64,000 bases of DNA from Methylosinus sp. C49. GTDB taxonomy: Bacteria > Pseudomonadota > Alphaproteobacteria > Rhizobiales > Beijerinckiaceae. Position 1 is the first letter of the stretch. Every line of letters starts with the position of its first letter. Made by a program: the position numbers and the translations under genes. Below the pieces are notes generated by a model. It did no database searches. It was given only the letters and a program-made list of their open reading frames with translations, and was not told where the DNA came from. Location: NCBI RefSeq assembly GCF_009936375.1, contig NZ_AP022332.1:2103501-2167500 (forward strand). The letters are read 5' to 3'. Positions 1 through 64,000 of this stretch are shown here, one piece after another.

Positions 1-573
1 GCGATCGACGAGGCCGGAATCGTGGCGCTCGCCGCGCCGCGCCGCGCCATTGTGATTCGCGCGCCGGTGCGCGTCGCCGACGGCGCCGCCTGGGCGGAGC
101 TTTCGCCCGCGCCCGCCGGCGGCTTCTCCATGGATGTCGAGATTTCCTACGCCGCCGCGCCCATCGGCCGCATGCGGCGGCGGATGCGGCTGACGCCGGC
201 GAGCTTTCGCGCCGAGATCGCCCGCGCCCGCACCTTCGGCTTTCTGTCGGACGCCGAGCGTTTGTGGCGCGAGGGCAGGGCGCTCGGCGCCTCGCTGGAC
301 AACACCATCGTTCTCTCGGACGGCCGCGCGCTCAATCCGCAGGGACTGCGCTTCGCCGACGAGTTCGTCCGTCACAAAATGCTGGATGTGCTCGGCGATC
401 TCGCTCTCGCCGGCGCGCCGATCGTCGGCGCTTTCCGCTCCTATCGCGGCGGCCATCGCCTCAATCTCGCTCTGGTCGAGACGCTGCTGGCGACGCCTTC
501 CGCTTTCGCCATCGTCGGCGGCGAGCGTCGGCCGCGCTCGCGCCCCGCCGCCCGTATGGGCGCGTCCGGCTGA
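1..573 (+). CDS. lpxC: UDP-3-O-acyl-N-acetylglucosamine deacetylase, C-terminal part
   Basis: The frame is open from the first base, so the gene starts before the window. LpxC is the zinc deacetylase that commits UDP-3-O-acyl-GlcNAc to lipid A synthesis in the cytoplasm. What is visible is the second half of the enzyme: a FGFL segment, the stretch SLDNTIVL, then FVRHKMLDVLGDLAL and a histidine in YRGGHRLN, which match the family's HKxxDxxGDL and GHxxN signatures including the second metal/catalytic region. The N-terminal zinc histidines lie outside. The tail after VETLLA is Arg/Pro-rich and poorly conserved. Identification is firm; only the 5' part is missing. Confidence 0.93.
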   Translation, partial: AIDEAGIVALAAPRRAIVIRAPVRVADGAAWAELSPAPAGGFSMDVEISYAAAPIGRMRRRMRLTPASFRAEIARARTFGFLSDAERLWREGRALGASLDNTIVLSDGRALNPQGLRFADEFVRHKMLDVLGDLALAGAPIVGAFRSYRGGHRLNLALVETLLATPSAFAIVGGERRPRSRPAARMGASG

Positions 574-708
574 GGCTGCGCTTCCGTTCGTCCGCCATGG
601 CGCGGCGGTCGCGCCCGCAGCGCGACGCTCCGGCTTGACACCGGCCCTTCCCCCTGCGCTTCTCCGCGGCTAGAAACGTCCCTCCCTACGAGACAAAAGA
701 CACGCAAA

Positions 709-2487
709 ATGCATCGCTATCGTTCGCATAATTGTGGAGAGCCGCGCGAGGCCCATGCCGGCGAGAAAATCCGTCTCTCCGGCTGGTGCCACCGCATTCG
801 CGACCACGGCGGGGTTCTGTTCATCGATCTGCGCGACCATTACGGCCTCACCCAATGCGTGGTCGACCCCGATTCGCCGGCCTTCAAGGCCGCGGAGAAG
901 CTGCGCTCCGAATGGGTCGCGCGGCTCGACGGCGAGGTGCGCAAGCGCCCCGCCGGCACAGAAAATCCCGACATGCCGACCGGCCTCGTCGAGGTCTATG
1001 TCACCGAGATCGAGGTGCTCGGCCCCGCCGCCGAGCTGCCGCTGCCGGTCTTCGGCGATCTTCCCTATCCCGAGGAGACGCGGCTCAAATACCGCTTCCT
1101 GGATCTGCGCCGCGAGAAGCTGCACGCCAATATCATGCTGCGCGGCCAGGTGATCGATTCGCTGCGCCAGCGGATGAAATCCCAAGGCTTCTTCGAGTTC
1201 CAGACTCCGATCCTCACCGCCTCCTCGCCCGAGGGCGCGCGCGACTTTCTGGTGCCTTCGCGTATTCATCCCGGCAAATTCTATGCGTTGCCGCAGGCGC
1301 CGCAGCAGTTCAAGCAGCTGCTGATGGTGGCGGGCTTCGATCGCTATTTCCAGATCGCGCCCTGCTTCCGCGACGAGGACGCCCGCGCCGACCGCAGCCC
1401 CGGCGAGTTCTACCAGCTCGATATCGAAATGAGCTTCGTGACGCAGGAAGACGTGTTCGCCTCGGTCGAGCCCGTGCTGCGCGGCGTGTTCGAGGAATTC
1501 GGCGGCGGCAAGCCCGTCACGCCGGTCTTCCCCAAGATCGCCTTCCGCGACGCCATGCTGAAATATGGCTCCGACAAGCCGGATCTGCGCAATCCGCTCA
1601 TCATCGCCGATGTGAGCGAAGAATTCGCGCGCGACGATGTGAGCTTCAAGGCATTCAAGGGCAAAGTGGTGCGCGCCATTCCGGCGCCGGGCGCGGCGTC
1701 GCAGCCGCGCAGCTTCTTCGACAAGCTCAATGATTGGGCGCGGTCCGAAGGCGCGCCGGGCCTCGGCTACATTATCTTCGACGAGGAGAATGGCGCGCTG
1801 ATCGGCAAGGGGCCGATCGCGAAATTCATTCCGCCGGAGGCGCTGGCCGCGCTCGCCGCCAAGGGCGGCGTGAAGGCCGGCGATGCGCTGTTCTTCTCGG
1901 CCGGCGAGGAACTGAAGGCGGCCAAGCTCGCCGGCGCCGCGCGTCTGCGCGTCGGCACGGAACTAGGGCTTTCGAAGACCGATGTCTTCGAGTTCTGCTG
2001 GATCGTCGACTTCCCGATGTATGAATACAATGAGGACGACAAGAAGATCGACTTCTCGCACAATCCCTTCTCCATGCCGCAGGGCGGCCTGGAGGCGTTG
2101 GAGGGCAAGGACCCGCTCGATCTTCTCGCCTATCAATACGACATCGTCTGCAACGGCATCGAATTGTCCTCGGGCGCGATCCGAAACCATCGCCCGGACA
2201 TTATGAAGAAGGCCTTCGAGATCGCCGGCTATGGCGAGGATGTGCTGATCGAGAAATTCGGCGGCATGTATCGCGCCTTCCAATATGGCGCCCCGCCGCA
2301 TGGCGGCATCGCGCCGGGCGTCGATCGCATCGTGATGCTGCTGGCGGGCGAGGAGAATTTGCGCGAGGTGGTGCTGTTCCCGATGAATCAGCGCGCCGAA
2401 GATCTGCTGATGGGCGCGCCCTCCGAGGCGACGGCCAAGCAGCTGCGCGAGCTGCACATCCGCCTGAACCTCCCTGAGAAGGGCTGA
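709..2487 (+). CDS. aspS: Aspartate--tRNA ligase
   Basis: Class IIb aminoacyl-tRNA synthetase of the long bacterial type (592 aa, the usual length). It activates aspartate and charges tRNA-Asp; in bacteria without AsnRS the enzyme also charges tRNA-Asn for amidation, which cannot be decided here. An N-terminal OB-fold anticodon domain (about residues 1-105) is followed by the catalytic core with motif 2 [15 protein letters not shown] (about residue 221), the bacterial GAD insertion in the middle, and motif 3 GVDRIVMLL (about residue 537). The ATG start gives the canonical N-terminus [11 protein letters not shown]. It stands alone between lpxC and an inverted repeat pair that could end its transcript. 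Confidence 0.98.
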
Positions 2488-2503
2488 ATCTCGCAACCGC
2501 GCT

Positions 2504-2556
2504 CCTTCTCCCACTCGTGGGAGAAGGTGGCCTCGCGAAGCGAGGTCGGATGAGGG
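2504..2556 (+). repeat. REP-like palindromic unit R1
   Basis: About 53 bases made of a 24-base near-perfect palindrome (CCTTCTCCCACTCGTGGGAG plus AAGG) followed by a second hairpin (CCTCGCGAAGCGAGG) and the tail TCGGATGAGGG. The same unit recurs three more times in the window, at 2652-2705, 16931-16983 and 17047-17099. It lies just after aspS, in inverted orientation to the copy at 2652-2705, and both hairpins could fold in RNA. Confidence 0.85.
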
Positions 2557-2651
2557 CCGCTGCGGTAGGCGGCTCTCATGAAATTTATCTCCATGTCGGA
2601 TCGCGATGAAAATCCGCGCATGGATTTGTTATTTCGCCCAACGCCGACGGA

Positions 2652-2705
2652 CCCTCATCCGACCCCGCCGCGCGGGGCCACCTCCTCCCACAAGTGGGAG
2701 AAGGA
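2652..2705 (-). repeat. REP-like palindromic unit R2 (inverted partner of R1)
   Basis: Inverted copy of the unit at 2504-2556. It begins with CCCTCATCCGACC, continues with a variant second hairpin (CCCCGCCGCGCGGGG) and ends in the CTCCCACAAGTGGGAG palindrome. The stem bases differ from R1 but the pairing is kept, which is compensatory change and argues for selection on the hairpin. About 95 bases of non-repeated sequence separate it from R1. Confidence 0.85.
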
Positions 2706-2716
2706 AGGGGGCGGCG

Positions 2717-3193
2717 TCATTTTTCCGCGAGATTTTCCAGCGCGGCGCCGGTCATGCGGCAGATTTTCCATTCATGCATGAGCTTTGCGCCTTGCCCTTC
2801 GTAGAAGGCGATAGAGGGCGCATTCCAATCCAGCACCGACCATTCGAAACGGCCGAGCCCTTCCGCGATGCAGCGGCGCGCGAGATGGGCGAGCAGCGCC
2901 TTGCCTATGCCGGCGCCGCGAAATTGCGGGCGCACGAAAATATCCTCGAGCCAGATTCCGTGCCGGCCGCGAAACGACGAGAACGTATAGAACCAGAGCG
3001 CGAAGCCCGCCGGCGCGCCGTCCCATTCGGCGATGTCGCAAAAGACGCGCGGAGTTGGGCCGAACAGCGCCTCGGCGAGCATTTCCTCGGACGCTTCGAC
3101 CTCATGCGAAGGCTTTTCATATTCCGCGAGCTCGCGCACGAAAGCGGCGACCAGCGCACTATCCGCACGTGCGGCGGGGCGGATGTGGATCAC
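2717..3193 (-). CDS. GNAT-family N-acetyltransferase
   Basis: Single-domain acetyl-CoA-dependent N-acetyltransferase (158 aa). The GNAT fold is clear: an N-terminal IRPAARAD strand, the V/I-rich strand GIWLEDIFVRPQFRG, the acetyl-CoA pyrophosphate loop in FRGAGIGKALL (motif A, R/Q-x-x-G-x-G/A) and the C-terminal NAPSIAFYEGQGAKL segment. The pattern resembles the diamine (spermidine/spermine-like, SAT1-type) branch, but the acceptor cannot be read from sequence. Its ATG overlaps the stop of the upstream pabC-like gene by four bases, so it is co-transcribed with pabB and pabC; whether it acts in folate metabolism is unknown. Confidence 0.88.
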   Translation of the reverse strand: MIHIRPAARADSALVAAFVRELAEYEKPSHEVEASEEMLAEALFGPTPRVFCDIAEWDGAPAGFALWFYTFSSFRGRHGIWLEDIFVRPQFRGAGIGKALLAHLARRCIAEGLGRFEWSVLDWNAPSIAFYEGQGAKLMHEWKICRMTGAALENLAEK

Positions 3194-3900
3194 GCCTCCT
3201 CGTCCTCGGCGGTCTCGTCGTCGACAGTCTCTTCCTCGACGATCAGAGCCGCACGAACGAGCCCGCGCACGGAGTTGCCGAAATAAAATTCCGCGTCGCC
3301 AGCAAAATCCTCGAGCCGCAGCAGGCTCTCGCGCGCCTTGCCGATGGCGAGAAGATGCGCGCGCAATGTTCCCGGCAGAAGCCCGCTGGAGAGAGGCGGC
3401 GTCAGCAGCACGCCATCGCGTGCGAGAAAGACATTGGTGCGCGCGCCCTCGCAGACTTCATCGCGCTCATTGCGAAACAGCACTTCATCGGCGCGGCAGC
3501 GCATCGCCGCTTCGGCCAGCTCGCGCTCATAGAGCTCGCGCCGCGTCGTCTTGTGGCGCAGCATCGGATCATCGGATTCGAAGCGCGCCTCGGCCACGGC
3601 GACACGCCAGATCGTGTCCGGCGTGATCGCGTCGATCGGCAGCGAGCTCGCTTCGTATCGTCCGTCGCGGCCGAGCGCATAGCGCACGCGCAGACGATCA
3701 TCGAGCGGATCGGCGACTTCCTCCTTCAGCGCCGCGAGAAAGGCCTCGTCGCTATGGAGAAAGCCGAGCGCGCGCGCCGAGGCGGAAAGCCGCGCGACAT
3801 GCTCGTCGAGATAGAGAAAGCCGCCGTCCTGCGTCCACAGCAGCGTTTCGATCAGGCCGAAGTCTTCGCTCCGGTCAGGAATTTCGCCTTGATCAGACAT
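3190..3900 (-). CDS. pabC: Aminodeoxychorismate lyase-like class IV aminotransferase
   Basis: Fold-type IV PLP protein (236 aa). The family's landmarks are present: an N-terminal FGLIETLLW segment, the catalytic lysine in RHKTTRRELYE (PLP Schiff base), the E-x-x-x-x-N motif in CEGARTNVF, and a PLSSGLLPGTLR phosphate-binding turn. PabC removes pyruvate from 4-amino-4-deoxychorismate to give p-aminobenzoate for folate. It directly follows, and overlaps by 49 bases, the PabB-type gene, and in many alphaproteobacteria the two are fused, which supports the assignment over a branched-chain aminotransferase. The acidic tail (EEETVDDETAEDEEA) is not conserved. A later start in the overlap is possible. 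Confidence 0.88.
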   Translation of the reverse strand: MSDQGEIPDRSEDFGLIETLLWTQDGGFLYLDEHVARLSASARALGFLHSDEAFLAALKEEVADPLDDRLRVRYALGRDGRYEASSLPIDAITPDTIWRVAVAEARFESDDPMLRHKTTRRELYERELAEAAMRCRADEVLFRNERDEVCEGARTNVFLARDGVLLTPPLSSGLLPGTLRAHLLAIGKARESLLRLEDFAGDAEFYFGNSVRGLVRAALIVEEETVDDETAEDEEA

Positions 3901-5084
3901 TCCTCATATTCCTCGCGCGCCCGCGAATCGGCGACGACCGCAGAGCCGACGTTGCAGACGAGCTCCCCATCGGGGAAAAGTGTGAGCGTGCGGATCGCCA
4001 CATTGAAACGGATCGCCCCGTCGGGCGCGATGAGGCCGAGCGAGCCGCAATAGACGCCGCGCGGCGCGCATTCGAGATCGCGGATGATCTCCATAGCGCG
4101 GATTTTCGGCGCGCCGGTCACGGAGCCGCAGGGGAAGAGCCCGGCGAAGAGATCGGCGAGCGTCACGCCCTCACGCAGCTTCGCCTCTATGCCGGAGGTC
4201 ATCTGATGCAGCGTCGGATAGGTCTCGACGGTGAAGAGATCGGTCACGCGCACCGAGCCGACCTCGGAGAGGCGCGAGAGATCGTTGCGCAGAAGATCGA
4301 CGATCATCAGATTTTCGGCGCGCGATTTCTCGTCCTGCGTCAGCAGCGCGGCGCGCGCCATATCTTCGGTCGGCAGAAAGCCGCGGCGCGCTGTTCCCTT
4401 CATCGGCCGGGCGCGGATCACGCCTTCGCAAGCGTCGAAAAAAACCTCCGGCGAGAGCGAGACGATTTTCTCCTCGCCGAGCGCGACGACGCCGCCATAG
4501 GCGACCGGCTGGCGCTTGCGCAGCGCGCGATAGAGCGCCGTCGCCTCGCCCTCGTAGCGGCCGTGCATCGGGAAGGTCAGATTGATCTGATAGACGTCGC
4601 CCGCATAGATGAACTCGCGGCAGGCGTCGAAGCGCTCGGTGTATTCGGCGAGGCTCCAGGCCGGGGTCAGCGCGATCTCGACCGGCGCGGTCTCGGTCGC
4701 CAGCGAGGCGGCGTTGCGCCACTCATATTGGCGCGGCGTGCGAAAAGCGCCGAAGAGCAGCAGCGGCGTTCGCGCCTGGGGCAGGGGGCGCCCCGCGAAT
4801 TTCGCCTCCAGCGCATAGCCCAGCTCATAGCCGGCGTAGCCCGCGAGAAAGAGACCGCGCCGCGTCGCCGCCTCCATGCGCGCGAAAGCCGCCGGAACCT
4901 CCGCCGCCGTATCGGCGCGGATGATCTCCTCCGGCTCGTCGAAGAGCAGGGCGGCGCCGTTTCGTCCGTCCTCGAAGACGACGAAGGGGCCATCGGGCGC
5001 CTTATTGGGGTCGAAAGGCTCGCGCCCGCGAAGCTCGGCGATATGGAACATGAGGGACGCGGCGCTCCGGTTCGGAAAGCCCAT
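3852..5084 (-). CDS. pabB: Aminodeoxychorismate synthase component I
   Basis: Chorismate-binding enzyme (410 aa) that converts chorismate plus ammonia to 4-amino-4-deoxychorismate for folate synthesis. Conserved signatures of the TrpE/PabB fold are seen: YAGDVYQINLTF, SLSPEVFF, RPMKGTARRG, the helix SRAENLMIVDLLRNDLSR and the C-terminal PCGSVTGAPKIRAMEIIRDLE. The short N-terminal part lacks a fused glutaminase domain, so amidotransferase PabA must be elsewhere. PIKGT versus PMKGT and the pabC neighbour favour PabB over anthranilate synthase. An alternative ATG eleven codons downstream gives the start MFHIAELRG; neither has a strong ribosome site. Confidence 0.93.
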   Translation of the reverse strand: MGFPNRSAASLMFHIAELRGREPFDPNKAPDGPFVVFEDGRNGAALLFDEPEEIIRADTAAEVPAAFARMEAATRRGLFLAGYAGYELGYALEAKFAGRPLPQARTPLLLFGAFRTPRQYEWRNAASLATETAPVEIALTPAWSLAEYTERFDACREFIYAGDVYQINLTFPMHGRYEGEATALYRALRKRQPVAYGGVVALGEEKIVSLSPEVFFDACEGVIRARPMKGTARRGFLPTEDMARAALLTQDEKSRAENLMIVDLLRNDLSRLSEVGSVRVTDLFTVETYPTLHQMTSGIEAKLREGVTLADLFAGLFPCGSVTGAPKIRAMEIIRDLECAPRGVYCGSLGLIAPDGAIRFNVAIRTLTLFPDGELVCNVGSAVVADSRAREEYEECLIKAKFLTGAKTSA

Positions 5085-5174
5085 CTTATATCAGCCGGGC
5101 CTGCGGATGAAGCCGCGAGTTTGGGCGCGCGGCGCGCTTCCCGGCGATCGTCTGATTTACGAGCCGGGCGGCTC

Positions 5175-5203
5175 TTGGCGAATAGGCAATGGTTGCCTAT
5201 AAA
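5175..5203 (+). promoter_or_regulatory. Promoter with overlapping palindromic operator for the DUF4160/DUF2442 pair
   Basis: A -35 like TTGGCG (5175-5180) and a -10 TATAAA (5198-5203) are spaced by exactly 17 bases. A perfect inverted repeat, ATAGGCAA-TGG-TTGCCTAT (5182-5200), fills the spacer and runs into the -10. Binding there would block RNA polymerase, as in autoregulated toxin-antitoxin operons. The HTH protein two genes downstream is the obvious candidate repressor; that link is inference. Confidence 0.7.
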
Positions 5204-5221
5204 TGGGAGGCGGGAGGCTCG

Positions 5222-5449
5222 ATGCCGACGATCCGCCGTTTCGCCAATTGCAAGATCGCGATCTATGCGGACGATCATCTTCCGCCGCATTTCCATATCG
5301 AAGGTCGAGGCTTTCGAGCCTTGGTCGAGATCGAGACTTTGGAAGTTCGGGCGGGCGACATTCGCAGAGCCGCTGAGGCGCTCGAATGGGCGGCGTCGAA
5401 CAGAGACCTGCTGCGAGCCGAATGGAATCGGATCGTTCGGAGGGACTGA
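5222..5449 (+). CDS. DUF4160 domain protein (putative toxin-like partner)
   Basis: Small protein of 75 aa starting MPTIRRFANCKIAIY, with the DUF4160 hallmark DDHLPPHFHIEG near the N-terminus (an HxHxxG-like motif). DUF4160 proteins are commonly encoded immediately before DUF2442 proteins and the pair is suspected to be a toxin-antitoxin system; the biochemical activity is not established. The ATG at 5222 is preceded by GGGAGGCGGGAGG and is preferred over the ATG at 5189, which sits inside the operator palindrome. The next gene starts two bases after its stop, so the pair is translated together. Confidence 0.82.
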   Translation: MPTIRRFANCKIAIYADDHLPPHFHIEGRGFRALVEIETLEVRAGDIRRAAEALEWAASNRDLLRAEWNRIVRRD

Positions 5450-5451
5450 GC

Positions 5452-5883
5452 ATGGAAGACCATGGCCCCAATATCCGCGCGATCCGCGCGGGCGACGGCC
5501 GCGAGCTGCTGGTGACTTGGAAGGGCGGCGCCGAGAGCCCGGTGGATGTCGGCGCGCATATTGGGCGTTACGCGATCTTCGCTCCTTTGCGCCGAGACGA
5601 CGCCGCATTCCAGGCGGTGTCCGTCGGCGAATGGGGCTGGTGCGCCCATTGGAGCGACGAGATGGAAATCGCCTCCGACACGCTCTGGCGTCTCGCGCTC
5701 GAACAAGGGAGCGCTCGGCTTCGGGGATGGCGCGAGGCGCATGGGATGACGCAAGCCGAAGCGGCGTCGGCCTTGGGCGTCAGCCCACGCATGTGGCGCT
5801 ATTACGAGGCGGGAGAACATCTGCTGCCCAAAACCGTTCGTCTCGCTTGCGCCGGCTTCGACGCGAAGGCCAATGCGGCGTAA
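5452..5883 (+). CDS. DUF2442 domain protein with C-terminal Xre-type HTH (putative antitoxin/repressor)
   Basis: 143 aa. The N-terminal half is DUF2442-like (VTWKGGAESPVDV, a following region rich in W and acidic residues). The C-terminal half is a helix-turn-helix of the Xre/Cro kind: WREAHGMTQAEAASALGVSP followed by MWRYYEAGEHLLP, with the classic TQAEAA and recognition-helix spacing. The fusion gives one protein both the DUF2442 part and a DNA-binding part, which suits an antitoxin that represses its own operon through the palindrome at 5182-5200. It follows the DUF4160 gene by two bases. Function as a toxin-antitoxin pair is inferred from context. Confidence 0.8.
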   Translation: MEDHGPNIRAIRAGDGRELLVTWKGGAESPVDVGAHIGRYAIFAPLRRDDAAFQAVSVGEWGWCAHWSDEMEIASDTLWRLALEQGSARLRGWREAHGMTQAEAASALGVSPRMWRYYEAGEHLLPKTVRLACAGFDAKANAA

Positions 5884-6029
5884 GGAGGGCAATGGCGGCG
5901 AAGCTTCTCTCGCCGTCGCGGAAAATTGCTCCCTGCCCCAATGCGCTATATGGAATGCGGGAGCTTTCCCCCCGTCCCGCGAGCGTTCTCATGCCCCATT
6001 CCCCCGATCATTCGCCGAGCGAGCGCGGC

Positions 6030-6905
6030 ATGCGCCTCCTCTTCATCGGCGATGTGGTGGGGCGGGCGGGGCGCAAGGCGATACAGGAGCGGCTGCCGGA
6101 GCTGCGCCGGCGCTGGGCGCTCGATTTCATCACCGTCAATGGCGAGAACGCCGCCGGCGGCTTCGGCATAACCGAGGCCATATGCGACGAGATCCTCGCC
6201 GCCGGCGCCGATTGCGTGACGACCGGCAATCATGTCTTCGATCAGCGTGAGGCGCTGGTGTTCATCGAGCGTCAGCCGCGCCTGCTGCGCCCGGTCAATT
6301 ATCCGCCCGGCACGCCCGGACGCGGCGCCAATCTCTACACGGCGGAGAACGGGCGTCAGGTGCTTGTGGTCAATGTGCAGGGCCGCGTCTTCATGGATGC
6401 GCTGGACGACCCTTTCGCCGCCATTGAGCGGGAAGTGGGCGCCTGTCCGCTGGGCGTGGCTTGCGACGCGCTCATCGTCGACATACATGCCGAAACGTCC
6501 AGCGAGAAAATGGCCATGGGCCATTTCGTCGACGGACGCGCCTCTCTGGTGGTGGGGACGCACACCCATGTGCCGACGGCGGACGGGCAGATCTTGCCGC
6601 ATGGCACGGCCTATATGACCGACGCCGGCATGACCGGAGACTATGATTCGGTCATCGGCATGGAGAAGGAGGAGCCGCTGCGCCGCTTCACCCGCAAAAC
6701 CCCGGGCGCCCGTTTCGAGCCCGCTCAGGGCGAGGCGACGCTCTGCGGGGTCGCGGTGGAGCTTTCGGCCGACGGCCTCGCGCGGCGCATCGCCCCGGTG
6801 CGGATCGGCGGCCGGCTGGCGCAGGCGAGGCCGGACTTCTGGCAGGAGGAGGACGAGGCCCGGGCAGGGCGGCTCGTCGAAGCGATCGGAGCGCCAAGAC
6901 GATGA
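6030..6905 (+). CDS. ymdB: YmdB-family metallophosphoesterase (TIGR00282)
   Basis: 291 aa, the normal family length. Dinuclear-metal phosphoesterase motifs are complete: GDVVGRAGR at the N-terminus, NGENAAGG, TGNHVFD, the D/E/H segment DIHAETSSEK, and GTHTHVPTAD, with DAGMTGDYDSVIG near the end. Members such as Bacillus YmdB hydrolyse 2',3'-cyclic nucleotides and affect RNA turnover; the alphaproteobacterial substrate is not known. In relatives the gene commonly follows a 5-formyl-THF cyclo-ligase gene, which is not seen here. The start chosen gives MRLLFIGDVVG; an in-frame ATG 13 codons upstream is also possible. Its stop overlaps the next start (ATGA). Confidence 0.92.
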   Translation: MRLLFIGDVVGRAGRKAIQERLPELRRRWALDFITVNGENAAGGFGITEAICDEILAAGADCVTTGNHVFDQREALVFIERQPRLLRPVNYPPGTPGRGANLYTAENGRQVLVVNVQGRVFMDALDDPFAAIEREVGACPLGVACDALIVDIHAETSSEKMAMGHFVDGRASLVVGTHTHVPTADGQILPHGTAYMTDAGMTGDYDSVIGMEKEEPLRRFTRKTPGARFEPAQGEATLCGVAVELSADGLARRIAPVRIGGRLAQARPDFWQEEDEARAGRLVEAIGAPRR

Positions 6906-7819
6906 GATGGGATCAGCTCGGCCAGTCCGACAATATAGAGGATCGTCGCGGCCAGGATTACGCCGACGCCGGCGCGGGGCCGAGCTTCGGCGGTGGCGGC
7001 GGGCTCGGGCTGGGCACGATCGTCATTCTCGGCGTCCTCGCCTATGCGTTCGGCATAAATCCGGCGCTGCTGATCGGCGGCGCGGAAGTGCTCAGCAATA
7101 TGCGCGGCGGCGGACAGGTGGCGCAGCAGCGGCTCGATCGCCCGACCCGTCAGGCGCCGACCGGCGCGCCGGCGGATCGACAGGGCCAATTCATCTCCGC
7201 CGTGCTCGCCGGCAATGAGCGCGTCTGGTCGAAGATTTTGCCCGAGCAGAAGGGCATTCGCTTCGACCCGGCGCGGCTCGTGCTGTTCAACGGCGTCACC
7301 GGCTCGGCCTGCGGCCGCGCGCAATCGGCGATGGGGCCGTTCTACTGTCCGGTCGACCGAAAAATCTATCTCGACACGTCGTTTTTCCGCGACATGGACC
7401 GCCGCTTCGGCGGCGGCGGCGATTTCGCCTATGCCTATGTGATTTCCCATGAGATGGGCCATCACATCGAGAATCTGCTCGGCATTCTGCCCAAGGTGCA
7501 GCGCGCGCAGCAGATGGCGTCGAGCCGCTCCGAGTCCAATAATCTCTCGGTCCGCGTCGAGCTGATGGCCGATTGCCTTTCCGGCGTCTGGGCGGCGCAC
7601 GCCGATCAGAATTGGAAGATTCTCGAGAAGGGCGACATAGAAAAAGCGATCAACACCGCGCAGGCGATCGGCGACGACCGTCTCCAGCGTTCCGCGCAGG
7701 GCTATGCGGTGCCGGACAGCTTTACCCATGGCTCCTCGGCGCAGCGCGTCGAATGGTTCCAGCGCGGTCTGCAGACCGGCAAAATCGACGCCTGCAACAC
7801 TTTCTCAGCGCAGCGTTGA
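6902..7819 (+). CDS. ypfJ: Neutral zinc metallopeptidase, YpfJ family
   Basis: 305 aa. A Gly-rich N-terminal region precedes one predicted membrane helix (about residues 37-60, GTIVILGVLAYAFGINPALL); the rest would be periplasmic. The zinc-binding HExxH motif reads HEMGHH (about residues 184-189), and downstream ELMADCLSGVWA supplies the conserved family glutamate region. Typical N-terminus MRWDQLGQSDNIEDRRG. Its start overlaps the ymdB stop by four bases, giving a two-gene operon, and its 3' end overlaps the convergent DUF2339 gene by 15 bases. The physiological substrate is unknown. Confidence 0.93.
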   Translation: MRWDQLGQSDNIEDRRGQDYADAGAGPSFGGGGGLGLGTIVILGVLAYAFGINPALLIGGAEVLSNMRGGGQVAQQRLDRPTRQAPTGAPADRQGQFISAVLAGNERVWSKILPEQKGIRFDPARLVLFNGVTGSACGRAQSAMGPFYCPVDRKIYLDTSFFRDMDRRFGGGGDFAYAYVISHEMGHHIENLLGILPKVQRAQQMASSRSESNNLSVRVELMADCLSGVWAAHADQNWKILEKGDIEKAINTAQAIGDDRLQRSAQGYAVPDSFTHGSSAQRVEWFQRGLQTGKIDACNTFSAQR

Positions 7820-10474
7820 GCGCGTCGCGGTTCGGAAGACGAGCTTCTGATACGCGAGGCCGACGCCGATCAGCACGAAGCCGAGGCCGATGAAGGAAAA
7901 GGCGCGCCACAACCCCTCGAGGCCGGCGAGATCGTAGAGGAAGATTTTCAGCGTCGCCGCGACGATGAACAGCGCCGAGGCGAAGCGCGCGCCGGCGAAG
8001 CCGCGGACGAGGCCATAGACGAGCAGTAGCACGCCGAGCGCGAGCCATGCCGCCGAATAGGCCCAGACTTCCATCTCCCCGGCGCCGCGTTGTGCGCAGA
8101 GTTCAGCGCCATTGAACCAGCGTCGCGTCTCGAGGCTGGCGTAGAGAAAGAGCAGCGCGACCGACAGCGCGCCGGCGGCTCGCGTGAACCAGATGGGGCG
8201 CAGGCCGTGGGCGCGGCGCATGAGCAGCGCGGCCGCTGCGGCCGGCGCTGCATAGCCGAGCAGCAGATCGGCGCCTCCCTCGAGCGGACGACAGCTCAGC
8301 AGCGGATCGGCGATCGTCGCGACGCCGACCGAGAAGAAGCAGGCCGCCGCGCCGAACAGGAGCGCGCCGATATCGAAGATCGGGCTTCGCCGGCGGGGGT
8401 CGATCTCGACCAGCGCCAGCGTGAACAAGAGGGACGTGGTCGCGAGCAACCCCAGCTCTACGAGACCCGTCCCGCGGGCAAAAATATCGCCGCCGTTGAG
8501 GGCGTGGCGTATCTCGAAATAGACGAGCAGTGCGGCAAACAGCGTGGCGAGCGCTTCGGCGATCGACGTCGGCGCGTCGGCTTTGCCCGGACGGCGCAGC
8601 AGCCGCGCGGCCGCGGCGAAGGCGAGCGCCGGCGCGCCATAGCCGAGCAGCAGCCAGTTGAAGATCGGCGTCGTCCCGAGCGTGGGGCCGACGATGCGCG
8701 GTTCCAGCAGCAGCCGCGCCAGCACCAGAAGTCCGAGCGCCGCGGTGGGCGCGCGCAGGGCGGGAATGTCGAGCCGCGCCGAGACGAAGGCCGCGGCCGT
8801 CGCCGAGAGAGCGAGCGCGACGGTCAGCATTCCACGATCGAGGAAGAAGACGAGGGCGAGGGCGAGAGCCGCGAGCGCGCCCGTCGCGAAAACGCCTTGC
8901 GCCAATGTCGCGGTCGCATTGCTGCCGGCCGCGCGGAAAAAATGGGCGAGGCCGACGAAGCCGGCGCCGATCGCCGCGGCGACCAGGGCGAAGGAGAGGC
9001 TCGATGGTCCGTCAGCGAGGCGCAGATAGAGGGTCGCGGCCACGGCCAGCGGCGTCGCCGCCGCCGCGAAGGCATAGGCCGTCGCCTGCGGATAGAGGAG
9101 CCCGTCCGTTGCGAGGCGGCGCGTGGCGAGACCGACGACGATCGCGGCCGAGAAAATCGCGACGACGAGAAAATGCTCCGGCGCGTGGGGCGCATGGAGG
9201 AGAATGGGGCCGAGCGTCCGGGCCGGCGCGTCGGGATTTCCGGGCCAGACGAACGATATAGCGACCGCCGCCGCGCCGACGATCGGCAGCAGAGCGGCGG
9301 AGCAGGCGCGAAAGGCCCCGGCGAGCGCGACGCAGACGAGGATCGCGCAGAGCGTCGCCGTCGTCGCTGCGTCGAGCCCTATGGGCGTCGCGCTCGCGAC
9401 GATGAGAGCCGCGACGCCAGCGAGGCCGCCGGGCAGAATCGTCGCAACTCTGTCGAGCGGCGTCGATTGCCGGCGGGAGGCCGAGTAGAGCGCCGCCGCC
9501 GCGGCGCCGATCAGCGTCTGGACAAGCGCGGCGTGGAGTACATCCGGCGCCGCGGCCAGCAGGAGCGCCCAGAGCGCCCCGCCCGCGGCGGCCGCTTCCG
9601 CAAGCCAGTCCCAATTGCGCATCCGGGCGAGGCCGAAAGCCGCCGCCTGCACGATCGCGAGATAGAGAACGACGGGCCAGGGATCGGGCGCGGCGGAGGC
9701 GACGAGCAGCGGCGCCGCGCCCGCCCCGACGAGGCCGAGGCCGGCGAGCCAGGGTCCATGCAGAGCCGCCGCCAGCTTGGTCGCGACGCCGAGCGCGCCC
9801 AGAGCGGCGAAGGCGAGAGTCGGGCCGATGAAGCCGTAGAGGCCATGCGCGGCATAGATTGCGCCGAAGCCGGCGACGGCCCCGGCCGCCGACAGAACGG
9901 CCGGCGTCTGAGTGGGATTGCGGCTCGCCATCTCGCGGCGGCGCAGCCATTCGCCGGCGGCGATCAGCGCCGCGCCCAGGGCGAGGCCGAGAACGCAGCG
10001 CGCCGCCGGCCCGAACCATCCCTGCTCGATCGAATAGCGCACCAGCAGCAGCGCGCCGAGCGCCAGGGCGACGCCGCCGATCCAAACGCTCCAATCGGCG
10101 CCGAGCGCCGCTTCGAGACCGGCCGCGCCGGCGGCGGGCTTTTCGACGCGCGGCGTCGAGGGAACGCGCGGCTTCGGCTCTGTCGTCGGCTCGACCGATT
10201 TTTGCCCGGGGGTCGCGCGGGCGCGCGCGGGAGCCGGGGAGGGAGCGGGAGTCGGAGCCGGGGAGGGCGCTGCGGTCGTCGCTCTCGCCGGCGCGCTGAC
10301 CGCGCGCAATCGCGCCTCCAATGACGCGATGCGGCGCTCGGCGATCGAAAGGCGCTCGCGCGCCGAAAGGGCGAGGAAAAAACCGAGCGGTCCGAGGATC
10401 AGCATCAGCGCGCCGAAAATGAGCGGCGCGAGCAAGTTCGTCTGCATCATTGAAAAAATCCCGCCGCTGAACAT
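7805..10474 (-). CDS. DUF2339 polytopic membrane protein
   Basis: Very hydrophobic 889-aa protein. After one N-terminal membrane helix (about residues 12-35) and a short coiled coil (ERLSIAERRIASLEARL) comes a roughly 50-residue Ala/Pro-rich linker (PAPTPAPSPAP), then WSVWIGGVALALGALLL, the start signature of DUF2339, and more than twenty Ala/Leu-rich membrane segments to the end. The family has no assigned function; cell-envelope roles have been suggested. It stands alone, convergent with the YpfJ gene and separated from the next leftward gene by about 50 bases. The region is GC-extreme, and the opposite strand carries a long Arg-rich open frame that is a shadow. Confidence 0.9.
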   Translation of the reverse strand: MFSGGIFSMMQTNLLAPLIFGALMLILGPLGFFLALSARERLSIAERRIASLEARLRAVSAPARATTAAPSPAPTPAPSPAPARARATPGQKSVEPTTEPKPRVPSTPRVEKPAAGAAGLEAALGADWSVWIGGVALALGALLLVRYSIEQGWFGPAARCVLGLALGAALIAAGEWLRRREMASRNPTQTPAVLSAAGAVAGFGAIYAAHGLYGFIGPTLAFAALGALGVATKLAAALHGPWLAGLGLVGAGAAPLLVASAAPDPWPVVLYLAIVQAAAFGLARMRNWDWLAEAAAAGGALWALLLAAAPDVLHAALVQTLIGAAAAALYSASRRQSTPLDRVATILPGGLAGVAALIVASATPIGLDAATTATLCAILVCVALAGAFRACSAALLPIVGAAAVAISFVWPGNPDAPARTLGPILLHAPHAPEHFLVVAIFSAAIVVGLATRRLATDGLLYPQATAYAFAAAATPLAVAATLYLRLADGPSSLSFALVAAAIGAGFVGLAHFFRAAGSNATATLAQGVFATGALAALALALVFFLDRGMLTVALALSATAAAFVSARLDIPALRAPTAALGLLVLARLLLEPRIVGPTLGTTPIFNWLLLGYGAPALAFAAAARLLRRPGKADAPTSIAEALATLFAALLVYFEIRHALNGGDIFARGTGLVELGLLATTSLLFTLALVEIDPRRRSPIFDIGALLFGAAACFFSVGVATIADPLLSCRPLEGGADLLLGYAAPAAAAALLMRRAHGLRPIWFTRAAGALSVALLFLYASLETRRWFNGAELCAQRGAGEMEVWAYSAAWLALGVLLLVYGLVRGFAGARFASALFIVAATLKIFLYDLAGLEGLWRAFSFIGLGFVLIGVGLAYQKLVFRTATRSTLR

Positions 10475-10522
10475 CGAAACGGCGAGAGCATAGCATTGCG
10501 CTCGAATTTTCGCGCCGTATTC

Positions 10523-11053
10523 TCAGATCGCGCGGCGGGCTTTCGTCGTCAGCTCGGTCGCGCGCAGCTTTTTGGCGAGCGTCGCCAGATCGCCGGCGGC
10601 GCCGAAATCCTCGCGCCGCGCGACGAGGCCGACGGGCTCCGCCAGCCGCGGCGCGATGCGCGTCAGCAGCGAGCTGGGCGCCGCGCGCAGCACGAGCGCG
10701 CGGCCCTGCTCGCCATAGGACAGAGCGTCGCGCAATTCATCGACGAAGCCGCGCTCCGGCGCGTGGCCGGCGCGCAGAACCAGCACATCGGGATAGCGCA
10801 TGGCCGGCAGCGCGCGGGCGAGGCCGGAGCGCGCGTCGACGGCTTCCACCAGCCCGCAGCCGGCCTCCTCGGCGATGACGCCGAGGCCGGAGTCTGGCGG
10901 CCCCACCAGCACAGCGTCGGCGACGAGGCCGGCGACGCAAGCATCGATCAGCGAGGCGAGCGTGCGCACGATCGCGTCGCGCTCGGCCGATTCCCGGGCG
11001 CGCCCTCCTGTCGCCGGGGGCGTGTCGAATGCGAGTATGACGGCCGAGAGCAT
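10523..11053 (-). CDS. Conserved hypothetical protein, possibly nucleotide-sugar-transferase-like
   Basis: 176 aa from the start MLSAVILAFDTPP; an upstream ATG would add 15 residues (MGYERLTTALSLATL). The opening strand SAVILAFD, then IVRTLASLIDACVAGLVADAVLVGP, recalls the beta-alpha-beta start of GT-A nucleotide-sugar folds, with a later PDVLVLRAGHAPERG segment at the place where a DxD-like loop would be. No metal-binding DxD or complete motif is visible, so a catalytic role is doubtful. It is read leftward about 50 bases before the DUF2339 gene and may be co-transcribed with it. Confidence 0.6.
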   Translation of the reverse strand: MLSAVILAFDTPPATGGRARESAERDAIVRTLASLIDACVAGLVADAVLVGPPDSGLGVIAEEAGCGLVEAVDARSGLARALPAMRYPDVLVLRAGHAPERGFVDELRDALSYGEQGRALVLRAAPSSLLTRIAPRLAEPVGLVARREDFGAAGDLATLAKKLRATELTTKARRAI

Positions 11054-11151
11054 GAGCGTCGCCAGAGAGAGCGCTGTTGTAAGACGCTCATATCCCATAT
11101 TTTCGCCCTGCTCGGCAAATGCGCCGCGTCAGCCTCGCCAATTGCGCCGCG

Positions 11152-11898
11152 TCAGCTTCGCAATGAGTCGAATGTCGCGGCGATCTCGGCGGCGTCGAAA
11201 TCCGCTATGGCGGCGGGCAGCAGCGGGTCTTCGCCGTCGATCCAGCGCCGCTCGGCGTCGGCGTCGTCGAGCGCGATGGCGACCGCGCCATTGAGCTCAT
11301 AGAGGCGCCAGGCGAGGCCGGCCGAGCGCATCGAGGACATCATCGCATTCTGCACCATGCTGCGGACCATGAGATGCGGCGTCGAGACGGCCGTGTCGGC
11401 GTCGTGGCCGCTGGTCGCGGCGAGGCAGGCGTTCTTGTCATAGGAGGCGTGGCCGCGGCAGGCGAGAGGCCGCAGCCGATAGAGCAGGCACAGGCCCGCC
11501 TCGATATAGGGGCAGGGCTGGCGCAGCGCCATGCGCGCGCTCTCCGAGCAGCCATTGGCGAAAGCGTTGATCGCGGCTATCCGCCCCGGCAGATCGACGC
11601 CGCGCTGCGCGAGCGCGCGCCGATTGGCGTTGACGAAACGCGCGATGAGAAACACCTCCGGCGCCGTGGCGACGACGCGCAGCACGCAGCAGGCGGGGCA
11701 ATCGCCGGCGCAGGCGATGGCCGGCGCGCCCTCCGTCTGAATGGCGAGATTGCCTTCGAAGCTGTCGAAGGCCTGGAGGCAGAGCGCGCCTATGAATTCC
11801 GGCCGCTCGCGGCGCTCGCGGATCGTCGCGTCGAAGGCGCTCGCCATGGCTTTGAAGAAGGAGGAGGGGCCGTCGGCGGTCGGTGTCGGATCGGTCAT
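11152..11898 (-). CDS. YkgJ-like cysteine-cluster protein
   Basis: 248 aa. Contains the cysteine pattern of the putative zinc/iron-chelating family (CxxxCxxCC-type): CAGDCPACC in the middle, then CPYIEAGLCLLYRLRPLACRGH, in which cysteines and the arginine-rich turn are the family's signature. The pattern implies a bound metal or Fe-S centre, but no function is established. No signal peptide. The C-terminal part is acidic (DDADAERRWIDGED). It is single-gene, divergent from the small secreted protein at 12070. Confidence 0.8.
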   Translation of the reverse strand: MTDPTPTADGPSSFFKAMASAFDATIRERRERPEFIGALCLQAFDSFEGNLAIQTEGAPAIACAGDCPACCVLRVVATAPEVFLIARFVNANRRALAQRGVDLPGRIAAINAFANGCSESARMALRQPCPYIEAGLCLLYRLRPLACRGHASYDKNACLAATSGHDADTAVSTPHLMVRSMVQNAMMSSMRSAGLAWRLYELNGAVAIALDDADAERRWIDGEDPLLPAAIADFDAAEIAATFDSLRS

Positions 11899-12069
11899 GG
11901 GCGCGCTCGGGTCGTGGCTCTCGTTCGTGTTATGTAAACACGATACATATCGATGAGCAAGCCGCCGAATCCCCCCAAGCCGGCGGTCGCGTCGACCGGA
12001 CCCGGAACTCGCACCCTGCTCGCGCGTTTTCTACCGCTTTGGGGCTGGGCGCGCAAAGAGGAGGCCGTC

Positions 12070-12303
12070 ATGGCTGGAAACGCGTTGAAACTGGCCGCCG
12101 CCGCCATTGCGGCCGTCGGCTTCGTCCGCGCCGCGCAGGCGCATAATGATTTCACCGATCGCGCGGAATATTACGCCGCCACGCCACAGGCCCCGGCCTA
12201 TTACGAGCCGCAATACTATTATGCTTATCCGAGCTATGTGGAGCCGTATTATTCGGGGCGCTCGATCTATGTCGCGCCCCGGCGCAGGTGGCGCGAGCGA
12301 TAG
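12070..12303 (+). CDS. Small secreted Tyr-rich protein
   Basis: 77 aa. The N-terminus MAGNALKLAAAAIAAVGFVR ends in AQA and reads as a signal peptide; the mature part is short and tyrosine-rich (YYEPQYYYAYPSYVEPYYSG) with an Arg-rich end. The start at 12070 is supported by AGAGGAGG eight bases upstream; a longer frame from 11953 would mask the signal peptide. No family recognised. Such small exported Tyr-rich proteins are common in Hyphomicrobiales envelopes, but no role can be given. Confidence 0.65.
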   Translation: MAGNALKLAAAAIAAVGFVRAAQAHNDFTDRAEYYAATPQAPAYYEPQYYYAYPSYVEPYYSGRSIYVAPRRRWRER

Positions 12304-12342
12304 GATGACGTCGAAAATCTTAAAGAGCGCGAGGCGCGCGTT

Positions 12343-13023
12343 TTAAAACTCGACCTCGAGCTCCTCGATCTCTTCCTTCTCGAGCAGCGCGGCGGCGATC
12401 CATTCCTGCATCGCGGGCAATTCGAAAATGCGGTCGCAATAGGCCTGGCTGACGTCGTCCAGAGGCACGTCGTAAGTGCGAAAGCGCGTCGCCACCGGCG
12501 CGTACATGGCGTCGGCCATGGAGATCTGGCCGAAGAGATAAGGCCCGCCATAGATCTCGAGGCATTCGCGCCAAATCTGCGTGACGCGCGCGATGTCGCC
12601 TTGCGCCTTCGACCAGACCTTGAACTTGGGGAAATGGCCTTTCAGATTCATCGGCAGCGCCGAGCGCAGCGACGTGAAGCCCGAGTGAATCTCGCCGCAG
12701 ATGGAGCGGCAATGCGCGCGGCGCATGCGATCGCCCGGCAATAGTCCCGCCGTCGGCGCGATCTCGTTCAAGAACTCTCCGATCGCCAGAGTGTCCCAGA
12801 TTTTCGCGCCGTCATGCGTGAGGCATGGCACGAGGATGGAGGGCGACAGCAGGAGTATTTCCGCGCGCGCCGCGACATCGTCGGGGCTGACGACGATTTC
12901 CTCGAAAGCGACGCCGGAGAGCTTGGCCATCAGCCAGCCCCGCAAGGACCAAGACGAATAGTTTTTGCTGCTGATCGTGAGCGTCGTCGTCGCCGCCGTT
13001 TTCGCCGCCGTTTTCGCCGCCAT
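12343..13023 (-). CDS. Glutathione S-transferase family protein
   Basis: 226 aa. Thioredoxin-like N-terminal domain (TLTISSKNYSSWSLRGWLMA, with SSWS as probable glutathione-activating serine), the cis-Pro segment SPSILVPCLTHDG and glutamate of the G-site at DTLAIGEFLNE; then an all-helical C-terminal domain with FGQISMADAMYAPVATRF, the GST motif II. The start at 13023 has AAGGAGG upstream; a longer frame to 13098 would run through the sigma-54 promoter pair and is rejected. Substrate unknown. Divergent from phaZ. Confidence 0.88.
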   Translation of the reverse strand: MAAKTAAKTAATTTLTISSKNYSSWSLRGWLMAKLSGVAFEEIVVSPDDVAARAEILLLSPSILVPCLTHDGAKIWDTLAIGEFLNEIAPTAGLLPGDRMRRAHCRSICGEIHSGFTSLRSALPMNLKGHFPKFKVWSKAQGDIARVTQIWRECLEIYGGPYLFGQISMADAMYAPVATRFRTYDVPLDDVSQAYCDRIFELPAMQEWIAAALLEKEEIEELEVEF

Positions 13024-13060
13024 GAGAAACGCTTCCTCCTTTTCCTTTGGTGGACTGTGC

Positions 13061-13076
13061 AGCAAGCGCTGTGCCA
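13061..13076 (-). promoter_or_regulatory. Sigma-54 promoter for the GST gene
   Basis: Read on the minus strand: TGGCAC-AGCGC-TTGCT, a full match to the -24/-12 consensus TGGCAC-N5-TTGCW with the invariant GG and GC correctly spaced. The start point would fall near 13049, giving a leader of about 27 bases to the ATG at 13023. It is the left arm of an imperfect palindrome shared with the promoter at 13093-13108. Confidence 0.75.
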
Positions 13077-13092
13077 TGCTAGAGCCCGTCCA

Positions 13093-13108
13093 TGGCACGG
13101 GGCTTGCT
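13093..13108 (+). promoter_or_regulatory. Sigma-54 promoter for phaZ
   Basis: TGGCAC-GGGGC-TTGCT, again an exact match to the sigma-54 -24/-12 consensus. Transcription would begin near 13119, about 30 bases before the phaZ ATG at 13149. No enhancer-binding site could be recognised nearby. This implies control by RpoN and an NtrC-type activator, for example in response to nitrogen; the activator is not known. Confidence 0.78.
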
Positions 13109-13148
13109 CGACCTGCCCCATCGGTAACGGAAGGTTTCGCTCAGCCGC

Positions 13149-14366
13149 ATGATGTATGACGCATATCAGAGCTACGCCGACGTGAGCAATCGACTTCGTC
13201 TGGCGGCGGCGAGCGGCGAGCGACTGGCTCGCCTATGGAAATCGACGCCTTACGCCTCGCCTTTGCGGTGCTTCGAGGCCTATTGCGAGCTGGTCTCGCT
13301 GCTCGGCTTCACGCATGTGCGTCCCGATTATGGCGTCACGCAGATCACGACGCACAATGGCGCCGCCATCGACGTGATGGAGGAGCCGGTCTATTCGACG
13401 CCCTTCTGCCAGCTGCTGCGCTTCGTGCGCAAGGATGCGGAAAATCTCCCGCGCGTGCTGCTCGTCGCGCCAATGTCCGGGCATTTCGCGACTCTGCTGC
13501 GCGGCACGATCCGCACGCTCGCGCAGGACCACGACGTTTATGTCACCGACTGGATCAACACGCGCGACATACCGCTCTCGCAGGGCGTTTTCGGCATGGA
13601 CGAGTTCGTCCAGCATCTCATCGATTTTCTGCGCTTCCTCGGCCCGCCCGCCCATGTCGTCGCGGTCTGCCAGCCGACGGTCGCGGCGCTCTCCGCCGTC
13701 TCGATTATGGCCGAGGACAATGATCCCGCGCAGCCGGCGAGCCTGACGCTGATGGCCGGGCCGCTCGACGTCAGCGTGTCGCCCACTAAGGTCAATGAAT
13801 TCGCCGTCTCCAAGCCGATCGAATGGTTCCGCAGCAATGTGATCGGCACTGTGCCGCGCATGCTGCCGGGGGCGGGGCGGCGGGTCTATCCCGGCTTTCT
13901 GCAAATCTCCGGCTTCATGAGCATGAACGCCGAGCGCCACGCCAACGCTTTCATCGATCTCTTCCGCCACCGCGTCGAAGGCGATCATGAGAAGGCGGAC
14001 CGCATCCGCACCTTCTATGAGGAATATTTCGCGATCATGGACCTCGATGCGGATTTCTATCTGCAGACCATCGAGACCGTCTTCCATAAAAATGCCCTTT
14101 CCTCGGGCAGTCTGCTCTTTAGAGGGCGCAAGGTGACGCCGCGCGCGATCAAGAAGACCTTCCTGCTCACGGTGGAGGGCGAGAAGGACGATATTTGCGC
14201 CGTGGGCCAGACGCTCGCCGCTCAGGATATGTGCAGCGGCCTGCGTCCCTATATGAAGTCGCACCATTTGCAGGCCGGCGTCGGTCATTATGGCGTCTTC
14301 AACGGCAAGCGCTGGGACAATCAGATCTATCCCGTCGTACGAGACCATATCCAAAACAGCCTGTGA
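13149..14366 (+). CDS. phaZ: Intracellular polyhydroxybutyrate depolymerase
   Basis: 405 aa, the family's usual length. PhaZ1-type thiol depolymerase that mobilises native PHB granules in the cytoplasm. The alpha/beta-hydrolase nucleophile is a cysteine rather than serine, in VAVCQPTVAALS (Cys about residue 174), a hallmark of the Ralstonia PhaZ1 family; the catalytic His is in GVGHYGVFNGKRW near the end. Other signatures are YVTDWINTRDIPLSQG and FLQISGFMSMN. No signal peptide. It is preceded by a perfect sigma-54 promoter, linking PHB breakdown to RpoN control, and followed by a 7-bp GC hairpin (14372-14397). Confidence 0.95.
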   Translation: MMYDAYQSYADVSNRLRLAAASGERLARLWKSTPYASPLRCFEAYCELVSLLGFTHVRPDYGVTQITTHNGAAIDVMEEPVYSTPFCQLLRFVRKDAENLPRVLLVAPMSGHFATLLRGTIRTLAQDHDVYVTDWINTRDIPLSQGVFGMDEFVQHLIDFLRFLGPPAHVVAVCQPTVAALSAVSIMAEDNDPAQPASLTLMAGPLDVSVSPTKVNEFAVSKPIEWFRSNVIGTVPRMLPGAGRRVYPGFLQISGFMSMNAERHANAFIDLFRHRVEGDHEKADRIRTFYEEYFAIMDLDADFYLQTIETVFHKNALSSGSLLFRGRKVTPRAIKKTFLLTVEGEKDDICAVGQTLAAQDMCSGLRPYMKSHHLQAGVGHYGVFNGKRWDNQIYPVVRDHIQNSL

Positions 14367-14371
14367 GCGGA

Positions 14372-14397
14372 CGAAGGCTGCGCTTGCCGCGCCTTCG
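14372..14397 (+). terminator. Hairpin after phaZ
   Basis: CGAAGGC (14372-14378) can pair with GCCTTCG (14391-14397), seven bases, with a 12-base loop. It starts six bases after the phaZ stop codon. No T-run follows directly, so it may be a weak terminator or a 3' end stabiliser. Confidence 0.4.
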
Positions 14398-14897
14398 CTG
14401 ACGAAGCTTCTTTGAGCAAAGCGGCGAGATGATCGGCGCGGATATTTGTCCGCGGCGGGCGCGAGCCTGTCTCAATCGCAGGCGGCCGGCTTTTTCAGAA
14501 GGCGCGCGGTGAGGCCGCTCCATCCGTTGCCGCGACAACAGTCCGCTCCCGGCCGAGCCGAGGCCGGGACTGTGACAAATTGTTGCAGGGCGTCACGGCG
14601 GCGCAGCAGGGGCGCGAGCAGGGTGTCCAGCCTCGGCCAAAAACGCACGACAAGCATATGATATAAAACAAAATAATATGGTCGTTCAGGTGTCATAAGG
14701 GTTACTGGACTATTACGTTCCTCTATAGCCCGACGGGAATTTTTCCTTGAAATTTTTGTGCGGCGCAATATTCTGAGTTCACTGAATTTCGGCCCGCTCC
14801 GTCGAGCATCGTTCCCGAGCCGCGCCGCCGGAATCGTAATTTATAAGAAGCCTTCCGACCCGTTCGATCGTGGCTGCGAAGGCGAGACGAGGTCACT
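14398..14897. other. Non-coding AT-richer stretch and leader of the small membrane protein
   Basis: About 500 bases without a credible gene. From 14650 to 14790 the composition drops well below the GC of the surroundings. A candidate promoter, TTGAAA (14747-14752), 16 bases, TATTCT (14769-14774), would give a leader of about 115 bases for the gene at 14898. No recognisable riboswitch or RNA gene was found. Confidence 0.4.
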
Positions 14898-15188
14898 ATG
14901 GAATCGATCAAGACTTGGTTTCAGGACTGGTCCGACGCCTGCGAATACGCCAAGGAATGCGCGCCCGACCTGTCTTTCCTCCCCGGCGAGCCCTTCACCG
15001 CGCTCTTCGGCATCGCCGCCGTCTGCTTCCTCGTCTGGTGGTGGAACGAGCGTTCCCTGCGCGCCAAATTGGCGATCGTCGCCAGCGCCTGGGCCACGCC
15101 GCAGCAGATCGAGGCTCCGGCGAGCCCGGTCGCCGCTCCTGACCGCGCATGGGCTCTCACCCCGGCCGCTCTGAAGCGCGCCGCTTGA
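14898..15188 (+). CDS. Small single-span membrane protein, unknown
   Basis: 96 aa starting MESIKTWFQDWSDACEYAKEC. One hydrophobic segment (about residues 33-48, FTALFGIAAVCFLVWWW) is flanked by an acidic N-terminal side and a basic RSLRAK, so the C-terminus is probably cytoplasmic by the positive-inside rule. ACGAGGT lies seven bases before the ATG. Codon usage is like the neighbours. No family recognised. It has its own long leader and is followed by a strong hairpin, so it seems to be a single-gene transcript. Confidence 0.65.
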   Translation: MESIKTWFQDWSDACEYAKECAPDLSFLPGEPFTALFGIAAVCFLVWWWNERSLRAKLAIVASAWATPQQIEAPASPVAAPDRAWALTPAALKRAA

Positions 15189-15198
15189 TCTCACCCTG

Positions 15199-15229
15199 CG
15201 GGCGGCGGCGCGAAAGCGCGGGCCGCCCG
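15199..15229 (+). terminator. GC-rich hairpin terminator
   Basis: CGGGCGGC (15199-15206) pairs perfectly with GCCGCCCG (15222-15229), and inside it GCGC-GAAA-GCGC makes a second stem with a stable GNRA tetraloop. It begins ten bases after the stop of the small membrane protein. There is no U-tract, so it is either Rho-assisted or an mRNA end stabiliser. Confidence 0.55.
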
Positions 15230-15241
15230 ATCACTTTCGGG

Positions 15242-15750
15242 GGTGTAGTGTCTCAGTTTGAATTTTGGCGCTCTTGACGGCGGCTTGGGCGGCTGAAGCC
15301 GTCGTCAAGCTTTCTTCGTCAGCGGCGTTGGGAACTTCTCGCGCATGAGCTGGTCAACTTCTGTGAAGTCCATGCTAGCGACGCTCCAATTGCTATTGAT
15401 CGCATGCTCATGGTCCAATGGGTCGTGCATGTCCCAATAGGAGCCATAGATCGCCTCGCCTCCTTTATCGACGTACGTGATGCGATAGCAGGGCTTCTGG
15501 CCAGTGCCGGTGACGCCTATCTTCACATGCGAAGTGCCGTGCAGATTTTTGCAAGTGAGCATTTTTTGCCGGACGTTGGCGATATAGTCGCGAGGATGCG
15601 TTAGGCTCTGCCATGTGGTCGCGATCGTCGCGTCTGGCGCTAGCTTCTTTGGCACACTTACCCTCCCTGCTTTCCGCTAAGCGTAGCGTCGGAGATTGGC
15701 GAGGCGCGAGCCGGAGTCAATCCCGCTGAAATTCAAACTGAGACACTATC
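15242..15750. mobile_element. Mini-element with terminal inverted repeats and one passenger gene
   Basis: A 20-base sequence TAGTGTCTCAGTTTGAATTT (15246-15265) recurs exactly inverted at 15729-15748, and the match continues weakly inward. Outside both ends is the same 8-mer CTTTCGGG (15234-15241 and 15751-15758), consistent with a target-site duplication. Between them there is no transposase, only one short gene on the minus strand. This is the build of a non-autonomous element mobilised in trans; an 8-bp duplication is seen in families such as IS1595, but the family is not proven. Confidence 0.65.
15305..15655 (-). CDS. Hypothetical protein carried by the mini-element
   Basis: 116 aa, [18 protein letters not shown] at the start, soluble, with two cysteines (MLTCKNLHG and QKPCYRIT) and acidic/aromatic content in the second half ([15 protein letters not shown]). 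Composition and codon use are less GC-biased than the neighbours, consistent with a foreign origin. It fills most of the space between the inverted repeats. No family recognised; not a transposase. Confidence 0.6.
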
Positions 15751-15826
15751 CTTTCGGGCGAAAGGTCGACAGGGCGGCGGCCATAGGCTAGGCGTGGAGC
15801 AGGACTCCGCCGGACACGCCGCCGCG

Positions 15827-16915
15827 ATGCGCATCGACTCACGCCACTACCGCACCATCTGGGAAAACGCCGACGGCAGCGTCGAGGCGATCGACCAGAC
15901 CAAGCTCCCCCACAGATTCGAGACCAAAAGGCTTGCCTCGCTCGACGACGCCGTCGCCGCGATCGCGACCATGGTCGTGCGCGGCGCGCCGCTGATCGGC
16001 GTCACCGGCGCCTATGGGCTGGCGCTCGCCGCCGCCGTCGATCCGAGCGACGCTGCGCTGGAGGAGGCCCATGCGCGGCTCGCCGCGGCGCGCCCCACGG
16101 CCGTCAATTTGCGCTGGGCGCTCGACCGCATGCGTAGGCTGCTGCTTTCCGCGGCGCCCTCGGACCGGCGCGCGCTCGCCTTCGGCGAGGCCGGCGCCAT
16201 CGCGGACGAGGACGCGCTCTGCTGCGAGGCGATCGCCGACCATGGCGCGACGCTGATCTGCGCCGCCGCCGCCGAGCATCCGGGCCGGCCGGTCAATATT
16301 CTCACCCATTGCAACGCCGGCTGGCTCGCCGCCGTCGATTGGGGCACGGCGCTCGCGCCCATCTACAAGGCGGCGCGCGATGGAATCGATCTCCATGTGT
16401 GGGTCGACGAGACGCGGCCGCGCAATCAAGGCGCGAGCCTCACCGCCTTCGAGCTCTCGGGCGAAGGGATTCCCCACACCGTCATCGCCGACAACACCGG
16501 CGGCCATCTGATGCAGCACGGGCTCGTCGATCTGTGCATCGTCGGCAGCGACCGCACGACGCGCATCGGCGATGTCTGCAACAAGATCGGCACCTATCTG
16601 AAGGCGCTCGCCGCCCATGACAATGGCGTGCCCTTCTATGTCGCGCTGCCGAGCTCGACGATCGATTGGGCGATGCGCGACGGCGTCTCCGAAATCCCGA
16701 TCGAGCAGCGCGACGCGAGCGAGGTGACGCATATTTCCGGCCTTGCCGACGATGGCGCGGTGACGCGCGTGCAGGTGACGCCGAAGGGCTCGCCCGCCGC
16801 CAATTACGCCTTCGACGTGACTCCGGCGCGTCTCGTCGGCGCGCTGATAACGGAGCGCGGCGTGTGCGCCGCGAGCGAGGCGGGCTTGCGCGGATTGTTC
16901 CCTGATTTAGCGTAA
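15827..16915 (+). CDS. mtnA: S-methyl-5-thioribose-1-phosphate isomerase
   Basis: Aldose-ketose isomerase of the eIF2B-like fold that turns methylthioribose-1-phosphate into methylthioribulose-1-phosphate in methylthioadenosine salvage. From the ATG at 15827 ([12 protein letters not shown]) it is 362 aa. Family signatures: [16 protein letters not shown], the catalytic cysteine in [10 protein letters not shown], the catalytic aspartate in [19 protein letters not shown], and the phosphate-binding [16 protein letters not shown] 11 codons upstream (15794) is an alternative start; neither has a clear Shine-Dalgarno. It faces a class II aldolase gene that could use its product. Confidence 0.95.
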
Positions 16916-16930
16916 TCGGCGCGCGCGATT

Positions 16931-16983
16931 CCTTCTCCCACTTGTGGGAGAAGGTGGCCCGGCGAAGCCGGGTCGGATGAGGG
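16931..16983 (+). repeat. REP-like palindromic unit R3
   Basis: Same 53-base design as at 2504: CCTTCTCCCACTTGTGGGAG palindrome, CCCGGCGAAGCCGGG second hairpin, TCGGATGAGGG tail. The stem bases are changed in pairs compared with R1. It lies 15 bases after mtnA. Confidence 0.85.
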
Positions 16984-17046
16984 TCTGATGTGTTCTGATA
17001 CGAATCCTCATTCGCGTCTTTCGGAATCCGACTGCAGCCTCATGCG

Positions 17047-17099
17047 CCCTCATCCGACCTCGCTTCGCGAGGCCACCTTCTCCCACGAGTGGGAGAAGG
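17047..17099 (-). repeat. REP-like palindromic unit R4 (inverted partner of R3)
   Basis: Inverted copy facing R3 across about 63 bases, with CCCTCATCCGACC at the start and CTCCCACGAGTGGGAGAAGG at the end. It lies 18 bases after the stop of the convergent aldolase gene, so the pair sits exactly where both transcripts end and could serve as a bidirectional terminator. Confidence 0.85.
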
Positions 17100-17117
17100 A
17101 TGCGCAGCGGAGCGATC

Positions 17118-17768
17118 TCACTTCGACGATTTCAATCCGTAATTTTCAAAACGGGTGATTTCGTTTTCGATTTCTTCCTCTGAAATCAGCGCCGGCTCGC
17201 CGGCGATGCGCGCGAGATAATAGAGCCGCGCCAGCGTCTCCAGTTCCACCGCGCGCCACATTGCGCGATCCAATCCTTCGCCGAGCGCGATCATGCCGTG
17301 ATTGCCGAGCAGCACGCCATGCGCGCGGCCCAATCCTTCGACCGCGAGATCCGAGAGCGCCTGCGTGCCGAAAGGCGCGTAATCGGTGCAGCGAATGCGA
17401 GACGTTCGGAAAATCCCGATCATATAATGCACGGGCGGAATATCTCGCCGCAGCGTGGCGAGCGTCGTCGCATAAATAGAATGCGTATGCACGACCGCCT
17501 GCACATCCGGCCTGGCGCGTAGGATATCGCGATGCATGCGCCATTCGCTGGAGGGCGCGAGCGGTCCTTGCGACTCGCCGTCGCCCGCGAGCGGCATGCG
17601 CGCGATCATCTGCGGGGTCATTGTGGCGTAGGCGATTCCGCTCGGCGTGATCAGCATCGCCTCGCCGTCGCGCACCGATAGATTGCCGGCGGTTCCTTGA
17701 TTGAGGCCGAGCGCATTCATGCTCCGCGCCGCTTCGACGATCGCCTCTCGCTTGCTCGCATCCGTCAT
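17118..17768 (-). CDS. Class II aldolase, probable 5-(methylthio)ribulose-1-phosphate/fuculose-phosphate aldolase
   Basis: 216 aa of the class II aldolase/adducin family. Zinc-binding histidines are present: the pair in [10 protein letters not shown] and a third in [11 protein letters not shown], with the catalytic acid region at SEWRMHRDI and the phosphate loop in [13 protein letters not shown] (GNLS/GNhS motif) near the N-terminus. Family members cleave sugar-1-phosphates to DHAP and an aldehyde. Because it faces mtnA, the best guess is Ald2-type cleavage of methylthioribulose-1-phosphate to DHAP plus methylthioacetaldehyde (the DHAP shunt known in Rhodospirillum rubrum); fuculose-phosphate aldolase is the alternative. 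MtnP and MtnK are not in the window. Confidence 0.82.
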
Positions 17769-17857
17769 TCCGCCCCTCCGTCTGCGAATGCGCGCCCCTT
17801 GCCGAGCGACGCCTCAATCCCTACATCCTCGAGACTCTTTTTCCAGCCGAGGCTCGG

Positions 17858-18424
17858 ATGACACAAGAACAAAATACGAAACCGGCGAGCTGGCACGCGA
17901 CGACCATCGTTCTGGTGAAAAAGAACGGCAAGACCGTCATCGCGGGCGACGGACAGGTGAGCCTCGGCCAGACCATCGTCAAGGCGAACGCCAAGAAGGT
18001 GCGTCGACTCGGCAAGGGCGATGTGATCGCGGGTTTCGCCGGCGCGACGGCGGACGCTTTCACTTTGTTCGAGCGGCTCGAGGGCAAGCTCGAGCAATAT
18101 CCGGGGCAGCTCACGCGCGCTTGCGTGGAGCTCGCCAAGGACTGGCGCATGGATCGCTATCTGCGCCGGCTCGAGGCGATGATGCTGGTCGCCGATCGCG
18201 AGGTGGGGCTGACGCTGACCGGCGCCGGCGACGTGCTGGAGCCGGAAGCCTTCGAGCATGGCTCGGTGGCGGCGATCGGCTCCGGCGGCAATTATGCGCT
18301 GGCCGCGGCGCGCGCGCTGCTCGATCAGCCGATAGAGGCGGATGTGATCGCCAAGCGCGCGATGGAGATCGCCGCCGACATCTGCGTCTACACCAATCGC
18401 AACATCGTGCTCGAATCGATCTGA
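17858..18424 (+). CDS. hslV: ATP-dependent protease subunit HslV
   Basis: 188 aa proteasome-like peptidase that forms the double-hexamer core of HslVU (ClpQY). The catalytic N-terminal threonine is preserved in [11 protein letters not shown] (Thr about residue 15 after a short propeptide of the length usual in alphaproteobacteria), and [30 protein letters not shown] and [14 protein letters not shown] match the family. The hslU gene follows 18 bases later in the same operon. Confidence 0.97.
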
Positions 18425-18442
18425 GCTTTCCGAGGAACTGAT

Positions 18443-19750
18443 ATGGCCGATTTTTCCCCGCGCGAGATCGTCTCGGAGCTCGACCGATTCATCGTCGGAC
18501 AGAAGGACGCCAAGCGCGCCGTCGCCATCGCGCTGCGCAATCGCTGGCGCAGGCTGCGCCTCGAAGGCACCATGCGCGAAGAGGTGCTGCCCAAGAACAT
18601 ATTGATGATCGGCCCCACCGGCTGCGGCAAGACCGAGATCGCGCGTCGTCTCGCCAAGCTCGCCAATGCGCCCTTCCTCAAGATAGAGGCGACGAAATTC
18701 ACCGAGGTCGGCTATGTCGGCCGCGATGTCGAGCAGATCGTCCGCGATCTCGTCGAGGTGGCGATCCTGCTGGTGAAGGAGCGCCGGCGCAAGGATGTCG
18801 AGGCCAAGGCTCAGCTCGCGGCCGAGGAGCGCGTGCTCGATTCGCTCGTCGGCCCGGCGGCCTCGCCGGCGACGCGCGACTCCTTCCGCAAGAAGCTGCG
18901 CGCCGGCGAGCTGGACGATAAGGAGATAGAGGTCGAGCTGGCGCAATCGGGGCCGCAGGTTCCGATGTTCGAGCTGCCGAACATGCCCGGCGCCAGCGTC
19001 TCCGCCTTCTCCATCGGCGATATTTTCGGCAAGGCGTTTCAGGGCCGGCCGAAGCGCCGCAAAATGCTGGTCAAGGAGGCGCATGGCCCGCTGCTCGCCG
19101 AGGAGAGCGACAAGCTCATCGATCAGGAGGAGAGCGTCCGCGAGGCGATTTCCGAGGTCGAGAATAATGGGATCGTCTTCCTCGACGAGATGGACAAGAT
19201 CTGCGCCCGCGAGGGCAGGGGCGGGGCCGATGTCTCGCGCGAGGGCGTGCAGCGTGACCTGCTGCCGCTGATCGAAGGCACCACGGTCGCGACCAAGCAC
19301 GGGCCGGTGAAGACCGACCATGTTCTGTTCATTGCCTCCGGCGCTTTCCATGTCGCCAAGCCCTCTGATCTCCTGCCGGAGCTGCAGGGCCGCCTGCCGA
19401 TCAGGGTCGAGCTCGCCTCGCTGGACGAGGAGGATTTCCGCCGCATTCTCACCGAGACCGAGGCCTGCCTCACCAAGCAATATGTGGCGCTGCTGGCGAC
19501 GGAGGGCGTCGCGCTGGAGATCGCGCCTTCGGCGGTGGACGCCATCGCCCGCGTCGCCGTGCAGGTGAATTCCTCGGTGGAGAACATAGGCGCGCGCCGC
19601 CTGCAGACCGTCATGGAGCGCGTGCTGGACGAGGTGAGCTTCTCCGCCTCCGATCGCGCCGGCGAGACGGTGACGATCGACGGCGCCTATGTGGAGGAAC
19701 ATATCGGCGACCTCGCCAAGAACCGCGATTTGAGCCGCTTCATTCTCTGA
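18443..19750 (+). CDS. hslU: ATP-dependent protease ATPase subunit HslU
   Basis: 435 aa AAA+ unfoldase that feeds HslV. N-terminal [21 protein letters not shown], Walker [10 protein letters not shown] (about residues 57-65), the pore loop region [14 protein letters not shown], the intermediate I-domain of normal length, Walker B FLDEMDKI (about residue 246), and the extreme C-terminal SRFIL that docks into HslV. Co-transcribed with hslV. A GC hairpin and the tRNA-Ala gene follow. Confidence 0.98.
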
Positions 19751-19772
19751 CGAGAAAGGGCGAAAAGCGGGC

Positions 19773-19801
19773 TTGCGGCGCGCGACGGGCTGCACTATAC
19801 A
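19773..19801 (+). promoter_or_regulatory. Probable promoter of tRNA-Ala
   Basis: TTGCGG (19773-19778), a 17-base spacer and TATACA (19796-19801). The transcript would carry about 60 bases of leader containing the hairpin at 19837-19860 before the mature tRNA. Confidence 0.5.
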
Positions 19802-19836
19802 GCCCTCGCGCTGCAGCGGCGACGCCGCGGTTCGCC

Positions 19837-19860
19837 CCGCCCTCACCCCAGAGAGGGCGG
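19837..19860 (+). terminator. Hairpin between hslU and tRNA-Ala
   Basis: CCGCCCTC pairs with GAGGGCGG over eight bases around an eight-base loop. It ends ten bases before the tRNA. It could end the hslVU transcript or be a processing signal in the tRNA precursor; no U-tract follows. Confidence 0.4.
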
Positions 19861-19870
19861 CGATAAAAGT

Positions 19871-19946
<76 letters not shown>

Positions 19947-20099
19947 AAGACATCCCGCAGCTCGATCAGCATAAGAGCGCGACCGTTACGGTCCGAAGCT
20001 ACGGCCAGCTCGGAGCCGATAGCCCCCGCGCAGCGTTGCCAAAGCGAGCGCGGCGCTGATAGCTTCTCGAGGATCGGCGGGACACTAGCTCCTCAGAGA

Positions 20100-20114
20100 G
20101 AGTTCTAGGAACTC
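20100..20114 (+). promoter_or_regulatory. Palindrome upstream of hicBA
   Basis: GAGTTC-TAG-GAACTC, six-base perfect arms about a three-base centre, 20 bases before the hicB ATG. The position suits an operator for autoregulation, though this HicB lacks a recognisable DNA-binding domain, so the binding protein is uncertain. Confidence 0.45.
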
Positions 20115-20134
20115 GATTCGAAAAGGGTCCGAAG

Positions 20135-20443
20135 ATGCGCGATCTCCTTTGCTTCGCTCACGGCCGAGCTGGCGAGTGGGAGGGCGTTTGCCTCGAATTC
20201 GACCTCGCCGTTCAAGGCCGCAGCTTCAATGAGGTTCGGGAAGCCCTCGAGGACGCCGTTCGCGACTATGTCGCCGCGGCGAGCGACGAGGACGAGGCCA
20301 CGCGCACGAAGCTGCTGAATCGACGCGCGCCGCTATGGGTGTTTCTGTCCTGGACGGCGCGAGTCGTGTGGTCGGCTCGGCGCCATTGGCGCGCCGGCGA
20401 CGGCGATACCTCGGCGTCCTTCCCCGTGGCCTGTCCGGCGTGA
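20135..20443 (+). CDS. hicB: HicB-family antitoxin-like protein
   Basis: 102 aa. The N-terminal 60 residues have the partially degraded RNase-H-like HicB fold: FAHGRAGEWEGVCLEFDLAV with the EGVCLEFDL strand, then FNEVREALEDAVRDYV, the helix that packs on the toxin. The C-terminal half (RRAPLWVFLSWTARVVW and a CPA end) belongs to a HicB subgroup without an added HTH or ribbon-helix-helix. It precedes hicA with its stop overlapping the toxin's start. It would neutralise the HicA RNase. Confidence 0.75.
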   Translation: MRDLLCFAHGRAGEWEGVCLEFDLAVQGRSFNEVREALEDAVRDYVAAASDEDEATRTKLLNRRAPLWVFLSWTARVVWSARRHWRAGDGDTSASFPVACPA

Positions 20444-20652
20444 CATTCGATGCGTTCATTCGGATATTGGAGCTGAATGGCTTCGCTCTCCATCGTCAGG
20501 GAAAGGGCTCACATGCGATCTACCGTGGCGAGGTCGATGGCGAGGTCCGCCTCGTGACGATCGCAGCGCATCGGCTGAGCGACGATATCAAGCCCGGCAC
20601 GCTGGCGTCGATGATCCGGCAATCAGGTCTGCCCAAGAAGCATTTTCGTTGA
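20440..20652 (+). CDS. hicA: HicA-family mRNA interferase toxin
   Basis: 70 aa from a GTG start that overlaps the hicB stop (GTGA). HicA double-stranded-RNA-binding-like fold: an N-terminal helix FDAFIRILELNGF, then the catalytic-histidine motif in HRQGKGSHAIYRG (GSHxxY/F), a strand with VTIAAHRLSDDIKPGTL and the C-terminal IRQSGLPKKHF. All are standard for HicA/YcfA toxins that cleave mRNA and tmRNA. An upstream start at 20335 would overlap most of hicB and is unlikely. Confidence 0.88.
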   Translation: MTFDAFIRILELNGFALHRQGKGSHAIYRGEVDGEVRLVTIAAHRLSDDIKPGTLASMIRQSGLPKKHFR

Positions 20653-20719
20653 ACGTCCCAGCTGGAGAGCCGGCCTGATTGTCCAAACGAGGACGACGAT
20701 CGGCCAATCGCGAAACCCC

Positions 20720-21835
20720 ATGCAGCAGCCTCCAAAACCTCGTCTCCAGCATCTCGACATGCTGCGCGGTCTCTGCGCGCTCGGCGTGGTGGTGAGCCAT
20801 TTGCGGGCGCTGCTCGTCGTGCCCTATGCCGAGGCGGCGCGACATGGGCTCCTCGACAAATTCCTCTTCACGCTCGGCGGTCTCGGCCATGAATGCGTGA
20901 TCGCCTTTTTCGCGCTCAGCGGCTTTCTCGTCGGCGGCTCCACTCTCGCGGCGATGCGGGCGGGGCACTTCTCCTGGGCGGATTACGGCGCCGCGCGGCT
21001 CTCGCGGCTGTGGACCGTGCTGATTCCCGCGCTGGCGCTCACCGCGCTCTGGGACTTCGCCGGCGCCGCGCTCGGTCCCGCCGGCGCCTATCAGGGCGCG
21101 CTGGCGGCGGTGCTGCCGAGCGGGCCGACGCCGGCCGAGCCGGCGAATCACTCGCTCGCGACGCTGCTGGGAAATGTCTTTTTCCTGCAGACGATCGAGA
21201 CGCCCGTCTTCGGCTCCAACCGGCCGCTGTGGAGCCTCGCCAACGAGGCCTGGTATTATCTCGCCTTTCCGTTGCTCGCCTTCGCCTTTTTCCATCGCGC
21301 GCCGCTGGCGCGAGGCCTCTGCGCGGGCGCGGGCCTGCTGACTCTGGCGCTGCTGCCGGCGGAGATCGCACTGCTCGGCCTGCCATGGCTCGCCGGCGCG
21401 CTGGCCGCGGATCGCCCGGCGCGCCCTTCGACAGCGCGCGCCATCGGCGGCGCGCTCGCCACTGTGGCGGCGATCGGCGTCGCCCATGCGTGGCGCAATA
21501 TTTTCGGCGATGTGATTCTCGGCTGCGCCATCGCCTTCTGGCTGCGCGATCTCGCCGCCTTTCGGCCCTTCGGTGGGCTCTATGGCGGCGCGGCGCAGGG
21601 GCTCTCGGAAATTTCCTACACGCTCTACGCCGTGCATTTTCCGCTGCTGCTGATGCTGTGGTTCTGGCTGCTGGCGCCCGGCCAGAGCCAGCCGGGCGTC
21701 GCCGTCCTCTTGCGAATGGCCGCGCTGATGGCCGTCGCGCTGCTCTATGCGACGGCCGTCTGGTTCCTGTTCGAGCGTCGCACCCATGTGGCGCGCGGCT
21801 GGTTGCGAGGGCTCGCGCGCTGGCGGCCGCTCTGA
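20720..21835 (+). CDS. Acyltransferase 3 family membrane protein
   Basis: 371 aa, about ten predicted membrane helices. The N-terminal signature HLDMLRGLCALGVVVSHLRAL carries the conserved Arg and His of OafA/NodX/YrhL-type O-acyltransferases; SGFLVGGSTL and the middle PLWSLANEAWYYLAFPL motif are also typical. Such proteins transfer acetyl or other acyl groups to surface glycans. No SGNH domain is fused. It stands alone between hicA and the convergent pstS, so the glycan substrate cannot be inferred. Confidence 0.9.
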   Translation: MQQPPKPRLQHLDMLRGLCALGVVVSHLRALLVVPYAEAARHGLLDKFLFTLGGLGHECVIAFFALSGFLVGGSTLAAMRAGHFSWADYGAARLSRLWTVLIPALALTALWDFAGAALGPAGAYQGALAAVLPSGPTPAEPANHSLATLLGNVFFLQTIETPVFGSNRPLWSLANEAWYYLAFPLLAFAFFHRAPLARGLCAGAGLLTLALLPAEIALLGLPWLAGALAADRPARPSTARAIGGALATVAAIGVAHAWRNIFGDVILGCAIAFWLRDLAAFRPFGGLYGGAAQGLSEISYTLYAVHFPLLLMLWFWLLAPGQSQPGVAVLLRMAALMAVALLYATAVWFLFERRTHVARGWLRGLARWRPL

Positions 21836-21857
21836 GGTCGAGCGCGCGAGAAGGCGA

Positions 21858-22889
21858 TCAATCCTTGGCGCGGAACGCCACTTTCTGACGCCAGGCGGCT
21901 CTGACCTGATCCTTCACCGCATGGGGCAGCGGAACATATTGCAGGGCTTTCGCCGCTTTGTCGCCATGAGCGAAAGCCCAATCGAAGAATTTCAGCAGCG
22001 CGGCCGTCCGCTCCGCCTTGGCCGCCGCTTTCGGCGCAACGATGAAGGTCGCCGTGACGAGCGGCCAGCTCTTGTCGCCCGGCATATAGGTCAGATCGAC
22101 GGCGAAATTATCGGCCGCGGCCCAGTCTGCGTTCGCCGCCGCAGCGGCGAAGCTCTCTTCATTTGGCGCGACATATTTGCCGGCGCGGTTGAGCAGCTTG
22201 GCCGGCGCGAGATGATTGGTCGTCACATAGGAATTCTCGGCATAGCCGATCGAGCCCATCGTGCGAGGGACCTCGCCCGACGTGCCGGCGCTGCCATGCA
22301 CGCCGACGCCGCCTGGCCATTCGAGCGTCATGCCGACGCCCATGCGGGTCTTCCATGTCTCGCTCACCTTGGAGAGATAGCGCGACAGCGCGAAGGTCGT
22401 TCCAGAGGCGTTGGAATGATGGATCGGGACGATCAGCAGATCGGGAAGCGCGAGCCCATGATTGAGCGCGACGATGCGCGGATCGTTCCAGCGCGTGATC
22501 GCGCCGAGATAGATGTCGGCGATGACCGGCCCGTTGAGCTTCAGCGCATTGGCGCCGACGCCGGGAATATTGACGATGATGTCGAGGCCGCCGACGACGG
22601 TCGGAAATTGCAGAAGATCGGCCTCCTCTATCCGCTTTGCTTCCATGGCGACGTCGGAGGCGCCGAAATCGACGGTTCCCGCCGCGGCCTGCTTTTGGCC
22701 GACGCCGGAGCCGGTCGCCTGATAATTCACTTGCACGCCGACGCTCGGCTTCGCCTCCTGCGCCCAGCGCGTGTAGATGGGCGCAGCGAATGCGGAGCCC
22801 GTTCCAGAGAGCGACGTCTCGGCGCGCGCGGCGTCGAGACAGGAGATGGCGGCGATCGAGATGATGAAAATGCTGCAGGCGTTACGCAT
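21858..22889 (-). CDS. pstS: Phosphate ABC transporter substrate-binding protein
   Basis: 343 aa periplasmic protein with a signal peptide (residues 1-23, ending ARA). PstS signatures: SLSGTGSAFAAPIYTRW, NYQATGSGVGQKQ, DFGASDVAM, the phosphate-contacting NASGTTF (His-Ser-Asn-Ala-Ser-Gly-Thr) and TMGSIGYAENSYV. Binds inorganic phosphate for PstCAB, which are not encoded here. It is the second gene after phnA in the same direction, 47 bases apart, so it probably belongs to a phosphonoacetate-use operon that captures phosphate released in or near the periplasm. Confidence 0.94.
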   Translation of the reverse strand: MRNACSIFIISIAAISCLDAARAETSLSGTGSAFAAPIYTRWAQEAKPSVGVQVNYQATGSGVGQKQAAAGTVDFGASDVAMEAKRIEEADLLQFPTVVGGLDIIVNIPGVGANALKLNGPVIADIYLGAITRWNDPRIVALNHGLALPDLLIVPIHHSNASGTTFALSRYLSKVSETWKTRMGVGMTLEWPGGVGVHGSAGTSGEVPRTMGSIGYAENSYVTTNHLAPAKLLNRAGKYVAPNEESFAAAAANADWAAADNFAVDLTYMPGDKSWPLVTATFIVAPKAAAKAERTAALLKFFDWAFAHGDKAAKALQYVPLPHAVKDQVRAAWRQKVAFRAKD

Positions 22890-22936
22890 GGTCGTTCGTC
22901 CTGTTGCGAGAGAAAAGATCGTGAATGTCGCGCGCG

Positions 22937-24181
<1,245 letters not shown>

Positions 24182-24230
24182 TCATCGGCGACTTCGCTTC
24201 GGCGCTGGTTCATCTATCAGTCGGGCATGT

Positions 24231-24279
24231 CATGTCGAAACGAATAAATCTCACAGAGCCTGTGAGCGGAGCCGACATG
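24231..24279. promoter_or_regulatory. Nested palindromes between phnA and its LysR regulator
   Basis: Inner dyad CTCACAG-AGC-CTGTGAG (24250-24266), seven-base perfect arms. Outer dyad CATGTCG (24231-24237) and CGACATG (24273-24279). Both lie in the 196-base gap between the two divergent genes, the usual site for LysR-type binding. The inner one is the better operator candidate; binding is inferred, not shown. Confidence 0.6.
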
Positions 24280-24350
24280 CTTCACAAAAGCGTCACATCC
24301 GCAGGATGTTCATCGCATGATACGGCCAATGAGACAGTGAGTGACACGAG

Positions 24351-25244
24351 ATGGCGCGCAAGCCGCTACCGCTGAAAATGCTGCAGACGCTCGAGGCCGT
24401 GGTGCGGCTCGACGGCGTCTCCAACGCCGCCAGGGAGCTCGGCGTCACGCATGGCGCGGTGAGCCGGCAGATCGCCGCGCTGGAGGAATGGCTCGGGCGC
24501 GCCTTGTTCGAGCGTGATCGCGGACGTCTGCGGCCGCTCGACGAAACGCGCGAATTCGTCGCCGTCATCACCGATGGCTTCGAGCGCATGGATGCGGCCA
24601 TGGGACGCGTCGCGACGGCGCGCCGGCGTCTCAAAGTCTTCGCCCATGCGACTTTCGCGATGCATTGGCTGGTGCCGCGGCTCGAGCAATTCTACGCGCT
24701 GCATCCCGATGTGGATGTGCATGTGCAGACGCGTCAGACCGGAGAAGATCCGGCTCTCGCCTTTTTCGACGTCGCGATCATGCGCGGCTCCGAGCAGATC
24801 GGCAATTGGGAGTCCTCTTCCGTAATGCAAGAGACGCTCACTCTGCTGACCACCCGTCGCCGAGCGGAGACGCTCGCCGCGCAAGGCGTCGCCGCTCTCC
24901 TCGGCGAGACATTCGCCGTCAGCGACACGCGGCCGGGCGAGACCGAGCGATGGCTCGAGGCTGCGCGCCTGCCGCCCCTGCAAAAATGGCGCGTGCGTCG
25001 TTTCGGCCATTTTCACACGGCGCTGATGGCGGTTCTCAACGGGCAGGGCGTCGCTGTCGGGCCGATCGAGCTGACAGCGGGACAGAGCGCGGAAGGATCG
25101 CTCGCCGCGCCTTTCCCGCAGATCGTCGCGCCCGGGCCGCGCCATGTCGCTTTCATCGATCCGCAATCGGAGAGCTATCCGACGGCGAAGCGTTTCGTGC
25201 AGTGGCTCGCCGAAGCCGCCAGCGCCGTGGAGCGTGGCGGCTAA
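24351..25244 (+). CDS. LysR-family transcriptional regulator (probable phnA regulator)
   Basis: 297 aa. N-terminal winged HTH (LKMLQTLEAVVRLDGVSNAA and ARELGVTHGAVSRQIAALEE) of the GcvA-like branch, linker helix, and a two-lobe inducer-binding domain (LKVFAHATFAMHWLVPRLEQ, then FDVAIMRGSEQ and AVGPIELTAG). Divergent from phnA, as LysR regulators usually are to their targets; in other phosphonoacetate clusters a LysR-type activator responds to phosphonoacetate. Effector and autorepression here are inferred. Confidence 0.9.
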   Translation: MARKPLPLKMLQTLEAVVRLDGVSNAARELGVTHGAVSRQIAALEEWLGRALFERDRGRLRPLDETREFVAVITDGFERMDAAMGRVATARRRLKVFAHATFAMHWLVPRLEQFYALHPDVDVHVQTRQTGEDPALAFFDVAIMRGSEQIGNWESSSVMQETLTLLTTRRRAETLAAQGVAALLGETFAVSDTRPGETERWLEAARLPPLQKWRVRRFGHFHTALMAVLNGQGVAVGPIELTAGQSAEGSLAAPFPQIVAPGPRHVAFIDPQSESYPTAKRFVQWLAEAASAVERGG

Positions 25245-25543
25245 TACACGAATTTGGAGGCCGCGCCGCGGCCGCGCGGGGCGGGGCCGCTCTGCGCGCC
25301 CGGCTTGCCTTCGACGCCCGGCGCGCCGGCGGCGAGGGCGCTCGCATCCAGGGCGAAGCCTTCGTTCTCGTCTATGAAGCTCGAGCGTCCTTCCACGGAT
25401 TTCTGCGTCACCGTGCTCGGCGTCACATTTTGTCCGACGGCGGGGCCGGAGGTGCGGCCGCGCTGCGTCATCTGCTGCTCGGCGATGGCCGCGCCGCCGA
25501 GGATCAGAAAGAGGCTCGTCGAAACGAGCGCGAGCTTGCGCAT
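25241..25543 (-). CDS. Small exported protein, unknown
   Basis: 100 aa. Clear signal peptide MRKLALVSTSLFLILGGAAI ending AEQ, then a low-complexity polar region (QQMTQRGRTSGPAVGQNVTP) and a Gly/Pro/Arg-rich end. No cysteines and no recognised domain. Convergent with the LysR gene, overlapping its stop by four bases. Lone transcript. Confidence 0.6.
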   Translation of the reverse strand: MRKLALVSTSLFLILGGAAIAEQQMTQRGRTSGPAVGQNVTPSTVTQKSVEGRSSFIDENEGFALDASALAAGAPGVEGKPGAQSGPAPRGRGAASKFVY

Positions 25544-25621
25544 GGCGTCTCCTCCTTCGCGAATTCGGTCCGGCCCTTACATCGAACCGGCAGGCCGCGC
25601 GGCAAGCGCAGGCGTTTCGCC

Positions 25622-26422
25622 TCAGCCGAGGCGAAGTCGCAGCGCCATCAGAGCTGCGGCGCAGGCGTTGGAGACATTGAGGCTCTTGATCGGCCCCGGC
25701 ATGTCGAGCCGCGCGAGAATATCGCAGCGCTCGCGCGTCAAGCGGCGCAGGCCCTTGGCTTCGGCGCCCAGAACCAGCGCCAGCGGCTTGCGCAAAGGGC
25801 TCGCCTCCAGCGGCTGCGGGCCTTCCGAATCGAGGCCGACGATCAGAAAATCGCGCTCCGCCAATTGCTCGAGCGCGCGGGCGAGATTGACGACGGAGAC
25901 GATCGTCACATGCTCGAGCGCCCCCGAGGCGGCCTTGGCGAGCACGCCGGTGAAATCCGGGCTGTGGCGCTCGGTCACGATCAGCGCATCGACGGCGAAG
26001 GCGGCTGCCGTGCGCAGAATCGCGCCGACATTATGGGGATCGGTCACTTGATCGAGGATCAGAACGAGGCCGCTCTTTTGCTCTATGTCGGCGATATCCG
26101 CCTCCGGCAGCGGGCGCGCTTCCAGCATCAGCCCTTGATGGACGCTCTCCTCGCCGAGCCGTTGCGACAGCGCGCGCGGGTCCACGATCTTCGGCGTGAG
26201 GCCGGCGGCGGCGGCGAGCGGCGCGATGCGCTCGGCGGCGTTCTCCGTCGCATAGAGCGCCAGCAATTTGCGCCGGCCGGCGATGAGCGCCTCGCGCACC
26301 GCATGGGCGCCATAGAGCACGACGACATCCGCCCCGGGGCGGCGGAAGGGCGTCTCCTCCTTGGGCGGATGGCGCGGGGGCGGGCGGCGGCCGCGGTCCT
26401 TGCCGGCGGGCGGGCGGCTCAT
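25622..26422 (-). CDS. rlmB: 23S rRNA (guanosine(2251)-2'-O)-methyltransferase RlmB-like
   Basis: 266 aa SPOUT-fold methyltransferase of the TrmH/SpoU class. N-terminal substrate-binding domain ([15 protein letters not shown]), then SPOUT motif 1 [20 protein letters not shown], motif 2 [14 protein letters not shown] and motif 3 [15 protein letters not shown], whose knot binds AdoMet. The start at 26422 overlaps the ispE stop (ATGA), whereas the longer upstream frame is Arg-rich and antisense to nothing conserved. A Pro/Arg-rich N-terminal tail ([13 protein letters not shown]) is typical of alphaproteobacterial members. Confidence 0.93.
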
Positions 26423-27285
26423 CGCAGCACCGCCGTTTTCACCCACCAGTCTGCATGTTGGCGGCGGATCACTGCCGCCGCGCGGGCGGCCGCCTGACGG
26501 GTCGAGAACAGAGCGAAGCAGGTCGCGCCGGAGCCGGACATTCGCGCGAGCCGGCAGCCCTTGGCGGCCGACAGCACGGCGAGCGCATCGACGATGACCG
26601 GCGCGTCCACGCAGGCGGCGTCTTCCATGTCGTTGCGGCCCCGGCGCAGCGCCGCCGCTATCGCCTCCGCGCCCAGCGCCGCCGTGACCTCGGGATGCGG
26701 AGCCGCGCCGGTCGTTTCGCCCGGGGCGAGGCCGAGGCGAGCGAAGACGCCGCGCGTCTCCACCGGCGCGCCGGGATTGATGAGCACGGCGGGCAGCGGC
26801 GGCAGGCCGAGCGGCGCGCCGATCGTCTCGCCGCGGCCGAGCATGTAGCGCGCGCGAGGGCAAAGGCAGACGGGCACGTCGGAGCCGGTGGCGCGGGCGG
26901 CCTCGAGCAGGCGCGGATCATCGGCGGAAAGGCCATTGGCGCGGGCGAGCAGGCGCAGCGCCGCCGCGGCGTCGGAGGAGCCGCCGCCTATGCCGGCCGC
27001 GACCGGCAGATATTTGGTGAGATGAAAGGCGCCCAGACGCAGGCCGGGGACGCGCTCGGCGAGACGCTGGGCGGCGCGCAGGACCAGATTATCGGCATCC
27101 GAGCCCGCGGCGGCGGCGGTGGGGCCGTCCACGGCCAGCGATAGCGCCTCGCCCGGCTCGAGACGCAGGCTGTCTCCGGCGCCGGAGAAGGCCACGAGGC
27201 TCTCGAGCTCGTGATAGCCGTCGGCGCGGCGGCCGAGAATGTGAAGCGTCAGATTGATCTTGGCGGGGGCGCGCGTCGCGAGCAT
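26419..27285 (-). CDS. ispE: 4-diphosphocytidyl-2-C-methyl-D-erythritol kinase
   Basis: 288 aa GHMP kinase of the MEP isoprenoid pathway. Motif 1 [20 protein letters not shown] at the N-terminus, ATP loop [18 protein letters not shown], and motif 3 [14 protein letters not shown]. The start at 27285 (MLATRAPAK) fits the family; a longer frame upstream has no similarity. Co-transcribed with the downstream rlmB by four-base overlap. Confidence 0.96.
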
Positions 27286-27491
27286 GAATTCCGGTGTCTC
27301 GGCCTGTGGAACGGTCCGGGCGCGCCGGAAGCGGGCGACAGATGCGCCGCCCGCGCCGGACCTGTCAAGAACGCGCCGACCTCCAGCTAGACCGCCGATG
27401 CGGCCGAAATTCGTCCGCGCCCCGGGCGGCGCCGCTCGCGGATGATGCGCGGCTCTTGACGGCCGTTCGCCGATCATGGGACCTTTTCGGC

Positions 27492-27896
27492 ATGGCGAAG
27501 CTATGGGCCAATTCTGGGTGGATGGCGCGCGCGCTCGTGCTGAGCGGGATCGTCGCGCTGTTTCTCGCGCAGGCGGTCGCCATTGCGCAGCCCGACTCGT
27601 CGAGTCGCAACGGCTCCTCGGTCGCGGCGACGGATCGGCCCTGCCTCTCCGTCGCAACTCATGACGCCGCCGATACAGACAGTGGTCACGCAGGCGGGCG
27701 CCATCATTGCGAGATGTGCCCCACCGCCTGCGGTGGAGCCGCGGCGGACGCCATCATCGCGCCCATCCGGCTCGGCGCTGTTTTGCCCCATGCGCCGCCA
27801 GTCATTGCGGCGTCGCGGCCCGTGGAGGCTCCGGCTCTCTTCCGGTCTGGATGGCGCGGCGCGTGGTCGTCGCGCGCGCCGCCGCGCGTCGCCTGA
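27492..27896 (+). CDS. DUF2946-like small Cys/His protein of iron module 1
   Basis: 134 aa. One N-terminal hydrophobic helix ([20 protein letters not shown]) then a presumably periplasmic part with the metal-ligand-like cluster [12 protein letters not shown] and a conserved end [10 protein letters not shown]. The same layout (N-terminal helix, Cys/His cluster, WSSRAPP end) recurs in the protein at 50915-51331, upstream of the second FecI-FecR-TonB set. DUF2946 proteins are small membrane-linked proteins often found beside metal uptake genes. First gene of module 1; the sigma factor begins 72 bases later. Confidence 0.7.
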
Positions 27897-27968
27897 TCGC
27901 GCCCATCCACGCGACGGTGTTGCGATTCTCCCGCCGCCGTTCCTCCCGCATGCATCCGGACGCCGCGT

Positions 27969-28469
27969 ATGTCGGACAGCAAATTCTTGTCGTTTCGCGA
28001 GCTTTTCCTCCGCAACAAGCGCGGCCTGCTCGCTTTTTTGACGCGCCGGGTCGGACGCGAGGAGGCCTCCGATCTGCTGCAGGAGACCTTCGTGCGCGCG
28101 CTCCGTCACGACCGTTTCGAGAGCGTCGCGGATTCGACGGCGTTTCTGAAGCAGATCGCAGTCAATCTCACCAGGGATTTCGCCCGTCGGCGCAAGACCG
28201 AGACGCGCTATCTCGATTTCGGCGATCCGCCCGTCGAAGCGCCCTCGGAAGCGGCGACGCCGGAAGAATCGCTCGATCGCCGTCACAAGACGCGCATCGT
28301 GCTCGAGACGATCGAGGCGCTGCCGCCCCGCTGCCGCGAGGTCTGCCTGCTGGTGATGCACGAAGGCGTCTCCCTGAACGAGGCGGCGCGGCGGCTCGGC
28401 ATTTCCGAGACGATGGCGCGCCGGCATTTGCGGCTCGCTCTGCTGCGCTGCCGGGCGGCGCTCGATTGA
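27969..28469 (+). CDS. fecI: FecI-type ECF sigma factor, iron module 1
   Basis: 166 aa. Region 2 (LLAFLTRRVGREEASDLLQE and TFVRALRH), the aromatic/basic -10 recognition region, and region 4 with LPPRCREVCLLVMHEGVSLN plus EAARRLGISETMARRHLRLA, the helix-turn-helix for -35. Belongs to the iron-starvation/FecI group, with R in the end RCRAALD. It should direct RNA polymerase to the receptor promoter once the FecR-receptor signal is received. Confidence 0.93.
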   Translation: MSDSKFLSFRELFLRNKRGLLAFLTRRVGREEASDLLQETFVRALRHDRFESVADSTAFLKQIAVNLTRDFARRRKTETRYLDFGDPPVEAPSEAATPEESLDRRHKTRIVLETIEALPPRCREVCLLVMHEGVSLNEAARRLGISETMARRHLRLALLRCRAALD

Positions 28470-28485
28470 TTTTTTTCTCGCCCCC

Positions 28486-28527
28486 CGTTTCGTTTTCCGT
28501 TCCGGCGCGTCCTATGAGACAGCGGCC
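28486..28527 (+). promoter_or_regulatory. Candidate ECF promoter upstream of fecR
   Basis: CGTTTCGTTTTCCG (28486-28499) followed at 28505-28512 by GCGCGTCC and then AGACAGCGGCC. Almost the same block stands upstream of the TonB receptor at 29547-29588. A conserved GCGTCC element at a -10 distance is reminiscent of FecI-type -10 sequences. That the module's own sigma factor reads it is inference. Confidence 0.5.
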
Positions 28528-28562
28528 GGCGGAGGAGCCGCGCCGATCGATGGCCGTGACCA

Positions 28563-29510
28563 ATGACCGACTATAGCGATGGTTTCGATCACGACAGTCC
28601 GCGCGTCGCCGCCGTCAATTGGTGGATACGGATGCGGGCCGGCGCGCTATCGGCCGCCGAGAAGGCCGAATTCGACGCTTGGCGGGCGGCCGATCCGGCC
28701 AATGCCGTGGCTTTCGACGATATGGCGGAAATGTGTGGCTTCGTGGAGAGCCTCGCGCCCAGCCGGCGAGCGGAGCCGCCTCGCGCCGTCCCCCGCCGCT
28801 TCTCGCCGGCTGGCGCAGCGACGATCGCCGCCGCGTTCTGCCTCGCTATAGCGGTGGGCTTCGGCGATCTCGCGAACTGGCTTCGCTCCGACATTTACGC
28901 CGGCGTCGGCGACCGCAAGAGCGTGACGTTGGAGGACGGCTCGCGCGTCGATCTGGACGCGAGTTCGGCCATTGCGCTGCATTTCGAGCCCGGCCGTCGG
29001 CGGCTCACCCTCCTCGAGGGCGAGGCCTGGTTCCAGGTCGCGCCGGACGCCGCGCGGCCCTTTGTCGTGGAGGCGGCCGGCGGCTCGGTGACGGCGCTCG
29101 GCACGGCTTTCGATATCGCAATCGACAAGGGCGAGGCGCGCGTCACCGTCACCGAGCACAGCGTCGCGGTCGCGAGCGGCGGCGAGTCCGTGGTGGTGGA
29201 GGAGGGCGCGCAGAGCGCCTTTTCCGCCGCGCGCGCCGCGCGCGCGCCCGAAACGGTCGACGTCAAGCGCGCCACGGCCTGGCGGCGCGGCAGGCTGATC
29301 TTCGAGAACAAGCCGCTCGGCGAAGTGCTCGCGGCGCTCGGCCGACACCGGCGCGGCTATGTCTATTGCATCGGCGAAGCGAGCTGCGCGCGGCGCGTGA
29401 CCGGCGTTTTCGACGCCGAGAATCCGGCCCAGGCGCTGCGCGAGATCGAGGCCTTTCTCGGCCTGCGCGCCATTCACGTCACCGACTATCTGATCCTGCT
29501 CCACGGCTGA
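28563..29510 (+). CDS. fecR: FecR-family anti-sigma/transducer, iron module 1
   Basis: 315 aa. DUF4880-type N-terminal cytoplasmic part (AAVNWWIRMRAGALSAAEKA and FDAWRAADPANAVAFDDMAE) that binds the sigma factor, one membrane helix (about residues 86-102), then a periplasmic FecR domain (KSVTLEDGSRVDLDASSAIA, RRLTLLEGEAWFQVA, and VTALGTAFDI) and a DUF4974-like end with GRLIFENKPLGEVLAALGRH. It relays binding of the loaded receptor's N-terminal domain to FecI. Confidence 0.93.
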   Translation: MTDYSDGFDHDSPRVAAVNWWIRMRAGALSAAEKAEFDAWRAADPANAVAFDDMAEMCGFVESLAPSRRAEPPRAVPRRFSPAGAATIAAAFCLAIAVGFGDLANWLRSDIYAGVGDRKSVTLEDGSRVDLDASSAIALHFEPGRRRLTLLEGEAWFQVAPDAARPFVVEAAGGSVTALGTAFDIAIDKGEARVTVTEHSVAVASGGESVVVEEGAQSAFSAARAARAPETVDVKRATAWRRGRLIFENKPLGEVLAALGRHRRGYVYCIGEASCARRVTGVFDAENPAQALREIEAFLGLRAIHVTDYLILLHG

Positions 29511-29546
29511 GGCGTTTCGCCTCGCGCGAAAAAAATTGCTCCGCGA

Positions 29547-29588
29547 CGTTTCGTTTTCCGCATCGAGCGCGTCCAGCAAGACAGGGGC
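29547..29588 (+). promoter_or_regulatory. Candidate ECF promoter upstream of TonB receptor 1
   Basis: CGTTTCGTTTTCCG (29547-29560), GCGCGTCC (29567-29574) and AGACAGGGGCC, the second copy of the block upstream of fecR. Spacing differs by one base. About 50 bases before the receptor ATG. Repetition at two starts within one module supports a sigma-specific promoter. Confidence 0.5.
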
Positions 29589-29633
29589 CTTTCAGCGCCC
29601 CGAGGCGGACGATCGTTACGGAGACGCGGGGAT

Positions 29634-32165
29634 ATGGCGAGGAAGTCGGCGCGCGGCGAGCGGCGAGGAAAAGCGAATATGGGTTCGGCGGTCGCGGCGG
29701 CGGCGTTCGGCGCCTTGATGACGGGAGCGGGAGTCTCGGATTCTCCTGCGCAGGCCGCTATTGCGCCGCAGGAGCGTTCGGGAGCGATTTTGGCCTACCG
29801 CATTCCCGCTGGCTCGGTGGCTTCGGCGCTGAATGTCATCGCCGATGAGAACGATCTCCACGTGCTCTATGACGCGCGCCTCACCCATGGACGCGTGACG
29901 CCGGGGCTTTCCGGCAAATATTCCGTGCGCGAGGCGCTCGGCGCGCTGCTGGCCGGCACCGGCCTCACTTACGAATTTTCGCGCGACGGGCAGGCGGTGT
30001 CGATCGTGCTGGCGCAGAATGACGCCGGGACCCAGACCGACGCCAGCGGCGCGACGCCGCTGCCGACGATCGACATTGGCGCGCAGACGAATGGGCGCGG
30101 CGACGACGCGCGCGCCCGTCCGGCGCCGGGACCGGGCGATCGCTACACGGGCTATACCGCCGCCAGCGCGGCGGCGACATTGAAGGTCGACACGCCGCTG
30201 CTCAAGACGCCGATTTCGGTGCGCTCGGTGACGCGCCAGACGATGGACGATCAGCAGGCGATCTCCGTCGGCGACGCCGTGCTGACCAATGTCTCGGGCG
30301 TGACGCCGCTGCCCAATCTTCTCGACATCTACAAGGTGCGCGGCTTTTCTGTCTCGCAGAGCACCTATAAGAACGGGCTGATCGAGCTGCGGTCGCGCTA
30401 TCTCGACACGGCCAATCTGCAATCCATCGACGTTCTGAAAGGTCCGGCCGCCATGTTGTTCGGCCGCAGCGAGCCGGGCGGACTCATCGACCTCGTGGTG
30501 AAACGGCCTCTGGAGACGCCTTATTACTCGATACAGGAGCAGTTGAAATCCTTTGGCGGCACGCGCACGACGATCGATGCGACCGGCCCGCTGACGGCGG
30601 ACAAATCCCTGCTCTATCGCGTCAACGCCGAATATTACCGCACCGATTCCTATCGCGATTTCGTCACCGATCGCAATGTCTTCGTCGCGCCGACGATCTC
30701 CTATCGGCCGATCGAGCAATTCCGCATCAATGTCGATTTCGAATATCAGAACAAGACCTGGGTCGATGATTACCAGCTGCTGCCCGCGGTCTACGATCAT
30801 CCGGCGAATATTCCCATCAGCCGCTATCTCTCTGCGCCCTATCTCACGACGAATTTGACGAATCACTTCGACAAGAAGCGCATCGCCTATGACTGGACAT
30901 ATGACATCGCCAAAGATTGGAGCCTCACCAATCGGCTGAGCTATACGAGCCTCGGCACGAGGAACGGCAATGTCGCCGGCGCCGCCTTCAATCAGATCAC
31001 CGGCGTGCTGAACCGAACTTACGTCTATTTCCCTGGCAATACGGACGACACTTTCGCCACCAATCTCGATCTCAAAGGCAAGTTCGAGACCGGGCCCTTG
31101 TCGCATTCGATTCTGCTCGGCTTCGACTATTTCAGCAATTATTGGGGCATGAAGAGCCAGATCATCACGCCGATCAGCGCCATAAATATCTATGCGCCCA
31201 ATTATTACACGCTCGATGCTCCGAAGGGCGGCGGATTTGCGCATTCCGGCGAGCAATGGACCGGCGTCTATGGACAGGACATGATCTCCTTCCTCGACGA
31301 CAGCGTGCACGTGCTGCTCGGCGGTCGTTATGACTGGAACGCCGTGAGTTCGTCCGGCAGCTACAACGCTAATTGGTGGTCCGCCTACACCGGCTACAAG
31401 ACGGCGGACACCTCCGCTTTCAGCCCGCGCGTCGGCGTCGTCTATCAGCCGCTGCCCTTCATGTCGGTCTACGGCAATTTCGCTCAGTCCTTCGGCTCCA
31501 ACAACACGACCAATTACAGCCAGCCGCGACCACCGCAACGCGGCGAAATATGGGAGGCGGGCGCCAAGGCGGAGCTCTTGGACAAGCGGCTGACGCTGAC
31601 CATGGCCTATTTCGACATCACAAAGACGAATATTCCGACCGCCGATCCGCTCAACTCGACCCTCTCCTATCTGATCGGCAAGGCGCGCAGCCAGGGCTTC
31701 GAATTCGATCTCACCGGGCGCATCGACGACAATTGGAGCGTCATCGCAAATTACACGCATGACGATGTGCGCACGCTCGAGGGCTCGTCGGCCAATGCGC
31801 TCGCCGTCTACAACGGCCAACTCGCTTCACCCGGCAAGGCGCTGGCCTCGAGCCCGCGCAACTACGGCAATCTCTGGGTGAAATACGACGCCGACGACGC
31901 TTTCAAAGGGCTGAGCCTCGGCGCCGGCCTCACGGTGACGGGCAGCGCGCTCGGCGACAACGCCAATTCCTATGTGCTGCCGGGCTATGCGCTGCTCAAC
32001 GGCATGATCTCCTACACGACGAAGATCGACGATCTCACCGTGACCGCGCAGCTCAATGTGAAGAACATCACCGATACGGTCTATTACTCTGCGTCGCAGG
32101 ACCGCACCTATATCATGACCGGCGCTCCGCGCAGCTTCCTCGGCTCGCTGCGGGTGGAGTTCTGA
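29634..32165 (+). CDS. TonB-dependent siderophore receptor with signalling domain, iron module 1
   Basis: 843 aa outer-membrane receptor. A long signal sequence and then a secretin/TonB short N-terminal (STN) signalling domain (about residues 55-125, LAYRIPAGSVASALNVIADE), a TonB-box-like stretch, the plug (about 180-300: PISVRSVTRQTMDDQQAISV, VLKGPAAMLFGRSEPGGLID), and a 22-strand barrel ending in GSLRVEF with a terminal phenylalanine. The STN domain means it signals to the FecR-FecI pair upstream. It belongs to the FoxA/FpvA/FhuE group; the ligand is not readable. Close relative of the receptor at 46586. Confidence 0.95.
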   Translation: MARKSARGERRGKANMGSAVAAAAFGALMTGAGVSDSPAQAAIAPQERSGAILAYRIPAGSVASALNVIADENDLHVLYDARLTHGRVTPGLSGKYSVREALGALLAGTGLTYEFSRDGQAVSIVLAQNDAGTQTDASGATPLPTIDIGAQTNGRGDDARARPAPGPGDRYTGYTAASAAATLKVDTPLLKTPISVRSVTRQTMDDQQAISVGDAVLTNVSGVTPLPNLLDIYKVRGFSVSQSTYKNGLIELRSRYLDTANLQSIDVLKGPAAMLFGRSEPGGLIDLVVKRPLETPYYSIQEQLKSFGGTRTTIDATGPLTADKSLLYRVNAEYYRTDSYRDFVTDRNVFVAPTISYRPIEQFRINVDFEYQNKTWVDDYQLLPAVYDHPANIPISRYLSAPYLTTNLTNHFDKKRIAYDWTYDIAKDWSLTNRLSYTSLGTRNGNVAGAAFNQITGVLNRTYVYFPGNTDDTFATNLDLKGKFETGPLSHSILLGFDYFSNYWGMKSQIITPISAINIYAPNYYTLDAPKGGGFAHSGEQWTGVYGQDMISFLDDSVHVLLGGRYDWNAVSSSGSYNANWWSAYTGYKTADTSAFSPRVGVVYQPLPFMSVYGNFAQSFGSNNTTNYSQPRPPQRGEIWEAGAKAELLDKRLTLTMAYFDITKTNIPTADPLNSTLSYLIGKARSQGFEFDLTGRIDDNWSVIANYTHDDVRTLEGSSANALAVYNGQLASPGKALASSPRNYGNLWVKYDADDAFKGLSLGAGLTVTGSALGDNANSYVLPGYALLNGMISYTTKIDDLTVTAQLNVKNITDTVYYSASQDRTYIMTGAPRSFLGSLRVEF

Positions 32166-32270
32166 GTCTCGCGCCAACGTCGCGCCGAGCCCGTGGCGTT
32201 GGAACGATCCCTCTATTGCCGCGCGGCTCTCTGCGCTCCGGGCGGTCCGGGCGGGGGAATCGCTTGAACC

Positions 32271-32515
32271 TCAGCGCCAGGGTTGGGTTATGGCTCGGAA
32301 GAGGTAGTCGTCGTTCCAGGCGGCGGTTTTCTTTTTGATTTTGAGATTGGCCTTATCGGGGATGACCTTGATGAGGTTGAGAGCGGCGTGCTTGATCGTC
32401 GCCATGTTGGCGGGCCCGTTCTCGGTGCGAAGACGCATCAGGTCGTCGTGGCCGCGTGGGCGAACTGCTTGGCGGACAATAGCGCCGAGGAGAGATAGTA
32501 ACGGCGCGCCAACCA
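32271..32515 (-). pseudogene. ISAs1-family transposase, C-terminal relic with internal deletion
   Basis: Minus-strand translation gives RRYYLSSALLSAKQFAHAA near 32515-32450, then, in another frame, HDDLMRLRTENGPANMATIK, HAALNLIKVIPDKANLKIKK and KTAAWNDDYLFRAI to a stop at 32271. The first part matches the region just before the GHWxIExxLHWxLDVxF signature of ISAs1 transposases and the second the region just after it; the signature itself is deleted. Dead IS fragment. Confidence 0.7.
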
Positions 32516-32547
32516 GACTGTCGACGGCGCGCCGAAGTGCGCCTCTG

Positions 32548-32670
32548 CGCGCCGAGCTCCGCGGCCAAGCGATGATCCGGCGGCAATCGATCGCCGGCTC
32601 CGAACCGCCCGGTTTCGATCGCCGCCGAAATGGCCGGTTCCGCGGGTCGCCAGAGGGGAGATTCGGGGTC
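32548..32670 (-). pseudogene. GntR-family helix-turn-helix relic
   Basis: Minus-strand frame reads SPLWRPAEPAISAAIETGRF and then GAGDRLPPDHRLAAELG, which matches the start of GntR/MocR winged HTH domains (PLYxxIAxxIxxAIxxGxxxPGDRLPPxRxLAAELG). The frame then loses similarity and runs into the ISAs1 relic. No complete regulator remains. Confidence 0.45.
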
Positions 32671-32797
32671 GTCCCCGAACTTCACGCGCGTCTGGCGCTC
32701 CGAGAACCGACCATGAAGCGGAGCACACATCATCCTCCGGCGCCCGCGGCGATCAGGACCGCAGCATGTAGATTATTTGCTCGGTGTCGAAGATCGT
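32671..32797. other. Non-coding remainder
   Basis: Short stretch between the relics and the DUF4166 gene; no gene or structured element recognised. Confidence 0.4.
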
Positions 32798-33769
32798 TCA
32801 ATCGGGTCGACGATCGATCGGAAATCCGCAGCTGTTTGGCGTCGCTCGCGAGGCCTCGGGGAGAGCGCAGGCGGTTTTTCGACCGAACCAGCGATAGCGA
32901 TTGCGCGCAATGAGGCGATAGAGCGCATCGGCGACGAAGCGTGGCATCAGCCGTGCGAGAGGGGCGGTGCGCGCCGGTCCGCGCAATTGCCGGGCGAGCG
33001 CGAGCAGCGCCTCGGAGTCCTTCATCAGGCGGCCGTTCTCGATGAAGAGGAAGCTCTCGGGCGCATCCGGGTCGATATCCGCCTGTCGCGCCAGAGCGCG
33101 CCCTTCCTCGGATTGTATCGCGACGAAGCGGATCGACGGCGTGATCTCATGCGCTATGACATAGCGAACAGTCCAGTCGCAGAGGGCGCAGACGCCGTCA
33201 TAGACGAAGATCGGCGCATCCTCCAGCGTCTCCGCCAGCGAGCCGGTGTAATGCACGACAGGGCCGACGATCGGAAAGACGACGTCTATGTCGAAGGCGA
33301 AGCGCTCGCCCTCGGCGCTCTCGAAACATTCGATCGTCGGCGTCGTCGCTCGCGGCAGCGGGATTTTCAGCAGGCGCCATTCGGACAGCGACCAGCGTAG
33401 GCCGGCGGGCGAGGCGGTGAGATCGAAATAGAGATCGAAGGGGCCGAAATGCTCGATCAGGCGCCCGTCGAGCGCCGCCTGCATGACGCTCTCATAGCGC
33501 CGCCCGGCGAAATCGCGCCGCCAGAATTCCCGCTTTCCAGAGAGCGGCGTGAAGCGGACGCGCGTCTCGACATTCTCGCCCGGCGCCGGAAGGCCGGCGA
33601 CAAAGGCGAGCATCGCCGCGCCGAGACCGCGGCCCTGCGCGGAGATTTTCGCGCGGCCGCTGGTGAATATCTCGCGCTCGAGCGTGTGGAAGCGACGGAC
33701 GGGCGCGGGCAGGAGATCGAAGCGCTCGGCGAGCAGGTCTTGGAACAGAGTGGTCATTTTTATCTCCAT
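32798..33769 (-). CDS. DUF4166 - DCC thiol-disulfide domain fusion
   Basis: 323 aa with two parts. Residues about 5-180 resemble DUF4166 (GRGLGAAMLAFVAGLPAPGE, WRRDFAGRRYESVM, FGPFDLYFDL). Residues about 185-300 form a DUF393/DCC domain that begins IFVYDGVCALCDWTVRYVI with the CxxC-like DGVCxLC motif and continues FVAIQSEEGRALARQ, the pattern of DCC1 thiol-disulfide oxidoreductases. An unusual fused arrangement; usually the parts are separate. Followed by a DUF2269 and an SDR-DoxX gene upstream in the same operon (spacing three bases each). Redox role of unknown target. Confidence 0.8.
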   Translation of the reverse strand: MEIKMTTLFQDLLAERFDLLPAPVRRFHTLEREIFTSGRAKISAQGRGLGAAMLAFVAGLPAPGENVETRVRFTPLSGKREFWRRDFAGRRYESVMQAALDGRLIEHFGPFDLYFDLTASPAGLRWSLSEWRLLKIPLPRATTPTIECFESAEGERFAFDIDVVFPIVGPVVHYTGSLAETLEDAPIFVYDGVCALCDWTVRYVIAHEITPSIRFVAIQSEEGRALARQADIDPDAPESFLFIENGRLMKDSEALLALARQLRGPARTAPLARLMPRFVADALYRLIARNRYRWFGRKTACALPEASRATPNSCGFPIDRRPD

Positions 33770-33772
33770 TTT

Positions 33773-34243
33773 TTAAAATTGCGGCTTTGCGACCATCAGC
33801 CAGAAGATCGCGATCATGGCGATGAAGGCGGGCCAGCCGAGCGCGAACCACCAGAGGAAATAGGTTCCATAGACCGGCGGCAGCGGCGCGTCTTTCTCGA
33901 GACATTGCTCGGCGATGCGCGCCATGCGGATTTGCAGCCATACGACCGGCAGCCAGCAGGCGCCGACGAAGAGATAGAGCGCGATCGCCGCGAGCAGCCA
34001 GGGCGTATCGAGCGGCCAGCCCTGATCCAACGCCAGCAGCACGCCGGTGACGGGCTGCACGATGACGGCGGGCGTGGTGAACAGCCAATCGGCGAGCACG
34101 ACATTTCTGTTGCCGACGACGATGGCGCGCAGATCGCCGCGCAAATTGCTCGCGAGGCCGTGAAAGGCGGTGCCAAGCCCCGTGCCGAACAATATCGTCG
34201 AGCTGACGATATGCGCCGTCTTCAGAATGAGAGGATCGAGCAT
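33773..34243 (-). CDS. DUF2269 membrane protein
   Basis: 156 aa, four predicted membrane helices; starts MLDPLILKTAHIVSSTILFG, typical of DUF2269 with its histidine in the first helix (KTAHIV) that may be metal- or haem-related. Later helices contain WLFTTPAVIVQPVTGVLLAL and GTYFLWWFALGWPAFIAMI. Sits in the middle of an operon with the DUF4166-DCC gene (three bases apart) and the SDR-DoxX gene (three bases apart). Function unknown. Confidence 0.85.
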   Translation of the reverse strand: MLDPLILKTAHIVSSTILFGTGLGTAFHGLASNLRGDLRAIVVGNRNVVLADWLFTTPAVIVQPVTGVLLALDQGWPLDTPWLLAAIALYLFVGACWLPVVWLQIRMARIAEQCLEKDAPLPPVYGTYFLWWFALGWPAFIAMIAIFWLMVAKPQF

Positions 34244-34246
34244 GGG

Positions 34247-35515
34247 TCAGGCCTCCAATGCGATCATGACGAGGATCGCCGCGGCGATCGGCAAATTCTT
34301 GAGCAGCGGCGCGAAAGGATGCAGCCAATAATCGGATGGCAGGCGCGTCGCGATGAGGGTGAAGACCAGCATGGTCGCGAGCTGCGCGGCGCCGGTGAGG
34401 GCCGGGCGCCATCGCAGCAGCAACAGCACGCCGAGCAGGAGATCGACCGCCGCGCCGCCATAGAGCGCAAACTCGGCGAGCGCGCCATGGACGCCGATCT
34501 CAGCGAGTAGCGCATAGCTTTTCTCCTGCGGATAGAGGCCGAAGGAGAGAAGGCCCGTCGCGACCCACAATAGGCCGAGGCACCAGCGCAGGAGCGGACG
34601 CAGGACGAACAGTCGTGCCGCCTGCCTGTCCGGGTCGCAGGCCGGCTCCAGCGCCAGAGCGTCGCGAATGTGGCGCGGTGGCCGATCGAGCGCCGCAGTC
34701 ATCGGCGCGCAATCGGCGACATTGCCGCGCGAGAGGAGCTTTATCACCTCGCGATTGAGCGGTCCGGTCGAGACGCGTCCGCCGATCGACGCCGCGAGCA
34801 GAAAGAGCCGATAGGGCACGCGAAAGAAGCGCGTCGGCTTCAGGCCGAGCCATTCGCGCAACAGCGCGAGCAGCGCATCCGTCGTCATCGGCTCCGGGCC
34901 GACGACATCGAGGCGACGCGGCGAAGGCGCGCCGTCCGCGATACGCGCCGCGACTTCGGCGAGATCGCCGACATGCACGGGCTGAAAGCGCCAAGCGCCA
35001 TCGCCGAAGCTCGGAAGCCGAGGCAGGACGGCGGCGGCGAGCAACCAGCGCGTGCTGGCGCCGCCGCGGCCGACGACGAGCGAGGGACGCAATATGCGCC
35101 AATCGAGCCGCGCGCCCGTGGGATCGAGCGCCGCGAGTCGCTCTTCGGCGACCGCCTTGCTGCGCTGATAGAGCGTCTCGCCATCGCTCTCGACGCCGAG
35201 CGCCGAGATGTGAATGAGGCGCGCGACGCCAGTCTCGAGGCAGGCGCGAAACAGATTGCACGCGCCCTCCGCATGGACGGCCGCCATGCTATTGGCGCCG
35301 TCGTCGCGAACGAGCCCGGCGCAATTGACGACGATCTCGAAGCTCGCGACCTTATCGCGAAGCTGCGCTTCGCTGTCGCGCGCGAGATCGACCTCGCGGC
35401 GCGAGGCCGCGACGACTTGATGGCCACGGTCGCGGAGCCGGCCGGCGATATGCCGTCCGATAAAGCCGCTGCCGCCGATGATGAGAATACGAGCCAAGAT
35501 CGGTCTCCTCGGCAA
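34247..35515 (-). CDS. SDR-family epimerase-like protein with C-terminal DoxX-like domain
   Basis: 422 aa. N-terminal extended SDR/NAD(P)-binding domain (ARILIIGGSGFIGRHIAG with the GxxGxxG nucleotide loop, NCAGLVRD, and the YxxxK-like YQRSKAVAEE). From about residue 300 there are four hydrophobic helices (LRWCLGLLWVATGLLSFGLY, ...) of the DoxX-like type. First gene of the leftward operon with DUF2269 and DUF4166-DCC. The group recurs together in other proteobacteria, suggesting a shared membrane redox task, but it is uncharacterised. Confidence 0.88.
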   Translation of the reverse strand: MPRRPILARILIIGGSGFIGRHIAGRLRDRGHQVVAASRREVDLARDSEAQLRDKVASFEIVVNCAGLVRDDGANSMAAVHAEGACNLFRACLETGVARLIHISALGVESDGETLYQRSKAVAEERLAALDPTGARLDWRILRPSLVVGRGGASTRWLLAAAVLPRLPSFGDGAWRFQPVHVGDLAEVAARIADGAPSPRRLDVVGPEPMTTDALLALLREWLGLKPTRFFRVPYRLFLLAASIGGRVSTGPLNREVIKLLSRGNVADCAPMTAALDRPPRHIRDALALEPACDPDRQAARLFVLRPLLRWCLGLLWVATGLLSFGLYPQEKSYALLAEIGVHGALAEFALYGGAAVDLLLGVLLLLRWRPALTGAAQLATMLVFTLIATRLPSDYWLHPFAPLLKNLPIAAAILVMIALEA

Positions 35516-35666
35516 TGGGGCGAAAAAGCTTCGCCTTCGGGAGACCTATGGGCAATGGCGGCGCCACTATGTAACTATCTGTTTTTAAGTCACTCTAATA
35601 CGTATGCTGTAAACCCTGGAGATAGATATCATTGAACTGCCTATAAACTGAGGATACAGTCGGGCG

Positions 35667-37391
35667 ATGACGCCGAGCCTGCTGTTCACCCTCTCCATCT
35701 CGACGACCTTCCTGTCGAGCGCCGCGCTTTCGACGTTTCTCCTGGCGCGGGCGGGTGCGGCGCCGGGCGCGAAGCAGCTCGCGGCCTTCGTCGTGATCGT
35801 CGGGCTTTTCGCCCTCGGCTTGATCCTGCCCGAGCGCATCGGCGCGGTTGCCATGGCGCTGGCGCCGCTGGGCTCGGCGATAGCGGTCGATTTCGCGATC
35901 CGGCTGACGGGGCAGGGCGCGCGCACGCTTCCGATCGTCCACGCGCTCGGCGCCGGCGCGACCCTATTGCTTTTCATCTTCGGCGCCGGCGCCTTTTTCG
36001 AAGCACACGCTGGTCTGCGCGGTTTTCGCTATGAGGGCGTCGGCCTCGTCGGCGTGGCTGTCGCGATCGGCCTCGCGGCCTATGGCAATGGGCTGATGGC
36101 CTTCGCCCTGCGCCGCGCCGAGGGCAAGCGCCGACGCGAGATCGCCATTGTTCTCGTCTCCTCGCTCGTCGGCCTGTCGACGGTCGTTTCTTTCGCGCCG
36201 CCCTTGTTCGGCGTGTTGGTCGCGCCCTGGTCCATTCTCGCTCTGCCGATCTATCCGGCGCTGCTCGTCTACGGAATATTGCGCTATGAGCTGATGGCCG
36301 CCAATGTCTGGGCGCGTCGCGCCGCCGCCTATGCGCTCGTGCTGCTTCTCGCCGCCGCCGTGGCCGGATTGCTCGCCGCGGCGCCTTTGAGCTTCGTCGC
36401 TCCGTCGATGGATTTCGCGTCCCTTTGGCTCCTCGTCGTCACGGCCATGGCGCTGGCCTTTGCTTTCGGCGAGCCCATTCGCCGCGCGGCGGATCGGCTC
36501 GTCTACGCAGGCCCGGAGATTTTCGCCGAGACCATGGCGCAATGGCGCAGCGAGCTCGCCAGCGCGGACACGACCACTGAGGCGATCGAGATCGCGCGCG
36601 CGCAATTGCGCGCGGCGATGCGCCCGTCGGTCGAGGCGACTCTTTCCAACGAAGGGCCCGAGCCGGCGATACGCTGTGACAATACGGGCGACAAATGGGC
36701 CGCCAGGCTCACAGGTTTCGAGGATTCGCCGCCGGGCGCGCGCCGCCTCGCCATCGTCTACGCCGATGTTCTGACGCAGAGCCTCGACGATATCGATCGC
36801 CGAAGAAGCCGCGCCGAGAGCCAGCGGCTCGCCGAGCTCGGAATGCTCGCCTCGACGATTGCGCATGATCTGCGCAATCCGCTCAACATCGTGAATATGG
36901 CGGCCGCGGCCGCGCCGGCGGAGACGCGCGCCGAGATCATAGAGCAGACGCGGCGCATGAATCGTCTCGTCGCCGATTTGCTCGACTACGCCAAGCCCTG
37001 GAAGATCGAGCCGGCGGATATCGATTTCGCCGCGACATTCGGCGATATCGAGATCGACATCGCGAACGATGCGCATTTGCGCGCCGATCCGTTCCGCTTC
37101 GCTCAAGCGATAGACAATCTCATCGCCAATGCGCGCGCCGCCGGCGGCCGCGTCGCCATCTTCGTCGAGGCGACGCCCGAGGCGATATTCGTTAATGTCT
37201 GCGACGATGGTCCCGGCGTGCCGGAGGAAATCAAGGACCGCGTGTTTCAGCCCTTCGTCTCGCGCTCCGGCGAAGGCACGGGGCTCGGCCTCGCCATTGT
37301 CGCCAAGATCATGGCCGCGCATGGCGGCTCCGTGGCGCTCGGCGCGCGCGAGGGCTTCTCCACCTGCGTCACTCTGAGGTTTCCGGCGTGA
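35667..37391 (+). CDS. Membrane sensor histidine kinase
   Basis: 574 aa. About eight N-terminal membrane helices (residues 1-270), then a short cytoplasmic linker, HisKA dimerisation domain with the H-box LASTIAHDLRNPLN (His about residue 400), and HATPase with N-box FAQAIDNLIANARAA, G1 DDGPGVP and G2 GEGTGLGLAI. The polytopic N-terminus implies sensing of a membrane or lipid-soluble signal. Its TGA overlaps the GTG start of the sigma-54 response regulator, so the two form a cognate pair. Target genes unknown. Confidence 0.93.
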   Translation: MTPSLLFTLSISTTFLSSAALSTFLLARAGAAPGAKQLAAFVVIVGLFALGLILPERIGAVAMALAPLGSAIAVDFAIRLTGQGARTLPIVHALGAGATLLLFIFGAGAFFEAHAGLRGFRYEGVGLVGVAVAIGLAAYGNGLMAFALRRAEGKRRREIAIVLVSSLVGLSTVVSFAPPLFGVLVAPWSILALPIYPALLVYGILRYELMAANVWARRAAAYALVLLLAAAVAGLLAAAPLSFVAPSMDFASLWLLVVTAMALAFAFGEPIRRAADRLVYAGPEIFAETMAQWRSELASADTTTEAIEIARAQLRAAMRPSVEATLSNEGPEPAIRCDNTGDKWAARLTGFEDSPPGARRLAIVYADVLTQSLDDIDRRRSRAESQRLAELGMLASTIAHDLRNPLNIVNMAAAAAPAETRAEIIEQTRRMNRLVADLLDYAKPWKIEPADIDFAATFGDIEIDIANDAHLRADPFRFAQAIDNLIANARAAGGRVAIFVEATPEAIFVNVCDDGPGVPEEIKDRVFQPFVSRSGEGTGLGLAIVAKIMAAHGGSVALGAREGFSTCVTLRFPA

Positions 37392-38725
37392 GTGGCGAGA
37401 CCATTCTCATCGTCGATGACGAACTCGCTTTCGCGCGCGTCGCCGGCGCTTTTCTGACGCGCGAAGGTTATCATGTGGTGACGGCGAAGGACGCAGCTTC
37501 TGCGCGCGAAACCTTCGCGCAGGCGCGGCCCGATCTCGTGCTTCTCGATCTCGTCATGCCGCCCGAGCGCACGCCAGAGGCGGGCCTGTCGCTGCTGCCG
37601 GAGTTTTCGAGCGCTGTCACCGTCGTGCTCACGGCGCATAGCGAGCATGAGCTGGCGCTGCGCGCCGTCGCGCTCGGCGCATGGGATTTTCTCGCCAAGC
37701 CTGTGGAGCCGGAGCTGTTGCGCTTCTGCGCCCAGCGCGCGCTCGCCAAAGCGGCGCTGGAGCGCGAGAACGCGCGGCTGCGCGCGGAGACGGCGGGCGA
37801 TGGGCTGATCGGCAATGGTCCTTCCATGGCGCATGTGAAGGATATGATCCGCCGCATCGGCCCGGCCGAGCTTCCCGTAATGATCCTCGGCCCGACCGGC
37901 TCCGGCAAGGAGCTGGTCGCTCATGCGCTGCATAGAGCGAGCGCGCGTCACGGGCCTTTCGTTTCCATTCATTGTGGCGCGATTCCTGCCGAGCTGATCG
38001 AGAGCGAGCTGTTCGGCCATCTCAAAGGCGCCTTCACCGGCGCCCATGCCGATCGCCCCGGCCTCGTCGCGACGGCGCGTGGCGGCACGCTATTTCTCGA
38101 CGAGATCGGCGAGGCGCCGCTTCCCTGCCAAGTGAAGCTGCTGCGCTTCCTGCAAGAAGGTACCTATACGCCCGTCGGCGGACGCGAGGCGCGCCGCGCC
38201 GACGTGCGCATCGTCAGCGCGACGCATCGCGATCTCGAAGCGATGATCGCTTCCGGCGGCTTTCGCGAGGATCTCTATTACCGCCTGCGCGGCGTCATCA
38301 TTCGCTCGCCCGCGCTGGACGAGCGGCGCGAGGATTTGGGCCTCCTCGCCGCGCATTTTCTCGGCCGAGCGGCGAAGAAGCGCAAATTGGGTTTTTCCCA
38401 GGACGCTCTCGCTTGGCTCGTCGCACAATCCTGGCCCGGCAATGTTCGCGAGCTGAAAGCGACGATCGAATGCGCCGCCGCGCTCGCCGATCCGCGATCA
38501 TCGACGATTTCCGCCGAGGATTTGACTTTCGCGCGCGGCGGCGGAGTTCGACTCGCGGCGGAAGCTGTCGCGGAAACGCTTCCCGAAGCGCAGGAGAAAT
38601 TGGAGCGCCGCATGATCGGCGCCGCGCTCGCCGCCACCGAGCACAATCACAGCGCCGCCGCCCGCCGTCTCGGCGTTTCCCGCGTCGGGTTGTTGAAGAT
38701 GATGGCGAGGCTCGGGTTGCGATAA
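37388..38725 (+). CDS. Sigma-54-dependent response regulator, NtrC family
   Basis: 445 aa, GTG start overlapping the kinase stop. Receiver domain with acidic pair (LIVDDE) and phospho-acceptor Asp about residue 54 (LVLLDLVMP); AAA+ domain with Walker A GPTGSGKE (about 169), the sigma-54-contacting GAFTGA (about 214) and Walker [13 protein letters not shown]-terminal Fis-type HTH ([20 protein letters not shown]). It would activate RpoN promoters, such as those found at 13061-13108, though no direct link is shown. Confidence 0.95.
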
Positions 38726-39226
38726 ATGATCCATGCAATAGAATTCGACGAGCTACGGCAAAGAAGCTATTGGCCAGCGTCCGATCGACACGGGCGGTTT
38801 GTCGCTCTCGAGGCGCCGACCGATCGCCGGCCGGATGGAGAGCTCGACGGACGTCTGACGGGACGATCCGATCCATTGGTCGTCGAGGCGACCGTCGAAG
38901 ACGGCGCGATACGTCTTCTGCCCTTGTCGCTTCTGGGCGCGACGATCACGACGCTCGATTTCATCGATTTTGAACAGTCGGGTCGACGGATCGGCATGGT
39001 CGAGCGCGCGAAAGGCCTGCTCGTGCGACGCAAGACCCGCATACGGCGCTTTTCATTGTCGCCGCCGAGCCGAGCCGGACGACGGGCGCCGGCCGATTCG
39101 AAATTGGAGCCTCCGGCAATCCCGGCGCGTGTGTGGATGCCCTCGCTTTTGCAAGGTGATTTTCTCGGCGACTACTCGGCTCGGCGCCTCTATCGGTCGT
39201 GTATCGGGCCTCTCATCGTGGCCTGA
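38726..39226 (+). CDS. Doubtful hypothetical protein
   Basis: 166 codons starting MIHAIEFDELRQRSYWPASD directly after the response regulator. The middle (DPLVVEATVEDGAIRLLPLS) looks protein-like, but the rest is Arg-rich with no domain and codon bias is weak. Nearby sequence holds relics, so this may be decayed DNA. Included at low confidence. Confidence 0.3.
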   Translation: MIHAIEFDELRQRSYWPASDRHGRFVALEAPTDRRPDGELDGRLTGRSDPLVVEATVEDGAIRLLPLSLLGATITTLDFIDFEQSGRRIGMVERAKGLLVRRKTRIRRFSLSPPSRAGRRAPADSKLEPPAIPARVWMPSLLQGDFLGDYSARRLYRSCIGPLIVA

Positions 39227-39306
39227 AGTGCGCCTTCAGAGAGCTTGGTTTGCTCGAGCGCCGGGACTGGTTTTCCCCATTCTGAACATTGAAGTCCTTG
39301 CCGCAT
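39227..39306. other. Non-coding junction
   Basis: No gene recognised between the doubtful frame and the helicase relic. Confidence 0.3.
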
Positions 39307-39462
39307 ATGTCGTCGTTCGATCTCCTCGCCGACGAGGTCGAGCTCGAGGATGTCTACGAGACCGAGCGGCAACTGCTCTATGTCGCTGCGACGCGCGCGC
39401 GGGACCGGCTGCTGATCAGCGGCGTTGCGCCGGGCTCGGAGTTCCTGCGGGATTTCACGTGA
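39307..39462 (+). pseudogene. UvrD/Rep-type helicase C-terminal relic
   Basis: 51 residues beginning MSSFDLLADEVELED and containing ETERQLLYVAATRARDRLLI then SGVAPGSEFLRD, the motif VI region of superfamily I helicases (VAxTRARDRLL, with the arginine finger region). No other helicase motif precedes it, so only the 3' end of a former gene remains. It ends 23 bases before the convergent YhaN gene's stop. Confidence 0.65.
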
Positions 39463-39484
39463 TTATCACGACTCTGGACACCCA

Positions 39485-42400
39485 CTACAGCATGACCACA
39501 TCCGCCGCATCCCGAAGCGTGTCTCTCGCTATATCGGCGACATGGCGGTGATGGGTGAAGAGGATCGCTTGACGCGCGCGGCCGAATTCGGCGAGCAGGC
39601 CGAGCGCGCAGGCGACGCGCGCTTCGTCGAAGCTCGCCAGCAGATCGTCGCCGATGAAGGGCAGGGGCTGCGCTTCGCGCAGCTCGAGCAGAGAGAGGCG
39701 CAGCGACAAGAATAATTGGTCGCGCGCGCCCTCGCTCATTCCGGCGACCGGCACGCGCACGCCGTCTGGGCGTAGCCCCGCCAAGGTCGGCGCGTCGCCC
39801 TCGTCATAATCGACGCAGAGTCCCGTGAAGGCGCCGGCCGTCGCCAGCGCGAACAAGGCGGAGGCGCGCAGGATCAGCGGGTCCTGCACTGCGGCGCGAT
39901 GGCGCTCTATGGCCCGCGCGGCGAGGCGGGCGGCGGCGGCGCGCGTGATCCAGCGCTCCGACACGCTCAGCAGTTCCGCGCCGGCCTCGGCTTTCTCATG
40001 CGCGGCGGCTTCCGCGTCCCGTCCTGCGGCCAGTCGCTCGCGCGTCGCCTCCGCCTCGTGCCGAAGCTTCGCGGCCGCTTCTATATCGGCGAGGAGCTGG
40101 CTTTGATCGACGCTCAGGCGCTCGATCTCCGTCGGCAGCAGATCGGCGTCGAGACCGTCTTGCTCGGCGCGCAGCGTCTCTTCGTCATAGCCGTCGCCGA
40201 TCTCGACGAGATCGCGGCGAATGATTTCGATCTCTTTCGCCACTTCTTGCCGTCGCTCGAGACGCGGCAGCGCAGTGGCGAGGGAGGTAGAAGCGTCGAG
40301 GCCGAGCGCGAGGCGCGCCCGCTCCAGAATCGTGTCGATCCTGGCCTTCTGCGTCATCAGCGAGGCGCGCGCGACTTCGCGCTTGTCGATCGCCGCCGTC
40401 AGCGCGTCGCGACGGCTGTGCATCTTGCGCGCCGTTTCGAGACGCGCGATGATGGCGTCGAGAGCCGCCAGCGGCGCGCTGCTGTCGATATCCGGCGTCG
40501 TCGCCGCGACCAGGCGAGCGACATCGGCGGCGAAAGCCGCCATATCCTCCTCCATTCGGGAGATGCGGCGGCTCAATTCCTCGAAATCTTTCTTTTGCAC
40601 GGGCACGTCGCGCCAGATCGCCAGCGCCGCCTCTGCCTCGGCGATCGTCGCATCGGCGGCGAGCCCGATCGCGCTCATCCGCGCCGGCCATTGCGCGCGC
40701 GCCGTCTCGCGCGTCTCGAGCGCGCGCGCTTTCGCGGCTTCGCGTCGCTCGACCTCCTCCTCCGCATGCTGTCGGCGTATGGCGCGTTCGCGCGCCCCGG
40801 TCCAGAGTCGTTGCAGGCGCGCGAGTCGGCCGGCCGCATCCTTGTGCAGCAGCTCGATCGGCATGGACGGATCGTCGACGCCGCCGAGGTCCAGAACGAG
40901 CCGCGCCAATGCGCCGCGATGCGCCGCGAGCTTGCTCTCGATCGCCGCCGCCTCGCATCCGCGATCCGAGAGACGTCGTCGCCGCTCCGTCAATTCGCCG
41001 ATTTGCGTTATCCAATGCGCCATCGCCGCGGGCGCGCGCGGGACGACGCCGCTGCGGCTCCACAATTTTATCCAGGCGGCATGGGCCGCTGATTTTCGCT
41101 CGTCGAGCGCCGCCTGCGCTTCCAGCAGATCGCTGAGCTTGCTCTGCTCTTGCGCGCGCCGCTCGCGCGCGGTCTCGAGACGCGAGGCGCGGTCGGCGTC
41201 GGAGAGGAGAACATCGGTCACTGTGTCGATTTCGCGCGTCTCGGCGCGCAGCTTGCCAAAATTCTCGAGGCGCTCGGACGGCGCGCTGTCGAGAGAGGAT
41301 TCGAGCGCCATGGCGGCGGCGTCGCGGCGGGCGCGAGCGGCGAGCAGATCGTCTCTTGTCGCCGCCGCCCCGGCGCGCGAATGCCGCTCGATCTCGCTTT
41401 CGATCGCGGCGAGCGTCGCGCGCGAGGCCGCAATGTCGGCGGTCGAGCGCTTCTCTTTCTCGGCAATGTCCGCCGCCGTGGCGCGCGCCGTCTCTATCGC
41501 GCCCTCGTCCGGCAGCGGGCGGCGCGCCAGCTCGTCCAGCGCATTCGCCGGCGGGTCGAGACGCGCCGCATCTTCCGCGATGCGCGCCTCCTCGAGCGCG
41601 TCCTGCGCGCGGTCGCGGCGCAGCCGATCGGCGTCGCCAGCGACTTCGGCGAAGGCTTCGAGACGCCGCGAGAACGGCTCTGGATCGGCGACATAGGTTC
41701 CGTTCTCTTCGGCGCCTTCCAGCTCGCGCTGCTTCTGCCGCGCGCGCTCCAACTCGCCCAGCGCATCGGCGCAGCGCTCCTCGGCGCGCCGGCGGTCGTC
41801 GACGGCCTCGCGCGCGGCGGCCAGGGCGGGGTCGGTCGGCATGCGCGCGAGGAGCTGCTCGAAGGAGGCGAAGCCGAGCCGGCGCGCGGTTTCGGTCAGC
41901 GCGTCGCCGGCGATGCGCTGCTCGCTTTGGCGCTTGGGCAGATCGGACTGCGCCTTGCGCACGGCGCCGAGCCGCTCGCGCAGCTTCTGCGCTTCGGCGT
42001 CTTGCGCCAGCAGCGTCTCGTCCACGGCGAGGGCGGCGATCGTCGCCCGATCCTCGGCGTCGTCGGCGGCATAGGCGGCGAGCTTTTCGTCGAGCGTTTC
42101 GGCGTCCTTCCAGGCCGCGCGCCAGCGCGCCGTCTCTTCGGCGGCGACCGGCGGGAGGTCGGCGAAATCCGCCAATTCCTCGCTCGTGGCGGCGAGGCGC
42201 AGCAGGCGCGGCCGGGTGCGCGTCGCGCGCCGGCGAAGGGCGAGGGCGCGGCCGATCTCCTCATGCGCGCCGCGCAAATCGTCGCATTTGCGCCGGGCCT
42301 CCTCGACCGCCTCGTCGGCGGCCTTCAGAGCGTCCGCCGTGACGATGGCGTCGCGCAGGAGCTTCTCCGCATTGTCGAAGCGAGCGTCGGCGATATAAAA

Positions 42401-42943
42401 TTCCTTCGAGGCGGCGCGGCGCGCTCCGAACAGCGCTTCCGCCTCGGCGTCGAGCCGGGCGCGCAGCCGCGACAGGGCGGAAAGCTGCGCGGAGGAGGCG
42501 GCGAGCGTCTCCGCCAGACGGCCGCCCGCCTTCAGCAATTCCTGGCCTCCCTCGCGCAGCGCGCGGGCGGTGAGGCCGAATTCGGCGAAGAAGCTCTCGC
42601 GCGTCGCGGCGCCGAGCAGCGGCGTCAGCAGATCGTCGTCGAGCGGCTTGCCGGCCTCGTCGAGAAGCGTGTTCTTGTCGCCCTTGCGGCGCCTAAAGCT
42701 CAGCGCAGCGCCGCCAGCGAGACGCAGACGCGCGCCGATCCGCAGCGTCCGGCTCTCATGCAGAAAATCATAGGCGGTGCGCTTGCCGAAGCCGAACAGA
42801 AGATCGCCTATGCCGGAGAGCGCCGAGGTCTTGCCCGCCTCATTGGCGCCGAGCACGATATGCAGCCGCGCGTCCGGCCGGAATGTCAGCGCGCGGTCGG
42901 TGAAGGCGGCATAGCGCTCGAAACGCAGCTCCTCGATCCTCAC
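39485..42943 (-). CDS. yhaN: YhaN/SbcC-like AAA ATPase
   Basis: 1152 aa. ABC-type SMC/Rad50-like ATPase: N-terminal Walker A GANEAGKTS (about residues 33-41) preceded by LRFERYAAFTDRALTF, then long coiled coils (residues about 180-1000, Ala/Arg/Glu-rich), and C-terminal signature AGMSEGARDQLFLSLRLSLL plus Walker B PLPFIGDDLLASFDEAR. It pairs with the overlapping upstream YhaO nuclease gene (ATGA), as SbcC with SbcD, to act on DNA ends or hairpins. Exact substrate unknown. Confidence 0.93.
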   Translation of the reverse strand: MRIEELRFERYAAFTDRALTFRPDARLHIVLGANEAGKTSALSGIGDLLFGFGKRTAYDFLHESRTLRIGARLRLAGGAALSFRRRKGDKNTLLDEAGKPLDDDLLTPLLGAATRESFFAEFGLTARALREGGQELLKAGGRLAETLAASSAQLSALSRLRARLDAEAEALFGARRAASKEFYIADARFDNAEKLLRDAIVTADALKAADEAVEEARRKCDDLRGAHEEIGRALALRRRATRTRPRLLRLAATSEELADFADLPPVAAEETARWRAAWKDAETLDEKLAAYAADDAEDRATIAALAVDETLLAQDAEAQKLRERLGAVRKAQSDLPKRQSEQRIAGDALTETARRLGFASFEQLLARMPTDPALAAAREAVDDRRRAEERCADALGELERARQKQRELEGAEENGTYVADPEPFSRRLEAFAEVAGDADRLRRDRAQDALEEARIAEDAARLDPPANALDELARRPLPDEGAIETARATAADIAEKEKRSTADIAASRATLAAIESEIERHSRAGAAATRDDLLAARARRDAAAMALESSLDSAPSERLENFGKLRAETREIDTVTDVLLSDADRASRLETARERRAQEQSKLSDLLEAQAALDERKSAAHAAWIKLWSRSGVVPRAPAAMAHWITQIGELTERRRRLSDRGCEAAAIESKLAAHRGALARLVLDLGGVDDPSMPIELLHKDAAGRLARLQRLWTGARERAIRRQHAEEEVERREAAKARALETRETARAQWPARMSAIGLAADATIAEAEAALAIWRDVPVQKKDFEELSRRISRMEEDMAAFAADVARLVAATTPDIDSSAPLAALDAIIARLETARKMHSRRDALTAAIDKREVARASLMTQKARIDTILERARLALGLDASTSLATALPRLERRQEVAKEIEIIRRDLVEIGDGYDEETLRAEQDGLDADLLPTEIERLSVDQSQLLADIEAAAKLRHEAEATRERLAAGRDAEAAAHEKAEAGAELLSVSERWITRAAAARLAARAIERHRAAVQDPLILRASALFALATAGAFTGLCVDYDEGDAPTLAGLRPDGVRVPVAGMSEGARDQLFLSLRLSLLELREAQPLPFIGDDLLASFDEARVACALGLLAEFGRARQAILFTHHRHVADIARDTLRDAADVVML

Positions 42944-44184
42944 GCGGCGTCCTCCCGCTCGAGCGCGCCCAGCAGAAGATCGCGGGCGGTCTCGGCGAGA
43001 CGCGCCAGCGCCGCCGGATCAGCCTGAAATTCGGCGCGCAGGCCGCGCGGCAGCTTGTCGCCCAAAAGCTCCGCCAGCTCGGCCAGCGTCGCCTCGAAGC
43101 CGGGGTCGGCGGCGGCCTCGCGCAGCAGCGTCTCGAGGTCGAGCGCGTCCGGCGCGGCGGGCGCTCGCGCGCGGGCAGGCGGGCGCGTCGCAATCTCCAG
43201 CCTTTCGACCCAGCAATCCTCGGCGAGGCGGAAGCCGAGCGCGCGCGCCTCCTGCTCCAGCGTCTCGCGCCCCGCGACGAGGCGCTCGTGCAGCGGCGTC
43301 GCGCCGACGAGCCGGATGCGGGCGGCGAGCGGCCGCGCCGCGGCCTGCGCATGAACAGCGCCGAGCCGCGCCTCTATGCGGGCGAGCGCCGCGGCCTCGT
43401 CGGCGCAATCGTCGATCTCGACGCACTCATGCGCCCAGCGGGCGGCGTCGAGCGAGACCGGCGTCGCCTCGACGATGCGTCCGTCGTCGACGGTGATCCG
43501 CATCGCGCCCTTCGCGCCCGTCTCCTTGACGCTGCGGCCCTGAATATTGCCGGGATAGACGATCCATGGATCGCGCGCGACGATCTCCGCCGCATGGACA
43601 TGGCCGAGCGCCCAATAATCATAGCCGAAGCGTGCGAGATCCTCGACCGTGCAGGGCGCATAGGCGGCGTGGCCGCGCGAGCCGTCGAGCGCCGTATGCA
43701 GAACGCCGATGTTGAGCCAGCCCTCGCGCCGCTCGGGATAGCTCGCGACGAAGGCGCCGTCGACGAGACGCGTGCCGAAGCTGCGGCCATGCAGAGCGAC
43801 GCGCCGCTGCTCGACGAGCAGCGTCTCCGCGCGCGCCGAGGAGAAGATTCGCACGCTCGGCGGATAGGGCAGGGACTTCGACATGAGGCTGTCGGCGTCG
43901 TGATTGCCCTTGACGATGAAGGTCGGAATTCCTTTGCGGTCGAGCCGGCCGAGCGCGCGCGCGAAGAAGAGGCCGGTGGTCACATCCTTCCAATCGCCGT
44001 CGAAAATATCTCCCGAGATCACGACGAAAGCGGCGTCGGCCGAGATCGCCTCGTCGATCAGCGCCTCGACGGCGCGCCGCCCGGCCTGGGCGAAGCGCGC
44101 CGCGACGGCCGGGTCCTTGACGCCGAGACCGGCGAGCGGGCTGTCGATATGGAGGTCGGCCGCGTGGAGGAAACAGAACCGCAT
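42940..44184 (-). CDS. yhaO: YhaO/SbcD-like DNA exonuclease, metallophosphoesterase
   Basis: 414 aa. Calcineurin-type nuclease core: LHAADLHIDSPLAG, VISGDIFDGD, IVKGNHDADS, IGVLHT and WALGHVHAAEI, all the motifs with Asp, His and Asn metal ligands. The C-terminal third (after about residue 300) is a helical capping region with an Ala-rich linker. Start MRFCFLHAADLH is good. Operon head; yhaN follows by four-base overlap. A helicase relic lies beyond its 3' partner. Confidence 0.94.
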   Translation of the reverse strand: MRFCFLHAADLHIDSPLAGLGVKDPAVAARFAQAGRRAVEALIDEAISADAAFVVISGDIFDGDWKDVTTGLFFARALGRLDRKGIPTFIVKGNHDADSLMSKSLPYPPSVRIFSSARAETLLVEQRRVALHGRSFGTRLVDGAFVASYPERREGWLNIGVLHTALDGSRGHAAYAPCTVEDLARFGYDYWALGHVHAAEIVARDPWIVYPGNIQGRSVKETGAKGAMRITVDDGRIVEATPVSLDAARWAHECVEIDDCADEAAALARIEARLGAVHAQAAARPLAARIRLVGATPLHERLVAGRETLEQEARALGFRLAEDCWVERLEIATRPPARARAPAAPDALDLETLLREAAADPGFEATLAELAELLGDKLPRGLRAEFQADPAALARLAETARDLLLGALEREDAA

Positions 44185-44662
44185 GAGGAAAAATCTCAGA
44201 TCTGGGAGTCGGGTCGAACCAGGAACGCCTTTGTGGCGCAGACGAATCCGCCCCCGGCGCCATCATCGTAGCCGATCTGCTCGAATGCGTCACACAGGGC
44301 GCGGCACGACCTGACGGAGCGGCGCACGTCGGAAATGTCTGCTGCTCACAGCATAAGAGCTTTGGGAATGAATAGAACGTCGCTCGTGTTCGGCTCCACA
44401 GCGACCTGACCACGCGATGACCGTAAGGAGATCACACATGGCTATCAAAGGGACTATCACGTCTCCGCGCTGAGCGGAATCCATCCAGAACGGCTGCGGC
44501 TTGCGCTTCGGCCCCTGCGCAACGCGAGGGTCCAAACACCTCGGTCGTCTCGACCCGATCTGCGTCCAGCCTGCATCCGATCCGTCGCCGACGCGACACG
44601 CCAGTCCGGCGATCACCGGATGCGACGCCGCGGGTCTTTTTGTGGCCGTCGCTCGCGAATAG
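44185..44662. other. Non-coding stretch upstream of the GIY-YIG gene
   Basis: About 480 bases with no credible gene. At 44427-44470 an AAGGAG precedes an 11-codon frame (MAIKGTITSPR) that ends at once; this may be the cut-off beginning of a former gene. The rest is GC-rich with broken frames. No RNA structure recognised. Confidence 0.35.
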
Positions 44663-44743
44663 CTCCCTTTCCACCTTCGCGCTCTGCCGCTCCGCACGCC
44701 TGCCGCCTATCTTCTCCTCAACGACGATTGGGCGGATGTCGTC

Positions 44744-45424
44744 ATGGCGCGTGCGGGCGAGACGCTCGATGTGCGCAATCGTCTCGCTCATCACATGCGG
44801 GACCGCGAATTCGCTTGGTGCACGCGCGCGGCCATCATCTATGGCCCAGCGGTGGACAAGCGGATCGCTCACGCGTTGCAGTATTTTTTGCACAGCCATC
44901 TCATCGCCGCCGGACGCTGCGACGTCATGTCTGGCGTGGACGCCAATCCTCCGTCGAGGACGGCTTTCCAGGCCGCGTTGCCGTTGTTCGAGCGAGCGCG
45001 TCTCTATCTCTCGGTGGCGGGCGTCGATCTCCTCGAGGAGAGGACCGTCCACGACTCCGAGCGCGCCATTGAGCCTAACGACCTCGACGGATTCGTGACG
45101 CCCTTCGATGCGGGCCGCGTCTGGATCCTGAGAGACATGGGCTATAGAGCCGCCGTCGCCGAAGCGGGCGGGCGTTGGGCTGTTCTCGCCGGATCGGAAA
45201 TCCGCGCCCAGGCGCAGCCGCGCGACATTCGCGTCCGCGAGGAGCTCGCGCACGACCGTGCGCTCGAACCGGTGCACGGCCGGCCGGACGTCCGTGTTCT
45301 GTCGAGAGACGTCCCCGTCCGGTCGCTCGACGACGCCGGCAAGCTCGTGTTGGGCAGCCCGCGCAGCGTGACGCGCGCGTGGGAAGAGATCCGCCTCGAC
45401 GCGCGCTCCGCTTTCCGAGCCTGA
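44744..45424 (+). CDS. GIY-YIG-like nuclease family protein with DUF4357-like end
   Basis: 226 aa from the ATG at 44744. Coding similarity starts earlier: in the same frame from 44663 the translation AAYLLLNDDWADVVMARAGE completes the degenerate GIY-YIG core (AYLLL... then RAGETLDVRNRLAHH, and FAWCTRAAIIYG). No ATG exists in that leading part, which is cut off by a TAG at 44660, so the gene may have lost its start or use a rare codon. The C-terminal RSLDDAGKLVLGSPRSVTRA resembles DUF4357. No partner nuclease motif is complete; function unsure, possibly decaying. Confidence 0.6.
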   Translation: MARAGETLDVRNRLAHHMRDREFAWCTRAAIIYGPAVDKRIAHALQYFLHSHLIAAGRCDVMSGVDANPPSRTAFQAALPLFERARLYLSVAGVDLLEERTVHDSERAIEPNDLDGFVTPFDAGRVWILRDMGYRAAVAEAGGRWAVLAGSEIRAQAQPRDIRVREELAHDRALEPVHGRPDVRVLSRDVPVRSLDDAGKLVLGSPRSVTRAWEEIRLDARSAFRA

Positions 45425-46245
45425 CGCAACCCCGCAATTCTATCGCGTGCGGCCGCGGCGAGCCATCACCTCGGGGCCTCGCTCGCCGGCGTCGATCTCG
45501 TTCCTGCGGCGAGCCTCGCGCCTGGCGCCACTCCCGCGCAGGCCGCGCAATGGGCCGACGACACGCTGCGCCTAGCCCGCGACGCTGGGCGCGCGCCGAC
45601 GCTCGACGACCTGCTGCGTGTGATCGCGCCGCCCGATCATCGCTCGCCCGCTGACCGGCGCGTCGCCGCCGTCCACGAGGCCGGGCATTGCGTCGCCTAT
45701 CGCGAGGCCGGGCTGACCATCGCCTCGACGTCGATCGTCGCGCGCGGCGACTCCGGCGGGGAGCCGCGCCGCCGGGCGTCCCTCGATGTTCCCGACGCGC
45801 GCCGATCTCGACGCCGGCGTCGTGATCTTACTCGCGGGACGTTCCGCCGAGGAGGTCGTCCTCGGCGCGGCGTCCACCGGCGCCGTGGTCGATCTGGCAG
45901 TCGCGACGCGCGCGCTGGCCGACGGACACGGCTCCCACGGGCTGGGCGACACGCTGCGGCACCGGCCCGACGCGGCGGCGTCCCTGTCCTTCGACCACGC
46001 GTTGCGCGCCGCCGTGGACGCGGATCTCGCCCGGCTGCACGCCCGCGCGCTCGACCTGATCCGCCACCGCCGCGCCGACGTCGAGCGCATCGCCGACGCA
46101 CTGCTCGACCGTCGCTTCCTGATTGGGGACGACATCGCCGCTCTGCTGGAGCGGACGGTCCGCAACGGCGGCGCGAAAAGCAGGGCGAAGAACGCCAAGG
46201 CGGGGCTCGAGGATTCGCGCAAGGAATGCATGAGCCCGGGATGCC
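45425..46245 (+). pseudogene. FtsH-like ATP-dependent zinc protease remnant, frameshifted
   Basis: In one frame: SHHLGASLAGVDLVPAASLA, a helical stretch, then VAAVHEAGHCVAYREAGLTI with the M41 zinc motif HEAGH (about 45674). After about 45794 similarity jumps to another frame (TRADLDAGVVILLAGRSAEE, then HGLGDTLRHR and RRADVERIADALLDRRFLIG), which fits one extra base. The AAA ATPase part is missing. The combination of lost N-terminus and a frameshift inside the peptidase means it is not functional. Placed directly after the GIY-YIG gene. Confidence 0.75.
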
Positions 46246-46585
46246 GACTTGCTCCACGACGTCGTCGCGCGCCTGTTGACAGTCCGCGGCCGAGTCTAAC
46301 GCGCCGCCGCGAGCCCAGCACGCTGTTGCGGTCGCGGTCCTCGATGAGGCGGAGAGGCGCGCTGGTATGGCACGCGTTTCCGATGGGATCCTGCGATTCC
46401 CGCGGGGCGCGCGACGGGAGAAGGACAATCATTCCCCTCTGGTTTATGATGCAAAGCCTACTTGGCGCGACCCATCTGCTGTGGCCGGAAGGCGCCATAA
46501 GGGGACATTCGACCTGGACCCTGCGAAGGTCCGGTGTCCCTGGATTTCGCGGACCTTCGCTACTGCGATCCTCTCCGTCGTTTGA
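46246..46585. other. Non-coding stretch with partial repeat
   Basis: No gene recognised. It contains, at 46498-46563, a partial copy of the dispersed repeat found at 51434 and 53029. Confidence 0.5.
46498..46563 (+). repeat. Dispersed repeat, partial copy C
   Basis: GGGGACATTCG and, further on, TCCCTGGATTTCGCGGACCT with TTCGC match the ends of copies A (51434-51600) and B (53029-53195). Lies just before the 3' end of TonB receptor 2. Confidence 0.6.
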
Positions 46586-49084
46586 TCAAAACTCCAGCCG
46601 CAGCGAGCCGAGGAAGGTGCGCGGCACACCGGTCAGTATCGTGTAACGATCGGCGGCTGTCTGATAATAGGTCGCGTCGCCGATATTCTTGACGTTCAGC
46701 TGGCCCGTCACCGTATAGCCCGCGATCTTCGTGCTGTAGGCGATCATGCCGTTGACCAGTGTGTATCCGGGCAGAACGAAGGAGTTCGCATTGTCGCCGA
46801 GCGCGCTTTCGACGACGGTGAGACCGCCGCCGAGACTCCAACCGCTCCATTCTCCATCGGCGTCGTATTTCACCCAGAGATTGCCGTAGTTGCGTGGACT
46901 GCCCGGCAGCTTCGAACCGGCGATGGCGAGCTGCGTCGTGATGAGCGTCATTGGATTGTAGGAGTTCGCGCCCTCGACGGTTCGCACATCGTCATGCGTA
47001 TAATTGGCGATGACGCTCCAATTGTCGTTTATGCGGCCGTTAAGGTCGAATTCGAAGCCTTGGCTGCGCGCCTTGCCGATCAGCAGCGTGTTGTTGGCGT
47101 TGGTCGGATCGGTATAAGGAACATTGGTCTTGAAAATGTCGAAGTATGACATGGTCAAGGTGAGGCGCTTGTCGAGAAGCTCGGCCTTCAGCCCGCCTTC
47201 GTACATCTCGCCTTTCTGCGGCGCGAGCGGAACTCCGACGCGCGTCGAATTGGCCACGCCGAAAGATTGCGTGAAATTGCCGTAGAGCGAGAGCCATGGC
47301 TGCGGCTGATAGACGATGCCGACACGCGGGCTGAACGCGGTATTGTATGTGCTCACATAGCTCGCCAGCGCGCCGACATAGGATTTGAGATTCTTATTGT
47401 TGCTCGTCTCCGCCCAATCGAAGCGTCCTCCCAGCAATAGGTGAACCGTGTCGTCGAAGAAGGAGAGCATGTCCTGGCCGTAAATGCCCGTCCATTTCTG
47501 ACCGGACTTGCTGTAAACGGGATTGCTATAGGGATTCTCGATCTGCCATGAGTTCGGCGCGTAAATGTTGATGGAGCTCAGTATCGGCTGATATTGCAAA
47601 TTGATCGGGAGATAATTCTTGAGCGCGTCGAGCCCGAGCAAGATCGAATGGCCGACCGGTCCAGTTTCGAATTTGCCTTTCAGATCGAGATTGGTCGCGA
47701 AAGTCTGGTCGACTGTGCCCGGAACGACGAAGGCATAGCGGCTGAGCACTCCCGTCGACTGATCGAATCCCAAAGGCGCGATATTCACGTTTCTCGTCGC
47801 CATGCTGGTGTAGCTTAGCCGATTGGTCAAACTCCAGCCGGGCAGGAATTCATAGCTCATGTCATAGGCGATGCGCTTGCGCTCGACGTGGTCCGGCATA
47901 CCGCTCATGAGCGAGGCCGAAGACAGATAGCGGCCGACGGGAATATTGGCCGGGGCGCCGCCGACGGCCGGAAGGATGAAATAATCGTCGACCCAGGTCC
48001 TGTTCTGATATTCGAAATCGACATTGATGCGGAACTGCTCGACAGGATGATAGCTGATCGTCGGAGCAACGAAGAAATTTCGGTCCGTCACGAAATTTCG
48101 ATAGGAGTCGGTGCGAAAAAAAGTGCCGTTGACGCGATACAGCAGAGATTTATCTTCGGTCAGTGGCCCGGTGGCGTCGATCGTCGTCCGTGTTCCGCTA
48201 TAGGACGTCACCTGCTCCTGAACGGAGTAGTATGGCGTCGCCAGCGGCCGCTTGACCACGAGATCGATAATGCCGCCCGGCTCGCCTCTGCCGAATTCCA
48301 TCGCCGCAGGGCCTTTCAGCACTTCGATCGACTGGAGATTGGTCGTGTCGAGGTTGCGCACCCGATATTCCATCAGGCCGTTCTTGTACATATTGCCGAG
48401 CACGTTGAAGAAGCCGCGAACCTTGAACACGTCGAGCTGCGCGGTCGAGGGCGTGACGCCGCTGACGTTGGTGAAAAGCGCATCGCCGACCGAGATCGCC
48501 TGCTGATCGTCCATCGCTTGGCGCGTCACGACGCCGACCGAGATCGGCGTCTTCATCAGTGGCGCGTCGAATTTCAATGTAGTCGGCGCGCTTTCCGCGC
48601 GATAGCCGGTGCGCCTGTCTCCGGGGCCCTGGCCGAGGCCCGGCTGTTCGGTTGCTTGGGGCTGTCTCCCTTCGGCGCCGATGTCGATCGCCGGCAGCGG
48701 CGTCGCGCCGCTCGCGTCGTTCCGCGTTTCTGTGTCGTTCTGCGCCAGCACGATCGAAACGGCCTTCTCGCCGGGCGCGAGCGTGTAGGAGAGGCCGGTG
48801 CCCGACAAAAGCCTCGCGAGCCCTTCGTTGATCGTGGCGGCGCCGTCGAGGCCCGCGGTCGTCTTGTCTCTCGTCAACTCGGAGTCATAGACCAATATCG
48901 CGCCGCTCTTCTCGGCGAAGCGGCGCAGCGCCGTAGCGACGGGCCCGGGCGGAATTTCATAATTTTTCGTCTCGAGCGCCGCCCAGGCGGGCGACGCATC
49001 CAGCGCCAGAGCGCCGACGCCAGGGCCAAGCACGAGCAGTCCGAAGGCCGCCGCGGCTCCAAGCGGCTCATGCTTCTTTTTCAT
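46586..49084 (-). CDS. TonB-dependent siderophore receptor with signalling domain, iron module 2
   Basis: 832 aa. Layout as in the receptor at 29634: signal sequence, STN signalling domain (about residues 40-115, YEIPPGPVATALRRFAEKSG), TonB-box region, plug (PISVGVVTRQAMDDQQAISV, VLKGPAAMEFGRGEPGGIID) and barrel with the end GSLRLEF. Strong similarity to receptor 1 (for example NYTHDDVRT, GKARSQGFEFDL) indicates a common ancestor, not a recent copy. With FecR, sigma and DUF2946 genes upstream it forms iron module 2. Confidence 0.95.
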   Translation of the reverse strand: MKKKHEPLGAAAAFGLLVLGPGVGALALDASPAWAALETKNYEIPPGPVATALRRFAEKSGAILVYDSELTRDKTTAGLDGAATINEGLARLLSGTGLSYTLAPGEKAVSIVLAQNDTETRNDASGATPLPAIDIGAEGRQPQATEQPGLGQGPGDRRTGYRAESAPTTLKFDAPLMKTPISVGVVTRQAMDDQQAISVGDALFTNVSGVTPSTAQLDVFKVRGFFNVLGNMYKNGLMEYRVRNLDTTNLQSIEVLKGPAAMEFGRGEPGGIIDLVVKRPLATPYYSVQEQVTSYSGTRTTIDATGPLTEDKSLLYRVNGTFFRTDSYRNFVTDRNFFVAPTISYHPVEQFRINVDFEYQNRTWVDDYFILPAVGGAPANIPVGRYLSSASLMSGMPDHVERKRIAYDMSYEFLPGWSLTNRLSYTSMATRNVNIAPLGFDQSTGVLSRYAFVVPGTVDQTFATNLDLKGKFETGPVGHSILLGLDALKNYLPINLQYQPILSSINIYAPNSWQIENPYSNPVYSKSGQKWTGIYGQDMLSFFDDTVHLLLGGRFDWAETSNNKNLKSYVGALASYVSTYNTAFSPRVGIVYQPQPWLSLYGNFTQSFGVANSTRVGVPLAPQKGEMYEGGLKAELLDKRLTLTMSYFDIFKTNVPYTDPTNANNTLLIGKARSQGFEFDLNGRINDNWSVIANYTHDDVRTVEGANSYNPMTLITTQLAIAGSKLPGSPRNYGNLWVKYDADGEWSGWSLGGGLTVVESALGDNANSFVLPGYTLVNGMIAYSTKIAGYTVTGQLNVKNIGDATYYQTAADRYTILTGVPRTFLGSLRLEF

Positions 49085-49225
49085 TTTGCGTCGCCTCCCG
49101 TCGCATCATTCGGAGGCGGGTAAAAAAAGCGCCTCTAATGATTCAGACAATCGGCGCGGCCGATTGTTGACGTCGGGTCGCGATGAATTTGCGCGCTGTT
49201 GCGACCACAGGCGACAGACGACGGT

Positions 49226-50158
49226 TCAGTTCCATAAAATTATTATGTAGTTTCCTAGATATGCCGCTCTTATGCCGAGCGACAGCTCGATCGCGCGAAT
49301 GGACTCCAGGGGCTCCGATGTCCGGAACAGGCCGTTGATCTTTCGGTCGCGGATCGACGGGGTCATGATGAGGATACGGCCGTGGAAATGTCGGTTGACG
49401 GCGGCGACGACATCGGCGAGCGGCTTGTCGTGGAAGATGAGATATCCGCGCCGCCACGCCGCTTCGTCCTCGACATCCGCGGGATGCGCGGCCTGGGCGG
49501 GAAGATCAGGGCTGTAGGACAATTGCTGTCCTTCCTCGACGATCGCTGTCCGCCCCGCGGCGGCGACAGTGACCTTATGCTCGGTGACCGAGATCTGCGC
49601 CCTTCCTGCGCTCATCGCAATATCGAAGCTGGTTCCCAGGGCCGTCGTCGTCCCTCCTGCCGCTTCGACGACGAATGGCCGGACCGGATCGCTCGCCACG
49701 GCAAACCAGGCCTCGCCCTTCAGAAGCGTGAGACGCCGTCGGTCGCCGGAATAATGTTCGACGATCGCCGTATCGGCGTTGAGCTCTATCCGCGATCCGT
49801 CCTCTAGCGTCACGGTCTTCAGTTCTCCGACGCCTGTGGAGAAATCCGCTCGCCAGAAGATTACGAGATCATTCCCGAAATAGACGAGGAACAGGATTGC
49901 GGAGAGAGAGGCCGCCACCAGCGGCCAGCGCGGCCGTCGGGACGCCGCCGCGGCGGCCGGGATCGAGACGCCTTTCAAATCTCGCCATAGGGAGAAAGCC
50001 TTTTCGAAGGCGGCGCGGTTGGCTTCATCCGCCGAGAGCCATGCGTCGAAGGCGTCGCGATCCGCGCGCGTCATCGCTCCGGTTCTGATTCGCGACAGCC
50101 AATCGATCGCGGCCTCGCGCCGCTGCTGGTCTCCGGAAGGCGACGGGTCGCTACGCAT
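49226..50158 (-). CDS. fecR: FecR-family anti-sigma/transducer, iron module 2
   Basis: 310 aa. Cytoplasmic sigma-binding part (REAAIDWLSRIRTGAMTRAD and AFDAWLSADEANRAAFEKA), a membrane helix (about residues 85-105), and periplasmic FecR domain (KTVTLEDGSRIELNADTAIV, RRLTLLKGEAWFAVA, TTALGTSFDIAM), ending with GYLIFHDKPLADVVAAVNRH. Between the sigma factor and receptor genes, 113 and 141 bases away. Signals receptor occupancy to its sigma factor. Confidence 0.93.
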   Translation of the reverse strand: MRSDPSPSGDQQRREAAIDWLSRIRTGAMTRADRDAFDAWLSADEANRAAFEKAFSLWRDLKGVSIPAAAAASRRPRWPLVAASLSAILFLVYFGNDLVIFWRADFSTGVGELKTVTLEDGSRIELNADTAIVEHYSGDRRRLTLLKGEAWFAVASDPVRPFVVEAAGGTTTALGTSFDIAMSAGRAQISVTEHKVTVAAAGRTAIVEEGQQLSYSPDLPAQAAHPADVEDEAAWRRGYLIFHDKPLADVVAAVNRHFHGRILIMTPSIRDRKINGLFRTSEPLESIRAIELSLGIRAAYLGNYIIILWN

Positions 50159-50271
50159 TCAGGCTTCCTCCCGAAGAGCCGATCGAAATTGACCGCGCCG
50201 CGTCGGGAGATGGCGGCCTTCTCCGGGAAGGCCTTCGCCGACGCTTTGATATCGAAGCTTGCAAAACGACC

Positions 50272-50772
50272 TCACTCCAGCACGTCATGGCAGCGCTGAA
50301 GCGCCAGATGCAAGTGCTTCTGGACCATGTTGCGGGAAATGCCGAGCCGGCGAGCGACCTCTTCGGCCGGAAGCTCCTCTATGCGCAGCAGGATGAACAC
50401 TTCTCGACAGCGCGGGGGCAGGCTCAAGATCGCCTCCTCGAGGCGCTGCACGCGGCGCTGCCCGTCGAATTGATCATCCTGGAGCGGGTAGGCTTCTGGA
50501 ACGTCCTCGGGAACATCGCCGGCGTCCACATATCTCTGCTCCATCTCGATGCGGGATCGATGGTTCTTGGCGATATTGCTCGCCGTCTTGAAGAGAAAGG
50601 CTTCCGGGTTCGAAATCGCCTCGCTCGCCGCGTAACGGCGCACCCTGACATAGGTCTCCTGGAGCAGATCCGGCGCGTCCTGAGACCCCACCCTGCGCTT
50701 GAGAAATCTGAGCAGATCGGGTTGGCGGAGGAAGAAGGCTTGGGCGAGAATGCCGAATTTGCTGTCGGACAT
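50272..50772 (-). CDS. fecI: FecI-type ECF sigma factor, iron module 2
   Basis: 166 aa from MSDSKFGILAQAFFLRQPDL (start at 50772; a longer frame is Arg-rich). Region 2 LLRFLKRRVGSQDAPDLLQE and region 4 SLPPRCREVFILLRIEELPA with EEVARRLGISRNMVQKHLHL. Its first five residues, MSDSK, are identical to the module 1 factor. Distinct sigma, so it probably reads its own promoter. Confidence 0.93.
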   Translation of the reverse strand: MSDSKFGILAQAFFLRQPDLLRFLKRRVGSQDAPDLLQETYVRVRRYAASEAISNPEAFLFKTASNIAKNHRSRIEMEQRYVDAGDVPEDVPEAYPLQDDQFDGQRRVQRLEEAILSLPPRCREVFILLRIEELPAEEVARRLGISRNMVQKHLHLALQRCHDVLE

Positions 50773-50914
50773 AGGCGACGAACCTGATGGACGCAAAGGG
50801 GAATCGAATGGCGCGCGGTCCAGCGCCCCAGCGGTCGCGAGACCGGCGTCGGGGACGGCCTTCCGAGGCGTGCCGGTCTCCCGCCGCTCGTTCGACGGCG
50901 GACGGCCGATCTTC

Positions 50915-51331
50915 TCAGACGGCTGGCGGCGCTCGTGACGACCAAGCGCGCGTCCAGCCTGGCGCACGCCAAAACACAATTTCATAATCGAGCTCGGCCT
51001 TCGAACTCGGCGCCAAATCAGCGAGTAAATAGCTCGCCGCCAGCACGGAGGCGGCGATCGCGGTCAGATCGTCGCGAGAGCTCGAAGCGCAGCAAATGCA
51101 TTCCCCGTGCTCTTGGTGACCATGAGCAGGCGAGTCCTGTTCGCCCGCCTTGGCGCTGCACGGCGGGCGAACATCGAATTTGTCGACGCTCCAGCCCGGG
51201 TCATTCAGATGCGGAGCCGTCCATGAAATTGAAATTATGGGAGCTGCTGCTTTGAGTACAAACAAAAAGGCGATGAGGTAGGGCAATAGCCCCCGCCCAG
51301 CCGAGATCACCCCTATCGAGACCCTCTCCAT
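50915..51331 (-). CDS. DUF2946-like small Cys/His protein of iron module 2
   Basis: 138 aa. One N-terminal hydrophobic helix (GLLPYLIAFLFVLKAAAPII), then HGHQEHGECICCASS, a Cys/His cluster like [10 protein letters not shown] of the module 1 protein, and the shared end [12 protein letters not shown]. Upstream of the sigma factor by 142 bases, in the same order as in module 1 (27492). Role unknown; a metal or haem link is plausible from the ligand cluster. Confidence 0.72.
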   Translation of the reverse strand: MERVSIGVISAGRGLLPYLIAFLFVLKAAAPIISISWTAPHLNDPGWSVDKFDVRPPCSAKAGEQDSPAHGHQEHGECICCASSSRDDLTAIAASVLAASYLLADLAPSSKAELDYEIVFWRAPGWTRAWSSRAPPAV

Positions 51332-51761
51332 GAGAAAGATTGAGAACGGCAGCCGACACTGCTGTCAAGGCCGCGGCGGCACGGTTATGAAAACATTGTC
51401 AGATAGTCGCTTAGGTGCCGCAGCCAGAGCGCCGGGAATGTCGGCTTTCGGCGCAACCGGTCGTAGGCCCCGTGGACGGGACGAGACTGTTATGGGTCAC
51501 AGTTCCCCCTTCGCCGTCGAACGGGGAACTCGCGCCACGAGCGGACATTCGTCGCGGGCGACTCGAGGGACCGCTTTCCCTGGATTTCGCGGACGTTCGC
51601 GAAACGGATCGGCTGGCTATAGACACTCGAAGCCTGCGCGGTCCGGCTGAAGGTCGCTTGGCGACTTTCTGTCCCCGCACACAAGATTCCTGACGGTCCC
51701 GGAAGAAGCGCAAGGAGCCGAAGAGGCGAAGGCCGATCTCGCCGCATGCGCAAGCTCGCGT
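51332..51761. other. Non-coding stretch with full repeat copy A
   Basis: 430 bases between the DUF2946-like gene and the alpha/beta hydrolase. Holds the complete dispersed repeat copy A; no gene recognised. Confidence 0.5.
51434..51600 (+). repeat. Dispersed repeat, copy A
   Basis: About 167 bases. Shared with copy B: GGGAATGTCGGCTTTC near the start, GTCACAGTTCC, GGGGAACTCGCGCCA, TCGTCGCGG, and CCGCTTTCCCTGGATTTCGC then GGAC-TTCG at the end. The short frames it makes (for example MSAFGATGR) have no family and are not genes. Confidence 0.75.
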
Positions 51762-52571
51762 TCATTCACCAACCACACGCGCAATGAATTCCAACATGAC
51801 CGCGTTGAAGGTCGCCGGCCGCTGAAGCGGCGCGAAATGACTGACCTCCGGCAATACCTGTAGAGTCGCATCGGGTAGCGCGAGCGCCAAGTATGCCATG
51901 TGCTCGAGCTTGATGAACTCGTCGCGCTCCCCGATGACGACCAATACCGGCACGTTGATGCGTCCTAGATCGTCGGCCGTGTACTCGGGCTGCGTCCGTT
52001 GCATCGCCTCCAGCGCCTCTGACATCGCCTTAAAACCGTCGGGCGTCGGGGACAGGGCGGTGTAGTCGTCGACGTGGCGTTGGAATATCCGACCAATGAC
52101 CGGAGTGAACTCGAAGGGTTTGGTCCCGCTCGAATCCACGTTGCAGGCGAAGAACAGAATACCGTTTACACGGTCCGGAGTTCCCTCGGCCAAGGCAAGG
52201 GCGGTATCCGCCCCGTCGCTCCAGCCGATGAATACGGCCCGATCGATCTCCAGACGATCCATGACCGCGCGAACGTCCGCAGCCATCCTATAGTAACTAT
52301 AGGGCCGATCATCTCGGCCGCTTCGTCCTTGGCCTCTGCTGTCGACCACGACGGTGCGGCAGCCGGCGGCCAGGAGGGCCGGCACTTGGTAGCTCCAGTT
52401 ACCACTGTTACCGAGACCGCCGTGGAGCAGAATGACTGTCCGCCCCGAGCCTGCCACGGCGAACCAAATACGCGCCTGATCGTGTGTGACGAAGTCCTCT
52501 AGCATGGTCGCAGGGAGATCAGGCAGCCCGTGTTCCTCAAGGTAGGTCAGGTCGTCGTCCCGAAATGTCAT
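51762..52571 (-). CDS. Alpha/beta-fold hydrolase
   Basis: 269 aa from MTFRDDDLTYLEEHG (AGGA seven bases upstream); a longer frame gives 287. Hydrolase fold with oxyanion loop ILLHGGLGNSGNW, nucleophile elbow FIGWSDGADTALALAEG, acid after VLVVIGERDEF and histidine in LPEVSHFAPLQRP. The nucleophile motif is GWSDG, as in haloperoxidase and esterase relatives; substrate unknown. It is slightly less GC-biased than its neighbours and lies between repeat copies, so transfer is possible. Confidence 0.88.
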   Translation of the reverse strand: MTFRDDDLTYLEEHGLPDLPATMLEDFVTHDQARIWFAVAGSGRTVILLHGGLGNSGNWSYQVPALLAAGCRTVVVDSRGQGRSGRDDRPYSYYRMAADVRAVMDRLEIDRAVFIGWSDGADTALALAEGTPDRVNGILFFACNVDSSGTKPFEFTPVIGRIFQRHVDDYTALSPTPDGFKAMSEALEAMQRTQPEYTADDLGRINVPVLVVIGERDEFIKLEHMAYLALALPDATLQVLPEVSHFAPLQRPATFNAVMLEFIARVVGE

Positions 52572-52820
52572 GAGATGTTCCTGCATCCTCTTGCTGCGGA
52601 TTCCGACTAAGCCGGTCGCCTTCAAGTCGGCTTACCCGGCCGGCCTAAATCGGAATCCGCACTCTTGCACCGAACCGCTTCAAGAACCGATGACATCTCC
52701 GCCGTCGAAATGGCCGTAACTGCCAGCCGTCCAGGCGGAGCAGGCGCAGCAAGCCGCGAATAGCGTGGAGCTGCGCGTCGTAGTCTGGCGAGCCCAAGCC
52801 AAACGATGCGAGGAACCCCT

Positions 52821-53010
52821 GCCGTCTGGCTCTATTCTCGATTCCCACTCAGCCTGCGGCTCGTAGAGAAAATGCTGCTCGAACGCAGGATAGTCGTCAT
52901 ATCGATCAACGGCGAGAGACGCTACCTCTGGCGGCAGGGCGATCGGGACGGTTATGTTCTCGACGAAATCGTCGAGCTTCGCCGCGGCGCCAAAGGCAAA
53001 GGCTTGACCG
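52821..53010 (+). pseudogene. IS6-family transposase relic with internal deletion
   Basis: One frame reads WLYSRFPLSLRLVEKMLLER then INGERRYLWRQGDRDGYVLD and EIVELRRGAKGKG. In intact IS6 transposases LYLRFxLSYRDVEELLAERGI is separated from the INGxxxYLWRAVDxxGxVLD DDE-core by about 50 residues (HTH linker), which is missing here. The first catalytic Asp is kept, the rest of the enzyme absent. Confidence 0.65.
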
Positions 53011-53028
53011 CGCTTACTTTCGGCCGGG

Positions 53029-53195
53029 TGGGAATGTCGGCTTTCCGGCGGAACCCGACGTTGGGCCTATCGGCGCGACAGGTCTGTAATGTCACAGTTC
53101 CTCCTACGCCGGAAGGGGGAACTCGCGCCATGAGCCGTCACTCGTCGCGGACGACCAGAGGGGCCGCTTTCCCTGGAGTTTGCGGACATTCGTCG
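53029..53195 (+). repeat. Dispersed repeat, copy B
   Basis: About 167 bases similar to copy A (51434-51600) at both ends and in the GTCACAGTTCC and GGGGGAACTCGCGCCATGAG blocks. It begins where the IS6 relic ends. No protein coded. Confidence 0.75.
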
Positions 53196-53313
53196 CGTTG
53201 GATCGCCTGAACACAGCCGTTCGAACGCTACGCGGGCGCGACTATGATGTTTATCCTCGCCGACATATCGGCACGCTGGACCGCGCTGCTCCATCAAGAT
53301 GGGACGCTATTAT

Positions 53314-54642
53314 TCAACCGGGAAACGCGGCGTGCAGCAACGCAATCGCTGTCGCTCTCGAAGCGGCGAGCTCGGCGTTCCATCGCTCCATAATCTCCGC
53401 ATCCGGCGCATCGCGACCCGCGAATTGCGCGAGATATTCCGCACGATCGGCTTGGCGAGTGGAGACAGGAACCGAACCGGCGAGGCGACGCGCCTCCGCG
53501 ATTCGCTCGGCATCTTTACCTGTCGCATTGCCGAGCCGAGCCTCTGCGTCGTGGATAGACCGCCAGAGCGTCGTCACCTCGGCATGGCGCGTCGCGAAGG
53601 CGATGTCGAATAGCGCACGAACGATTCCCGGCCGATGACGTCCGAGGTCGAAGTCATAGTCGAAAATATTCTCTCTGCGCAGGTCGAAAGGATTGATGCG
53701 AGCCTCGCTCCCGGTCGGACGATAGGCGTCGGGACGCGCCGGATGCCGTACGCTGTCCGCTTCCAGCAATATTTTCTGTCCGTCGCAGGAGAGGACGAAG
53801 TCGACGAATGCCTTCGCCGTATCGAACTTCCGGGTCGACGAGGTGACGGCGATATTGCTCGGCAGAAATGCGGTGCGCGCTGGATAGGCGAAGGCGATCG
53901 GCGCGCCATTGGCGCGAGCCGAGAGCGCCAGGAAATCGATCGTCAGTCCGATCGGCGCTTCGCCCTCCTCGACCGCGGCGGCCGGACCGCGCCCGTGCGC
54001 GACGAGGCGAGCATTAGCGATGAGCTCGCTCACGATCGCCCAGCCGCGCTCCCAGCCCTCTGCTTGCAAGATGACGTCATATAAAGCCGGCGCAAATCCG
54101 ACCTTGCTCGGAATGGGAACGACGATTTGATCGGCAAAAATGGGCGAGGCGAGATCACCCCAGCTTTTCGGCTCGGGCAGGCCGCGCTCTCGAAGCAGAG
54201 AGGGATTGAGCGCGAAGCCGTAGCCTGCGAGGTCATAGGCCTCGTACATCCCTGACGAATCCGATAGCGACTGATTGCCGACGCGCCCCGGCAGCACCGC
54301 GCGATCGACGACGATCGGGCGGAGCGCTCCCTGATCACGCAGAAGCGGGAAGTTGGGAGAAGGAGCCCAATAGACGTCGACGCCTCCCTGGTCTGGTCCG
54401 CTCAGCAGAGCGAGAGCGTCGCGTGAATGCTTCCAGACGAATTGGACATGGGCCTCCGGGTGTCGTCGTTCGAACTCCCGCTCGTATCGCGTCGTGAGCT
54501 CTTCGGGAAAGCTGGTCACCACGATGAGCGGGGCGTTATCGGCGCGCGCACGCGGCGACAGGCCGCAAGTGAGAGCGAACGCCGCGGGCGCAGCGCCGAT
54601 AAGCAAGCTCCGGCGCGTCGGGGAGGAGGAGAACAACGCCAT
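53314..54642 (-). CDS. Periplasmic ABC-type solute-binding protein, Tat-exported
   Basis: 442 aa. Twin-arginine signal (TRRSLLIGAAPAAFALTCGL, RR at residues 9-16) and ARA cleavage, then a type II periplasmic-binding fold (LIVVTSFPEELTTRYEREFE, DVYWAPSPNFPLL, VGFAPALYDVILQ, AYPARTAFLPSNIAVTSST). Resembles iron(III)/AfuA-FbpA-type or phosphoglycerate PgtC-type binding proteins. The last ~100 residues (after LRRENIFDYDFDL) are an additional helical tail with an ADRAEYLAQFAGR segment not found in simple binding proteins. No permease or ATPase gene is adjacent. Divergent from the formate dehydrogenase operon. Confidence 0.85.
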   Translation of the reverse strand: MALFSSSPTRRSLLIGAAPAAFALTCGLSPRARADNAPLIVVTSFPEELTTRYEREFERRHPEAHVQFVWKHSRDALALLSGPDQGGVDVYWAPSPNFPLLRDQGALRPIVVDRAVLPGRVGNQSLSDSSGMYEAYDLAGYGFALNPSLLRERGLPEPKSWGDLASPIFADQIVVPIPSKVGFAPALYDVILQAEGWERGWAIVSELIANARLVAHGRGPAAAVEEGEAPIGLTIDFLALSARANGAPIAFAYPARTAFLPSNIAVTSSTRKFDTAKAFVDFVLSCDGQKILLEADSVRHPARPDAYRPTGSEARINPFDLRRENIFDYDFDLGRHRPGIVRALFDIAFATRHAEVTTLWRSIHDAEARLGNATGKDAERIAEARRLAGSVPVSTRQADRAEYLAQFAGRDAPDAEIMERWNAELAASRATAIALLHAAFPG

Positions 54643-54914
54643 GGAGCCTCGCTATGTGTTCAAATTACATGTTTATAGAGATATTGCAGCGCAGCATTGA
54701 AAGTCAATATAGACAGAGGTGGTGAAAATAGGCATATGGCGCCGTTTCTAGCGGCAGCCGCCCAAAAAACTTGCTAATCATCGACATGTAAAGCTTGTAT
54801 ATAATATGCCCGATCAGCCGCTCTCTGCGGCCGCTTCGCTGCGACCGTACGAAAATCGATTGCGGAAGAACGGCTCGAGAGAACTGCTCTCGAATTCGAA
54901 AAAGGGCCACTGGC
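54643..54914. other. Divergent AT-rich promoter region before formate dehydrogenase
   Basis: 272 bases, much less GC than its surroundings. Holds a small dyad ATTGA-AAG-TCAAT (54696-54708) and a TATAAT (54800-54805) that may be a -10 for fdhB, leaving about 105 bases of leader; no clear -35 is present at 17 bases. No riboswitch recognised. Confidence 0.4.
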
Positions 54915-56627
54915 GTGAGCAAGCATGACGTCCATGACGTTCTCAAATTCGAGCATCCTGGCGCTGGGCGCCGCCGGGGTCGCGCGACGCCGAAAGGTCG
55001 TCAGATCGATCCCGACGCCGCGCATGAGATCGCCGAGCTGCTGGGCGACAGATCGCGCCAGCGCGACCTTCTGATCGAATATCTGCATCTCATTCAGGAT
55101 CGCTATCAGCAGATTTCCGCCGCGCATCTCGCGAGCCTCGCCGATGAGATGGGCCTGTCCTTCGCCGAGGTCTTCGAGACAGCGACCTTCTACGCGCATT
55201 TCGACGTGGTGAAGGAGGGCGATCCGAAAATTCCACCGATCACCATCCGGGTCTGCGAGTCGGTCTCCTGCATGATCCACGGCTCGGAGCGGCTGTTCGC
55301 GGAATTGCAGGCGAAGGCCGGTCCGAACATTCGCATCCTGCGCGCGCCATGCGTCGGCCGCTGCGACACGGCGCCGGTCGCCGAGGTCGGTCATTATTTC
55401 GTCGATGCGGCGACGGTCGAGACAGTGCTGCACGCGGCCGCGCACGGCCACACCCATCCCGATATTCCCGAGTACATCGGCTATGAGGCCTATGTCGCGG
55501 CGGGCGGCTATGCGCTGCTGGCGAAAATCCGTACGGGCGAATTCAGCGTCGATGCGGTCCTCGACGGCCTCGATCATTCGGGTCTGCGCGGCCTCGGCGG
55601 CGCCGGTTTTCCGACAGGCCGCAAATGGCGCTCGGTGAGGGCCGAGAAGGGGCCGCGCCTCATGTGCGTCAACGGCGACGAGGGCGAGCCTGGCACGTTC
55701 AAAGACCGCTATTATCTCGAGCGCGATCCGCATCGTTTCCTCGAAGGGATGCTGATCGGCGCGCATGTCGTCGACGTCACCGACGTCTATATCTATTTGC
55801 GCGACGAATATCCGGCAATCCATGAAATTCTGCGGCGCGAGATCGCGAAGCTCCCGCCGGGCGGCCCGCAGGTTCATCTGCGCCGCGGCGCCGGCGCTTA
55901 CATCTGCGGCGAAGAATCGTCGCTGATCGAGAGCGTCGAAGGCAAGCGCGGGCTGCCGCGGCAGAAGCCGCCCTTTCCGTTCCAGGTGGGGCTCTTCGGC
56001 CGTCCGACGCTCATCAACAATGTCGAGACGCTCTATTGGATGCGCGACATTCTGGAGAAGGGCGGCGATTGGTGGGCGAGCCAGGGCCGCAACGGCTCCA
56101 AGGGTCTGCGCAGCTATTCCGTCTCCGGCCGCGTCAAGGAGCCGGGCATGAAGCTCGCGGCCGCCGGCCTCACCATTCGCGAGCTCATCGACGAATGCTG
56201 CGGCGGCATGGCGGAGGGCCAAAGCTTCGCGGCCTATCTGCCGGGCGGCGCCTCGGGCGGCATTCTGCCGGCCTCCATGGGGGATATCCCGCTCGATTTC
56301 GGCAAGCTCGAGGAATATGGCTGCTTCATCGGCTCCGCCGCCGTCGTCGTGCTCTCCGACAAGGACGACATACGCGACGTGTCTATCAATCTCATGCGCT
56401 TCTTCGAGGATGAGAGCTGCGGGCAATGCACGCCCTGCCGCGTCGGCACGGCCAAGGCGGTGAAGCTGATGGAGCGCCCGATATGGGACGCGGCGCTGCT
56501 CGCCGAATTGTCTCAGACGATGCGGGACGCCTCGATCTGCGGCCTGGGGCAGGCCGCCTCCAACCCTCTGATGAGCGTGATCCGCTATTTCGGGCCTACA
56601 ATCGAGCCGCGGCAGGCGGCCGAGTGA
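54915..56627 (+). CDS. fdh1B: NAD-dependent formate dehydrogenase, beta subunit (NuoE-NuoF fusion)
   Basis: 570 aa from a GTG start (MSKHDVHDVLKFEHPG). Residues about 30-160 are NuoE/FdsG-like with a [2Fe-2S] set Cys114, Cys119, Cys146, Cys150 (VCESVSC and PCVGRC). From about 200 on it is NuoF/FdsB-like: GLRGLGGAGFPTGRKW (FMN), NGDEGEPGTFKDRYY (NADH), GAGAYICGEESSLIES, and [4Fe-4S] Cys502, 505, 508 (ESCGQCTPC) plus Cys542. The fusion is the form known in FDH1 of Methylobacterium extorquens. It passes electrons from the alpha subunit to NAD+. The alpha gene follows 13 bases later. Confidence 0.96.
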   Translation: MSKHDVHDVLKFEHPGAGRRRGRATPKGRQIDPDAAHEIAELLGDRSRQRDLLIEYLHLIQDRYQQISAAHLASLADEMGLSFAEVFETATFYAHFDVVKEGDPKIPPITIRVCESVSCMIHGSERLFAELQAKAGPNIRILRAPCVGRCDTAPVAEVGHYFVDAATVETVLHAAAHGHTHPDIPEYIGYEAYVAAGGYALLAKIRTGEFSVDAVLDGLDHSGLRGLGGAGFPTGRKWRSVRAEKGPRLMCVNGDEGEPGTFKDRYYLERDPHRFLEGMLIGAHVVDVTDVYIYLRDEYPAIHEILRREIAKLPPGGPQVHLRRGAGAYICGEESSLIESVEGKRGLPRQKPPFPFQVGLFGRPTLINNVETLYWMRDILEKGGDWWASQGRNGSKGLRSYSVSGRVKEPGMKLAAAGLTIRELIDECCGGMAEGQSFAAYLPGGASGGILPASMGDIPLDFGKLEEYGCFIGSAAVVVLSDKDDIRDVSINLMRFFEDESCGQCTPCRVGTAKAVKLMERPIWDAALLAELSQTMRDASICGLGQAASNPLMSVIRYFGPTIEPRQAAE

Positions 56628-56640
56628 GCGATCTTTTCGG

Positions 56641-59424
56641 ATGGAAGCGATGACCGACAAAATTTCTTTCGAGCTCGACGGCCAGACGGTCGAAGCCGCG
56701 CCCGGCGAGACGATCTGGCAGGTGGCCAAGCGGGTCGGAACGGAAATCCCGCATCTTTGCTATTCGCCCGAGCCCGATTATCGCCCGGACGGCAATTGCC
56801 GCGCCTGCATGGTCGAGATCAAAGGGGAGCGGGTGCTGGCGGCCTCCTGCATGCGCAAGGCGACGGCGGGGCTGAAGGTAGAGACGCAGAGCGCCCGCGC
56901 GGTCACGGCGCGTAAGATGGTGATGGAGCTGATCGTCGCCGATCAGCCGCCGCGTGAGACGACGCATGATCCGTCGTCCAAGCTCTGGACCTGGGCCGAG
57001 AAAAGCGGCGTCACGACGAGCCGTTTCCCGGCCGCCGAACGCTGGGAGGGAGATGCGAGCCATCCCGCGATGCGCGTCAATCTCGACGCCTGCATTCAAT
57101 GCGGCCTCTGCGTGCGCGGATGCCGCGAGATACAGGTCAATGACGTCATCGGCGTCGCCTATCGCAATCATCATTCGAAGATCGTCTTCGATTTCGACGA
57201 TCCGATGGGCGAATCCACCTGCGTCGCCTGCGGCGAATGCGTGCAGACCTGCCCGACCGGCGCGCTGATGCCGGCGGCGCTGATCGACGACGCCACGCAG
57301 CAGCGCAAGTTCCATCCCGACCGGACGGTCGACTCGCTCTGTCCCTTCTGCGGCGTCGGGTGTCAGGTCTCTTATCAGGTCAAGGACGATCGTATCGTCT
57401 ATGCCGAGGGCAAGAACGGCCCCGCTAACCATAATCGTCTCTGCGTGAAGGGGCGCTTCGGCTTCGATTACATTCATCACCCGCATCGCCTGACCAAGCC
57501 GCTCATTCGTCTGCCGAACACGCCGAAGAGCGCCGACGCCCAAGTCGATCCTGCCAATCCCTTCACGCACTTTCGCGAGGCGAGCTGGGAAGAGGCGTTG
57601 GACGCGGCGGCGGCAGGACTCGCCCGCGTGCGCGATGCGCATGGCTCGAAGGCGCTCGCCGGCTTCGGCTCCGCCAAGGGCTCGAATGAAGAGGCCTATC
57701 TCTTCCAAAAGCTCGTGCGCACGGGATTCGGCTCCAACAACGTCGATCATTGCACGCGCCTCTGCCACGCCTCTTCCGTCGCCGCTCTGATCGAGGGACT
57801 GAACTCCGGCGCGACAACTGCGCCCTTCATCGCGGCGCTCGACGCCGAGCTCATCGTCGTTATCGGCTCCAATCCGACGAGCAATCATCCGGTCGCCGCC
57901 AGCTTCATCAAGAACGCGGTCAAGAAGCACGGCGCCAAGCTCGTGGTGATGGACCCGCGCCGTCAGCCCTTGTCGCGCCACGCCTGGAAGCATCTCTCTT
58001 TCAAGCCGGGCGCGGATGTGGCGCTGCTCAACGCCATGCTGCACACGATCATCACCGAAGGTCTGACCGACGAGCAATACATCGCCGGCTACACGGAGAA
58101 TTACGAGGAGCTGCGCCAACGCATCGTCGAGTTTCCGCCGGAGAAAATGCAGGAGGTCTGCGGGATCGACGCGCAGACCATCAAGGAGGTGGCGCGGGCC
58201 TATGCGAAGTCGCGCGCATCCATCATCTTCTGGGGCATGGGCGTCAGCCAGCATGTCCATGGCACCGACAATGTGCGCTGCCTGATCGCGCTCGCTCTCG
58301 TCACTGGACAGGTCGGCCGGCCCGGGACCGGCCTGCATCCGCTGCGCGGCCAGAACAATGTGCAGGGCGCGTCGGACGCGGGCATCATCCCGATGGTTTA
58401 TCCGGATTATCAATCGGTCGAGAAGGCGGAGGTGCGCGAGTTCTTCGAGGAATTCTGGGGCCAAAAGCTCGACCCCCAGCGCGGCCTCACTGTCGTCGAG
58501 ATCATGAATGCGATCCACGCCGATGAAATCCGCGGCATGTATATAGAGGGCGAGAATCCGGCAATGTCGGACCCCGACCTCAATCATGCGCGCGCCGCGC
58601 TCGCCAAGCTCGAGCATCTCGTCGTGCAGGACCTGTTTGTGACGGAGACCGCTTTCCACGCCGACGTCATTCTTCCGGCTTCCGCCTTCGCCGAGAAGAC
58701 GGGGACCTTCACCAATACGGATCGCCGCGTCCAGATGGCGCGCGCGGTGGTGCCGCCGCCCGGCGATGCTCGGCAGGACTGGTGGATCATTCAGGAGGTG
58801 GCGAAGCGCCTCGGCTGCGACTGGAGCTATTCCGGTCCCTCGGAGATTTTCGCCGAAATGGCGCGGACGATGCCGTCGCTGAACAACATCACCTGGGAGC
58901 GGCTGGAGCGCGAAGGCGCCGTGACCTATCCGGTCGATGCGCCGGATCAGCCGGGCAATGAGATCATCTTCGCATCCGGCTTTCCGACAGCGAGCGGGCG
59001 CGGCAAGATCGTGCCGGCCAATGTATCGCCGCCGGACGAATTGCCGGATGCGGACTATCCGATGGTGTTGTCGACGGGCCGCGTGCTCGAACATTGGCAC
59101 ACAGGCTCGATGACGCGCCGCGCCGGCACGCTGGACGAGATCGAGCCCGAGGCGACCGCCTTCATGACGCCCAAGGATATGCGGCGGATGGGGCTCGCAG
59201 CCGGAGACTTCATCCTGCTGGAGACGCGCCGAGGCGCGATCGAGGTCAAGGTGCGCGCCGACCGCGATGTGCCGGAGAACTTCGTTTTCATGCCCTTCTG
59301 CTATGCGGAAGCGGCCGCCAATCTGCTGACCAATCCGGCGCTCGATCCCTTCGGCAAGATTCCGGAGTTCAAATTCTGCGCGGCGCGGGTTCGGCCGGCG
59401 TTGGCGCAGAACGCCGCAGAGTAA
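56641..59424 (+). CDS. fdh1A: NAD-dependent formate dehydrogenase, alpha (catalytic) subunit
   Basis: 927 aa molybdopterin enzyme, oxidises formate to CO2 (reverse reaction possible). N-terminal NuoG-like part with [2Fe-2S] Cys40, 53, 56, 70; two ferredoxin clusters CIQCGLCVRGC (151-161) and CVACGECVQTC (194-204); the bis-MGD domain with [4Fe-4S] CPFCGVGC and Cys268; and the active-site pair Cys375-His376 in DHCTRLCHAS, a Cys not selenocysteine. In the FDH1 branch the metal is tungsten; Mo cannot be excluded. Codon TGC at the active site (57763). An ATG nine bases after the first gives the start MTDKISFELDG. Confidence 0.97.
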   Translation: MEAMTDKISFELDGQTVEAAPGETIWQVAKRVGTEIPHLCYSPEPDYRPDGNCRACMVEIKGERVLAASCMRKATAGLKVETQSARAVTARKMVMELIVADQPPRETTHDPSSKLWTWAEKSGVTTSRFPAAERWEGDASHPAMRVNLDACIQCGLCVRGCREIQVNDVIGVAYRNHHSKIVFDFDDPMGESTCVACGECVQTCPTGALMPAALIDDATQQRKFHPDRTVDSLCPFCGVGCQVSYQVKDDRIVYAEGKNGPANHNRLCVKGRFGFDYIHHPHRLTKPLIRLPNTPKSADAQVDPANPFTHFREASWEEALDAAAAGLARVRDAHGSKALAGFGSAKGSNEEAYLFQKLVRTGFGSNNVDHCTRLCHASSVAALIEGLNSGATTAPFIAALDAELIVVIGSNPTSNHPVAASFIKNAVKKHGAKLVVMDPRRQPLSRHAWKHLSFKPGADVALLNAMLHTIITEGLTDEQYIAGYTENYEELRQRIVEFPPEKMQEVCGIDAQTIKEVARAYAKSRASIIFWGMGVSQHVHGTDNVRCLIALALVTGQVGRPGTGLHPLRGQNNVQGASDAGIIPMVYPDYQSVEKAEVREFFEEFWGQKLDPQRGLTVVEIMNAIHADEIRGMYIEGENPAMSDPDLNHARAALAKLEHLVVQDLFVTETAFHADVILPASAFAEKTGTFTNTDRRVQMARAVVPPPGDARQDWWIIQEVAKRLGCDWSYSGPSEIFAEMARTMPSLNNITWERLEREGAVTYPVDAPDQPGNEIIFASGFPTASGRGKIVPANVSPPDELPDADYPMVLSTGRVLEHWHTGSMTRRAGTLDEIEPEATAFMTPKDMRRMGLAAGDFILLETRRGAIEVKVRADRDVPENFVFMPFCYAEAAANLLTNPALDPFGKIPEFKFCAARVRPALAQNAAE

Positions 59425-59461
59425 GGCGACGCCCGCGGACGTTTCACGAAGCGTCCGCGGA

Positions 59462-60718
59462 TTACCTCAAAAGCGCATAATCGACGAAGGCGACCTTGTC
59501 GCCCGGGGCGACGCGCTCGACATCCTCCGCCAATTCGACGAAGCCATGCGTCCGCGTGAGCGACGTCAGCACGGCCGCGCCCTCGACCGGATATTTCTCG
59601 GCGATCGTATCGCCCGTCGCGTCGTCGCGGAGCGACACGCGCACATATTCGCGCCGCCCTTTCTTTTTCTTATATTTGAAGCCGGATGTGACCGCGAGCC
59701 TGCGCGCCGGCTCGAATGCGGCGCCTAAGAGAGCCGCGATCAGCGGCCTCACGACATGAACGAAAGTGACGAAGACGGCGACGGGGTTTCCGGGCAGGCC
59801 GACGAAAGGCGTTCCGCCGATCACGCCCATGGCGACGGGGCGACCGGGCTTGATGGCGAGACGCCAGAAGGCGAGCGAATCCTCCGCGCCGATCGCCTTC
59901 TTCACATGGTCTTCTTCTCCGACCGACACGCCGCCCGAGGTCAATACGAGATCGTGCGTCGCCGCCGCCTCGTGCAAGGCTCTGCTGATGATGTCGGGAT
60001 CGTCGGCGAGCACGCCGAGATCGTCGACCTCGACGCCGAGGCGCCCGAGCAGCGCATGCAGCAGAAAACGGTTCGCGTCGTAGATCGCCGCCGGACGCAA
60101 TGGCTCGCCAGGGGAAAGCACTTCGTCTCCGGTGGAAAAAATCGCCGCACGTAAGCGCCGCCGAACGGGAAGATGCGCGACGCCGAGCGCGGCGGCGAGG
60201 CCTATGTCTTCCGGTGTGAGGCGCCGGCCCTTCGGCAAGGCCGGATCACCGGCGCTTATGTCTTCGCCGCGCAGGCGCCGGTTGGCGCCGAGCGTGAGGC
60301 CCGGGGGCAGCGCGACGGAACCGTCCTCCAGCAGACGGCAATCCTCCTGCATGAAGATGGTGTCCAGTCCTTCCGGCATGGACGCGCCGGTGAAGATGCG
60401 CACGGCGGCGGCGCTCTCCAACGCCGGCTCCGGCGCATGTCCCGCCGCCACGCGGCTGCCGACCGGGAGGATGGTCTCGGCGCCCGGCGTCAGATCGCCG
60501 AAGCGAACCGCATAACCGTCGACGGCCGAATTGTCGAAGCGAGGCAAATCGATCGGCGCGACGAGCGCCTCGGCGAGAACGCGCCCCTCGGCGGCAAAGA
60601 GCGAAACACTCTCGAGTCCCTCGACGCATGGGATGCGCGCGAGTAGGAGCGCGACCGCGTCATCGACGCGCATCGGCTTCTCGCCGGCCGAAAAACTGTC
60701 CTTGCCGAGCTGCGCCAT
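59462..60718 (-). CDS. moeA: Molybdopterin molybdenumtransferase MoeA
   Basis: 418 aa. MoeA ligates molybdate to adenylated molybdopterin. All landmarks are present: DNSAVDGYAVRFGDL, RIFTGASMPEGLDTI, the molybdopterin-binding IFSTGDEV, TSGGVSVGEEDHVKKAIG and the C-terminal LPGNPVAVFVTFVHVVRPLI. The C-terminal basic stretch (GFKYKKKKGRREYVRV) is typical of alphaproteobacteria. Convergent with the formate dehydrogenase genes that need the cofactor. The mobB gene ends three bases upstream, in the same leftward operon. Confidence 0.96.
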   Translation of the reverse strand: MAQLGKDSFSAGEKPMRVDDAVALLLARIPCVEGLESVSLFAAEGRVLAEALVAPIDLPRFDNSAVDGYAVRFGDLTPGAETILPVGSRVAAGHAPEPALESAAAVRIFTGASMPEGLDTIFMQEDCRLLEDGSVALPPGLTLGANRRLRGEDISAGDPALPKGRRLTPEDIGLAAALGVAHLPVRRRLRAAIFSTGDEVLSPGEPLRPAAIYDANRFLLHALLGRLGVEVDDLGVLADDPDIISRALHEAAATHDLVLTSGGVSVGEEDHVKKAIGAEDSLAFWRLAIKPGRPVAMGVIGGTPFVGLPGNPVAVFVTFVHVVRPLIAALLGAAFEPARRLAVTSGFKYKKKKGRREYVRVSLRDDATGDTIAEKYPVEGAAVLTSLTRTHGFVELAEDVERVAPGDKVAFVDYALLR

Positions 60719-60720
60719 GT

Positions 60721-61269
60721 CTAATCCTTCTCGGAATCAAAGCTCGCATACGCTGTTTCGAGCGTCGCTATGGTCTCGTCTATCGGGCGAGCGTGCGCGT
60801 CGATCAGATCTGCTATTCTCTCGACATCGTCGAGCGAGGCGTGAGGAAGCGCGCCTTCCGCCAGATCGCTCGCGAGCGCCACGATCGTCTCGTCATCGGG
60901 ATGGAGAAACGGCTTGCCATTGGCGGCGCGATGAACCTCGATCTTGACGTGCGGATCGGTCTTGAAGCCCTCGACCAGCACGAGGTCGACGGGGCCGAGC
61001 ATGCGCAGCAGATCGGCGAGGCGCGGCTCCGGGGCGCCGCGCAATTCGTGCATCAGAACGAAGCGATTGGCGGAGGAGACGAGCACCTCCGTCGCGCCCG
61101 CCTCGCGATGCAGCCACGAGTCCTTGCCCGGCTTGTCGACGTCGAAATTGTGATGCGCGTGCTTGAGCGTCGAGACGGTGAGGCCGCGCTCGCGCAGAAG
61201 CGGAACCAGTTTCACGATGAGCGTGGTTTTTCCTGCGCCGCTCCAGCCGGCGAAACCGATCACGCGCAT
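60721..61269 (-). CDS. mobB: Molybdopterin-guanine dinucleotide biosynthesis adapter MobB
   Basis: 182 aa GTPase. Walker A GWSGAGKTTLIVKL (about residues 8-21), TLKHAHHNFDVDKPGKDSW with conserved His/Asp switch, then VEGFKTDPHVKIEVHR. Start at 61269 overlaps the end of the upstream MoeA-fusion gene by 10 bases. MobB assists MobA in forming the bis-MGD cofactor. MobA is not in the window. Part of a leftward operon with moeA. Confidence 0.93.
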   Translation of the reverse strand: MRVIGFAGWSGAGKTTLIVKLVPLLRERGLTVSTLKHAHHNFDVDKPGKDSWLHREAGATEVLVSSANRFVLMHELRGAPEPRLADLLRMLGPVDLVLVEGFKTDPHVKIEVHRAANGKPFLHPDDETIVALASDLAEGALPHASLDDVERIADLIDAHARPIDETIATLETAYASFDSEKD

Positions 61270-63239
61270 GGTGTTTCGCTTTCCTTCGGCGCGCCGGCGG
61301 TGAAGCCTATGCCGCCCAACTCCCTCTGCACATCCTCTCGACCGAGCGCCTCGATGAAGGCGTGAACGGCGGGGACCGCGCACCGCGAAAGCGGGGTCAC
61401 GAAGTCGTAAAGCTCCTCGCCGATCGGGAGAAAGCCCAGTCCGTAGGCGCGCGCCACGGGCTCGATCGCGACGCCCCAATCGGCGCGCTGCTGCGCGACC
61501 GCCGCCGCCACGGCGTTATGCGAGCTCGGCTGATTCCAATAGCCGTTCGGACGCGCGGCGCCGATCAGCCGATCGATCATGATGCGCGTGCCGGCGCCCT
61601 GATTGCGGTTGATCATGATGCAGGCGGGGTCGGCGAGCGCAGCGGAGATCGCCTCGTCGACGGCGCGGCCTTCGAAGCGGGCGTCGCCGGCGCGAAAGAC
61701 GAGGCCTTGCATCCGTCGCCATCCTCGAACCAAACGCTGCTCAGGTCCGAGGAAGGGCGCATTATAGACGCCGGTCTTCTCGTCCATCAGATGGATCGGC
61801 GCAATGTCGCATTCGTTCCGCCGTGCGGCCGCGAGCCCGCCCATGCTGCCGATCGCGACGACGCGAACGGCTATTCCCGCCTCGGCCAGCGCGTCGATGA
61901 CGATTTCGAGCCCGATGCAATGCGAGCCCATGATCACGAGATCGGGGACGCGCAGCTCTGGATCGAAGAGCGTCACCTGCGTGCGCGCGCCGGCTTCGAG
62001 ATGATCGGCCAGCGCGTCGATCCTCAGAAATCCGTCGGCGCGGGCGAAGCCGGAAACGGCTCCCGATCCCTTGCCCAAGGGAAAGGCTTTCAGCCCGTCC
62101 TCGCGCTGCGTCAACGCCACCATCACGAACTCGGTCCGGCCGAGGTCGGAGTGGATCGGAAATGGGGTGGTCGCCTCGACCGACGCGTCGAGACGTGCGG
62201 CGAGCCCGCTCATCGCGCGAATGACGGGAGCGACAAAATCATGGAAGGTGAACATGGCCGAGGTCGGAAATCCCGGCAATATGACCACGGGCTTGCCATC
62301 GACAACGGCGAGGCACAGCGGCTTTCCTGGCTTCAAGGCGACGCCATGGGCGATTATCCCCGGAGCGCCGAGCCGCGCCACGACGCGATAGGTCAGATCG
62401 CCGGCGCTTTTCGACGTGCCGCCCGACAGAATGACGCCGTCGCATCGCGCGAGCGCATCTCGCAGAGCCGCCTCCAGCGCCGCCTCATTGTCGCCTATGG
62501 CGCCGAGAAGGATCGACGCGCCGCCGTTCTCCTGCACCGCCGCGGCGACGATCGGCGCATTGGAGTCGTAGATCGCCGCTGGGCGCAGCGGCTCGCCGGG
62601 CTGGACCAGCTCGTCGCCGGTCGAGAGGATCGCGACGCGCGGCCTGCGATAGACCGCCACGCTGGCGACGCCGCAGGCCGCCATCATGCCGATCTCGCGG
62701 GAGCCGATCCGGCATCCGCGTCGCAGCAGCGTTTCGCCGCGCGCGATATCGGCGCCGGCGAAGCCGATGTTCTGCCCCGGCGCCAGCGCGCGGCGGATCA
62801 GAACGTCGTCGGCCTCGCCCGGATCGCTGTGCTCCACCATGCAGACGGCGTCGGCGCCGCGCGGCAGAGGGCCGCCCGTCGCGATCGGCGTCGCGGAGCC
62901 TCCCGCGACTTCGAGGCGTGGAGCGGTTCCGCAGGCGATCGATTCCAGATTGAGCGCGAGGCAAATCGGCGTCTGCTCGCTCGCGCTCGTGACGTCGCCG
63001 GCGCGGATGGCGAAGCCATCGACCAGCGCCCGATCGAAAGGCGGAACGTCGATCGGCGAACGAAGCGTTTGCGACGTCACGCGGCCGAGGCTCTCGGCGA
63101 GCGCGACCGTCTCTTCGCCGAGCGGCCGCATCGCGAGGCAGGCGTAGAAGCGCCGCATCGCTTCCTCACGCGACAGCACGGTGAGGAATTGCTCTTGCGT
63201 CACTGCCGAGATGTCGCGATGGCCGTCGGTCTTGCTCAT
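61260..63239 (-). CDS. MoeA fused to a periplasmic-binding-protein-like domain
   Basis: 659 aa. Residues about 20-415 are MoeA-like: PFDRALVDGFAIRAGDV, ATGGPLPRGADAVCMVEH, the molybdopterin-binding AILSTGDELVQPG, ILSGGTSKSAGDLTYRV and LPGFPTSAMFTFHDFV. From about 430 a type II PBP-like domain follows (LVIMGSHCIGLEIVIDALAE, SMGGLAAARRNECDIAPIHL, MINRNQGAGTRIMIDRLI, NAVAAAVAQQRADWGVAIEP), as in ModA/TupA-like sensors, here without signal peptide and so cytoplasmic. Such fusions are known but their task is not; metal selection (W or Mo) for formate dehydrogenase is plausible. Confidence 0.92.
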   Translation of the reverse strand: MSKTDGHRDISAVTQEQFLTVLSREEAMRRFYACLAMRPLGEETVALAESLGRVTSQTLRSPIDVPPFDRALVDGFAIRAGDVTSASEQTPICLALNLESIACGTAPRLEVAGGSATPIATGGPLPRGADAVCMVEHSDPGEADDVLIRRALAPGQNIGFAGADIARGETLLRRGCRIGSREIGMMAACGVASVAVYRRPRVAILSTGDELVQPGEPLRPAAIYDSNAPIVAAAVQENGGASILLGAIGDNEAALEAALRDALARCDGVILSGGTSKSAGDLTYRVVARLGAPGIIAHGVALKPGKPLCLAVVDGKPVVILPGFPTSAMFTFHDFVAPVIRAMSGLAARLDASVEATTPFPIHSDLGRTEFVMVALTQREDGLKAFPLGKGSGAVSGFARADGFLRIDALADHLEAGARTQVTLFDPELRVPDLVIMGSHCIGLEIVIDALAEAGIAVRVVAIGSMGGLAAARRNECDIAPIHLMDEKTGVYNAPFLGPEQRLVRGWRRMQGLVFRAGDARFEGRAVDEAISAALADPACIMINRNQGAGTRIMIDRLIGAARPNGYWNQPSSHNAVAAAVAQQRADWGVAIEPVARAYGLGFLPIGEELYDFVTPLSRCAVPAVHAFIEALGREDVQRELGGIGFTAGAPKESETPCA

Positions 63240-63255
63240 GTGCTTCGAGCCGATC

Positions 63256-64000
63256 TCACAAGAAATGCCCGGTCACGATCTCACCAGCCGCGAAGCCTTC
63301 GGACTGGGCGTCCACGAGCAGCCAAGCGTCGGCATTGGCGATCGCCGAATAGGGAATGTCACCCGTCGCCAAAGGCTCCCACCGAGCGCCCGTCTTCGCC
63401 TCGCCGTCCAGGCGGCGCAGCAATGTCAATTCGCTGACCCCCGGCGCAGATACGATCTTTCGAGTCGAAGGCAAGCTGGCGGCCCCGTCGCGAGAAGTGG
63501 CGCCGGCGAGCCGGCGCAGGCACGGGCGGATAAGCAAGAGCCAAGCCGCCAAAGCAGACTCGAGACGCGCGCCGACGAAGATGGTCGCCGTTTCAGATGA
63601 GTGGGGCGACTCTCGAACCGCGCAACCTGTCATCTCTCCCGGACGCATCGCGATGCGCGAGAACAGCGTTCTCTCGTGTCGCCGCGTGCGATCGCGCCAT
63701 TCGCTCGGATCGACGACGAGGATGAGATCTTCCGCGTCCGAAGGGTCGCCCTGCGCAGACGCTTCGATCATGGCGCAGTCGGCGCCCTCTTGCTCGGCGA
63801 GGCCCGCGAGCCAATCGCCGACGACGCCGGCCCCGACGATCAGGACGCGCGGAATGCGCACGAGCGCGTCGCCGATCTCGGCTGCTCTCATGAGAGCGAT
63901 ATGGCGCTCGTCCAATCGGGCGCCCGCGGCGGCGATGACCTCGCCGCGCCGCAAATCGTTTCCGGCGGCGCGCATGCCTTCGCCCGGCGCGACCGTTCCG
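63256..64000 (-). CDS. Degenerate MoeA-like protein, N-terminus outside the window
   Basis: Frame open to the window's end (upstream in-frame text reads GTVAPGEGMRAAGNDLRRGE, the middle part of MoeA-type proteins), so the visible 248 codons are the C-terminal portion. RAAGNDLRRGEVIAAAGARL is clearly MoeA-like, but where MoeA has the TGDE motif this reads IPRVLIVGAGVVGDWLAGLA, and the later SGG-SxG-D region and the LPGNP loop are absent or replaced (PGEMTG, FVGARLESALAA). It therefore probably does not bind molybdopterin normally. Same leftward operon, ending 17 bases before the MoeA-PBP fusion. Confidence 0.75.
   Translation of the reverse strand, partial: GTVAPGEGMRAAGNDLRRGEVIAAAGARLDERHIALMRAAEIGDALVRIPRVLIVGAGVVGDWLAGLAEQEGADCAMIEASAQGDPSDAEDLILVVDPSEWRDRTRRHERTLFSRIAMRPGEMTGCAVRESPHSSETATIFVGARLESALAAWLLLIRPCLRRLAGATSRDGAASLPSTRKIVSAPGVSELTLLRRLDGEAKTGARWEPLATGDIPYSAIANADAWLLVDAQSEGFAAGEIVTGHFL

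Follow-up and report, generated by a model that had tools for sequence, protein, structure and literature searches.

Head-to-head predicted sigma-54 promoters between a glutathione S-transferase gene and phaZ, conserved in Methylosinus and its relatives

In Escherichia coli the hyc and hyp operons form a divergent sigma-54 promoter pair in which each unit has its own -24/-12 box and both depend on one activator. The locus described here, between a glutathione S-transferase (GST) gene and the polyhydroxybutyrate (PHB) depolymerase gene phaZ, resembles hyc/hyp in having two divergent units with a -24/-12 box each, but differs in that the -24 elements face each other across 0-33 bp, often abutting, and in that the genes served encode a PHB depolymerase and a GST. 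A second near parallel is the NtrC/RpoN nitrogen regulon of Methylosinus sporium 5, for which RpoN motifs were mapped upstream of nif and nitrate genes (PMC12403871) and which shares sigma factor, box type and genus with our locus. However, the accessible text of that report does not list the GST-phaZ pair as belonging to the regulon, and its main text mentions phaZ once, as a gene present. Control of phaZ genes has also been described for PhaR, a PHA-responsive repressor in Bradyrhizobium (PMC9049629), a system that like the GST-phaZ pair acts on phaZ but unlike it is not sigma-54 dependent. With respect to nitrogen, PHB production is raised by ntrB/ntrC mutation in Azospirillum brasilense, Herbaspirillum seropedicae and Paracoccus denitrificans (PMC7204398), an increase also given for the first two species in PMC9049629, and in Paraburkholderia phymatum three depolymerase genes are up under nitrogen starvation (PMC5748707). 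Neither sigma-54 promoters on phaZ nor the GST-phaZ pair are reported among the open-literature matches listed, a scope that most subscription papers fall outside, or in the accessible text of PMC12403871, PMC9049629, PMC5748707, PMC7204398 and PMC3162934.

The window, the stretch of 64,000 nucleotides of the Methylosinus sp. C49 genome that was analysed, contains the GST gene at 12343..13023 on the minus strand (226 aa; PF13409, PF13417 and PF13410) and phaZ, for an intracellular PHB depolymerase, at 13149..14366 on the plus strand (405 aa; PF06850, and TIGR01849 above cut-off), so that the identities proposed for both genes hold. The two genes are divergent and both boxes lie in their shared intergenic region. 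Translation starts were placed at the ATG at 13149 for phaZ and at the ATG at 13023 for GST, the GTG-started GST frame being merely the longest mechanical one. Reading of the sequence finds Shine-Dalgarno-like stretches before both genes, GGAGGA for GST (13034..13039, minus strand; kept as TCCTCC in L001-L008) and a second one for phaZ (13129-13134, plus strand). Upstream of these, pattern matching and conservation define the box TGGCACAGCGCTTGCT aimed at GST (13061..13076, minus strand) and the box TGGCACGGGGCTTGCT aimed at phaZ (13093..13108, plus strand), with an inter-box gap of 16 bp (13077..13092). In each of them GG and GC are exactly 10 bases apart within TGGCAYR-N4-TTGCW. The original prediction, made from the letters alone, had placed two perfect boxes at these very positions, 16 bases apart, and the sequence confirms them. 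It had also described an inverted repeat with 18-base arms around a 12-base centre, which exists (13061-13078 and 13091-13108), with 16 rather than 15 matching positions, and had put each box about 45 bases before a gene start, where the distances to the ATG are in fact 37 bases for GST and 40 bases for phaZ. By the usual geometry of such promoters, with RpoN-dependent initiation some 12 bases beyond the GC, transcription would be expected to start near 13050 on the minus strand for GST and near 13119 on the plus strand for phaZ, and the leaders would thus be some 27 and 30 bases long, respectively.

Could such boxes be chance matches to the consensus in a G+C-rich intergenic region? Sites with one mismatch are indeed plentiful in the genome, but at no higher frequency than the control, with 49 matches as compared to 66 for the reversed pattern, which is the noise level; single weaker boxes therefore mean little, and it is the paired, conserved arrangement that counts. 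Perfect TGGCACNNNNNTTGCW sites number two in the whole 4,704,546-base (4.70 Mb) genome, both at GST-phaZ, and the reversed pattern has none. Among relatives picked by protein, 56 of 80 named phaZ relatives could be scored, having a divergent GST close by and enough sequence, the other 24 having no divergent GST or lying at a contig edge. Both strict boxes are found in 45 of the 56 divergent loci, one box in 11 (GST box alone in seven, phaZ box alone in four) and none in 0, and in all 11 one-box loci the other strand still carries a weaker box with GG-N10-GC, such as the CGGTAC-N5-TTGC ahead of GST in three Methylocystaceae genomes. The presence of both promoters upstream of phaZ in relatives, suggested as a check at the outset, is thereby borne out. 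When these 160-base stretches were shuffled by dinucleotide, preserving base make-up but not relatedness as in the NtrC-dyad test below, both boxes appeared in 0 of 11,200 cases and any box in 24 of 11,200. Conservation, together with the gene-blind enrichment described next, refutes the chance explanation, to which we leave practically no probability, and supports the view that the boxes are real sigma-54 promoters, one per gene.

The gene-blind search used the head-to-head pattern GCAANNNNNRTGCCAN{0,30}TGGCAYNNNNNTTGC with the reversed pattern as control. The pattern occurs in 55 of 397 genomes of the family and the control in 0. GST-phaZ accounts for 45 of the 55 loci (L062-L116), 44 with the pattern between the two genes plus L100, where the contig breaks off at GST. 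The remaining ten comprise eight upstream of flhA, one between genes for a family-5 solute-binding protein and an OppC-type permease, and one between those for a Rieske oxygenase and a creatininase-family protein. In a phylum-wide sample 3 of 397 genomes match, namely the window's own, one by a porin gene and one by prkA; thus the arrangement is rare elsewhere and concentrated on the GST-phaZ pair. The original observation is borne out, and the case for it is better than was first made. As to flhA, which is typically sigma-54 controlled, the loci (L062, L111, L112 and L116 identified by Pfam, L063-L066 through 86-98% identity to L062) have head-to-head boxes facing a small ORF across a gap of 14-29 bp, and this ORF had no Pfam match in the two cases tested (L062, L111).

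A second way to account for the pair is a palindromic operator or RNA hairpin that merely resembles two sigma-54 boxes, as might be suspected from the 16 of 18 matching arm positions in the window. Across 64 distinct loci the inter-box gap is 0-1 bp in 19, 3-9 bp in 16 and 12-33 bp in 29, and thus varies from 0 to 33 bp where an operator should have fixed spacing. An operator should also have matched arms. Within the gap classes, however, the two arms resemble each other in their spacer letters no more than shuffled pairs do (p 0.20, 0.39 and 0.48), although a slight excess of likeness appears when all 64 loci are pooled (p 0.026). The 64 loci were chosen by a pattern that demands GG and GC, which makes these letters invariant by construction and leaves the gene-blind search and the protein-selected set as the free tests. 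Letters that no search demanded are nevertheless kept: the base after TGGCAY (position 7) is a purine in 64 of 64 loci on each strand and the base after TTGC is A or T in 63 of 64 and 60 of 64, as in the sigma-54 consensus, which has a purine at position 7 and A/T after TTGC. Loss of GG/GC with the palindrome kept, which would have spoken for an operator, is the opposite of what is seen, as the letters of the boxes persist while the gap changes in length and the spacers diverge. Since the gap varies and the spacers are not mirror-matched within gap classes, we infer two sigma-54 promoters, not one operator; the operator or hairpin was rejected on these grounds as very improbable.

Do the two promoters exclude each other? 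The original prediction had proposed an either/or switch. On this reading the two RpoN complexes would be mutually exclusive, and any one DNA molecule would express only one of the two genes at a given moment. From structural considerations, the gap of 0-1 bp in 19 of the 64 loci should bar joint binding. The footprint of the RpoN holoenzyme reaches to about -34, and for this reason two holoenzymes may just fit at 16 bp, as in the window; joint binding may likewise be possible in the other loci with gaps of 12-33 bp (29 of 64). Moreover, in the operon forms described below GST and phaZ are co-directional and probably made together. The drift of the gap argues against precise selection for an either/or switch, and because the gap wanders, exclusion looks tolerated rather than selected, with co-regulation the favoured reading; the switch seems distinctly unlikely. 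The natural gap series from 0 to 33 bp offers a ready means of asking how a pair of sigma-54 polymerases can be accommodated side by side. In the 64 loci the phaZ box ends 26-53 bases before the aligned ATG, a distance that speaks for the promoter reading.

How is the box pair distributed among the relatives? In the set L001-L023 both boxes are present in 11 loci, nine from the window's genus including the window itself (L001-L009) and two from two other genera of its family (L010, L011), and no boxes are found in the 12 loci with less similar phaZ (L012-L023), of which six belong to the same family and six to other families of the order. Within the window's genus, the 2.8 Mb genome G006 has rpoN, and neither this phaZ (only the 47% paralogue) nor head-to-head boxes were found in it. 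Some of the box-less pairs (L013, L016, L019, L020, L022) have in common, by eye, a CTCGCA...CACTA-TTTT-like motif and TTGCA-like half-sites, perhaps reflecting PhaR control, and PhaR may act on the box-less GST-phaZ pairs. On a 90-protein PhaZ tree, in which two paralogues serve as outgroup, the box label needs three changes (0 of 500 shuffles as low), and the box-less alphaproteobacterial pairs lie outside the box clade. Change counts alone cannot tell gain from loss; the simplest order is one gain, in the ancestor of the clade with Beijerinckiaceae-type alphaproteobacteria and betaproteobacteria, followed by two losses, namely box loss in the operon-form group and phaZ-box decay in a five-row group. 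By this tree the putative promoter pair is inherited together with the gene pair. As the alpha- and betaproteobacterial genes are closely akin, the tree suggests that the GST-phaZ module was transferred between the two classes. In 76 of 80 phaZ-relative loci a GST match is found close to phaZ; the two genes keep company whether divergent or in an operon, which points to a linked function.

The connection to RpoN was followed through its gene. The window genome has one rpoN match, and rpoN is present in 13 of 13 two-box genomes tested. In Polynucleobacter and its kin GST and phaZ run in one direction, and of 20 co-directional loci scanned 18 have no box within 300 bases of GST. The other two come from genomes labelled Ferrovum, in which rpoN is retained and a perfect box stands 233 bases ahead of the GST match. 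Five co-directional loci that were translated (L158, L160, L162, L193, L199) have the order GST, cupin, phaZ in a likely operon, with a small unknown gene before phaZ in L158, L160 and L162. In 12 box-less operon-form betaproteobacterial genomes rpoN was not found in ten; the copy of G830 is broken by stop codons, and that of G430 (L160) is open. Boxes are thus lost where rpoN is lost, mostly within one betaproteobacterial clade, with two exceptions: G430, which has an open rpoN and no boxes, and G836 (L204), where a strict GST box is kept and rpoN was not found in a genome of uncertain completeness. Gene absences in metagenome-assembled genomes (MAGs) may reflect incomplete assemblies. Fisher's test of box against rpoN in betaproteobacterial genomes gives p 9.6e-6, a value too small because the rows are related, from a table that leaves out all alphaproteobacteria and the five genomes whose sole strict box is the GST one (rpoN found in four of these five). 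Against a simple rule, rpoN is present in 12 of 12 box-less alphaproteobacteria with a divergent GST-phaZ pair, six of them from the window's own family.

Which activator might open these promoters? The window genome encodes nine true sigma-54 activators, and ten small Burkholderiales genomes with boxes encode two to four each. NtrC is present in all ten and is the sole activator type common to them; a short activator of about 366 aa, which we take to be FleQ-like, occurs in nine of the ten and others in fewer. Compared with eight of the window genome's nine activators, the small-genome NtrC matches L118 over its full length (41-43%), whereas the short activator matches L118 only over the ATPase and C-terminal part. 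NtrC was found in 31 of 31 two-box genomes searched and altogether in 43 of 43 genomes, including seven box-less operon forms; as all the box-less genomes searched have it too, finding NtrC says little by itself. In the GAFTGA motif of NtrC the threonine contacts sigma-54 (PMC7057263). This threonine is kept in 17 of 17 betaproteobacterial genomes with at least one box (the ten small Burkholderiales and seven more) and, as GSFTGA, in the NtrC of the window genome, the one alphaproteobacterium examined. It is changed to P, A or Q in seven of seven box-less betaproteobacterial genomes examined, out of the 12 operon-form ones. In Polynucleobacter and its kin the NtrC proteins (L245-L248, L256-L258) have GAFPGA, GAFQGA or GAFAGA, and rpoN was not found in five of these genomes, is broken in one and open in one, namely G430, with GAFPGA. 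NtrC of this group seems to have moved off sigma-54. The loss of the threonine together with the boxes fits NtrC as the activator, but would also follow from a general decay of the sigma-54 system.

NtrC enhancers follow a TGCACC-N-GGTGCA-like dyad. In 50 alphaproteobacterial loci no such dyad was found within 250 bp on either side, and half-sites numbered 0 on the GST side and 7 on the phaZ side as compared to 6.65 in shuffled sequence. On the GST side (leader) of 14 betaproteobacterial loci, dyads occur in four, the shuffled maximum also being four, and half-sites are enriched (12 versus 4.6, with 0 of 100 shuffles as high). These four are the GST leaders of L192, L191, L189 and L196, with TGCA-N-GGTGCA-type dyads resembling NtrC sites. 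In the alphaproteobacterial loci, columns 10-27 of the GST alignment have excess synonymous conservation (z 3.1 in the top-scoring segment of the alignment). This hints at most at an enhancer within the GST gene, since gene starts are often constrained. A comparison of the glnK upstream region with the GST-phaZ locus gave no convincing common words, and the glnK upstream box ends in GA, not GC. The nitrogen link of the original prediction is partly backed by NtrC in the box genomes with its GAFTGA threonine kept, and not by any NtrC enhancer found in the alphaproteobacterial loci.

The lack of an NtrC site in the alphaproteobacterial loci and the nine activators of the window genome leave room for another activator, e.g. 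an orphan response regulator or an AcoR-like protein, and for a signal other than nitrogen. An AcoR-like protein encoded in two of the ten small genomes matches L122 of the window genome at 32%. However, only NtrC is common to the ten small betaproteobacterial genomes and the window genome, and one box-less genome has rpoN yet an NtrC without the GAFTGA threonine. A search for a dedicated activator adjoining GST-phaZ, with eight of the genome's own activators (L117-L124; L125 left out), gave no match in the flanks of related loci. The window itself encodes a histidine kinase (35667-37391) followed by a sigma-54 response regulator (37388-38725), both on the plus strand. Close orthologues of the latter (at least 77% identity) occur in 5 of 45 genomes, i.e. 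in four of nine others of the genus and one from another genus of the family, and were not found in G002-G005, of the same genus and with boxes present; this pair (35667-38725) was rejected as the regulator. Control by an activator other than NtrC is possible on this evidence, albeit rather unlikely, and one activator shared by both promoters is plausible. Among the remaining activators, L120 (G000:C1:2269852) combines a sigma-54 activator domain and an SsuA-like domain for sulfonate binding in one protein of 664 aa.

On the strength of these comparisons we consider it quite probable that the locus is an RpoN/NtrC-controlled module for PHB mobilisation, with two functional sigma-54 promoters back to back serving GST and phaZ. 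The RpoN-holoenzyme would bind each -24/-12 box and stay closed until opened by an NtrC-type activator, most likely NtrC itself, and under nitrogen scarcity PHB breakdown would be switched on together with GST. The comparisons themselves show that the boxes exist, that they are conserved and that they went missing along with rpoN in one betaproteobacterial group; transcription from both promoters, the role of NtrC as activator and that of nitrogen as signal are what we infer. Nitrogen shortage is the condition under which PHB is made, and the reason for switching on its breakdown under RpoN/NtrC is a practical question for bioplastic work with methanotrophs. The box pair provides a concrete conserved target, could help to explain the over-accumulation of PHB in ntrB/ntrC mutants of other bacteria, and makes the control of phaZ testable by a single rpoN or ntrC deletion; its conservation suggests that a general nitrogen-starvation switch governs use of the carbon store in a methane-eating bacterium. 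It could further be imagined, tentatively and with doubt prevailing, that the two genes form a mobile module which mobilises PHB as part of the nitrogen-starvation response and which moved between Alpha- and Betaproteobacteria with its promoter pair, that the abutting mirror-image promoters act as one bidirectional start element, and that a single activator hexamer nearby opens either direction, coupling breakdown of the carbon store, at a fixed ratio, to a step that depends on glutathione. The Methylosinus genome has two phaZ genes. The paralogue (G000:C1:513011-514123, 48% identical) has no sigma-54-like box upstream of its matched stretch, and therefore the window copy would be the nitrogen-responsive one of the two. 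Its nearest named relative is the phaZ of M. sporium DSM 17706, which is 95% identical.
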